NCBI GenBank assembly: GCA_016218065.1
Contig: JACRFA010000044.1
Coordinates: 1 to 37,366, forward strand
DNA from: Ignavibacteriota bacterium
GTDB lineage: Bacteria; Bacteroidota; Ignavibacteria; UBA10030; UBA6906
Direction of reading: 5' to 3'
DNA length: 37,366 nucleotides
Each line of letters starts with the position of its first letter. Within the stretch, counting starts at the first letter, position 1. A program made the translations under genes and the position numbers. The notes under the pieces are model-generated. The model worked only from the letters and a program-made list of their open reading frames with translations, searched no databases and was not told the origin of the DNA. Below are positions 1 through 37,366 of the stretch, one piece after another.

Positions 1-117
1 ACGTTTCTCCTTTGATTGTGTGAGTTGAATGAGATTTGATTGAGATTGCAAAAGAGGTGAGACGGCAGCAAGTGCGCTAGAGGCTGCAAGAGATTTGATG
101 AACTTTCGTCGTTTCAT
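1..117 (-). CDS. Tat-exported protein, 5' end only (partial)
   Basis: The reading frame starts at ATG 117 and runs off the left edge, so only 39 residues are visible. They begin MKRRKFIKSLAASSALAAV, a textbook twin-arginine signal: RRKFIK, then an alanine-rich hydrophobic stretch. The product is therefore probably exported folded through the Tat system, often with a bound cofactor; the mature domain is outside the window and its function cannot be named. No strong ribosome binding site precedes the ATG. It lies downstream of the small protein gene at 346-552 on the same strand, separated by about 230 bases in which I see no convincing gene. Confidence 0.65.
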   Translation of the reverse strand, partial: MKRRKFIKSLAASSALAAVSPLLQSQSNLIQLTQSKEKR

Positions 118-182
118 TTGGGGGATAAATGCCTGTGACGATTGTTTCTATGTTTGAGAACGATACGTTTTCAAATATGCGT

Positions 183-198
183 TGACTGGCGCCAGTCA
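183..198. repeat. 16-bp perfect palindrome
   Basis: TGACTGGCGCCAGTCA reads the same on both strands. It sits in the non-coding stretch 66 bases upstream of the Tat-signal gene that starts at 117. It could be an operator or chance; no binding protein can be assigned. Confidence 0.4.
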
Positions 199-345
199 TT
201 GATTGACCTGATCGACTGCGCGGCCAAAGACCCGAGAACCACATCAATTGCATCAACACCAAGACCTTCAAGAATGTTCTTCCCCTTTGGGGGAATGACA
301 TCAACCCAGTTTTTCAACAACCTGATAGACTCAAAACGATTGTTT

Positions 346-552
346 CTATTTCTTTCTAGCTTCCTCGATTTCCTTGAAGATGGTCTCAGCATCAAGCATG
401 TCAACCCATGTGTGTCTTTCTTTGGAGTAGTCTCCAAATCCACGGTCGAATTGTTGGAGAAAGCGCACCATACCAATGGGACCCAGTGCCTTTGATAGCG
501 CTTCTATTCCCAGTCTTCGGATTTCGCTGGGGGTCATTGTTCGCGTATCCAT
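346..552 (-). CDS. small conserved hypothetical protein (68 aa), possible antitoxin-like
   Basis: A 68-residue protein with the core SEIRRLGIEALSKALGP, then GMVRFLQQF and GDYSKERHTW. From memory this resembles a widespread family of short uncharacterised proteins (about 65-75 residues, with a conserved RFLQQF...GDYxKxRxxW pattern) seen in cyanobacteria and Ignavibacteria; I know of no proven function. ATG 552 is preceded by GAGG at a spacing of about 8. It is the last same-strand gene after the A-type Fe-S carrier, 67 bases downstream, so it may be co-transcribed or be a separate cassette. An antitoxin role is only a guess from size, and no toxin partner is recognisable in the 228 bases after it. 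Confidence 0.65.
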   Translation of the reverse strand: MDTRTMTPSEIRRLGIEALSKALGPIGMVRFLQQFDRGFGDYSKERHTWVDMLDAETIFKEIEEARKK

Positions 553-559
553 CGTTATG

Positions 560-615
560 AAACCTCAGCTAGCCAACTAAGTGGGTTTTCTATGTCATGA
601 GTTAGACTGAGGTTT
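560..615 (-). promoter_or_regulatory. long-loop inverted repeat covering the RBS of the 68-aa gene
   Basis: AAACCTCAG (560-568) and CTGAGGTTT (607-615) are exact 9-bp inverse complements separated by 38 bases. On the minus strand the downstream arm contains the GAGG Shine-Dalgarno of the gene starting at 552, and the upstream arm starts 4 bases after the stop codon of the Fe-S carrier gene. Folding would mask the ribosome site. The loop is long, so this is tentative. Confidence 0.35.
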
Positions 616-619
616 TTGC

Positions 620-994
620 TCATACTCCGAATGACTGTCCACATCCGCACGTCTTCGCCGCCTGCGGATTGTTGAACACGAATCCCTTCCCGTTCAGTCC
701 ATCACTAAAATCAAGCACTGTACCTGATAAGAAGAACAAACTTTTTGGGTCGACAAACATACGTATGCCGTGCTGGTCCATGAGCTTATCGTTCTCTTTG
801 GGCTTCTCGTCGAACGCAAGAACGTACGTCATTCCCGAGCAACCTCCGCCCTTCACACCCAGTCGCAATCCATGGTCTTCAGGAATGTTGTTCTCCGCTT
901 TTAGCTTCCGGATTTGGTTCGCGGCTTTTTCTGTCAGCGTGATTTCTTCGTCCAGCTGCAGTTTTTCAGGCATGTGTGTTACTGTTGTTTCCAT
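620..994 (-). CDS. sufA: A-type iron-sulfur cluster carrier (HesB/IscA/SufA family)
   Basis: A 124-residue A-type carrier. These proteins receive an Fe-S cluster from the SufBCD scaffold and pass it to client enzymes in the cytoplasm. The three diagnostic cysteines are present: Cys52 in GGGCSGM, and Cys116 and Cys118 in the C-terminal CGCGQSFG motif. The middle contains FVDPKSLFFLSGTVLDF, typical of the family. An N-terminal extension of about 15 residues precedes the fold. ATG 994 has a clear AGGAGAG site just upstream. It is near the distal end of the suf operon, 225 bases downstream of sufT across a repeat-rich spacer. Paralogue naming (sufA, iscA or erpA) cannot be settled by sequence alone; sufA is chosen from location. 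Confidence 0.92.
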   Translation of the reverse strand: METTVTHMPEKLQLDEEITLTEKAANQIRKLKAENNIPEDHGLRLGVKGGGCSGMTYVLAFDEKPKENDKLMDQHGIRMFVDPKSLFFLSGTVLDFSDGLNGKGFVFNNPQAAKTCGCGQSFGV

Positions 995-1096
995 TATCTC
1001 TCCTCTTGTTCTATTTCACCCTGAGCGACTTTCAGCGAAGGGCATTTTAATTTCTTCTCTCGCAAGAGTGCCTGATGTTGTCCGACACCCAACAAC

Positions 1097-1139
1097 CCAA
1101 CACTCCAACACTCCAACACTCCAACACTCCAACACTCCA
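1097..1139. repeat. tandem 8-mer, about 5.4 copies of CCAACACT
   Basis: Five exact head-to-tail copies of CCAACACT run from 1097 to 1136, followed by a partial copy and then degenerate CATCAATCCACC-like sequence. It lies in the 225-base spacer between sufT and the A-type carrier, with no gene visible. Such arrays are slippage-prone. Confidence 0.9.
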
Positions 1140-1219
1140 TCAATCCACCGATCCATCAAGCCTCACCAAATTCTGAAACGTCCGATGCCCTTCGCCTGAA
1201 AACGGCTCAGGGTTTCATG

Positions 1220-1597
1220 TCATAACATCCCAAGCTCAAGGCGCGCTGCTTCAGTCATCATGTTGGGCGTCCATTGCGGATCCCACACGATTTTCACAAC
1301 AGCCTGTGTAACATTGGGAATATTTTTCACCTTTGCTTCGACTTCGCGTGGCAACGATTGCGCCGCCGGACAATGGGGCGAAGTCAGGGTCATAACAACG
1401 AGTACGCCGCCATCTGCCGCGACTTTCACATCGTAGATCAGTCCCATCTCGTAGATGTTCACCGGAATTTCCGGATCGTAGCAGCTCTTCAGCGCTTCGA
1501 TAGCATTGTTATGAATGATGCTTTGCTCGATCGTACTGAGCTGACGAGACGGCGCGCCGCTCTGTTCTGCATCCTGTCTTTGTTCTTCTTGATTCAT
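1220..1597 (-). CDS. sufT: SufT-like Fe-S maturation protein (MIP18/DUF59 family)
   Basis: About 125 residues of the MIP18 (DUF59) family. In SUF operons such proteins act as auxiliary Fe-S maturation factors. The family block CYDPEIPVNIYEMGLIYDV is complete, followed by LTSPHCPAAQSLP with the conserved cysteine, and VVKIVWDPQWTP. A polar N-terminal tail of about 25 residues precedes the domain. Two in-frame ATGs lie at 1603 and 1597. GAGG is only 3 bases from the first but 9 from the second, so I chose 1597. It follows sufU in the operon after a 225-base spacer and precedes the A-type carrier. Confidence 0.88.
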   Translation of the reverse strand: MNQEEQRQDAEQSGAPSRQLSTIEQSIIHNNAIEALKSCYDPEIPVNIYEMGLIYDVKVAADGGVLVVMTLTSPHCPAAQSLPREVEAKVKNIPNVTQAVVKIVWDPQWTPNMMTEAARLELGML

Positions 1598-1828
1598 TTC
1601 CATTCACCTCACCGAGTCGGGTCATCGAACCATCAGCAGGCTGTTCCTCACCCCGCCAAAGAGCGTCGGGGTTCTGAATGAAATTGTCCTCAATTTTTCA
1701 ACAGCCTGTTAGGTTATTACTTAACGGCTCAACGGCTCAATCCACAAATCCAATTATCCATCACTCCATTATTGTACTCTCAAGACAGACCATAACCCCT
1801 CGCCTTTATGGCAGCTCAAGGTTTTGGT

Positions 1829-2281
1829 TCACTCCGTCGATATCGCCGCGCCTTCGTCGTGCAATGCCGCATGGAGTGTATGCCATGCGAGGCTCGCACA
1901 TTTCACGCGAGCCGGAAACTCACTCACTCCTGCAAATGCAGCCAGCCTCCCAAGTCGATCCATGTTCTGCTCCGCATTGAGTTCACCCTTCACCAGCTTA
2001 TGAAAATCCTCGAAGTACGATTCAGCTTCTGCTTTCGTCTTCCCTTTCAGCATTGAAGTCATCACCGACGCTGAAGATTTCGAAATCGCACAACCCGATC
2101 CCTCAAAACTCACATCTCTGATAATGTCGCCATCAAGCTTCAAGAAGATTGTATAATGATCGCCGCACAGCGGGTTGTAACCCTCGACATGTCTCGTCGC
2201 GTCATCCATCTTTCGAAAATTCCGCGGATTCTTATTGTGATCGAGAATGACTTCCTGATACAGTTCTTTGAGTACCGACAT
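1829..2281 (-). CDS. sufU: SufU Fe-S assembly / sulfurtransferase protein
   Basis: A 150-residue SufU. In Gram-positive-type SUF systems SufU is a zinc protein that accepts persulfide sulfur from SufS. The ligand set is visible: Cys39 and Asp41 in NPLCGD, Cys64 in GSGCAISKSSASVM, and Cys128 in VKCASLAW. The 20-odd residue insertion between the first ligands and GSGC fits SufU rather than IscU. ATG 2281 overlaps the TGA of sufS by one base (TGATG), giving translational coupling with its partner enzyme. A longer in-frame extension upstream lies wholly inside sufS and was not used. No sufE is present, consistent with SufU being the partner. Confidence 0.93.
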   Translation of the reverse strand: MSVLKELYQEVILDHNKNPRNFRKMDDATRHVEGYNPLCGDHYTIFLKLDGDIIRDVSFEGSGCAISKSSASVMTSMLKGKTKAEAESYFEDFHKLVKGELNAEQNMDRLGRLAAFAGVSEFPARVKCASLAWHTLHAALHDEGAAISTE

Positions 2282-3540
2282 CAGCCAAGCACCTCTTTTA
2301 CTTTGTAAATTCCCTTCACCAACACATCCACCTCTTCTTTCGTGTTGTAGAATGCGAACGATGCCCGGGCAGTCGCAGGAATTCCAAATCGTTTCATCAC
2401 CGGCTGCGCACAATGGTGTCCCGTCCGAATGGCAATACCTTCATAGTCGAGGATCGTGCCGATGTCATGCGGATGAATTCCGTCGAGAACAAACGAGATG
2501 ACGCTGGCTTTCTCCTTCGCAGCGCCGATGATCGTGAGTCCGGGAATTTCCTTGAGCCTTACCGTTGCGTACGCCAGCAACTCGCGCTCGTATGCGGCCA
2601 CAGCATTCAGATCCATTCCATTCATGTAATCGATTGCCGCGCCGAGTCCGATGCCGCCTTCGATATTCGGCGTGCCCGCCTCGAACCTATACGGCAGATC
2701 GTTGTAGATTGTCTTCTCGAACGTCACCGATTTGATCATGTCGCCGCCGCCCTGGTATGGAGGCATTTTCTCCAGAAGTTCTCGCTTTCCGAAGAGAACA
2801 CCGACGCCGGTCGGACCAAACATCTTGTGCGAAGAGAAAGCGTAGAAGTCGCAGTCCAAGTCCTGCATGTCAACCTTGATATGCGGCACGGCTTGCGCGC
2901 CATCGACAAGCACGGGAATTCCGCGTCGATGCGCCGACGCAATCATCTGCTTCACCGGGTTAATCGTGCCGAGCGCGTTGGAGATGTGCGTGACAGCGAC
3001 GATCTTCGTTTTGTCGCTCAGAAGACGCTCGTACTCATCGAGCAGAAGCTCGCCCGCATCGTTCATTGGAATGACGCGAAGCTGCGCGTTCTTCTCCTCG
3101 CAGAGCAGTTGCCACGGAACGATGTTGGAGTGATGTTCCATCGCAGAGATCACCACCTCATCACCTGCGGTCACATGCATGCGCCCGTACGTTGCGGCGA
3201 CCAGGTTGATCGCTTCCGTCGTTCCCCGCACATAGATCACTTCCTGCATCGACCGTGCGTTGATGAAGTTCTGCACTTTGATGCGCGCCTCTTCGTATGC
3301 CTCAGTCGCCTTTGTGCTCAAGTAATGGACGCCACGATGGATGTTGGAGTTCTCCTCGTGGTAGTAGCGCATGATGGCATCGATCACGATTTGCGGCTTC
3401 TGACTTGTTGCCGCATTATCGAGATACACCAACGGCTTTCCATTCACCTGACGACGCAGTAACGGGAAATGGAACCGACAACTCTCGACAGTCACCGGAG
3501 CCTTGGCAGCATCGGCAAGATATGTTGCGGTAATTTCCAT
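2281..3540 (-). CDS. sufS: cysteine desulfurase SufS (class II)
   Basis: A 419-residue PLP enzyme that converts cysteine to alanine and loads persulfide sulfur for SufU/SufBCD. Seen in order: YLDNAATSQKP, the EHHSNIVPWQ block, the DGAQAVPH region, the PLP lysine in FSSHKMFGPTGVG, and the catalytic Cys377 in RTGHHCAQP, which is the class II (SufS/CsdA) form. The length matches the family (about 405-420). ATG 3540 begins one base after the sufD stop (TAAGATG); the in-frame sequence further upstream lies in sufD and is not likely used. It is the second desulfurase of this operon; the other is IscS at 8561-9736. Confidence 0.95.
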   Translation of the reverse strand: MEITATYLADAAKAPVTVESCRFHFPLLRRQVNGKPLVYLDNAATSQKPQIVIDAIMRYYHEENSNIHRGVHYLSTKATEAYEEARIKVQNFINARSMQEVIYVRGTTEAINLVAATYGRMHVTAGDEVVISAMEHHSNIVPWQLLCEEKNAQLRVIPMNDAGELLLDEYERLLSDKTKIVAVTHISNALGTINPVKQMIASAHRRGIPVLVDGAQAVPHIKVDMQDLDCDFYAFSSHKMFGPTGVGVLFGKRELLEKMPPYQGGGDMIKSVTFEKTIYNDLPYRFEAGTPNIEGGIGLGAAIDYMNGMDLNAVAAYERELLAYATVRLKEIPGLTIIGAAKEKASVISFVLDGIHPHDIGTILDYEGIAIRTGHHCAQPVMKRFGIPATARASFAFYNTKEEVDVLVKGIYKVKEVLG

Positions 3541-3541
3541 C

Positions 3542-4882
3542 TTACTTTTCCAGTTGGCGGCCTTCTTGCAGCCGCTCATGAATCATTGCCTCAAGTCGAT
3601 TACGCAATGCATCGACGTGGACGCGGTTAATGACATCGATGGCGAATGCAAACGTCAGAATGTCTCTCGCCTGCTCAAACCCGACGCCTCGCGAGCGAAG
3701 GTAAAACATCTGCTCGTCGTCAAGATACCCCACGGTTGCGCCGTGCGTACACTTCACATCATCGGCAAAAATCTCAAGCTGTGGTTTCGTGTCAATCGTC
3801 GCTTCATCCGAAAGCAGCAGAGTCTTATTCGTCTGCTTTGCATCCGTTTTCTGTGCATCCTTGCGGACGAAGATCTTTCCGTTGAACACCCCTCTGGACT
3901 TCCCATCGAGTACGGCCTTGTAAATTTCGTGGCTTGCGCAATGGGGCTTTGCGTGATCGATCGTTGTGTGATTGTCGATATGCTGCGTCCCCGTGCCGAG
4001 CGAGAGGCCATTCAATGTCGTTTCGATACCTTCTCCCGCCAGGACGGAAGTGATGCCGTTTCTAGCAATCGATCCGCCCAGATTGATCGCGTTGGAAACC
4101 ACATTGCTGTTCGTGCTCTGCTGAAAATGGACTGTACTGATATGAAACGCGTCGCGGTGCTCATCCTGTAAGCGATCGTGCTCGACACGAGCATTCTCGC
4201 CCACAACAAACTCTGTTACTGTATTTGAAAGATACGGTGTTGCTGTAAGCCCAACGTAGGTCTCGATGATCGACACTTTGCTGTTCTTTCCTGCAATAAT
4301 CAGATTGCGCGGAGCGGCCATAACACTCTTGTTTCCTGCCGCGATGAACAGAAAGTGAATCGGCGCTTCGATCTGCGCATTGTCAGCCACAAAGACATAC
4401 GCGCCGTCGAGAACAAACGCCGTATTCATCGCGGTGAATGCATTCTCATCATGCCGGACGTACTTGCCCAGGTGCCTGCTCACCGATTCGAACTCCGTGC
4501 GAAAGGCCGTTGCAAGATTCGTGACTCTCACTTTTCCATCCGCGATCGACGCTGACGAAAGCTCCGACGAAAAATGTCCGTTGATGAACACCATCTGCAC
4601 AGCCTCCGGATCGCTGAGGAGGGACTTTGCTGCGTCAGCCCTGGTGACTCCTTCGTGGGAATAGTGCAGCACCGGAACGAACGACTTTGCAGCAATCGGA
4701 GCGACGTTTGTGAATCGCCACTCTTCCTCCTTCGTCGTCGGGAAGCCCTTCTCCTCCAGGGCCGTGAGGGCTCGTCTGCGCAGCGTGTGAAGCTGCGAGG
4801 CGGCTTCGCCGTTCAGGCTTTGCTCCAGCCTGTCGAAGCTTGATTTGTAGGATGCAAGAACATGTAATTCGTTGTCAGACAT
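3542..4882 (-). CDS. sufD: Fe-S scaffold subunit SufD
   Basis: About 446 residues of the SufBD family. SufD pairs with SufB and the ATPase SufC to form the SufBC2D scaffold and is linked to iron acquisition. The N-terminal helical part contains KEEEWRFTNV; the C-terminal beta-helix contains NHTTIDHAKPHCASHEIYKAVLDGKSRGVFNGKIFV broken over positions near residues 320-360, and then KTLLLSDEATIDTKPQLEIFADDVKCTHGATVG. These are standard SufD signatures. Start choice: ATG 4882 has AGGAG five bases upstream, better than a GTG two codons earlier at 4888. The gene starts 8 bases after the sufC stop. Confidence 0.95.
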   Translation of the reverse strand: MSDNELHVLASYKSSFDRLEQSLNGEAASQLHTLRRRALTALEEKGFPTTKEEEWRFTNVAPIAAKSFVPVLHYSHEGVTRADAAKSLLSDPEAVQMVFINGHFSSELSSASIADGKVRVTNLATAFRTEFESVSRHLGKYVRHDENAFTAMNTAFVLDGAYVFVADNAQIEAPIHFLFIAAGNKSVMAAPRNLIIAGKNSKVSIIETYVGLTATPYLSNTVTEFVVGENARVEHDRLQDEHRDAFHISTVHFQQSTNSNVVSNAINLGGSIARNGITSVLAGEGIETTLNGLSLGTGTQHIDNHTTIDHAKPHCASHEIYKAVLDGKSRGVFNGKIFVRKDAQKTDAKQTNKTLLLSDEATIDTKPQLEIFADDVKCTHGATVGYLDDEQMFYLRSRGVGFEQARDILTFAFAIDVINRVHVDALRNRLEAMIHERLQEGRQLEK

Positions 4883-4890
4883 TCGCACTC

Positions 4891-5649
4891 CTATGCACCA
4901 ACTTCAAGTTCTTCGCGAACCCAATCGTACCCGCGTTCTTCTAACAGCAGAGCGAGATCTTTGCCGCCGCTCTTCACAATCTTTCCATCGACGAGAACGT
5001 GAACATAGTCCGGCACGATATAGTTGAGCAATCGCTGATAGTGGGTCACGACAACTGTTGCGTTGTCTTTTGAACGAAGTTTGTTCACCCCGTCGGCAAC
5101 GATGCGCAGTGCGTCGATGTCGAGACCCGAATCCGTTTCGTCGAGAATTGCAAGCTTCGGTTCGAGCACCGCCATTTGAAAAATTTCGTTCCGTTTCTTC
5201 TCGCCGCCGCTGAACCCTTCGTTCACCGATCGGTTGAGCAGATCGCCCGGCATATCGACCAACTTGATTTTATCCTTCACAAGACTGAGGAACTCCATCG
5301 CGTCGAGCGGCTCAAGTCCGTTGTGCGTTCTGATTGCATTGAGTGCAGCTTTGAGAAAATACGTATTCGACACGCCGGGAATTTCCACCGGATACTGGAA
5401 CGCAAGAAAGAGACCTTCCCGCGCCCGCGTCTCCGGATCCATTTCGAGCAGATCTTTCCCATTGTAGCGCACCTGACCTTCGGTAACTTCATACGCTTCT
5501 CGACCCGCGAGCACTCCTGCAAGCGTACTCTTGCCCGATCCGTTCGGCCCCATAATGGCGTGCACTTCGCCTGCCTTCACGTTGAGATCCACGCCGTGCA
5601 GGATTTCGTTGCCGGTGACTGAAGCATGAAGGTTTCTTATTTCAAGCAT
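4891..5649 (-). CDS. sufC: SUF ATPase SufC
   Basis: A 252-residue ABC-type ATPase that drives conformational change in SufBC2D; it is cytosolic, not a transporter. Walker A is GPNGSGKST, the signature is FSGGEKKR, Walker B is [12 protein letters not shown], and the switch histidine is in VVTHYQRLL. The ETDSGLD form of Walker B and the Q-loop [13 protein letters not shown] are characteristic of SufC. It is separated from sufB by the VapB/VapC pair rather than following it directly, which is unusual because sufB and sufC are normally adjacent. Confidence 0.96.
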
Positions 5650-5677
5650 TCTATTTTCCTCTGAGTTTGACTTGTTC

Positions 5678-6061
5678 TTACCAAATTCTTTTAACGCCGT
5701 ACTTTTCGAAAACTGATTCGTTGCTGACGATCGCTAGATCGTCAACCAAAGCCTGCGCTATGATCATTCTGTCGAAAGGATCGCGATGGTAAAAAGGGAG
5801 GCTCCCGACAACTCTTATGTGCTCGAAGAGAATCGCTCGCACATCCATTCCATTTTCGATCACTCTCTGATGAACTTCTACAAATGGTTTCTCCAACCTA
5901 AGTTTCCCTATACTGAGCTTGATCGCCATTTCCCAGAAACTTGCCATGCTAATATCGATATGACTACTTCCGTCCTCAATTGTGCTTCTCGCAACCTCAC
6001 TGAGTTGTTCATCGTTTCTGAAAAACCACAAAAGAGTGTGGGTATCAAGGATGAGATTCAC
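5678..6061 (-). CDS. vapC: PIN-domain toxin, VapC family
   Basis: A 127-residue PIN-domain ribonuclease. VapC toxins cleave tRNA or rRNA with metal ions bound by conserved acids. The first acidic residue is in [12 protein letters not shown], the conserved Ser-Glu step in [11 protein letters not shown], and the third and fourth acids in [13 protein letters not shown] and the C-terminal segment. The start is GTG 6061, which overlaps the antitoxin stop as GTGA, a coupled arrangement typical of type II toxin-antitoxin pairs. It is embedded between sufB and sufC on the same strand, 28 bases upstream of sufC. The open frame is intact and all core motifs are there, so it is likely active. Confidence 0.92.
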
Positions 6062-6264
6062 TCCATAGACTCCCTGAAGTCTTCCAGGGGCGCGCTAAAG
6101 TCAGGCGCAATATATGCGATGAGATCTTTGCCGCAACCCGCCTTGGGACGTTGCATTCTCTTGTTCAACGACTTCTTCACTAGAGAATCTACGAACTCAA
6201 CAACCTCGCGTTTCATTTCATCAGGAAGAGAGTTCACTTTCTCGATTAGCGTTGTGCCTTCCAT
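6058..6264 (-). CDS. vapB: VapB-type antitoxin (DUF2281 family)
   Basis: A 68-residue protein matching the short DUF2281 antitoxins: an N-terminal LIEKVNSLPDEMKREVVEFVDSL helix region (residues 6-28) and a C-terminal APLEDFRESM tail that would bind the PIN toxin. In known pairs it neutralises VapC and can repress its own promoter. ATG 6264 is preceded by AAGGAGC. It starts 30 bases after the sufB stop and overlaps vapC by four bases. With the partner it forms a complete cassette inside the suf operon. Confidence 0.88.
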   Translation of the reverse strand: MEGTTLIEKVNSLPDEMKREVVEFVDSLVKKSLNKRMQRPKAGCGKDLIAYIAPDFSAPLEDFRESME

Positions 6265-6294
6265 CTGATTGCTCCTTGTTTGTCGCCCTTATGA

Positions 6295-7737
6295 TTATCC
6301 CACGCTTCCTTCCAGACTCACGCCCAGAAGTTTTTGCGCTTCGACTGCAAACTCCATCGGCAACTCGCGGAACACTTCCTTGCAGAAACCGTTCACAATC
6401 AGGTTCACTGCGTCTTCTTTCGAGATGCCGCGTTGCTGACAATAGAAGATTTGATCCTCGCCGATTTTCGACGTAGTCGCTTCGTGTTCAACCTTCGACG
6501 ACGTGTTCTTCACTTCCATGTACGGAAAAGTGTGCGCTCCGCATTTGTCGCCGAGCAACAGCGAGTCGCATTGTGAGAAGTTGCGTGCGCCTGTCGCTCC
6601 CTTCGCCACCTTCACCAAACCGCGATATGAGTTCTGCCCAAATCCGGCTGAGATTCCCTTCGAGACAATCGTGCTCTTCGTGTTCTTGCCGATGTGGATC
6701 ATCTTCGTTCCCGTATCCGCCTGCTGGAAATTGTTCGTCACTGCTACCGAGTAGAACTCGCCAACAGAATTATCGCCCTGCAAAATGCAGCTCGGATATT
6801 TCCATGTAATCGATGAACCGGTCTCGACTTGAGTCCACGACAGCTTTGCATTCTTCCCGGCTTTGCCTCGCTTCGTCACGAAGTTGTAGATGCCGCCCTT
6901 TCCCTCCTTGTCGCCCGGGTACCAGTTCTGTACAGTCGAATACTTGATCTGTGCATTGTCAAGAGCCACAAGCTCGACAACAGCCGCATGCAGCTGATTC
7001 GTGTCGCGCATTGGCGCCGTGCAGCCCTCAAGGTAGCTCACGTACGCACCTTCATCGGCAACGATCAGCGTTCGCTCAAATTGTCCGGTATCAGCCGCGT
7101 TGATACGGAAGTACGTCGACAACTCCATCGGACATCGAACGCCCTTCGGAATGTAACAGAACGATCCGTCGCTGAACACCGCCGAGTTGAGCGACGCGAA
7201 GAAGTTGTCCGTGTACGGCACGACCGAGCCAAGATATTTCTTGACGAGATCGGGGTGGTTGTGCACTGCCTCCGTAAACGAACCGAAGATAATCCCCAGC
7301 TCTGACAATTTTTCCTTGAACGTTGTCGCAACGGAAACACTATCGAACACCGCATCCACTGCAACGCCGCTCAGCAGCTTCTGCTCTACGAGCGAGATGC
7401 CGAGCTTCTGGTACGTCTTCAATAATTCCGGATCGACTTCGTCAAAGCTCTTGACCGTCTTCTTCTGTTTCGGCGCAGCATAGTAGCGATACATCTGGTA
7501 GTCAATCGGCGGATAATGAACATTATGCCATGTCGGCTCTTCCATCGTGAGCCAATGCCGATACGCCTTCAGCCGCCACTCGAGCATCCATTGCGGCTCG
7601 TTCTTCTTCTCGGAGATGAGACGGATGATGTCTTCGCTCAATCCACGCGGCGCGACATCCATCTCAATGTCCGTTACGAAGCCGTACTTGTATTCCTGCT
7701 TCGCTAGCTGTTCTATTTCCTGATTTTCAGTTGCCAT
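6295..7737 (-). CDS. sufB: Fe-S scaffold subunit SufB
   Basis: A 480-residue SufB, the subunit of SufBC2D on which the cluster is assembled. Seen: the N-terminal [27 protein letters not shown] region, [63 protein letters not shown], the C-terminal cysteine region [19 protein letters not shown], and [22 protein letters not shown] with the conserved glutamate and histidine. Length is standard. The site GAGGGAAG lies just before ATG 7737. It follows the uncharacterised 249-residue protein by 23 bases and is followed by the toxin-antitoxin pair instead of sufC. Confidence 0.97.
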
Positions 7738-7760
7738 ACACTTCCCTCATCAATTCAAAG

Positions 7761-8510
7761 TTACTTCTTCGCTGCCGGCGTATATTTTCCTCCCAGTGGC
7801 GGCAGCGTCTTCTTTGTCGTTGGCGCCGCGGCAAGCGTCGGCTTCTCAGGCTCTGAAACCGGCGCGTCTGCTTTCGCAGGTTCGGCAGATGCAACCTTCT
7901 GCGACGCGTCTGTTGCAGCCTCAACTTTCTTCTCCTGCGCCGGGACAGGAGTTGCAGAACCTACCGGCTTCGCGCTTGCGAGGGGCGGCAGTGATGGTTT
8001 CGCCGCACCTGCCGGCTTGGCGCTGCTTAATGGCGGAAGCGAAGGTCTTGCTGCCGGAGTTCCGGCAGGCTTTACACTTCCTAGCGGCGGCAATGCAGGC
8101 TTGGCACCCGCAGACGTCGCCGCAGGTTTCGCACTGCCGAGCGGAGGCAAAGTCGGACGAGCCGCTGTAGGGGTAGCTGCAGGTGACTTCGCCGGCGCAG
8201 CGCCCGGCGCAGGCTTCGCAGGCGCCGGCGGCGCCGATTGCGGCTTCTTAAATTCAGGATACTTCAGCACCCAACTCTGCCTGTCGATGCGACTGAAGAT
8301 TTTCTCCTTCTCCAACTTATCGGCAAAAGCCTTCGCGATTTTCTCTGCCTCGACGTACGTGACCTTCTCACCACGGCGTTCGAGCATCTTCATCACGCCA
8401 TATTGTATGTCGCGGAAGAAGATGTTCGAGAGATGATACATCGGGTAATGACTCTTCAGAAATCCCAGGACTTCTTTTTGATTGTTCAGTATGTAGTCAA
8501 GCTGTTTCAT
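7761..8510 (-). CDS. uncharacterised protein with N-terminal helical domain and Pro/Ala-rich LPPLGSAKPA repeats
   Basis: 249 residues that I do not recognise. Residues 1-90 look like a folded, mostly helical domain (KQLDYILNNQKEVLGFLKS, then YVEAEKIAKAFADKLEKE, ending RQSWVLKYPEF). Residues 92-249 are low complexity, rich in Ala, Pro, Ser and Lys, with five copies of a motif close to LPPLGSAKPA (at about 123, 141, 160, 176 and 236). There is no signal peptide or membrane segment. It sits between iscS and sufB in the iron-sulfur operon, 23 bases before sufB, so a role in cluster assembly, its regulation, or scaffolding of the assembly proteins is the natural inference. Disordered Pro/Ala tails often act as linkers or binding arms. 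The codon use looks like the neighbours apart from the biased repeat. Confidence 0.85.
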   Translation of the reverse strand: MKQLDYILNNQKEVLGFLKSHYPMYHLSNIFFRDIQYGVMKMLERRGEKVTYVEAEKIAKAFADKLEKEKIFSRIDRQSWVLKYPEFKKPQSAPPAPAKPAPGAAPAKSPAATPTAARPTLPPLGSAKPAATSAGAKPALPPLGSVKPAGTPAARPSLPPLSSAKPAGAAKPSLPPLASAKPVGSATPVPAQEKKVEAATDASQKVASAEPAKADAPVSEPEKPTLAAAPTTKKTLPPLGGKYTPAAKK

Positions 8511-8560
8511 GGTATGTCAGTTATGTTTTTTTGATGTAAGACGAATGATCGTTTGGTTGA

Positions 8561-9736
8561 TTATGATGCGTAACGCATTCTCTTTTCTCTCACACTCGAC
8601 ACCGCCTCCTTCACACGTTCGGCGGCGTAATCGATTTCCTGTTCAAGCGTGAATCGTCCAAGGCCGAATCGTATCGAACACTTTGCGTCCAAATCGCTCA
8701 GTCCGATTGCGCGCAGCACATGCGATGGCTTGGGTTCCGCCGACGAGCATGCCGACCCTGACGAGACCGCGATATCTTTCATCGACATCATCACCTTGTC
8801 TGCCTCTGCCTGCTTGAATGTGATGTTCGAGTTGTTCGGCAATCGAGTCGCGCTTCCGTTCACTGAAGCATCTTCCACCTGAGCCAGAATAATGCTTTCG
8901 AGTCTATCTCTCAACTGAGAAATCCTGTTGCCCTCTTCCGCCATTTCAGCCTCTGCTATTTTCGCCGCCACACCGAAGCCGACGATCGCGGGAACATTCA
9001 GCGTACCCGAACGCATGCCTCGTTCATGACCTCCGCCATCTAGCTGCGCCGCCACCTTCAGCTTCGGACTTGCGTTGCGCACAAACAAACCGCCGACCCC
9101 TTTGGGACCGTACATCTTGTGCGCGCTGAACGACATGAGATCGATGTTCATCGATTTCACATCGACGGCAATCTTCCCGACTGCTTGCGTTGCATCTGTG
9201 TGGAACGGCACTCCCCGTTCCCTACAAACCCGGCCTAGCTCTTGAATCGGCGCTACAGTTCCAATCTCGTTGTTCGCCATCATGATGCTGACGAGAATCG
9301 TCTTGCCTGTGATCGCCTTTTCCAAATCATCAACCGCAACAACTCCCTCACCATCAACAGGAAGAACCGTCACTTCAAATCCATATTTCTCAAGTCGCTT
9401 GCAAGTATCAAGCACTGCCTTATGTTCAGTTGCGACAGTGATGATGTGATTCCCTCTCGATCTGTACGACTCTGCAATTCCTTTGATCGCCAGGTTGATG
9501 GATTCGGTGGCGCCGCTCGTAAACACAAGTTCATCGCTTTCCGCGTGGATCAGATTAGCAATTTGCTTTCGCGCCGTCTCGACTCCAGCTTCCGCATGCC
9601 AGCCGAATTCATGATGCTTGCTCGCGGCGTTGCCATAGTTCTCGACAAAGTAAGGTACCATCGCTTCGAAGACCCGCGGGTCAACCCGCGTTGTCGAGTG
9701 GTTATCGAGATATATTGGAAACCGAAGCTCTTCCAT
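8561..9736 (-). CDS. iscS: cysteine desulfurase IscS/NifS (class I)
   Basis: A 391-residue class I cysteine desulfurase. It takes sulfur from cysteine and, in the usual scheme, supplies Fe-S scaffolds and tRNA thiolation by MnmA. Seen: IYLDNHSTTRVDPRV, FTSGATESINLAIKG, TEHKAVLD, DATQAVGKI, the PLP lysine in SFSAHKMYGPKGVGG, and the mobile-loop Cys330 in SSGSACSSAEPKPSHVL, which is the IscS/NifS form. Start ATG 9736 is preceded by AAGGTG. Further in-frame sequence upstream to 9817 is translation of a dispersed repeat and was excluded. It is the second gene after the Rrf2-type regulator. Confidence 0.95.
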   Translation of the reverse strand: MEELRFPIYLDNHSTTRVDPRVFEAMVPYFVENYGNAASKHHEFGWHAEAGVETARKQIANLIHAESDELVFTSGATESINLAIKGIAESYRSRGNHIITVATEHKAVLDTCKRLEKYGFEVTVLPVDGEGVVAVDDLEKAITGKTILVSIMMANNEIGTVAPIQELGRVCRERGVPFHTDATQAVGKIAVDVKSMNIDLMSFSAHKMYGPKGVGGLFVRNASPKLKVAAQLDGGGHERGMRSGTLNVPAIVGFGVAAKIAEAEMAEEGNRISQLRDRLESIILAQVEDASVNGSATRLPNNSNITFKQAEADKVMMSMKDIAVSSGSACSSAEPKPSHVLRAIGLSDLDAKCSIRFGLGRFTLEQEIDYAAERVKEAVSSVREKRMRYAS

Positions 9737-9743
9737 GTTCACC

Positions 9744-9814
9744 TTCTCTGACCCTGAGCAAAGCGAAGGGTCGCAGTCTCGCTTTCTTCCTACGAGATGC
9801 TTCGCTTCGCTCAG
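9744..9814. repeat. dispersed palindromic repeat (SEAKHL type) between rrf2 and iscS
   Basis: This stretch contains GACCCT...AGGGTC (9750-9772) and, further right, ATGCT...AGCAT around a CTTCGCTTCGCTC core. On the minus strand it translates as MLSEAKHL..., a signature I recognise from a repeat frequently mistaken for coding sequence in many genomes and MAGs. A related fragment (CACCCTGAGCGACTTTCAGC) occurs at about 1018. It occupies nearly the whole gap between the regulator and iscS, and its RNA could form hairpins that affect the relative expression of the two genes. Confidence 0.7.
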
Positions 9815-9822
9815 CATTGAGT

Positions 9823-10227
9823 TTAGACTATCTGCGCCAGCGTCATCGTATCGAACGCTTGTATGATATTCGCCTGAACTTTCGAAAGCGGCGACTTGAT
9901 CGTACAGACGCTGAACACATCGCAGCTTTCCGGACCCTCAGTCATGCACCGCGCAATGCCCATGTTCGATCCTTCGATGGCGTTGATGATCATCGACACC
10001 GAGATTGTGTTCGGATTTCTCGCGAGTGCGTAGCCGCCGCGAACTCCTTGATGCGACGTAATGAGTCCGGCGCGTGAGAGTTTCTGCAAGACCTTCGCGA
10101 GAAGCTCATACGGAATCTGGTAACAGTCCGCAATCTCCTTCGCAGTCACAATGCCTTCGTTGCGTTGCGTGGCGATGTGGCGAATTGCAATCAAGCCGTA
10201 TTCGACCCTCTTTGATAATCTAACCAA
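9823..10227 (-). CDS. Rrf2-family [Fe-S]-sensing transcriptional regulator
   Basis: A 134-residue Rrf2 protein, the IscR/SufR type of repressor that senses the cell's Fe-S status. The winged helix spans about residues 1-75 (RLSKRVEYGLIAIRHIA, then IPYELLAKVLQKLSRAGLI, then GVRGGYALAR). The cluster-binding cysteines are Cys94, Cys102 and Cys108 (spacing C-x7-C-x5-C). E. coli IscR has C-x5-C-x5-C, so the spacing differs slightly. The start is TTG 10227 with GGAG about 7 bases upstream; no in-frame ATG is available. It heads the Fe-S operon on the minus strand and is expected to control it, probably with autoregulation. Confidence 0.92.
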   Translation of the reverse strand: MVRLSKRVEYGLIAIRHIATQRNEGIVTAKEIADCYQIPYELLAKVLQKLSRAGLITSHQGVRGGYALARNPNTISVSMIINAIEGSNMGIARCMTEGPESCDVFSVCTIKSPLSKVQANIIQAFDTMTLAQIV

Positions 10228-10232
10228 CTCTA

Positions 10233-10249
10233 ACTCCGACCTGATGAGT
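10233..10249 (-). promoter_or_regulatory. possible Rrf2 operator dyad ACTC-N9-GAGT
   Basis: An imperfect dyad lies 6 bases upstream of the TTG start of the regulator, in its leader. Position and symmetry suit autoregulation, but the four-base arms are short and it does not match the E. coli IscR consensus closely. Confidence 0.25.
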
Positions 10250-10262
10250 CTTATTTACATCC

Positions 10263-10285
10263 AAAAAAATTGAGGCCTTCGCCTC
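10263..10285 (-). terminator. terminator-like hairpin in the leader of the Rrf2 operon
   Basis: Read on the minus strand: GAGGC, loop GAAG, GCCTC, then AATTTTTTT. It lies 36 bases upstream of the regulator's start codon. If the promoter is further upstream it would be an attenuator; otherwise it stops stray transcription from the right. The stem is only 5 bp but has a stable tetraloop and a good U-tract. Confidence 0.45.
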
Positions 10286-10596
10286 TCACACTCTCTTCAA
10301 CAAATTGACTCTGACTTCAAGTTCCCATGCGTCAAAATTTTCTCAGAGAACTCGACAAAATATAGTCATTCGACAATTCACTTTCAAGCAATGAATTGTT
10401 CATGATTCTTTTTTTGCCTACTGGCGGGCCGCCCACGATCGTTGCCATTGACAATTGATTGACTATTGACAATTCGCCCTTCCTTTCGCGCGAGAGGCAT
10501 TCGGGATTGCTTCCCGAAATTGTTTTGGATACCTTTTCAATGAAAGTTCTTTCATCATCCTTCCCACACATGCGAAACTAGAACTGCCGAGGTTAC

Positions 10597-11553
10597 GTGA
10601 ACGCCATCTCATCCGAATCACTCACAAAGATCTATTCTGATTTCGTCAACAAGAAACTCTCCGTCACCGCTCTCAGCGACTTCACGCTCGATGTCGAACA
10701 AGGGAAAATCTTCGGACTGCTTGGTCCGAACGGCGCCGGAAAGACCACCTTCATCAAAATCCTGCTCGGGCTTGTCAATACAACTTCAGGCCGGGCGAGC
10801 ATACTCGGTACGCAGCTTCCGAACGTGAAGATACGCAAACGCATCGGGTATCTTCCGGAGAATCATCGCTATCCGAACTACCTCACCGGACATCAGGTGA
10901 TGAAATTGTTTGGCGGACTGAGCGGCATGCGTCGCGCCGAAATCGCTTCCCGGTCGGCTTCGCTTCTGAAGCTTGTCGGGATGGAACAGTGGTCGAAGAT
11001 GAAAGTGAAGAAGTACTCCAAAGGTATGATGCAGCGTCTCGGCCTCGCGCAGGCGCTGATCAACAACCCCGATGTGCTCTTCCTCGACGAGCCAACAGAT
11101 GGTGTTGACCCGATCGGCAGAAAAGAAATCCGCGACGTGCTCAAGCAGCTTCGTGCGGAAGGCAAGACAATCTTCCTGAACTCGCATCTTCTCTCCGAAG
11201 TTGAATTGATCTCCGATCAAGTAGCGATTCTGAACAAGGGAAAACTGCTGAAAGTCGGGACCGTCGATGAACTGACCACGACTGATGCAAATTACGAAAT
11301 CGGCGTCGCAACCCATCCAACGGAAGCGTTCTTCCATGAAGCGGCTGCAACCGTGCTGAAGTTCCAACTTGACAAAAGCACCATCTCGGCCGATCTGACA
11401 AGTACCGCCGAATTGAATCGACTGATCGATCTTCTCCGCAAACACAACATCGAGATCACGCACATCGCGAAGAAGCGAACTACGCTCGAAGAGTCGTTCA
11501 TCAATCTCATCAAGCCCGTCTCGGATGAGAAGAAGCCGGAGGTGCGACAATGA
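10597..11553 (+). CDS. ABC transporter ATP-binding protein (CcmA/NosF type)
   Basis: A 318-residue ABC ATPase that would power the membrane protein encoded next. Walker A is GPNGAGKTT, the signature YSKGMMQR, Walker B VLFLDEPTDGVDP and the H-loop LNSHLLSE. Residues beyond about 215 form the C-terminal extension (ELTTTDANYEIGV...) usual for ABC-2 type exporters of the Nos/gliding class. The start is GTG 10597 with GAGG 5 bases upstream. It overlaps the permease by four bases (ATGA). It is the first gene of a plus-strand cluster that runs to 15738. Substrate unknown. Confidence 0.92.
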   Translation: MNAISSESLTKIYSDFVNKKLSVTALSDFTLDVEQGKIFGLLGPNGAGKTTFIKILLGLVNTTSGRASILGTQLPNVKIRKRIGYLPENHRYPNYLTGHQVMKLFGGLSGMRRAEIASRSASLLKLVGMEQWSKMKVKKYSKGMMQRLGLAQALINNPDVLFLDEPTDGVDPIGRKEIRDVLKQLRAEGKTIFLNSHLLSEVELISDQVAILNKGKLLKVGTVDELTTTDANYEIGVATHPTEAFFHEAAATVLKFQLDKSTISADLTSTAELNRLIDLLRKHNIEITHIAKKRTTLEESFINLIKPVSDEKKPEVRQ

Positions 11554-12377
11554 GAATCCTATCCCTCATTCTCGCAACCTTCCGTGAGCTTTTCTCGAAA
11601 GCGACGCTCTACATACTGATCGGTATTTCGGTGATCATTCTTCTTGGACTTGCTGCGGGAATTTCCGCGGAGCGAAATGGAGACGAAGTATCACTCAGCC
11701 TCTTCGGTAATCCCACAAAGATGCCTGTGCCGGCTGACCAATTCGAGCTGCTCGTCCGCGAGATGCAGGCCGGATTTGCTCGAGGGTTGTTCATCGGCAT
11801 CATGCTCTTCGGCGTGTTCGCGACTGCAAGCATCATCCCCGACAGTCTGGAGAAAGGAACGGTCGATCTGTACCTCTCAAAGCCGATTGCTCGTTGGGAG
11901 CTGCTGCTCGGCAAACATCTTGGCGCTGAAGCGGTCATCCTTTCGAACATTCTCTTTTTCGTCGGCGGACTCTGGCTTGTGTTCGGAGTGAAGACCGGCG
12001 TGTGGAATTACCAGTTGCTGCTTGGGGCGCTCACGATGTCGTTCATGTTCGGCTGCATCTTTTCGATCGTGTTGTTGCTGGGCGTTGTCTTCCGCAACAC
12101 GGCCATTCCGATCATCGGGTCGTTCATCTATCTGATGTTTCTCGACAACATGCTTGAAAACCGTGAGGAGATTTTTGTCTTCACTCAAAACAAGGTCGTT
12201 CACGGCCTGCTCGACACACTCTATTATGTTTTCCCGCAAGTTGCCGCGATGCAACGGAACCTCGACATGCAGATCACTCATAGAGCCATGGAGTGGAAGC
12301 CATTCGCGCAAGCGCTTCTCTCCTCCGCGGGTTTCTTTGGTATCAGCGCGCTGCTCATGAGAAGAAAGGACTTCTGA
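11550..12377 (+). CDS. ABC-2 type transporter permease (NosY-like)
   Basis: A 275-residue inner-membrane protein with about six hydrophobic segments (around residues 20-40, 75-98, 125-147, 155-180, 186-203 and 250-268). The region ASIIPDSLEKGTVDLYLSKP, then ARWELLLGKHLGAE, is the hallmark of NosY-like ABC-2 permeases, in which a cytoplasmic loop after the second helix contacts the ATPase. It starts inside the stop of the ATPase gene (ATGA), so the two are coupled and form one exporter. The substrate cannot be read from sequence. Confidence 0.9.
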   Translation: MRILSLILATFRELFSKATLYILIGISVIILLGLAAGISAERNGDEVSLSLFGNPTKMPVPADQFELLVREMQAGFARGLFIGIMLFGVFATASIIPDSLEKGTVDLYLSKPIARWELLLGKHLGAEAVILSNILFFVGGLWLVFGVKTGVWNYQLLLGALTMSFMFGCIFSIVLLLGVVFRNTAIPIIGSFIYLMFLDNMLENREEIFVFTQNKVVHGLLDTLYYVFPQVAAMQRNLDMQITHRAMEWKPFAQALLSSAGFFGISALLMRRKDF

Positions 12378-12397
12378 ATTCTTGACCGGAGAATGAG

Positions 12398-12499
12398 GTG
12401 AAAACGATCATTTCATTTGCTATCTGCGTTGTTCTGGTCTCTCATAGGCGAATAGGCGATGAGATTCCTGTTGATCCTTGGGAGAAGAATAATCCTTGA
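12398..12499 (+). CDS. putative 33-residue hydrophobic peptide with PWEK tail
   Basis: A short frame from GTG 12398 to TGA 12499, with GGAG six bases upstream. It encodes a basic start and a hydrophobic run (KTIISFAICVVLVS) and then a polar tail ending IPVDPWEKNNP. It could be a small membrane or secreted peptide. Its stop overlaps the TTG start of the next gene (TTGA), as expected for a coupled operon gene. The PWEK tail recurs at the end of the next protein (NPWEKKK), encoded by an identical 13-base sequence. Against it: short frames arise by chance, and the repeated 13-mer also serves as the ribosome site of each following gene. Confidence 0.45.
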   Translation: MKTIISFAICVVLVSHRRIGDEIPVDPWEKNNP

Positions 12500-12891
12500 G
12501 ACGATCTGCCATTCTTTTCCTAACGCTTTGCTTGGTTGCCGGACAACAGGGTGATGCTCAGCTGCCTACCAAGCGAAACCTTGACAGTCTCGGCCGGCTC
12601 TTCAACTCCGCAGTTTCAAAACTCACGTCTCCGCAACTTGAAGCTCGAAAGCAGTTTCGCCTCGACATGCAGCGAAAGGGGTACGCAGACATGCTCTCTC
12701 ATGTTGTGGCCGACGACGGGTTCAGCGCTTTTCTTTCGTACGCGAGAACGATGATGCACATCGACTACTCGATCTCTCATCAACCACTTTATATCAGAGT
12801 GCCGATTGTCGGGAGCGGAGGAAAGTCGGAGTCCTTCGCCCTCCCTGATGATTGGACGTTTCCGAAAAATCCTTGGGAGAAAAAGAAGTGA
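12496..12891 (+). CDS. secreted protein of unknown function (131 aa)
   Basis: A 131-residue protein with a signal peptide (MRRSAILFLTLCLVAG, cleavage probably near GDAQ at about 22). The mature part has a helical region (residues 28-75) and a C-terminal PLYIRVPIVGSGG segment, then LPDDWTFPKNPWEKKK. I do not recognise the family. The start is TTG 12496, preceded by GGGAGAAG about 8 bases upstream, and it overlaps the stop of the 33-residue frame. Its own stop overlaps the GTG of the next gene (GTGA). Placement between ABC exporter genes suggests it is a substrate or periplasmic partner of the exporter; this is inference. Confidence 0.75.
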   Translation: MRRSAILFLTLCLVAGQQGDAQLPTKRNLDSLGRLFNSAVSKLTSPQLEARKQFRLDMQRKGYADMLSHVVADDGFSAFLSYARTMMHIDYSISHQPLYIRVPIVGSGGKSESFALPDDWTFPKNPWEKKK

Positions 12892-13607
12892 GATCGACGC
12901 CGGCAATAACGCACTCGCTTCTGACTCTCGACAGAGAGAAAACGGCCGCCCTCCTTCCGAATGCGAAAGTGTATGGATTTGCGTTGGCAGTGCTGAACCT
13001 CATTCCATGCGGACTCTCTGAAGGGTTCTTGCGGCGTGATGCATCGGGGTACACGCTTGCATTCTTTCTCTTCTGTCACTCGGCGGTTTACTTCCTCCTC
13101 TCACTCACATATTTCACGGGAAGCGGCCGCGACATCCTGCAGAAGATTCAGATCTTTCCCACAAACTCGATGAGTCGGTTTCTCTTCACGCTCGCCAGCA
13201 ATCTTCGCCACCCCTTCACCATTGGATTGTTCGCGAGCAATGTCTTCTTCGCGTTCATTGTCTTCAGGGAGAAGCTGGGCACGGCTGCATTGCTTGCTTC
13301 ATCATATCTCCTCTTGATGATTTCCATTGCTGCCGTCGGGACACTTCTCTTTTTGATTCTGGAGCGAAAGCGCTTGCCGGTTCAGGCCGCATTGGCTGTC
13401 GCGGCAATCTTCATCTTGACAACTCTTGTCGCGTCGGTGGTATTTCACATTGGGACGACGACGATGGCTTTTGGTCCGGTCATCGATCTCATTGTGAGAG
13501 GAGTTCTCTTGTCGGCGCGGGGAGAATGGTCAGTCTCACTCTTGAGCACAGCGCTTTTGCTCGTCATTTCGATTCTCATGTTCATCGCCGGAAGGAAGCT
13601 GACATAG
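12888..13607 (+). CDS. polytopic membrane protein, putative exporter subunit (239 aa)
   Basis: A 239-residue membrane protein with about six to seven hydrophobic segments (near 30-50, 58-80, 108-125, 131-157, 165-187 and 213-235). No named domain is recognisable; the layout fits an ABC-2 permease-like subunit. The start GTG 12888 overlaps the previous stop as GTGA and has a GGGAGAAAAAGAA site; an in-frame TTG further upstream lies inside the preceding gene. It is followed after one base by the next membrane protein, and then by a second ABC ATPase, so the two membrane proteins probably form that ATPase's channel. Confidence 0.8.
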   Translation: MRSTPAITHSLLTLDREKTAALLPNAKVYGFALAVLNLIPCGLSEGFLRRDASGYTLAFFLFCHSAVYFLLSLTYFTGSGRDILQKIQIFPTNSMSRFLFTLASNLRHPFTIGLFASNVFFAFIVFREKLGTAALLASSYLLLMISIAAVGTLLFLILERKRLPVQAALAVAAIFILTTLVASVVFHIGTTTMAFGPVIDLIVRGVLLSARGEWSVSLLSTALLLVISILMFIAGRKLT

Positions 13608-13608
13608 G

Positions 13609-14277
13609 ATGACGCGCCGCCGTGAGCACATGCTGTTTGCGATGGAAATCAAACAATGCTTCTCGGTAAAGAGGCTTCCGGTCTTCATTCTGCTGATACT
13701 CATCGCCGTTCGGCTCATCGTGCAGGAAAGCGAAATTCCGACCATGCTCATTGTTCTGTTCGCAGTCTTCGCCATACTTGAATCACAGTTCACGAACATT
13801 CTCTTTCGAACGCCCCATGAGCTTGAAGCACTCAGCATGTTTCCCCTCTCGTGGAAGAAGATCGTTCTCGTGAAGAATCTCGCGACTCTCACATTGTTTG
13901 TCATCGTTGCGCTGATCGTTTCGATGGCAACCATCTACTTCACTCCGAAGCACATCGGCTGGCAGACTTTCCGCGACTCGATTGTCTTTGCTTCGTCCAT
14001 CATCTTCCTGCTGCTTCACATCGGAAATCGGGAGTCCGTCTCCGCGCCGCGAAGATCGTCGGGCTGGAGTGTGAGTGATCTTGTTCAGGCTGTCGGGATG
14101 TTTCTGTTCGTTACGGCGCTCTCATTCCCCTACATCCTGTTCAGCGTCCTCCTCGATCAGGAGTGGCTCACGATAGTGTACGCCGCGGGAACAGCCTGGT
14201 ACTGGCTCAAGCGATCTGTGCCTCGCACCGCCATCAACATCGAACTCCTTAAGACCTCTATATGCACGAACCGGTGA
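13609..14277 (+). CDS. polytopic membrane protein, putative ABC exporter permease (222 aa)
   Basis: A 222-residue protein with four to five hydrophobic segments (around 23-40, 44-60, 88-111, 126-140 and 157-185). Between the early helices lies a PHELEALSMFPLSWKKIVLVKNL stretch (residues 68-90), which resembles the cytoplasmic coupling loop of ABC-2 permeases (compare elements such as LSKPIARWELLLGK in the first permease). It starts one base after the previous stop (TAGGATG). Its last 16 bases overlap the ATPase gene that follows, a strong hint that the two products work together. Confidence 0.8.
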   Translation: MTRRREHMLFAMEIKQCFSVKRLPVFILLILIAVRLIVQESEIPTMLIVLFAVFAILESQFTNILFRTPHELEALSMFPLSWKKIVLVKNLATLTLFVIVALIVSMATIYFTPKHIGWQTFRDSIVFASSIIFLLLHIGNRESVSAPRRSSGWSVSDLVQAVGMFLFVTALSFPYILFSVLLDQEWLTIVYAAGTAWYWLKRSVPRTAINIELLKTSICTNR

Positions 14278-15050
14278 ACATACTCGAAATTGACGATCTA
14301 CGAAAGACATACGAAGGCGGCTACACCGCGCTCGACGGACTTACTCTTTCCGTTCGCAAGGGAATTCTCTTCGGCTTTCTCGGGCTGAACGGCGCCGGCA
14401 AGACGACAACGATTCGCATCCTTGCCGGACTGAACAGCCGCAACTCCGGCATGATCAAAATGTTCGGAGCCGAAATCACCGAGCACGACTACGATCATAA
14501 GCAGCGGATTGGCTTCGTGCTGGATGAGCCGTTGTATTTTGATTGGATGTCTGCCGGCGAGTACTTGAGATTCGTCGGGACGATGTACGACTTGCCGCCA
14601 ACAGCTCTTGAGCATCGAGTTCCCGAGCTGCTTGAGTTCTTCGACCTCACCGAGAAAGGCGACGACGCCATCGAGACGTTTTCGACGGGCATGAAGAAGA
14701 AGGTCTCTCTCGCGGCCGCGATCATCCATAAGCCTGAGTTGATCATTTTGGATGAACCGCTCGAAGGCATCGATGCGCTGGCTGCAAGCTCGATCAAGGA
14801 GAGTCTGAAGATGATGGCAGCAAGCGGAACGACCATCTTCATCACGTCTCACGTACTCGACACGGTCGAACGGCTCTGCGACGAAATCGCGATAGTGCAT
14901 CAAGGCAAGGTCCTGATGCAATGCATGACGGCGGAAATACGTACGAAGGTCAAGAGCGAGCTGGCGAACACGACGTACGACTCGCTGGAAGATCTGTTTG
15001 TCGATCTCGTCTCCGACAGAACGAAGAAGAAACATCTCTCATGGCTTTGA
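14262..15050 (+). CDS. ABC transporter ATP-binding protein (second of the cluster)
   Basis: A 262-residue ABC ATPase. Walker A is GLNGAGKTT, the signature FSTGMKKKV, Walker B LIILDEPLEGID and the H-loop ITSHVLD. The signature is a slight variant (FSTGM for the usual LSGGQ), common in ABC-2 exporter ATPases. It differs clearly from the first ATPase of the cluster, so this is a second transporter rather than a duplicate. It overlaps the upstream permease gene by 16 bases and ends two bases before the Yip1-like gene. Confidence 0.92.
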   Translation: MHEPVNILEIDDLRKTYEGGYTALDGLTLSVRKGILFGFLGLNGAGKTTTIRILAGLNSRNSGMIKMFGAEITEHDYDHKQRIGFVLDEPLYFDWMSAGEYLRFVGTMYDLPPTALEHRVPELLEFFDLTEKGDDAIETFSTGMKKKVSLAAAIIHKPELIILDEPLEGIDALAASSIKESLKMMAASGTTIFITSHVLDTVERLCDEIAIVHQGKVLMQCMTAEIRTKVKSELANTTYDSLEDLFVDLVSDRTKKKHLSWL

Positions 15051-15051
15051 C

Positions 15052-15738
15052 ATGCTGACCGTCTTCACCTTCCTCTTCGCGCCTCGAAAGACAATTGCTC
15101 AGATTAGTGCCAGGCCCGCGTGGCTTGCGACGTTTGCCATTCTCGCCTCACTCACCATTGCGCTCACTGTTCTGCTTCATCCGTTTGTTGCCAACGAAAC
15201 ACTTGCCCATCTGCCCGACTCGGCAACGCCGCACGAAAAAGAAGTGATCCGACTTTTCCTGCAGCACGAATTGATCAAGCAATGTTTCTTTCTCCCGATC
15301 AGGCTTCTGGCGGGATGGGCGGCATTTGCATTCACGCTGTATCTTATCGTCAGATCCCTTTCTCCTCTATCGAGTCTTCAGTTCAAAAAAATCTTTACGC
15401 TGACGCTCCACGCCGAATTCATTCTGCTCCTCGGCAAAACGGCAACACTGATCAGCCTCTACGTAGCCAACGACACCATCACCAATAGAACCTCGCTCAT
15501 TCCGTTCAGTCTCGCCGCTTTCATCCCGACAAATGATATTATCACCTTTTCATTGTATAACTCCCTCAATTTTTTTACGTTAGGCTACACTGCGCTGCTG
15601 ATCTTTGGGGTGTTGAAGTGTACCGAACTCTCCTTCCCGAAGTCTCTACTGGCAGTTTTGCTCGCGTGGTTTGTGTACCTTCTTTTTAATATTGGAACGA
15701 TCGGATTTCTGCGCGAGACGATGCATTTCTTGATTTGA
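15052..15738 (+). CDS. Yip1-like membrane protein (228 aa)
   Basis: A 228-residue membrane protein with about five hydrophobic segments (around 24-45, 83-105, 120-140, 172-192 and 199-220). The region AFTLYLIVRSLSPLSSLQFKKIF, followed by helices, resembles bacterial Yip1-domain proteins, whose roles are poorly known. ATG 15052 begins one base after the stop of the ATPase gene; in-frame codons upstream lie within that gene and were excluded. As the last member of the cluster it may help assemble or modulate the exporter. The family call is moderate. Confidence 0.72.
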   Translation: MLTVFTFLFAPRKTIAQISARPAWLATFAILASLTIALTVLLHPFVANETLAHLPDSATPHEKEVIRLFLQHELIKQCFFLPIRLLAGWAAFAFTLYLIVRSLSPLSSLQFKKIFTLTLHAEFILLLGKTATLISLYVANDTITNRTSLIPFSLAAFIPTNDIITFSLYNSLNFFTLGYTALLIFGVLKCTELSFPKSLLAVLLAWFVYLLFNIGTIGFLRETMHFLI

Positions 15739-15804
15739 CAACCGTACGCACTCGCAGTTCGGGCTGACTTCAAAGCGGGTGTGAAAAACTATATTGGATA
15801 GGAC

Positions 15805-16767
15805 ATGGCAGAACGACTAAAACTGGAAGACCTGCAATCACCACTACTTTCGAAACGAAAAGGAAAGGATGATTTCTCACTCGTCGGAGTTATCGGTCTC
15901 GGCATTATGGGACAGGGGATTGCAGAGACGATTTCCGCGGCGGGCATTGACGTACTCGTCATTGAAAAGAGTGAGAAGGCTCTCAAAGTCGGAATGGACG
16001 CCCTCGGCAGAACTCTCGACCAAGAGATCAAACGATGGAGCAAGACCGCGTCCGAAAAAAGAGCAATCCTTTCGCGCATCAAGCCGACGACCAATCTCGT
16101 CGACTTCAAGAATTGCGACATTCTCATCGAGGCAATCGATGAGAACTTTGAAGCGAAGCGACAACTGATCGAAGCCTTCTACTCTATCGGCAAAGAAGAC
16201 TCCGTCTTCATCTCCAACACTGCAACGCTTAGTCTGTCAAAGTTGGCGCAGTCGAGCAAGAGGCCCGACCGCATCATCGGCATGCACTTCTTGAATCCTG
16301 TTCCGCAAGTTCCGCTCGTCGAGATTGTCCGCGGGATGAAAACATCGGACGAGACATACAAGCTCGTCAAACGTTTTGGTGAACGGATTGGGAAGACGCC
16401 CGTTGAGGTCTTCGAGTATCCCGGGTTCATCACGACGCGTTCGATTCTTCCCTTCCTCAATGAAGCGATGCACATTCTGATGGAGGGCATCGCGTCGGCA
16501 GAGGCGATTGAAACAGCCATGAAGCTCGGCTACGGAATGCAAACCGGCCCGCTGGAAATGGCAGATGGCATTGGTCTCGATGAAGTTTTGATGTGGATGG
16601 AAACGTTGCATCATGAACTCGGTGAATCGCGCTTCCGTCCTTGTCCGCTCTTGCGCCGTATGGTCCGTGAGCGGCGATTAGGCAAGAAAGTCGGCGAAGG
16701 ATTTTTCAAGTACGATGCAGAAGGAAAGCGGATGAGCGAGACGAAGAAGAAGGCAGCCGAGTTGTAA
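15805..16767 (+). CDS. 3-hydroxyacyl-CoA dehydrogenase family protein
   Basis: A 320-residue protein of the short-chain 3-hydroxyacyl-CoA dehydrogenase family (NAD-dependent oxidation of 3-hydroxyacyl-CoA, e.g. 3-hydroxybutyryl-CoA). The Rossmann motif is GLGIMG (residues 31-36). Active-site candidates are Ser137 in ISNTATLS, His161 in GMHFLNPVP and Glu173 in PLVEIVRG. The C-terminal domain has GPLEMADGIGLD and KVGEGFFKY. Two oddities: an N-terminal extension of about 24 residues rich in charge, and FITTR in place of the usual FIVNR, which puts Thr211 where the conserved catalytic-region Asn is expected. It lies 28 bases before pduS and may be in the same transcript. Confidence 0.88.
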   Translation: MAERLKLEDLQSPLLSKRKGKDDFSLVGVIGLGIMGQGIAETISAAGIDVLVIEKSEKALKVGMDALGRTLDQEIKRWSKTASEKRAILSRIKPTTNLVDFKNCDILIEAIDENFEAKRQLIEAFYSIGKEDSVFISNTATLSLSKLAQSSKRPDRIIGMHFLNPVPQVPLVEIVRGMKTSDETYKLVKRFGERIGKTPVEVFEYPGFITTRSILPFLNEAMHILMEGIASAEAIETAMKLGYGMQTGPLEMADGIGLDEVLMWMETLHHELGESRFRPCPLLRRMVRERRLGKKVGEGFFKYDAEGKRMSETKKKAAEL

Positions 16768-16795
16768 TTGTTGAATCGTGATCCGATGGGAATGC

Positions 16796-18109
16796 ATGAA
16801 CATTATTGAGTCCATACAGCGTGCCGGCGTCGTGGGCGCGGGCGGCGCGGGATTTCCCGCGCATGTCAAGGCCGCGTCCAAAGTCGATACCGTCATCGCG
16901 AACGGCGCCGAGTGCGAGCCTTTGATCCACAAGGATCTTGAGCTGATGATTCATTTCGCCGACCGCGTTGTTCACGGACTCACGTTGCAGATGCGCTCGA
17001 CGGGAGCGACGACCGGCATCATCGGAGTCAAGTCGAAAAACAAGGCGGCAGTTGAAGCGTTCGAGAAAGCGATTGCCGGAACGCCGCTCACGATTTTCCA
17101 GCTCGGCGATTTCTATCCCTCCGGCGACGAATATATTCTCGTCTATGAAGCAACGAAGCGACTCATCCCTCCGCAAGGTATTCCGCTGAACATTGGCGTT
17201 GTCGTGAACAACGTCGAGACGCTGTACAACATCTCGCAGGCAAGCGAAGGGAATCCGGTGACGGAGAAATTTGTGACTGTCGCCGGCGCTGTCCGCAATC
17301 CCGCGACGTTCATTGCTCCAATCGGGATGACGTATCGCGAGGCAATCGAATCAGCTGGCGGCGCGACTGTTTCTGAGTATGCTGTGTTCGTCGGCGGCAT
17401 CATGATGGGCAAGCTTGAGTTCGACTTCAATCTCCCCATCACGAAAACAACAGCCGGCCTCGTCGTGCTTCCGGTCGATCATACGCTCGTGCAGCGAAAG
17501 TCGCAGCCGGAAAAGTCCATGCATCGCATCGGCAAGTCCGCTTGCGATCAATGTAGTTACTGCACAGAGCTGTGTCCGCGGTATGTTCTCGGCTACGATG
17601 TGCAGCCGCACAAAGTGATGCGCAGTCTGAGCTTCACGGCCACGGGCGAAGCGATCTGGAATCAGTATGCGGCGCTCTGCTGCGCTTGCGGTTTATGCAC
17701 ATTGTATGCGTGCCCCGAAGCTCTCTTCCCCAAAGAAGCGTGCGACAAAAGCAAGCGCGATATGAAAACGGAGGGAATCACGTGGTCGGGCAAAACGGAA
17801 GTCGAACCTCACCCGATGTACGAAGGCCGACGGACGCCTCTGAAGATGTTGATGAAGCGACTGGGCGTTCTTGAGTACGATCGCGAGTCGGAGTTCGTGA
17901 CGGACGTTCGCCAACCGAGCAAAGTCGAGATCCCACTTGCCCAGCATGCCGGCGCGCCCGCAACAGCCGTGGTGAAACCCGGCGACTCCGTGCGCAAGGG
18001 TCAGGTCATCGGCGAGATTGCGGACGGTCAACTCGGTGCGATAGTGCATGCAAGTATTGGTGGAGTTGTGAAGAATGTGGGTAGTGCCGTGGTGATTCAC
18101 CACGAATGA
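16796..18109 (+). CDS. pduS: PduS-like flavin/Fe-S electron carrier of bacterial microcompartments
   Basis: A 437-residue RnfC/PduS protein. In propanediol microcompartments PduS is an FMN and Fe-S NADH-dependent reductase that keeps cobalamin active and may shuttle electrons. Seen: VVGAGGAGFPAHVKA (residues 12-26) and ANGAECEPLIHKD (NADH/FMN region), an SLBB domain near 160-205, two 4Fe-4S sites (Cys250/253/256/260 and Cys295/298/301/306, the latter in the LYACPEAL context typical of PduS), and a C-terminal barrel-sandwich motif (VKPGDSVRKGQVIGE). ATG 16796 is chosen over a GTG at 16778. The last codons (IHHE, stop) are part of a dispersed repeat unit starting at 18095. Next on the strand, beyond the repeats, is pduT. 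Confidence 0.88.
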   Translation: MNIIESIQRAGVVGAGGAGFPAHVKAASKVDTVIANGAECEPLIHKDLELMIHFADRVVHGLTLQMRSTGATTGIIGVKSKNKAAVEAFEKAIAGTPLTIFQLGDFYPSGDEYILVYEATKRLIPPQGIPLNIGVVVNNVETLYNISQASEGNPVTEKFVTVAGAVRNPATFIAPIGMTYREAIESAGGATVSEYAVFVGGIMMGKLEFDFNLPITKTTAGLVVLPVDHTLVQRKSQPEKSMHRIGKSACDQCSYCTELCPRYVLGYDVQPHKVMRSLSFTATGEAIWNQYAALCCACGLCTLYACPEALFPKEACDKSKRDMKTEGITWSGKTEVEPHPMYEGRRTPLKMLMKRLGVLEYDRESEFVTDVRQPSKVEIPLAQHAGAPATAVVKPGDSVRKGQVIGEIADGQLGAIVHASIGGVVKNVGSAVVIHHE

Positions 18110-18322
18110 CACAGAAGAGGCGCGAATCGACACGGATTATTGAAAACAACATTTCAAAAAGCAATTCGCGAACATCCGTGCTGTTTTCGTGTAATTCGTG
18201 GTTCCATCCCGGGAGAATTCGCCACGAATAACACGGAAGAGGCGCGAATCGACACGGATGTTTAGGACAGTCAATTCGCGATCATTCGTGCAGTTTTCGT
18301 GTAATTCGTGGTTGCTTTGCCT
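18095..18322. repeat. repeat array, units 1-2 of a ~122-bp imperfect palindrome
   Basis: Two copies begin at 18095 (ATTCACCACGAATGACAC) and 18217. Each unit opens with CCACGAAT.ACAC.GAAGAGG, then CGCGAATCGACACGGAT, and closes with AATTCGCG..CATCCGTG, a TTTTCGTGTAATTCGTGG arm and GTTCCATC. The opening and closing arms are near inverse complements, so a unit can fold on itself. Unit 1 overlaps the end of pduS and supplies its stop codon. Unit 2 ends about 80 bases before the GxxExxY gene. Confidence 0.9.
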
Positions 18323-18402
18323 GAGAATCGACCGCAAATGGTATTGATTGTCTTCAGAAGTTTCGAACTCACTACATCCTAACACCGAACAGGAGTATCG
18401 TC

Positions 18403-18846
18403 ATGCTTCATGAAGAATTGTCCCATAAGATCATCTCAGCCTACTATACTGTTTACAACAAATTGGGTTTTGGGTTCCTGGAGAAGGTGTATGAGAATGC
18501 TATGCGAATCGAACTTAGGAAACTTGGGTTTCAGGTTGAGCAACAGAAGCAAATCAATGTATTCTATGAAGGGGAAAATGTTGGCGAATATTACGCCGAC
18601 ATCATTGTAAACAATCTTGTAATACTTGAATTGAAGGCAGTAGACTCGCTTGCTCCAGTGCATGAAGCGCAGCTCATCAATTACCTTAAGGCGACCGAGA
18701 TCGAGTTGGGATTACTCTTCAATTTCGGTCCGAAGCCCGAATTCCTTCGAAGGATATTCACAAACAATCGAAAAAATCTTCTTGCAAAGACGCAATTCAC
18801 CACCAACGACACAGAAGACACTACGAATGACGAAGAGGAGAAATAA
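18403..18846 (+). CDS. GxxExxY protein (PD-(D/E)xK nuclease-like)
   Basis: A 147-residue GxxExxY protein. The naming motif is at Gly24-Glu27-Tyr30 in GFGFLEKVYENA. Asp66 in YYADIIV and Glu76-x-Lys78 in LVILELKAV match the D-xn-ExK core of PD-(D/E)xK nucleases; the family is widespread but no function is proven to my knowledge. ATG 18403 has AGGAG seven bases upstream. The last 17 residues (FTTNDTEDTTNDEEEK region) are translated from the left arm of a repeat unit that starts at 18795, so gene and repeat are fused. It sits in the middle of seven repeat copies between pduS and pduT and looks like an insertion into the microcompartment operon. Confidence 0.9.
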   Translation: MLHEELSHKIISAYYTVYNKLGFGFLEKVYENAMRIELRKLGFQVEQQKQINVFYEGENVGEYYADIIVNNLVILELKAVDSLAPVHEAQLINYLKATEIELGLLFNFGPKPEFLRRIFTNNRKNLLAKTQFTTNDTEDTTNDEEEK

Positions 18847-19380
18847 TTCGCAGGCATCCGTGCAGTTTTCGCGTAATTCGTGGTTCCATCTTAGGAGAAT
18901 TCACCACGAATGACACAGAAGAGGCGCGAATCGACACAGATTATTGCAGACAACATTTCAAGAAACAATTCGCGAACATCCGTGCTGTTTTCGTATGATT
19001 CGTGGTTCCATCTTAGGAGAATTCACAGCGAATGACACAGAAGAGGCGCGAATCGACACGGATTATTGAAAACAACATCTCAAAAAAGAATTCGGGAACA
19101 TCAGTGCAGTTTTCGCGTAATTCGTGGTTCCATCTCGGGAGAATTCACAACGAATGACACAGAAGAGGCGCGAATCGACACGGATTATTGAAAACAACAT
19201 CTCAAAAAAACAATTCGCGAAACATCAGTGCAGTTTTCGCGTAATTCGTGGTTCCATCTTAGGAGAATTCACAACGAATGACACAGAAGAGGCGCGAATC
19301 GACACAGATTTTTGAAAACAACATCTCAAAAACACTTCGCGAACATCCGTGCAGGTTTCGCGTAATTCGTGGTTCCATCT
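18795..19380. repeat. repeat array, units 3-7 of a ~122-bp imperfect palindrome
   Basis: Unit 3 (18795-18897, shortened and diverged in the middle) contains the 3' end of the GxxExxY gene. Units 4 to 7 begin at 18899, 19021, 19143 and 19267, a period of 122-124 bases. The units differ by scattered substitutions (e.g. CACCACG, CACAGCG, CACAACG at the opening). The last ends 15 bases before the pduT start. Long frames can be read through it, but they are repeat translations and not genes. Confidence 0.93.
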
Positions 19381-19395
19381 CTATAGGGTGAGAGT

Positions 19396-19947
19396 ATGAC
19401 GAAAAACTCAATCGGCTTGATTGAGCTGGGCAGCATCGCTGCCGGCTTCGAGGTGGCAGACGCGATGCTGAAGGCCGCCGATGTCGAGATACTGCTTGCA
19501 CGCTCGATCTGTTCCGGTAAATACATGGTGCTGATCGGCGGGGATGTTGCCGCTGTGAAAGCAAGCGTCGATGCTGGAACGGCGATCGGTCGAGGATGCG
19601 TGATCGACACGTTCGTCATACCGAACGTGCACGAGTCCGTCTTTCCCGCCATCTCCGGCGCGTCAAAAGTTGATCGCTTCAACGCGATGGGCATCATTGA
19701 GTCATTCTCGGTTGCATCGTTGATTGAAGCGGCTGATGCCGCAGTAAAGGCAGCAGCAGTAGAACTGATTGAGATTCGTTTGGCAATGGCGCTCGGCGGA
19801 AAAGCATTTTGCACAATGACAGGCGATGTTGCCGCTGTGCGTTCAGCAGTCGATGCGGGCGCTGCGGTGGTTGCGGAGAAAGGATTGCTTGTGAACAAGG
19901 TCGTGATTCCTTCTCCCCGGAAAGAACTGTTGAGTGAGGTAATTTAA
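19396..19947 (+). CDS. pduT: tandem-domain microcompartment shell protein, PduT-like (BMC-T)
   Basis: A 183-residue BMC-T protein made of two BMC domains: SIGLIELGSIAAGFEVADAMLKAADV (residues 5-30) and AMGIIESFSVASLIEAADAAVKAA (96-119) are the two repeat openings, each closed by a GGDVAAV/TGDVAAVRSAVDAG block. BMC-T trimers form pseudohexameric shell tiles. Cys39 in SICSGKY corresponds to the PduT cysteine (Cys38 in Salmonella) that holds a 4Fe-4S cluster at the pore. The neighbouring pduS supports electron transfer across the shell. ATG 19396 has AGGGTGAG upstream. No other shell protein (BMC-H, BMC-P) is in the window. Confidence 0.93.
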   Translation: MTKNSIGLIELGSIAAGFEVADAMLKAADVEILLARSICSGKYMVLIGGDVAAVKASVDAGTAIGRGCVIDTFVIPNVHESVFPAISGASKVDRFNAMGIIESFSVASLIEAADAAVKAAAVELIEIRLAMALGGKAFCTMTGDVAAVRSAVDAGAAVVAEKGLLVNKVVIPSPRKELLSEVI

Positions 19948-19948
19948 G

Positions 19949-20131
19949 ATGAAAAGGAAAAGCAACAAGATTGCATCGGCCAAGAAAAAATCGCGTTTTG
20001 TTGGTATGAAACCGTTCGACGGATATAGGGACATCGCCAAACAAGAACTCAACGATCTTCGGAAAATGACCGCTCGCGAAGCTCGCATCCAAACAGAAAT
20101 ACTCTTGCTCGCAGCACAATGGATGAAATGA
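19949..20131 (+). CDS. small basic hypothetical protein (60 aa)
   Basis: A 60-residue frame starting one base after the pduT stop. It has a lysine/arginine-rich N-terminus and a helix-forming second half (IAKQELNDLRKMTAREARIQTEILLLAAQW). The LRKMTxxE pattern recalls short uncharacterised proteins that carry LRxMTPxER, some of them next to toxin-antitoxin genes, but this is a weak resemblance. Tight spacing after pduT and a protein-like second half favour a real gene. It may be translationally coupled to pduT. Confidence 0.5.
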   Translation: MKRKSNKIASAKKKSRFVGMKPFDGYRDIAKQELNDLRKMTAREARIQTEILLLAAQWMK

Positions 20132-20240
20132 TTCACTCAATGGTTGCAGCTTTCGGACAGTTGAGCGCTCCTTATGTGGGAACCTCAATGAGGCGCTGGG
20201 TGAAGGCTGAGCAGAAGTCACGCAGGACCCACAACACCAA

Positions 20241-21515
20241 TTGAGCACGGAACCAACGTTGAAGAGATCAATTATCGCTTCGGTTGCTATTGTCTTGATG
20301 GCGATGCACTGTGTGCCCGCCTCAGCTCAGTCCCTCTTTGCCCCAAAAGAAGACCCTTGCGGCTATCCCGACACAAGCAGCGCGCAATACAAATCCGACG
20401 CAGCATTGAATTGGGGCTACAGCTTCGATTCGCTTCGCGTTGATCTTGCCCGCTGGTCGCTCAGTCCGTTCGTGCGCGTCGACTCGGTTGGCGCAACGGT
20501 GCAGAATCGCCCGATGTATATGATGACGATTCAGGACACGACGACACGTTTACGAAAACGCGTCTGGATTCATGCGCGAACGCATCCGAATGAAGTGCAG
20601 GGAACGTGGGTTACGAACGAAATCATCCGGTTCCTCCTTTCGTCCAAACCCGAAGCGATCAAGCTTCGCGACAGCTGCATCTTTAACATCATGCCGATGT
20701 ACAATCCCGATGGAGTTGAACTTGCGAAGCCGAGGGAAAACGCGAACAACATCGATCTGGAAAGCAACTGGAACGCAGCAACTCCCCAAGCTGAAGTGCA
20801 GGCGCTCAAGAGAGTTTTCCTTCAGTTGATGGCGCAACCCAATCCGATACGCGTGGCGTTGAACATGCACTCCGCCTACGCGTGCAAGCGATACTTCGTC
20901 TATCATACAGCCGCGGGAACCTCAAGCCTGTTTGCAACAATGCAACAAACATTCATCGGCTACGCGAGAACAGCGTTCCCGGGCGGCATCGAACCATACA
21001 CATACTTCACAAGCTGGCCCAGCACTCCCCCGCCGACACAATATCCCGAGAGTTGGTTCTGGTACAATCATCACGAGGCTGTTCTCGCCAATACGTATGA
21101 AGATAAAAATTGCACGGCCGCAGGCGGATACGATTCGACGGCCTCCGCGATTCTCATCGCCGTCGGAAAGCATCTCGGCATTCTCACAACAACCTCCGTC
21201 GCAGAAGAAGTAGTGCCAAGCGATCTTAAACTGGAACAGAATTACCCGAATCCGTTCAATCCAACGACGACCATCAGATTTGCCCTCAACCCGTCCCTCT
21301 CCCAGCAGGAGAGGGTGTTCGAAGAACGGGTGAGGGTGATATTGAAGGTCTATGATGTACTTGGCCGCGAAGTCGCCACACTCGTGAATGAGAATCTGGC
21401 GCCAGGCTCTTATGAAACGGACTTCTCTGCGCTGAACCTGAGCAGCGGAATTTATTTGTACAGACTCGAATCCGGAAACAGTTTCGTAACAAAACGCATG
21501 ACTCTTTTGAAATAG
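20241..21515 (+). CDS. secreted M14 zinc carboxypeptidase with T9SS sorting domain
   Basis: A 424-residue exported peptidase. After a signal peptide (hydrophobic core IIASVAIVLMAM, cleavage near ASAQ at 30) comes an M14 domain: zinc ligands His115 and Glu118 in ARTHPNEVQG and His210 in LNMHSAY, with NPDG near 155. Glu287 in TYED is a candidate catalytic base. From 331 the type A Por-secretion sorting domain begins (LEQNYPNPFNP), followed by VYDVLGREVATLV and ending SGIYLYRL...KRMTLLK. Residues about 348-365 come from an in-frame palindromic repeat. TTG 20241 is the longest start; TTG 20259 is also possible. It is secreted across the outer membrane if T9SS is present. Confidence 0.92.
   Translation: MSTEPTLKRSIIASVAIVLMAMHCVPASAQSLFAPKEDPCGYPDTSSAQYKSDAALNWGYSFDSLRVDLARWSLSPFVRVDSVGATVQNRPMYMMTIQDTTTRLRKRVWIHARTHPNEVQGTWVTNEIIRFLLSSKPEAIKLRDSCIFNIMPMYNPDGVELAKPRENANNIDLESNWNAATPQAEVQALKRVFLQLMAQPNPIRVALNMHSAYACKRYFVYHTAAGTSSLFATMQQTFIGYARTAFPGGIEPYTYFTSWPSTPPPTQYPESWFWYNHHEAVLANTYEDKNCTAAGGYDSTASAILIAVGKHLGILTTTSVAEEVVPSDLKLEQNYPNPFNPTTTIRFALNPSLSQQERVFEERVRVILKVYDVLGREVATLVNENLAPGSYETDFSALNLSSGIYLYRLESGNSFVTKRMTLLK
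21283..21336. repeat. 54-bp REP-like palindrome inside the M14 peptidase gene
   Basis: Arms CCCTCA.CCCGT and CCCTCTCC pair with GGAGAGGG and CGGGTGAGGG around a CAGCA loop; the right side carries an extra TTCGAA hairpin tip. This CCCTCTCC/GGAGAGGG/GGGTGAGGG design is a familiar intergenic repeat in many genomes. Here it is exactly 18 codons long and keeps the frame, adding a charged stretch (SQQERVFEERVRV) to the sorting domain. Confidence 0.8.
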
Positions 21516-21563
21516 CATCAACCCATCATCAACGTATCCTCTGAATCTGAAATCAAAATCTCT

Positions 21564-22766
21564 ATGAATGTACTCGTTCTGAATTGTGGCAGTTCCTCCG
21601 TGAAGTATCAACTCATCGAAGCCGACACGCAGAAGTGGTTAGCGAAAGGCGGCATCGAACGAATCGGCATGAGCGGCGCTACATTGAAAAATATCCGACA
21701 CGACGGCGACGAAATCACCATCGCCGGGGAGATCGTCGACCACATCGTGGCAATTGAATACATCCTTGCCGTTTTGCTCAGTCGCAATCACGGCGTTATC
21801 AATGACAAGTCCGATATTCACGCAATCGGGCATCGCGTTGTTCATGGCGGCGAAACCTTTAGCAGCTCGGTGCTGATCACCGATGAAGTGATCAAAAGTA
21901 TTCGGGAGAATTTCGAGATTGCTCCGCTGCATAATCCGCACAACTTGCGGGGCATCAATGCATGCCAGGTGAACTTGCCCGGAACGCCGCAAGTGGCTGT
22001 GTTCGACACCGCGTTCCATCAGCAAATGCCGCGCAAGGCATTTCTGTACGGACTCCCCTACTCGCTCTACTCGCAGTACAAGATTCGTCGCTACGGATTT
22101 CACGGAGCGTCGCATCGCTATGTGAGTGAACGCGTCGCAATGTTGATGAATACTGAACTCAAGCAGCTCAAGCTCATCACCTGTCATCTCGGCAATGGAT
22201 GCAGCATGGCGGCCATCAACGACGGCATCTCGGTTGACACGACAATGGGATTCACGCCGTTGGAAGGTTTGTTGATGGGGACCCGCTCCGGAGACATCGA
22301 CCCTTCGATCATTCTCTACATCATGGGTAAAGAGGGAATTACGCTTGCTGAAGCCAACACGCTGCTTAACAAGCATAGCGGACTGCAAGGAATTTCCGGC
22401 GTGAGCAGTGATATGCGTGAGATCGTGCAGGAGATGAAGAACGGCGACAAGAAAGCAAAGTATGCATTCGATGTCTTCTGCTATCGCATCAAGAAGTACA
22501 TCGGCTCGTACGCGGCCGCAATGGGCGGACTCGATGCCGTGGTGTTCACCGGCGGCATTGGCGAGAACAGCGTCGACGTGCGAAAAGACTGCTGCGACGG
22601 CATGGCGTACTTCGGCATCCGGATCGATGACGCTGTAAACGAATCAAAGGAAAAAGAGAAGCTGATTTCGACTGCCGATTCCAAGACCAAAGTGTTCGTC
22701 ATTCCAACGAACGAAGAGTTGGTGATTGCGGTAGATACGAAAACTATCGTGCAGACGAAACAATAA
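21564..22766 (+). CDS. ackA: acetate kinase
   Basis: A 400-residue acetate kinase: acetyl phosphate plus ADP gives acetate plus ATP in the cytoplasm or inside a microcompartment. Family motifs are all present: LNCGSSSVK at the start, GHRVVHGG, GFHGASHRYV, CHLGNGCS, GTRSGDIDP and FTGGIGENS. Length is standard. ATG 21564 follows 48 bases after the peptidase stop, with no strong ribosome site. In Pdu-type systems the kinase (PduW) recovers ATP from acyl phosphate made by PduL, so its place near pduS and pduT fits, though pduL and pduP are not here. Its stop abuts, with no gap, the stop of the convergent yigZ gene. Confidence 0.96.
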   Translation: MNVLVLNCGSSSVKYQLIEADTQKWLAKGGIERIGMSGATLKNIRHDGDEITIAGEIVDHIVAIEYILAVLLSRNHGVINDKSDIHAIGHRVVHGGETFSSSVLITDEVIKSIRENFEIAPLHNPHNLRGINACQVNLPGTPQVAVFDTAFHQQMPRKAFLYGLPYSLYSQYKIRRYGFHGASHRYVSERVAMLMNTELKQLKLITCHLGNGCSMAAINDGISVDTTMGFTPLEGLLMGTRSGDIDPSIILYIMGKEGITLAEANTLLNKHSGLQGISGVSSDMREIVQEMKNGDKKAKYAFDVFCYRIKKYIGSYAAAMGGLDAVVFTGGIGENSVDVRKDCCDGMAYFGIRIDDAVNESKEKEKLISTADSKTKVFVIPTNEELVIAVDTKTIVQTKQ

Positions 22767-23387
22767 CTACGCGTGTTGTGTCGGTGAGGGCTTGAACGCA
22801 ATGTTGCCGCTCGTGTGATTCACCAGAGCGGCGCGCAGTTCCTCGACTCGCGACAACCGGATTTCGAGCGTCACATGAACCTCCTCGTCGTACACGGTAT
22901 CGACGATTTGTGCGCCGTGCCGGGAGATGACATGCATGACATTGCTGATCTGGTTGTGCGGAAACGTGGCGACGAGCAGTTGCGTCATATACTTCACGAG
23001 TTTCTCGGCGTTCGTCAGCGCCTGATCTGCGGCCTGGGCATACGCACGCACCAGACCGCCGACGCCAAGTTTTGTTCCTCCAAAATATCTGGTAACGACG
23101 ACGAGTACATCCGTGAGCGCCAGTTTGTCGATCGACGCAAGGATGGGTTTGCCCGCACTTCCACCCGGTTCGCCATCATCGTTGAATCGGAATTGACTTC
23201 CTTCTACACCCATTCTGTACGCAAAGCAGTTGTGTGTGGCATCCCAGAATTCCTTACGAACTGCCGCAAGGTACTGCTCGGCATCGTGCTTCGAAGCGAT
23301 TGGGAACGCAGTCGCGAGGAAACGGGAGCCGATGACTTTGATCTCAGCCGTTGACTTCTTTTTGATTGTCGTGTATTCGTCGTGCAC
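22767..23387 (-). CDS. yigZ: YigZ/IMPACT family protein
   Basis: About 206 residues of the YigZ family (related to eukaryotic IMPACT; bacterial function uncertain). The UPF0029 N-terminal domain shows GSRFLATAFPIAS, THNCFAYRMG, FNDDGEPGGSAGKPIL and VVTRYFGGTKLGVGGLVRAYA. The C-terminal domain (about 125-200) is a ferredoxin-like fold (ATFPHNQISNVMHVI...). No ATG fits the expected N-terminus; GTG 23387 gives VHDEYTTIKKKS, which aligns with the family start, while ATG 23441 would add 18 untypical residues. It is divergent from bshA and convergent with ackA. Confidence 0.92.
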   Translation of the reverse strand: MHDEYTTIKKKSTAEIKVIGSRFLATAFPIASKHDAEQYLAAVRKEFWDATHNCFAYRMGVEGSQFRFNDDGEPGGSAGKPILASIDKLALTDVLVVVTRYFGGTKLGVGGLVRAYAQAADQALTNAEKLVKYMTQLLVATFPHNQISNVMHVISRHGAQIVDTVYDEEVHVTLEIRLSRVEELRAALVNHTSGNIAFKPSPTQHA

Positions 23388-23522
23388 GGTGTAAGATAAA
23401 GGGTTTACGACGAAGATGCAGCATTCAGATCGGTGACACATTCGGCATGCGACGCCGTATAGAATTCTGTTGCAGATTATACCTTCACTCACTATCTTCA
23501 TCGGCACAAGGAAACGTCCCCC

Positions 23523-24656
23523 ATGAAAATCGGCATCGTGTGTTACCCAACGTACGGTGGCAGCGGAGTTGTGGCAACAGAGTTGGGCAAAGCACTCGCT
23601 GACAAAGGTCATCAGATTCATTTTATCAGTTACGCCATGCCCATGCGCCTCGAAGCGTACGTGGGCAACATCTTCTACCACGAAGTAGAGATGGCGAACT
23701 ATCCGCTCTTTGAATTTCCGTTGTACACTCCGGCGCTGGCAAGCAAGATGGTCGAGGTTGCGCGGTTCGAGAAGCTCGACCTCATCCATGCCCACTACGC
23801 TATTCCGCATGCGACGAGTGCATTCCTCGCTCGCGAAATCGTCAACAATGGGTTGAAGATCGTCACCACCCTTCACGGCACCGACATCACGCTTGTGGGA
23901 TTGGAGCCGAGCTTTCTTCCGGTGGTAAAGCTGAGCATCGAGCGCAGCGACGGCGTGACGGCGGTATCGCGGTTCTTGCGCGAAAAGACGATCACGAATT
24001 TCGGCATTGACAAAGACATCACGGTCATTCCCAACTTTGTGGATACGGAGAAATACCGGCGGCTGCCCATTGAAGAAGAGTGCAGCAAGTTTTCGCCGAG
24101 AGGTGAACGCGTGCTCGTGCATGTATCGAACTTTCGCGCCGTGAAGCGCGTGCAGGACGTCATCAGGATCTTCAACGAGGTCTTGAAAAAAATCCCGTCT
24201 CGACTCATCCTTGTCGGCGATGGGCCGGAGCGATCAGCATGCGAGTTGCTGGTGCGCGAGTTGGGTATCACGAAGCAGGTGAAATTCCTCGGCAAGCAAC
24301 TTGAACTTGTGCCGATACTCTCGGCCGCCGATTTGTTCCTGATGCCGAGTCAGTCAGAAAGTTTCGGGCTTTCCGCGTTGGAGGCGATGGCATGCGAGGT
24401 GCCGGTTATCTCGTCGAGCGTCGGCGGGTTGCCTGAGCTGCAAGTACACGGAGAGACCGGCTACATTGCCGAGATCGGCGATATCGATCGCATGGCGCGT
24501 TACGCAATCGAGCTTCTCACGAACGAGCCAAAACACAGAACCTTTGCACAGGCCGCACGAAAGCGGGCCACACTATTTGACGTTCACAAGATCGTCAATC
24601 AATATGAAGCACACTACGAACAATGCCTCGCGGGTGAGCTTGCGTTACGAAACTAA
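23523..24656 (+). CDS. bshA: N-acetyl-alpha-D-glucosaminyl L-malate synthase BshA
   Basis: A 377-residue GT4 glycosyltransferase that joins UDP-GlcNAc and L-malate, the first step of bacillithiol synthesis. The diagnostic N-terminus CYPTYGGSGVVATELG is intact, followed by HAHYAIPHATSA, TLHGTDITLVG and IPNFVD. The nucleotide-binding half has VHVSNFRAVKR, VGDGPER and the ESFGLSALEAMACEVPVISS block. The length equals the family norm. ATG 23523 has AAGGA about 10 bases upstream. Bacillithiol is common in Bacteroidota/Ignavibacteria; other bsh genes are not in the window. A cupin gene follows after 20 bases. Confidence 0.94.
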   Translation: MKIGIVCYPTYGGSGVVATELGKALADKGHQIHFISYAMPMRLEAYVGNIFYHEVEMANYPLFEFPLYTPALASKMVEVARFEKLDLIHAHYAIPHATSAFLAREIVNNGLKIVTTLHGTDITLVGLEPSFLPVVKLSIERSDGVTAVSRFLREKTITNFGIDKDITVIPNFVDTEKYRRLPIEEECSKFSPRGERVLVHVSNFRAVKRVQDVIRIFNEVLKKIPSRLILVGDGPERSACELLVRELGITKQVKFLGKQLELVPILSAADLFLMPSQSESFGLSALEAMACEVPVISSSVGGLPELQVHGETGYIAEIGDIDRMARYAIELLTNEPKHRTFAQAARKRATLFDVHKIVNQYEAHYEQCLAGELALRN

Positions 24657-24676
24657 TTGAGGCACAGGGTAGAACC

Positions 24677-24979
24677 ATGATTGATATCGTTCATATAACA
24701 AAATCCAAAAAACCGACCGTCGATGAATTGAAATCCATCCTGAAGAGAGCGGGACTGGAAAGCGATTTGTATTCCGATCGCCCCGGCACGAAGTACGGCA
24801 GACACAAACACGACTTCGACGATTTCATCGTCATCGTTCAGGGCCAGATGAAGATTGGCACCGATCAGGGTGAGTGGTTGATGAAACCCGGTGACAGGCT
24901 TGACCTTCCGAAGAACACGGTTCACTGGGCGGAAATGGTGGGCAAAGAAGAAGTGCAATACCTGAGCGCAGCAAAGTAA
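24677..24979 (+). CDS. small cupin-domain protein (100 aa)
   Basis: A single-domain cupin of 100 residues. The first metal-binding motif is KYGRHKHDFDDFIVIVQGQM (His residues near 43 and 45, Asp/Glu position changed) and the second is LPKNTVHWAEMVG (PxNxxHW). Cupins of this size serve as metal-binding isomerases, oxygenases or sensors; the substrate cannot be told. It follows bshA by 20 bases on the same strand and is likely co-transcribed with it. Confidence 0.82.
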   Translation: MIDIVHITKSKKPTVDELKSILKRAGLESDLYSDRPGTKYGRHKHDFDDFIVIVQGQMKIGTDQGEWLMKPGDRLDLPKNTVHWAEMVGKEEVQYLSAAK

Positions 24980-24999
24980 TCGGTTGAGATCAGCGGCGA

Positions 25000-25548
25000 C
25001 TACAACACTCGTCTTCTCACAATCCTGTCGATCAATGCAAGCATGCCGATCACTACCGTTGCCATCGCGGCGACTTTCATACTGCTATGCCTGAATACGA
25101 ACGGCAGGTACGTCTCCAACGTCAATGTCAGTGCGTCAATCGCTGATCGCAAGTGTAGGCTCATTGAATCGGTGAATGAGTTCACAACAGTGCGCGACTC
25201 GGCGAATTGCTCCATGCTCACGGCGCCCGTCAACACAAACGCCGTAAGCATAATGCCGAGGACGATCATCAATCCAAATACATACGCCATGTTCTCGATT
25301 GCCTTGAACAAGAAAGGCGAACGCGGCGCGATGCTCAGCTTCGTCATCACCCGCGACGAAAAATCCGATGCCAGGCGCTCCGTCGGCAAGCTGCGAAGTC
25401 CTCTGTCCAGTTGAGTTAGCGAGAAATGCGCCGACGAGCAGACTCTGCACGTCAGCAGGTGTTGCCGCACAGCCGCCGATTCAGTTGCATCCAATCGACT
25501 GTCAACATACATCTGCAGAAGTTCATCGCGAACATGTTCACTGCTCAT
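25000..25548 (-). CDS. anti-sigma factor, zinc-finger transmembrane type
   Basis: A 182-residue anti-sigma factor. The N-terminal zinc-binding domain carries HLLTCRVC (His30, Cys34, Cys37), the HxxxCxxC signature of zf-HC2 proteins that bind and hold an ECF sigma factor. One membrane helix lies at about 90-112 (YVFGLMIVLGIMLTAFVLTG) and a second near the C-terminus (about 160-177). ATG 25548 overlaps the sigma factor stop (ATGA). The C-terminal region between the helices would face the periplasm or envelope and receive the signal. Confidence 0.9.
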   Translation of the reverse strand: MSSEHVRDELLQMYVDSRLDATESAAVRQHLLTCRVCSSAHFSLTQLDRGLRSLPTERLASDFSSRVMTKLSIAPRSPFLFKAIENMAYVFGLMIVLGIMLTAFVLTGAVSMEQFAESRTVVNSFTDSMSLHLRSAIDALTLTLETYLPFVFRHSSMKVAAMATVVIGMLALIDRIVRRRVL

Positions 25549-26117
25549 ACCAGTTCTCCTCGTAGTCGTGCTTGCACGCGCTCACGCAGCAGCGCCCTTC
25601 CACGAAACAAATTCGTCTTGATGGTGCCGAGCGGGAGATTGAGGACGGTGGTCATTTCCTCATAGCTCATTTCTTCAAGATAGAAGAGCGTTATGGCTGT
25701 CCGGAATTTTTCCGGCAGCATCTCGACCTCATCGCGTAAGATGGCCCGGTACTCTTCATTTTCTAGTCGAATGTCCGAAGCAACATCCTCATCATCGACA
25801 AACGTGTTGGCGACCAGCGAACTTTGAACGTCCATGCTCTCGGGCCGCTGGCGCTTGCGGGTCACTTTCGTCATGCAGACGTTATACACAATCCGATACA
25901 GCCATGTGCTGAACCTCGCGTCGCCTCTAAACTGACCCAGATTTCTGTACGCACGCATAAAGCCATCCTGCACAGATTCTTCAGCCTCGTGTCGATCGCC
26001 GATCACCCTCACCGCCAGCGTGAACGCCTTGTCCTTGTGGCGGTCAACTAGAAGGGCGAATTTGCGTGCATCGCCCCGCCGGATATGTTCGATGATCTCG
26101 TCGTCCGTTAGATTCAA
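25545..26117 (-). CDS. RNA polymerase ECF sigma factor
   Basis: A 190-residue ECF sigma-70. Region 2 spans about residues 20-92 (LVDRHKDKAFTLAVRVIGDRHEAEE, QDGFMRAYRNL, FSTWLYRIVYNVC), and region 4 about 128-185 (MLPEKFRTAITLFYLEEMS, YEEMTTVLNLPLGTIKTNLFRGR). The start is TTG 26117, with AGG 7 bases upstream; no ATG fits. Immediately upstream is a TGAAAC-N18-GTCTAA promoter with a twin facing the other way, so it probably drives itself and the divergent membrane protein. It is coupled to its anti-sigma factor. Confidence 0.95.
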   Translation of the reverse strand: MNLTDDEIIEHIRRGDARKFALLVDRHKDKAFTLAVRVIGDRHEAEESVQDGFMRAYRNLGQFRGDARFSTWLYRIVYNVCMTKVTRKRQRPESMDVQSSLVANTFVDDEDVASDIRLENEEYRAILRDEVEMLPEKFRTAITLFYLEEMSYEEMTTVLNLPLGTIKTNLFRGRALLRERVQARLRGELV

Positions 26118-26141
26118 TACTTGACCTGGTCGCTTTGTACG

Positions 26142-26171
26142 TTAGACCACGACATGAAGCGATTTGTTTCA
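26142..26171 (-). promoter_or_regulatory. predicted ECF promoter for the sigma/anti-sigma operon
   Basis: On the minus strand TGAAAC (26171-26166) is followed after 18 bases by GTCTAA (26147-26142). The end is 25 bases upstream of the TTG start of the sigma gene. The -35 TGAAAC is the typical ECF type (as for SigW). Its exact match to the promoter on the other strand suggests recognition by the same sigma factor. Confidence 0.6.
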
Positions 26172-26202
26172 CAAAAATCCTATTCTGAGAGATCGGAAAA
26201 TG

Positions 26203-26232
26203 TGAAACCCACTGCGAATCCCTGAAGTCTAA
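26203..26232 (+). promoter_or_regulatory. predicted ECF promoter for the small membrane protein
   Basis: TGAAAC (26203-26208), an 18-base spacer and GTCTAA (26227-26232), identical in boxes and spacing to the promoter at 26142-26171. It ends 46 bases upstream of the ATG at 26278, leaving a leader of about 35-40 bases. Confidence 0.6.
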
Positions 26233-26277
26233 GTCAACAGAAGTCAGGAAACTGCCACACTCAACGAAGGAGCTATC

Positions 26278-26634
26278 ATGGAAGACCTCGCACCGGTGTT
26301 CGGAATCGTATTCATGTTCACCACAATCGCGCTTATCTGGGGATCGATCATCTTCACCCGACACAAAGAGCGCATGACGATGATCGACAGAGGACTGAAA
26401 GCTGAAGACATCAAATCACTCTACGAGCGCCATACGTTTCAAGTCAGTCCCCTCTCGTCGCTCAAATGGGGAATGGTTCTCGTCTGCATCGGACTCGCCA
26501 TTCTCGTCGGCATGTGGATGCACCAAGTATTATTGTTTGAAGAAGGGATATTCTTCGGACTCATTGCAGCATTTGGCGGCCTGGGTCTGGTTCTCTTCTA
26601 CTTCATTGCCGAGAGAAAAGCAAAGCACCTGTAG
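26278..26634 (+). CDS. small membrane protein, DUF6249-like (118 aa)
   Basis: A 118-residue protein with an N-terminal helix (about 5-27), a cytoplasmic RHKERMTMIDRGLKAEDIKSL segment, and two C-terminal helices (about 63-82 and 88-110). The KERMxMIDRG motif fits short membrane proteins of the DUF6249 type, which occur next to ECF sigma factors. GGAG lies 7 bases before ATG 26278. It is divergent from the sigma gene and shares its promoter type, so it is probably part of the regulon and may belong to the envelope-stress response. Function unknown. Confidence 0.85.
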   Translation: MEDLAPVFGIVFMFTTIALIWGSIIFTRHKERMTMIDRGLKAEDIKSLYERHTFQVSPLSSLKWGMVLVCIGLAILVGMWMHQVLLFEEGIFFGLIAAFGGLGLVLFYFIAERKAKHL

Positions 26635-26642
26635 CTATCACA

Positions 26643-27278
26643 TCAGTTGGAGCCTTCGCGAGTCGGGGGCTTCAGCTGAAGCCGGCGAAAATCTTCCGGC
26701 GTCATGCCATAGTACACCAGGTCAATCGGAGTCCGCTCTTTTCCGCGCACGACATCGTTGCGCAACACACCCTCGAGCAAAAAGCCGCAACGCTCCGCGA
26801 CGCGTCTGCTGGCGACATTCTGAACCGAACATCGAAGCTGAAGTTTTTCCAGCAGCAGCCACTCAAATGCAAACGGCAAGAGCATTGCAACGCTCGCCGA
26901 CATGATTCCCTTCCCCTCACACTCCCGAACAACAAAATAGCCGATGTCGGCTTTAGGGACAGCCCAGAGAAGATCTTTGAAACAGACTTCGCCCGCGTAG
27001 GATTTCGTCGCCTTGTCCCAAACGCCGAAGAAGAAAGCGTTTCGCTTCTTCCAAAGTTGTGCCCGTTCGTGAATGAAAGTCTCGGCGCTCTTGACATCGA
27101 CGATCTGACTGACGCGTGCAGGAAAATCGTCGATGAGTCTGTCGCGATTCGCCCGGTACACTTCGACAAGCAGGCGCGCATCCGAAGGCACATATTGACG
27201 CGCAAGCAGCCTCTCGGATTCCCAGGTCGCAGGAAGTGAGAAGGACGCTTCATCACGTTCATTGGCCACGTCACTCAT
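26643..27278 (-). CDS. GNAT acetyltransferase, RimJ/RimL type
   Basis: A 211-residue GNAT of the RimJ/RimL-like group, which transfer acetyl from acetyl-CoA to an amine such as a protein N-terminus or small molecule. Seen: WESERLLARQYVPSDA at the start, the IGYFVVRECEGKGIMSASVAMLL acetyl-CoA-binding region (the pyrophosphate loop reads CEGKGI), and SVQNVASRRVAERCGFLLEG, the standard NxxSxRVxEKxGF block. ATG 27278 overlaps the upstream glycosyltransferase by eight bases. It closes the minus-strand run from mnmA; its end is 8 bases from the convergent membrane protein. Substrate unknown. Confidence 0.9.
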   Translation of the reverse strand: MSDVANERDEASFSLPATWESERLLARQYVPSDARLLVEVYRANRDRLIDDFPARVSQIVDVKSAETFIHERAQLWKKRNAFFFGVWDKATKSYAGEVCFKDLLWAVPKADIGYFVVRECEGKGIMSASVAMLLPFAFEWLLLEKLQLRCSVQNVASRRVAERCGFLLEGVLRNDVVRGKERTPIDLVYYGMTPEDFRRLQLKPPTREGSN

Positions 27279-28488
27279 GTTTTTCACCGAATGAAATGAC
27301 CCGGCTGAGTAATGGCGAAGCAACAATCAGCAGAAGCGGAATTAGCGGCATAGAGTATCTCGCCCACCCGACAATGAAGACATTGACAGCAATGTAGTAC
27401 AGCACGAGCGCAGAGATAGGAATGACCCGCCTTCTCTCTTTTCCATCCAACCGAATGTACGAAACCACGCCTGCAATGAGTAGTGCAAACTGCAGGATGC
27501 CAAAGAAGATCGACTTCGCCAAAGATTCACTCAGATACCAGAATGTGAAAAAGTTTGCCGCCACCTTTTTCGCCAGCGATGTCGGATTGGAGAGGTACTG
27601 CTCAGTCGCGTGCGAGATAAGCGTTCTGTCGCCCTCGACACTCTCCCACTGCAATCCCGACGGCGCCAGAAGAGAATCGGCGCGATGGAATCCTCGCTGC
27701 CAATAGTCAAGTATTGTGTTGTATGCCGAAGGCCAATCTTCCCCGATCACATCTCCTTGTATGAGATTGAAGCCCAACGATGTGTTCACAAGAAGCACAT
27801 CGTTTGCCGCGCGATAATTTCTGAGCGTCCAGGGAAGTATGACCAATCCCGCAATGATGAGGGGAAGAATTGCAACATACCACCGACGCTTCTCCAGCCG
27901 AACAATCATCAACACTCCGACAACGAACGGAAAAAGCAGCAGCAGCGGTTTTACTAAGCACGAGACGCCAATGGCGATGCCTGTGAGGATTGCTCGCATG
28001 CGGTTGGGTCGCTCAAAGAGCAACGTCATTGTCAGCACAACAACGCAGAGAAGCAGCGTGTTCGTTGACTCCACCCAAATGCGCGCGGTGTACCAGAGCG
28101 CAATCGGATGAAACGCATAAAGCAATTGCGCGGTCAACGCTGCTCTTCGCCGAAAGAACTTCGAGGCTACGACGACGACAAGATATGATGTGAGAGAATG
28201 GAAGAACGCCTGCAGAATCTGAACAGCCGTCAGCGAGAAATGGCCGACAAGCTTGAACAGCGCAGCGAGGAGAAACGGATACAACGGCGCTCGTTCAAAC
28301 ACCGGCGGGCCATCCGCTGAATATGCATATCCGTTGCCGTCGGCAATGCTAAGTCCGAGTTCGCCGAAGCGATCAGGATCGATGTGTGCCCGCTGCGAAT
28401 CGGCAATGATCGGAAAGACGACGAGCGAAAAGACGAGCGCGGCAGCAAATGCGAGGAGGGCGATCTTTTGCTCCGTGGTTATTTGCAT
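27271..28488 (-). CDS. GT-C glycosyltransferase, family 39-like
   Basis: A 405-residue integral membrane protein with about ten hydrophobic helices, typical of the GT39/ArnT class that use polyprenyl-phosphate sugars to modify lipids or proteins at the periplasmic face. The first outer loop has DPDRFGELGLSIADGNGYAYSADGPPVFERAPLYPFLLA (split over residues 38-75): an acidic site followed by the RAPLYP element common to the class. Later parts include LVKPLLLLFPF and ILPWTLRNYR. It starts 9 bases after the oxidoreductase gene and overlaps the acetyltransferase. Acceptor and sugar cannot be read. Confidence 0.88.
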   Translation of the reverse strand: MQITTEQKIALLAFAAALVFSLVVFPIIADSQRAHIDPDRFGELGLSIADGNGYAYSADGPPVFERAPLYPFLLAALFKLVGHFSLTAVQILQAFFHSLTSYLVVVVASKFFRRRAALTAQLLYAFHPIALWYTARIWVESTNTLLLCVVVLTMTLLFERPNRMRAILTGIAIGVSCLVKPLLLLFPFVVGVLMIVRLEKRRWYVAILPLIIAGLVILPWTLRNYRAANDVLLVNTSLGFNLIQGDVIGEDWPSAYNTILDYWQRGFHRADSLLAPSGLQWESVEGDRTLISHATEQYLSNPTSLAKKVAANFFTFWYLSESLAKSIFFGILQFALLIAGVVSYIRLDGKERRRVIPISALVLYYIAVNVFIVGWARYSMPLIPLLLIVASPLLSRVISFGEKHE

Positions 28489-28497
28489 AAGCTTGCG

Positions 28498-29469
28498 TCA
28501 GATTGGATCGGCACTCGACTCGATTTGCTCGATGAGCTGAAGATTCTTTAGCGAATTCTCCGCATCGAGAAACGGCCTGAACTGTTCTTTGATACACTGG
28601 GCGAAATACTCCAGCTCGCGCACATACGCATTCTCCGCCGGAAATTTCTCGACGTAGTGCTTGTCGTGGCCGAGCAGGTGAATGGTGAGCACGTTTGGCA
28701 GCACGCGCCCGGAGAGCGACACAGGCGAGTAGATCGATCCTTTCTCGCCCGACAGTAAGTAGTAGTTCGCATCTGTTGAATAGCCGGCAATCATCGTCGC
28801 CACGACGCCACCGGCGTCGTATGTCGCATGAGCAAACACATCGAGACCGTCGTTGCGGCGATGCAGTACGGCGTTCAGCAGCCGCGGTTCTGAGTCGGTG
28901 ATGAATCGAATCCAATCAACGCCATACACACCGAGATCGCGCAAGCAGCCGCCGCCAAGATTTTTCTCTAACCGGAATCCATCATGTCCACGATTGGCAA
29001 TGTTATGCGACCAGGCGAATGTCATGTATCGGAGTTTGCCGATCGTTCCCTCGTCGACGATCTCCTTCGCTCTGTTGTGAACGCGCTTGAAGCGATACAT
29101 GAATCCTTCCATGAACAGCACATTGCTTGCTTCGCACGCAGCCTTCATCAACTCAAGCTCTCGTGAGCTGACTGCGGCGGGTTTCTCGACAAGCACGTGC
29201 TTGCCGGCCCGTGCAGCCTTAAGCGTGTACTCACAATGCAAATGCTGCGGCAGCGGAATGTACACTGCATCGATTTCCGGATCAGCAAGAAGATCGTCGT
29301 AGGCGCCATATCGTTTCGGAATGCTGCCCTCGTCTGCGAAGCGGTGTGCCTTCTCGATGCTTCGACTTGCGACGGCTGCGAGTTGCAGATGCTCGAACTT
29401 CTGTCCACAGAGGAACCGCGCGACGGAGGCTGTTCCCAGTATCCCGACGCTTACACGCTGGCCCGTCAC
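28498..29469 (-). CDS. Gfo/Idh/MocA family oxidoreductase
   Basis: A 323-residue NAD(P)-dependent oxidoreductase, usually acting on sugars, inositols or sugar nucleotides. The Rossmann start is VGILGTASVARFL (GxGxxA form, with the second Gly changed to Thr), followed by AVYIPLPQHLHCEYTLKAARAGKHVLVEKPAAVS, with the catalytic EKP lysine near residue 96, and GGGCLRDLGVYGVDWIRFI. The C-terminal beta-sheet domain occupies 120-300. The start is GTG 29469, overlapping the SulP stop as GTGA. Its placement ahead of a GT-C gene hints at sugar modification. Confidence 0.92.
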   Translation of the reverse strand: MTGQRVSVGILGTASVARFLCGQKFEHLQLAAVASRSIEKAHRFADEGSIPKRYGAYDDLLADPEIDAVYIPLPQHLHCEYTLKAARAGKHVLVEKPAAVSSRELELMKAACEASNVLFMEGFMYRFKRVHNRAKEIVDEGTIGKLRYMTFAWSHNIANRGHDGFRLEKNLGGGCLRDLGVYGVDWIRFITDSEPRLLNAVLHRRNDGLDVFAHATYDAGGVVATMIAGYSTDANYYLLSGEKGSIYSPVSLSGRVLPNVLTIHLLGHDKHYVEKFPAENAYVRELEYFAQCIKEQFRPFLDAENSLKNLQLIEQIESSADPI

Positions 29470-31598
29470 GCTCGCACCGTTGAAGTGACCGGTTCTGTGC
29501 CCAGCTCGTGGGCGAGGAGATCGAACACGTCATGCGCTTCCTTCGCGTGCCGGAGTTGTTCAATCACGCCCGGACGTTTTAATGCGCGGCCAAGCAACGA
29601 GAGCGTTTGCAGATATTCATTGTTCTCATTGTGAGCAGCGATCATAAAAACCAGATCGACCGGCTTGCCATCGAGCGTTTCGTACGGAATTGGCTCCTCG
29701 AGCCGCGCGAAGACAATCACGATCTTCCCCGCGGAGCCGGAGCGTGCATGCGGAACAGCGATGCCCTTATCAAGTCCGGTTGAGCCTGATTCTTCTCTCT
29801 CCCATAACTCGTCGAGAAACGCTGCTTTGTTGCTGATGTAGCCATGCTTGTTTGCGCGTTCCACCATCTTCGTGAACAACTCCTCCTTCGTCACCACGGG
29901 CAGGTTCAGCAAAATCAAATCCTGCGACACGTACTTGCCAAGGTGCATGCGCTCAACTTCGCCGGTCGCGTAGCTCACTGCATACTGAATTGCCTGGTGT
30001 AGATCAGGCGCAAAGTTGCCGACGCCGATCTTGGTCGTTACGCCCAGCCGATGCAGAACGGAGCGGACGTCCTTGCGCAAGCCGGCAATGATCAGCTTCT
30101 TCTTGTCCCTGTTCAGCCGGTCAACGATGTCTTCGATTGCAAGTGCGCCGGTGGCATCGATCACAGGAACGTTCTCCATATTCAGAACAACAACTTTGAA
30201 ATCCGTCGCCGCTTCGATTTCTCTGACAAAATTCTTCGCCGCGCCGAAGAAGAGCGGTCCTTCCACGTCGAACGCGACAATCCTATTCTTGCGCAGAGTT
30301 TCCTCCTGTTCGCTCGGCAGACGATCAGCATGCTTCTCGTCGAGCATGTTCGTCATCCCCAGCTCACTCATGCGGTACACAAAGAGAAATCCCGCGAGCG
30401 CGAAGCCGACCAGCACGGCAGTGATCAGATCGGACACGACGGTAATCACCATGGTCGCGACCATGACGATTGCATCAGGACGTGGAGTCTTGGGGAGGAG
30501 CTTCAACGGTTCCCACTCAAACATTCCGATCGCTGTCATCATCAGCACGGCAGCCAGAACCACAAGCGGAATGGTCGCAACCAGCGGAGAGAAGAGCAGC
30601 ATAACGCACACGAGAACCACCGCGTGAAACATGCCGGAGATTTTCGTCACGCCTCCCGCTCTGATGTTTACGTTCGTGCGCACGATGGCGCCGGTGCCCG
30701 CTATTCCGCCGAACAATCCGGCAATAAAGTTTGCTGTTCCCTGCCCGATCAATTCGCGATTGCTATTGTGTCGATCTCCCGTAACGCTATCCGCGACGAC
30801 TGAGGCAAGCAGTGTTTCCAACGCGCCGAGCAGCGAGATCGTGAGTCCGGCAGGAAAGAGCCTCGACCACGTCTGCCAATCGTTCGACGGGAAGCTCGGA
30901 AGCGAGAATGATCGCGGAATTTCGCCGATCAAATTCAACGACGATGCAAACGAGAGAGAGAAGTTGGCGGGATCAATCGCGACGCGCAGCCAATCCCATT
31001 GCGAGTAGAGCAAGGCCGAAACCGCAGTGCCGACCACAAGCCCGATGAGCGCCTTGGGGAGATTCTTGTGAACGTACGGCGCGGCGATAATCACGGCGAG
31101 CGTAATCAGGCCAATTACCGGCGCTCCCGCGAACAGGTTGAGTTGTTGCGTGAAGATGAGAATCGCGATGCCGTTCGTGAACCCGACGATAACGGGATAC
31201 GGGATGAACGAAATGAATCGTCCGGCCTTGATGAAGCCGTAGAGAATCTGCAGCAAGCCGGCGATGAGACAAGCGCCGAGCAGCGCATCGGCGCCGCCGT
31301 ATTGGATGTACATCTGCGTGAGAATCACGGTCATGCCGCCGGTGGGGCCGGTAATCTGGCGCTGCGTTCCTCCAAACAACGACGCCAGAAAGCCCGTGAA
31401 GATCGCGCCGTACAATCCGGCTACCGCGCCACGCGGATCGCCGTTGTACGCGAGAATGCCAAAGCCAAGCGCGAGCGGCAGCGCAACGATCGCCGAGGTC
31501 AAGCCGCCGACCAGATCGCCCTTGATGTGCTGAAAAGTGAACTTGAAGGTCTCCGCAAACTCAAACTCGCGGAGGTACTCTTTGAAGGAAATGTCCAT
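29466..31598 (-). CDS. SulP anion transporter fused to STAS and PTS EIIA domains
   Basis: A 710-residue three-part protein. Residues 1-420: SulP transporter with 10 or more helices (TSAIVALPLALGFGI, ITGPTGGMTVILTQ, LIGQGTANFIAGLFGG). Residues about 435-540: STAS (VVVLNMENVPVIDATGALAI). Residues about 560-700: PTS EIIA of the fructose/Ntr type, with the phosphorylatable His617 in GIAVPHARSG. SulP proteins move bicarbonate or sulfate with sodium or protons; the EIIA part would let the phosphotransferase state gate it. Substrate undecided. ATG 31598 is preferred: the alternative TTG 31634 would put the start inside a perfect hairpin. It follows mnmA and overlaps the oxidoreductase. Confidence 0.9.
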   Translation of the reverse strand: MDISFKEYLREFEFAETFKFTFQHIKGDLVGGLTSAIVALPLALGFGILAYNGDPRGAVAGLYGAIFTGFLASLFGGTQRQITGPTGGMTVILTQMYIQYGGADALLGACLIAGLLQILYGFIKAGRFISFIPYPVIVGFTNGIAILIFTQQLNLFAGAPVIGLITLAVIIAAPYVHKNLPKALIGLVVGTAVSALLYSQWDWLRVAIDPANFSLSFASSLNLIGEIPRSFSLPSFPSNDWQTWSRLFPAGLTISLLGALETLLASVVADSVTGDRHNSNRELIGQGTANFIAGLFGGIAGTGAIVRTNVNIRAGGVTKISGMFHAVVLVCVMLLFSPLVATIPLVVLAAVLMMTAIGMFEWEPLKLLPKTPRPDAIVMVATMVITVVSDLITAVLVGFALAGFLFVYRMSELGMTNMLDEKHADRLPSEQEETLRKNRIVAFDVEGPLFFGAAKNFVREIEAATDFKVVVLNMENVPVIDATGALAIEDIVDRLNRDKKKLIIAGLRKDVRSVLHRLGVTTKIGVGNFAPDLHQAIQYAVSYATGEVERMHLGKYVSQDLILLNLPVVTKEELFTKMVERANKHGYISNKAAFLDELWEREESGSTGLDKGIAVPHARSGSAGKIVIVFARLEEPIPYETLDGKPVDLVFMIAAHNENNEYLQTLSLLGRALKRPGVIEQLRHAKEAHDVFDLLAHELGTEPVTSTVRA

Positions 31599-31617
31599 CG
31601 TCTCAAGAAAAATGGAA

Positions 31618-31642
31618 GAGTCATCTTCAGGCAAGATGACTC
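31618..31642 (-). terminator. perfect 10-bp hairpin between mnmA and the SulP gene
   Basis: GAGTCATCTT, loop of five, AAGATGACTC, all exact. On the minus strand it is followed by TTCCATTTTTC. It is a terminator for mnmA or an attenuator 20 bases upstream of the SulP start. The U-tract is interrupted, so some readthrough is likely. Confidence 0.55.
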
Positions 31643-31703
31643 ATCTGCAGTGAGAGGAATCTGCCTATCTATGAATTTGCGCCGCCTGCATCGGTTGACG
31701 TCG

Positions 31704-32798
31704 TTACTCGACAATCTCGTCGATTACTCCGCCGCCGACAACATCATTCTCTTCGTAGAAGACAACTGACTGACCGGGCGTAATCGCCCGCTTCTTTTCA
31801 TCAAACACTACTCGCACGCGCCCATCAGGCAACTCTTGTATCGTCGCAGCGCCGCCGGAATCTTTGTATCGGATCTTCGCATCAACACGCAACTCCGTCT
31901 TGCAGTCGGAGTACTTCTGCATGTTCACGCTTCTCGCAATCAATCCACGTTTGTAGAGCTTCTCTTCTCGACCGATTTCAATTCGGTTGTTCGTCTGATC
32001 AATCGCTGTCACGTAAAGCGGCTCGGGCCGAAACACGCCGAGGTTTCTTCTCTGACCGATTGTATAGAACGGAAATCCGCGGTGGCGTCCGACGAGTTCT
32101 CCATCCATCACGATCTCTCCGTTTGCCACCTTCGCCTCAAGCCCGGGAATTCGTTCCTTGAGAAAGCGCTCGTAGTTGTTATCGGGTATGAAACAGATCT
32201 CAAAACTCTCCGGCTTCTGCATGTTCGGCAAACCGAGCGACTTGCCGAGCGCACGCGACTCCGTCTTCGTCATCCCCGCCAACGGAAAAAGCGTTCGCTT
32301 CATCGACTCCTGCGTGAGGCCCCACAGGGCATACGACTGGTCCTTCGATTCGTCGCGGCCGCGCGACACGTAGTAGCGGCCGTTGTTCTCATTGAAGAGA
32401 ATGTTGGCGTAATGGCCGGTCGCAATCAAATCGGCGCCCAGCGCCTCCGACTTGCGGATCAACTCCTCCCACTTGATCTTTCGGTTGCAGATCACGCACG
32501 GGTTTGGCGTTCTGCCGTTCAGATACTCATCGACAAAGTTCTCAATCACCTCTGCGCCAAACTTCTCGCTGAAGTCCAGAACATAATGCGGAAATCCAAG
32601 CTTCGTCGCCACTGCGCGCGCATCGTTGATGCCATCCAGCGAGCAGCAGCTGCTCTCATTCCCGACATTGCCGCCGACATCTTCGTACCGATACGTCTTG
32701 ATCGTGATGCCGACAAGCTCATACCCCTGCTGCGCGAGAATTCCAGCGGCCACCGACGAATCAACGCCGCCGCTCATCGCAACTACAACACGTTTCAT
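31704..32798 (-). CDS. mnmA: tRNA-specific 2-thiouridylase MnmA
   Basis: A 364-residue enzyme that puts sulfur on U34 of Lys, Glu and Gln tRNAs using ATP and persulfide from IscS. PP-loop AMSGGVDSSV (residues 7-16), first catalytic cysteine in RTPNPCVICNRKIKW, TGHYA, SYALWGL, second cysteine in SFEICFIPD, then GRHRGFPFYTIGQRRNLG and the C-terminal beta-barrel ending PGQSVVFYEENDVVGGGVI. ATG 32798 is preceded by GGGAGCG; ten codons upstream in frame are not needed. Sulfur donor iscS lies in the operon at the left of the window. Confidence 0.96.
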   Translation of the reverse strand: MKRVVVAMSGGVDSSVAAGILAQQGYELVGITIKTYRYEDVGGNVGNESSCCSLDGINDARAVATKLGFPHYVLDFSEKFGAEVIENFVDEYLNGRTPNPCVICNRKIKWEELIRKSEALGADLIATGHYANILFNENNGRYYVSRGRDESKDQSYALWGLTQESMKRTLFPLAGMTKTESRALGKSLGLPNMQKPESFEICFIPDNNYERFLKERIPGLEAKVANGEIVMDGELVGRHRGFPFYTIGQRRNLGVFRPEPLYVTAIDQTNNRIEIGREEKLYKRGLIARSVNMQKYSDCKTELRVDAKIRYKDSGGAATIQELPDGRVRVVFDEKKRAITPGQSVVFYEENDVVGGGVIDEIVE

Positions 32799-33159
32799 TT
32801 CACGCTCCCATCTGCAAAGAACTCGCACTCAAGATACGGAATTGAATTTTCGCGCACAACGATGTCGGATTCCAGGGTGACTTCATCCGATCGACAATCC
32901 GAAATCCGCGCCGGCAGGCAGGCGGTCGCCATGCGGCGACTGAAGATAGATCCCAGAATCCTGAATCCCTGAAACCTGAATCTTGAAACCTGTCCGCCCT
33001 ATCTGCGTCATCGGCGCTTCTATTTCCGAACTCAGGTTGACCGCGACACGTTCTGCCCATGTCAAGTCCGGAGAAAATTTAATATTCGGAAACTTGATTT
33101 CTATCCGATTTCTACCGATAACCAGACAGAAGGCATTGTGTTCATTGAAGGAGATGACT
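32799..33159. other. divergent intergenic region, no gene
   Basis: 361 bases between mnmA (minus) and the response regulator (plus). I see a hairpin GTCGCC-ATGC-GGCGAC (32925-32940), a GCAGGCAGGCGG fragment at about 32914, and two TGAAACCTG direct repeats (32970-32978 and 32984-32992) in a CTGAATC-rich tract. These look like intergenic repeat debris. Both promoters must lie here, but I could not place them. Confidence 0.6.
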
Positions 33160-33624
33160 ATGAACCTGCTCGTGGTCGATGATGACTCTGTTGTCAGAAT
33201 GTCGATGCGCACGTTGTTGACGTCTGAGGGACACTCGGTGTGTACCGCGGCCGATGGCGAAGATGCACTCGCCAAACTTGCGTCGCACACATTCGACATG
33301 ATTATCTCGGATGTGTACATGCCGAACATGGACGGCGTGCGATTGCGCAACGTTGTACGCGAGATACCCGATAAGCGCTCGCTTCCCTTTCTCTTCATCT
33401 CCGGCTATGATGATCAGAGCACGATTGACATGATTCGCAATCCGAAGCTCGAAGGCTTCTTCAAGAAAGGGAGACCGTTGAGCGAACTGCTTTCGTGGAT
33501 CACCTACCTGACAACTCCCGAACACAAACGGTCCACCTTCCCCCCAACGCTGACAAGAGATCTTGCTTCCGACCAACAGCACGGACGTGTTCAGCGCGGA
33601 AGCTCAAGGGTTCCCCTGCTCTAG
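33160..33624 (+). CDS. stand-alone response regulator receiver protein
   Basis: A 154-residue receiver-domain protein. Acid pocket Asp8/Asp9 (VVDDDS), phosphoacceptor Asp51 in ISDVYMPNMDG, switch Ser81 in FISGYDD and Lys102 or Lys103 in FFKKGRPL are all present. After residue 118 there is only a short polar tail with no output domain, so it acts through protein contact, in a phosphorelay or chemotaxis-like role. ATG 33160 has AAGGAG six bases upstream; an ATG at 33154 overlaps that site. No kinase gene is adjacent. A strong terminator follows. Confidence 0.92.
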   Translation: MNLLVVDDDSVVRMSMRTLLTSEGHSVCTAADGEDALAKLASHTFDMIISDVYMPNMDGVRLRNVVREIPDKRSLPFLFISGYDDQSTIDMIRNPKLEGFFKKGRPLSELLSWITYLTTPEHKRSTFPPTLTRDLASDQQHGRVQRGSSRVPLL

Positions 33625-33645
33625 ACAGCAAGCACCACTTGCTTT

Positions 33646-33681
33646 CCCGCTGACTGTCAACCGGTCAGCGGGATTCTTTTT
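33646..33681 (+). terminator. Rho-independent terminator after the response regulator
   Basis: CCCGCTGAC (33646-33654) pairs exactly with GTCAGCGGG (33664-33672) around a 9-base loop, followed by ATTCTTTTT. It lies 21 bases after the stop codon. Confidence 0.8.
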
Positions 33682-33686
33682 GTCGG

Positions 33687-34205
33687 TCAGAAGGATGGAT
33701 GGCCGTACTTCACGCGGGTCAAAGTCGATCTGAAACGGAGCCGCGTGACGATGAAGATGTCGTCGTACTGTGATCTCTCGATCACCGGCGGATTGGCAAT
33801 GCCGAGCTTGGCCATGATCAGCGTGAGATTATCGGAATGACCTGCAATCAGAATCACCTCGCCGCGGTGCGCCTTCACCGAATCGATGTACGCGCCAATT
33901 GCATTGAAGGGAATCGGAACAGGCGACACATGCACCGACATTGCCGTCGGCGCAACGGTTTGCGTCGTCCGATATTTTTCCGAGACGTAGATCCGCGTCA
34001 CGCCGGATGCGCTGAGAACGTGGGCGAGCCTTTGTGCTCGCTCAATTCCGATCTCCGAAATCGATGTGGTGTCCGAGCTGTTCAGCCGTTCTGCATGCCG
34101 GACGAGAATGATGGTTGTTGCAGGCGAAAACCAGAAGTACCACGCAACCACGCACACGACGACGGGAAACGTGAGAATGATGAGAAGAGGAATGCGATTC
34201 TTCAT
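33687..34205 (-). CDS. membrane-anchored histidine phosphatase (SixA/phosphoglycerate mutase-like)
   Basis: A 172-residue protein with an N-terminal membrane anchor (residues 6-26) and a histidine phosphatase domain. The phosphorylated His37 is in LVRHAER and the second His123 in IAGHSDN. The size fits the short SixA-like branch. The catalytic domain would be outside the cytoplasmic membrane, since the N-terminus looks like a signal anchor. ATG 34205 overlaps the stop of the prolyl oligopeptidase (ATGA), so the two are coupled. Substrate unknown. Confidence 0.88.
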   Translation of the reverse strand: MKNRIPLLIILTFPVVVCVVAWYFWFSPATTIILVRHAERLNSSDTTSISEIGIERAQRLAHVLSASGVTRIYVSEKYRTTQTVAPTAMSVHVSPVPIPFNAIGAYIDSVKAHRGEVILIAGHSDNLTLIMAKLGIANPPVIERSQYDDIFIVTRLRFRSTLTRVKYGHPSF

Positions 34206-36334
34206 TGTGTTGTCTCTTGGATTTCGACGCCGAGATTCCAGAGCAAGAACGAGTACATGTCTGCTGTCGTCGCGAGTTGCTTGGCCGTGTTGCTGGCGGA
34301 GTGTCCTGATTTCGTCTCGACGCGAATGAGTACAGGATTCGGCCCGCTATGCTTTTCCTGCAGCGTTGCGATGAACTTAAACGAATGCGCAGGCACAACG
34401 CGATCATCGTGATCGGCCGTTGTAGCAAGTGTCGCGGGATAGCTGACGCCCGCGCGCAGATTGTGCAGCGGCGAGTAACGAGAGAGCGCCTGAAACTCGG
34501 TCGAGTCGTCGCTGCTGCCGTAGTCAGGCTTCCAATTCCATCCGATCGTGAACTTGTGGAAGCGCAGCATGTCCATCACCCCAACAGCCGGCAGCGCCAC
34601 CTTGAACAACTCCGGTCGCTGGCACATCACCGCTCCGACGAGTAGTCCGCCGTTGCTTCCGCCGTGCATCGCAAGCTTCTCTCGCGATGTGTACTTGTTG
34701 GCGATCAGCCACTCCGCGGCGGCAATGAAGTCATCAAACACATTTTGCTTCTGCAGCTTTGTGCCGGCGTCATGCCATTGCTCGCCGTACTCGCCTCCTC
34801 CGCGCAAATTGGCGACGCAATAGACAACGCCTTGCTCAAGCAATGCAATGAGCAGCGCATTGAACGACGGCTTCACGCTGATGTTGAAGCCACCGTAGCC
34901 GTACAGCAGCGTCGGATTCTTCCCGTTTAACTCAAGCCCCTTCTTGTGCGTGATGAACATCGGCACACGGGTCCCGTCCTTGCTCTTGTAGAAGACCTGC
35001 CGCGTTTCAAAATCTTCCGGCGCGAAAGCCACAGCGGACGAACGATAGAGTTCAGATTCCCTCGTCGCGATATCGTACTTGAAAATCGTTGTGGGGAATG
35101 TGAACGACGTGAACGTGTAGAAGATGAATGCATCGTCGTTGTTGCCGCCGAAGCCGCCCGTGGTTCCGAGTGAAGGAAGCTCGATCTCATGTTCCTTGCG
35201 TCCCTCCAGGTCGTACACGTATGCCCGGTGCCTAACATCGTTCAGGTACGTCGCGAACAACTTCCCCCCAGCCGTCGAAATGCCTTCGAGCGGCTCCTTC
35301 TGTTCAGGGAGTATCACTTTCCAGTTCTCCTCCTGCGGATGGTCAGGATCAACGAGAACGACTTTGTCGTTCGGCGCCTTGCGGTTCGTTGACATCAACA
35401 GCTTGTCTTCGATGTTGTCGATCACGCCAAAGGCATCATCAAATCCCTCGACAATTGGCTTGAATGCCGACTCCTTCTTTTTGAGATCGCGCACCCAGAT
35501 CGCATTCCCTTTCTTGCCGCGACCCCGATCCGTCACGTACAGAATCATGAACCGCTCATCCTCAGTCAGACCGATACTGTGAAAGCGGAGCGGGTTCTTT
35601 GCGTCCTCGAAGACGAGCTGATCCTGACTTTGTTCTGTGCCCACAGCGTGGTAATACACCTTGTGGTTCTCATTGCGTGCAGTGAGCGTTTTTGCCGTAT
35701 CAGCGGGCGGATCGTACTTGCTGTAGTAGAATCCGTTGCCCTGCCACGCAGCGCCGGAAAATTTTCCCCATCGGACATGATCAAGCATCAGCTTGCGTGT
35801 CGCAACCTCCATCACGAAGAACTCATGCCAGTCAGAGCCGCCTCGTGAAATCGCATACGCCAGATATTTTGCATCATGCGAGAAGCCCAGCGATGCAAGC
35901 TTGATAGTGCCGTCGGGAGAGAGTTGATTCGGATTCAACAAGACTTCCGGCGTTCCGTTGATTCCCTCCTGAATGAAGTAAACAGATTGGTTCTGCAGTC
36001 CGTCGTTCTTGGTGAAGATGAAGTATTTGCCCTTACGAAACGGCGCCGAATAGCGCGGGTAGTTGTAGATCTGCTCAAGACGTTTTCTCATCTTTTCCCG
36101 ATACGAGATTTTGGAGAGATAGTCGAAGGTGACGGCGTTTTGCTTGTTCACCCATTCTGCAACCGCCGGCGAGTTTTCATCTTCAAGCCACCGATACGGA
36201 TCGGGCACACGTACCCCGAAATATTCATCGACTACGTCGACTTTCTGTGTGCCGGGATATTGAATCTGCTGGGCGAAGCTGAAGCTGTTGGCAAGAAAGA
36301 AAATTGCCAGAAGGCGAGTGGATGTCCGTCTCAT
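34202..36334 (-). CDS. prolyl oligopeptidase (S9 family), exported
   Basis: A 710-residue serine peptidase that cleaves after proline in short peptides. A signal peptide ends near FAQQ (about 22). The seven-bladed propeller follows DPYRWLEDENSPAVAEWV and runs to about residue 430; the alpha/beta hydrolase domain has GYGGFNIS, RGGGEYGEQWH and the triad Ser560 in HGGSNGG, Asp in ADHDDRV (about 643) and His678 in KSGHSA. All catalytic parts are intact. It lies in the periplasm or outside. It is co-transcribed with the histidine phosphatase. Confidence 0.96.
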   Translation of the reverse strand: MRRTSTRLLAIFFLANSFSFAQQIQYPGTQKVDVVDEYFGVRVPDPYRWLEDENSPAVAEWVNKQNAVTFDYLSKISYREKMRKRLEQIYNYPRYSAPFRKGKYFIFTKNDGLQNQSVYFIQEGINGTPEVLLNPNQLSPDGTIKLASLGFSHDAKYLAYAISRGGSDWHEFFVMEVATRKLMLDHVRWGKFSGAAWQGNGFYYSKYDPPADTAKTLTARNENHKVYYHAVGTEQSQDQLVFEDAKNPLRFHSIGLTEDERFMILYVTDRGRGKKGNAIWVRDLKKKESAFKPIVEGFDDAFGVIDNIEDKLLMSTNRKAPNDKVVLVDPDHPQEENWKVILPEQKEPLEGISTAGGKLFATYLNDVRHRAYVYDLEGRKEHEIELPSLGTTGGFGGNNDDAFIFYTFTSFTFPTTIFKYDIATRESELYRSSAVAFAPEDFETRQVFYKSKDGTRVPMFITHKKGLELNGKNPTLLYGYGGFNISVKPSFNALLIALLEQGVVYCVANLRGGGEYGEQWHDAGTKLQKQNVFDDFIAAAEWLIANKYTSREKLAMHGGSNGGLLVGAVMCQRPELFKVALPAVGVMDMLRFHKFTIGWNWKPDYGSSDDSTEFQALSRYSPLHNLRAGVSYPATLATTADHDDRVVPAHSFKFIATLQEKHSGPNPVLIRVETKSGHSASNTAKQLATTADMYSFLLWNLGVEIQETTQ

Positions 36335-36372
36335 TCTTTTCTCTCTATTGGTTGAACGTCATAGGCATGAAC

Positions 36373-36402
36373 AAAAAAAGGGGCGCCGGGCGACGTCCCT
36401 TG
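36373..36402 (-). terminator. possible terminator after the 239-aa secreted protein gene
   Basis: On the minus strand a GC-rich imperfect stem (GGGACG pairing with CGCCCC, one mismatch) is followed by seven T residues. It lies 19-48 bases past the stop at 36421 and ahead of the oligopeptidase gene. Confidence 0.4.
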
Positions 36403-36420
36403 GAAATCGGGCGCGAACAA

Positions 36421-37137
36421 TTACCGTTTCGCGCGACGCTGAAGAGCCCGCAGATCAATCTCGCGAAGTTTTTGCAGCTGGTCGTTCGATTGCTCAGTCC
36501 TGTCAGTCTTGCGCTTGGCTTGCGTTGTGCTTTCGTTGGCATCAGCAAGCTTCTGGGCCGTAGAGGAAGGGATCGTCGTGTCCTTCCTTGCGACAGTCGG
36601 GTTCTTCTGGAACTCAAGCAGAATCTGCAAATCGTTGTCGGTCTGCTCCAACTCGGAAGAAAGCTCGACAATTTTTTTCGACTGAGCATTCAACTCAGCA
36701 GACTGAATGCGCGCAAGAGTCCGAAGGCTATCCACGACGCTGGACCGTCGCCCTTCCACTGTACTGAACTGCATGCGCTCGCGAACAAGCGATGCCATGA
36801 TCACCGATCGCGTTCGCTCGCCGCGCGGCAGCCATGGAATTTCCAGATGCTTGACGAACCAGGACAACGCGATGCTATCGTTGCGTGCGGAGTTGAAAGG
36901 ATTCACATACAGGTGAGCAAGATTCCGCACCGCGTCGGCGTAGGCCATCGTGCCGGGATACAACTCTGCGACCATCTTGTACACCAATGCTGCGCCTTGA
37001 AACGCACCGGCGGTTTCCAAGCTGTCGGCAAACGAAAGATGGTAGGTCGCGCGTGAATCAGGATCATCTTTTTCCTGCCCGCGCAGCGCTGCACCGAGAC
37101 ACGCAACCAGCGCCGTGAGCAACAGCAGCTTTTTCAT
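36421..37137 (-). CDS. secreted protein with helical repeats and coiled coil, function unknown
   Basis: A 238-residue exported protein. The signal peptide is MKKLLLLTALVACLGAAL. Residues 30-90 (HLSFADSLETAGAFQGAALVYKMVAELYPGTMAYADAV) look like a TPR-type helical hairpin. Residues about 130-235 form a long coiled-coil-like, charged helix region (QSKKIVELSSELEQTDNDL) ending in a basic tail (ALQRRAKR). I do not recognise a named family. ATG 37137 is used; three further codons upstream are possible. Its neighbour upstream is a sensor kinase that ends 15 bases before, so it may be a partner or target of a two-component system. Confidence 0.8.
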   Translation of the reverse strand: MKKLLLLTALVACLGAALRGQEKDDPDSRATYHLSFADSLETAGAFQGAALVYKMVAELYPGTMAYADAVRNLAHLYVNPFNSARNDSIALSWFVKHLEIPWLPRGERTRSVIMASLVRERMQFSTVEGRRSSVVDSLRTLARIQSAELNAQSKKIVELSSELEQTDNDLQILLEFQKNPTVARKDTTIPSSTAQKLADANESTTQAKRKTDRTEQSNDQLQKLREIDLRALQRRAKR

Positions 37138-37152
37138 TTCAGGCACTTTGAT

Positions 37153-37366
37153 TCAGTTGACCGATTGTGGAATCGCCGCAAAGCTGGGCATCGCGACTTC
37201 CTTGATTACCGGCAACTCCACTGTAAACGTGGTTCCCTCACCCACCGCACTTTCCGCAAACACCCGGCCTCCATGCGCTTCGACCAACGCCTTCACGAGT
37301 GCAAGTCCTACTCCCGTTCCTCTGCTGCTTGCTTTTGAAGAGTTCTTCGCCTGATAGAATTTTGTA
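37153..37366 (-). CDS. sensor histidine kinase, C-terminal part (partial)
   Basis: The last 70 codons of a histidine kinase whose upstream part is beyond the window. The visible part is the HATPase C-terminal half: FYQAKNSSKASSRGTGVGLAL (G2 box GTGVGLAL), VEAHGGRVFAES and GEGTTFTVELPV. The first complete codon is at 37365. A polar tail of about 18 residues follows the domain. It precedes the secreted coiled-coil gene on the same strand. The stand-alone response regulator 3.5 kb away on the other strand could be its partner, but nothing here proves it. Confidence 0.88.
   Translation of the reverse strand, partial: TKFYQAKNSSKASSRGTGVGLALVKALVEAHGGRVFAESAVGEGTTFTVELPVIKEVAMPSFAAIPQSVN

Follow-up and report, generated by a model that had tools for sequence, protein, structure and literature searches.

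A GxxExxY nuclease gene bracketed by inverted word arrays: a probable insertion element whose protein appears to recognise its own repeats

Why does a gene for a small nuclease-like protein lie inside an array of palindromic repeats that splits a microcompartment operon, and do gene and repeats behave as one entity? The question is raised by contig JACRFA010000044.1 of an Ignavibacteriota bacterium, of which positions 1-37,366 are hereafter referred to as the window. A sequence-only reading had described seven palindromic units around a GxxExxY gene between pduS and pduT, and had proposed a mobile or repeat-maintaining system in which the protein recognises or spreads the units. The array is indeed present: seven repeat units of ~122 bp, at positions 18095-19380, surround the gene, with two units on its 5' side and five on its 3' side, and shuffled sequence gives no units. 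The array and the gene sit between a PduS/RnfC-like gene and a PduT-like BMC shell gene, and the features are as follows:

16778-18109, + strand: upstream host gene, PduS/RnfC-like; its C-terminus (..VVIHHE*) is formed by the unit 1 left arm
18099-18138, + strand: unit 1 left arm, words CACGAAT / CACAGAA / CGCGAAT / CACGGAT (repeat search, word-dyad scan)
18163-18202, - strand: unit 1 right arm, inverted words (repeat search, word-dyad scan)
18222-18260, + strand: unit 2 left arm (repeat search, word-dyad scan)
18273-18312, - strand: unit 2 right arm (repeat search, word-dyad scan)
18403-18846, + strand: GxxExxY gene (PF13366 / TIGR04256), predicted RecB/Cas4-like PD-(D/E)XK nuclease, 147 aa (profile match, model, alignment)
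18794-18838, + strand: unit 3 left arm, degenerate, inside the 3' end of the GxxExxY gene
18845-18884, - strand: unit 3 right arm
18903-18942, + strand: unit 4 left arm (repeat search, word-dyad scan)
18967-19006, - strand: unit 4 right arm (repeat search, word-dyad scan)
19025-19064, + strand: unit 5 left arm
19089-19128, - strand: unit 5 right arm
19147-19188, + strand: unit 6 left arm
19212-19252, - strand: unit 6 right arm
19271-19310, + strand: unit 7 left arm
19334-19373, - strand: unit 7 right arm
19396-19947, + strand: downstream host gene, PduT-like two-domain BMC shell protein

Within each unit, a spacer of roughly 14-26 bp separates the left arm from the right arm; full copies share 87-92% identity with one reference copy, and the start-to-start spacing is 110-124 bp, excepting the gap that holds the gene. 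The repeats run into two coding sequences. The stop codon of the PduS/RnfC-like gene (18107-18109) falls within the unit 1 left arm, which the sequence-only reading had not mentioned, and the last ~17 residues of the GxxExxY protein are encoded by the degenerate unit 3 left arm, as had been noticed from the sequence; this repeat-encoded tail is disordered in the structural model (pLDDT < 50, residues 127-147). The upstream neighbour is PduS/RnfC-like; the downstream gene scored 132.8 with TIGR02526 (PduT), below the cut-off of 250.3, and is therefore labelled PduT-like rather than PduT. An Rfam search of the window found no family.

The window protein matched TIGR04256 (GxxExxY) with 141.7 bits (cut-off 35) and PF13366 with an E-value of 2.3e-42 (144.5 bits, cut-off 22), and PDDEXK_3 (PF13366) was the sole family matched in a library search. 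A sequence search for a solved structure of this protein found none; its model (pLDDT 87) has a PD-(D/E)XK fold, with Cas4 SSO0001 and lambda-type exonucleases as the best structural matches and AdnAB also among the nearest folds. Many PD-(D/E)XK enzymes score alike in this comparison, so the assignment is no closer than RecB/Cas4-like. Residues E27, D66, E76xK78 and the QxxxY motif (Q90-Y94) are invariant in an alignment of 53 relatives, and catalysis has therefore probably been kept. The family is common, as the sequence-only reading had said: at least one GxxExxY gene is present in about half of the 148 genomes sampled from the phylum. A search of viral contigs yielded a single relative. 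Gene fragments are also seen in other genomes; in G039 (the genome of locus L037), for example, 25 PF13366 matches were found, many of them fragments or with stops, as in a decaying multicopy family. A literature search of open papers, most subscription journals being outside its scope, found no function for GxxExxY proteins and no link between them and repeats, and an earlier description is possible.

The source genome contains four GxxExxY genes, and all four lie inside palindromic arrays that differ in sequence: CACGAAT-type in the window, CACGAAG on contig C208, CACAGAT on C260 and CGCAAAG-like on C179. These loci top the local-repeat ranking among the stretches of this genome that were examined. 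The arrays are a property of the gene rather than of the genome. The same association extends over many phyla, and homologues elsewhere proved to carry repeats too. The upstream and downstream flanks of 114 non-redundant genes matched as inverted repeats with a median score of 18.5, versus 10 for mispaired flanks, and 70% of these genes exceeded the 99th percentile of control segments. With the threshold at the control 99th percentile, two inverted arms were found around 83% of 212 GxxExxY genes versus 1% (1/96) of control ORFs, likewise with intergenic flanks; the other 17% of the genes score under the threshold. Bracketed examples also occur in single-contig genomes, so assembly error is not the cause of the brackets. 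Inverted terminal repeats, a criterion for MITEs and classical insertion sequences, are thus present at these loci; the arms lie close to the gene ends, and the downstream arm is not inferior in quality to the upstream arm.

A four-word search showed the plan of the arms. Each contains four copies of a locus-specific word of ~7 nt, the right arm holding the same words inverted, and the commonest word spacing in both arms is 9-9-10 bp. The words seen include CACGGAT, CACAGAG, CACGAAG, CACAAAG, CGCGGAT, AATTCTG and AATCATA, among others. Fixed-period autocorrelation is weak at these flanks because the spacing alternates between 9, 9 and 10. It had been supposed from the sequence that each unit, as an imperfect inverted repeat, could fold. 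Two of three single units do fold better than shuffles as RNA (z-scores of -1.9 and -2.9), but the third does not (+0.1), and at 48 loci paired word slots were no more alike than unpaired ones (0.801 vs 0.780), with no pairing in the spacers (0.398 vs 0.457). Pairing between the arms is not conserved, whereas the words are conserved in every slot of both arms, a pattern that speaks for protein-read sites rather than for a stem in RNA or DNA.

Words and protein change together. The more alike two proteins are, the more alike are their words (Mantel rho 0.42; the largest of 999 null values was 0.21), and paralogues in one genome share words no more than other pairs do. The words were aligned to the register C-R-C-N-R-A-K, in which base 5 is G or A, and words outside this common register were left out of the base-5 test. 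In the combined set, threonine at protein residue 7 goes with G at base 5 in 81/81 cases (three ties excluded) and alanine, glycine, valine or isoleucine with A in 17/17; serine is found 19 times with A and 13 times with G. On the tree of the discovery set, built without the residue-7 column, 6/7 base-5 changes fall on the same branch as a residue-7 change (p ~1e-8; next-best column 1e-2). The rule that threonine gives G and other residues A was applied to 80 previously unused genes, of which 42 had in-register words: threonine went with G in 15/16, with one tie, and alanine, glycine or isoleucine with A in 8/8, serine being split 9/9, an ambiguity recognised only after this test. Residue 7 was again the top column on the combined tree (p 7e-6), on which 7/16 base-5 changes coincide with a residue-7 change on the same branch, a weaker result than that from the discovery set. 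Correlations also exist between the last base of the word and residues 18, 25 and 28; there are too few changes on the tree for a test, and we therefore make no claim for this base. Residue 7 lies on the first helix of the model and is a serine in the window protein, which fits the A of its word CACGAAT. This co-variation strongly supports the earlier proposal that the nuclease-like protein recognises its repeats, and argues strongly that GxxExxY proteins recognise their own words; we infer that protein and words would be in direct contact, on double-stranded DNA.

The proposal of a mobile system is supported by empty sites and by gene-less copies in trans. An empty pduS-pduT gap was found in G002, a genome of the same genus, and another genome of this genus, G001, has an orthologous GxxExxY gene (74% identity) within a single split unit at that position. 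The C260 gene array is missing at the corresponding sites of both relatives, as is that of C179; at the C179 junction, G001 has another gene-less dyad, whose CGCTGAG-type words resemble those of a gene located elsewhere in that genome. A gene-less unit at C245:8360-8436 separates two genes that share an ATGA overlap in G001 and G002, where the unit is absent. The inserts in these cases lie at or just past a stop codon. Neither a target-site duplication nor an exact excision product was seen; for target-site duplications, the empty-site junctions of G001 and G002 are too diverged. Presence and absence at orthologous sites in two relatives of the same genus indicate that arrays and units are mobile, although any single site could instead reflect a loss. 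Of 78 co-directional gene pairs, 77 have the GxxExxY gene in sense, which suggests expression by read-through; in a set of 114 loci, it is in sense relative to the upstream gene in 93/99, and convergent gaps are used more than divergent ones (16 vs 5). Other inserts occur in the same gap: it holds a four-helix-bundle gene in G020 and G021 (L230, L210) and a gene-less CACAAAG-type dyad in G026 (L211), and pduS-pduT is thus one gap taken by several kinds of insert.

A word-dyad scan of 1.06 Mb of the source genome detected 16 units, and shuffled sequence gave 0. Six clear solo units lie outside the gene loci, with words that are all of the type of one of the four resident genes, contrary to the case of units lacking any link to GxxExxY genes, which the sequence-only reading had named as refuting. 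The word match between solo units and resident genes is suggestive rather than strong, since the word grammar is common to the whole family; the exception is the C132 solo unit, the left arm of which repeats the C208 arm word for word. Units of the C179 type are present on several other contigs. The 3' end of the gene is retained in units of C260 (56 bp at 100% and 96%) and C179 (40 bp at 92%), so these at least arose from gene-bearing copies by internal deletion. The matches L269 and L272 were dropped as solo units because they look like simple repeats, and C185:92-213 (L280), nearly identical to the C208 array, is probably the same locus cut by assembly. A 400-kb sample of G001, taken at a distance from the GxxExxY genes of that genome, gave no units in the same dyad scan.

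We therefore suggest, with a probability of roughly 0.68, that the GxxExxY locus is an insertion element in which the nuclease recognises arrays of words on either side of its own gene. The element would comprise a left arm (about four words of ~7 nt, usually spaced 9-9-10 bp), the nuclease gene and a right arm with the words inverted, and would sit at stop codons in sense orientation, probably being expressed by read-through. Its minimal RecB/Cas4-like PD-(D/E)XK protein would recognise its own words, with residue 7 of helix 1 reading word base 5, and many monomers could load on both ends of the gene. Internal deletion of the gene would leave gene-less units of ~90-125 bp, which could multiply in tandem (seven in the window) and spread in trans; monomers on the eight words of a unit may bring its two ends together. 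We infer that cutting or processing of DNA by the nuclease, at the words, would drive copying through repair, which may carry the unit to a new place or lengthen the array.

The same observations could be read in other ways. The words might be operators for the transcription of the protein's own gene, the arrays then being immobile and no element at all. The protein does appear to read the words, and the arms are close to the gene ends. However, the downstream arm matches the upstream one in quality, the genes follow other genes in the same sense, an arrangement expected if they had no promoter of their own, and gene-less units occur in trans, including insertions missing from relatives; self-regulation is therefore an unlikely account of the arrays. 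Alternatively, the arms might form a hairpin in a polycistronic mRNA that is processed, like the intervening sequences of 23S rRNA, or that protects the operon transcript, with the protein acting on RNA. The two units that fold better than shuffles and the nearly invariable sense orientation are consistent with this. One unit folds no better than shuffles, paired slots are no more alike than unpaired ones, spacers do not pair, and in RNA the right arm would hold only the complements of the words, so that we consider an RNA element very improbable.

The nearest folds, the end-processing nucleases Cas4 SSO0001, lambda exonuclease and AdnAB, bring to mind a Chi-like system or recombination hot-spot, in which a RecB-like nuclease would degrade DNA and be stopped or redirected by its own oriented words, these protecting the gene and helping it to spread by homologous recombination rather than by transposition. 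The QxxxY motif and the opposite orientation of the words on the two sides of the gene fit such a system, but alone it does not explain how a gene-less unit came to be inserted at a new site, and we regard it as improbable. An insertion element with a word-reading nuclease remains our preferred reading. We also lean, with somewhat less assurance, towards an undescribed class of self-spreading element, defined by a small RecB/Cas4-like nuclease, a helix-1 residue-to-base code, 4+4 heptamer arrays at both gene ends, word specificities that would have arisen anew repeatedly, and gene-less derivatives that would form interspersed palindromes in the host genome. The dependence of the words on a single residue gives the GxxExxY family a testable job, and its genes provide a ready-made set of nucleases, each paired with its target words. 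These elements also suggest an origin for many interspersed palindromes of environmental genomes.

The closest parallel is with the REP-associated tyrosine transposases and their REP palindromes (REPIN/RAYT; PMC3116915, PMC3686654), in which, likewise, a single nuclease gene is flanked by its own palindromic repeats, gene-less copies occur in trans and each gene has a different repeat class. However, the GxxExxY enzyme is unrelated, being PD-(D/E)XK and not HUH/Y1, and its repeats consist of phased words, 4+4, in which hairpin pairing is not under selection. Filing the element under REPIN/RAYT was rejected on account of this unrelated enzyme and of the hairpin, which is not conserved. An apparent REP-associated (Y1-type) transposase gene with its own, different palindromes is found at C208:522-1292 (L106), a contig that it shares with the C208 GxxExxY gene. 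Like MITEs, the gene-less inverted-repeat units occur in trans and some retain pieces of the parent gene; unlike in MITEs, the parent enzyme is not a known transposase, and no target-site duplication was seen at the diverged empty-site junctions. The predicted fold and the E...D...ExK...QxxxY residues are shared with Cas4/RecB nucleases (SSO0001, lambda exonuclease), but the GxxExxY gene differs from Cas4 in being bracketed by its own word arrays. No cas gene was recognised beside the window gene, the immediate neighbours of which are the PduS-like and PduT-like genes.

The genes for PF05635 four-helix-bundle proteins, or 23S rRNA intervening-sequence proteins, are also small, lie at gene ends and have inverted arrays of short words, but their protein is unrelated and their words recur every 7 bp rather than every 9-10. 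The window protein did not match PF05635 in the family library search, matching only PF13366. The PF05635 genes of relatives (L220-L249) have a strict 7-bp word period, with a match fraction at lag 7 of 0.337 vs 0.258 in control segments, and with their inverted arrays they represent a second gene-plus-word family.

Three further features were observed outside these families. At L113:1830-2130, a tRNA-like gene has its 3' part repeated behind it in three tandem copies, with a spacer. In the window, a short tandem repeat with a 9-bp unit (CCAACACT-like) lies between two genes at 1095-1140, and a PIN-domain gene (PF01850; 5678-6061, - strand) is located amid suf-type genes, with no obvious partner gene.
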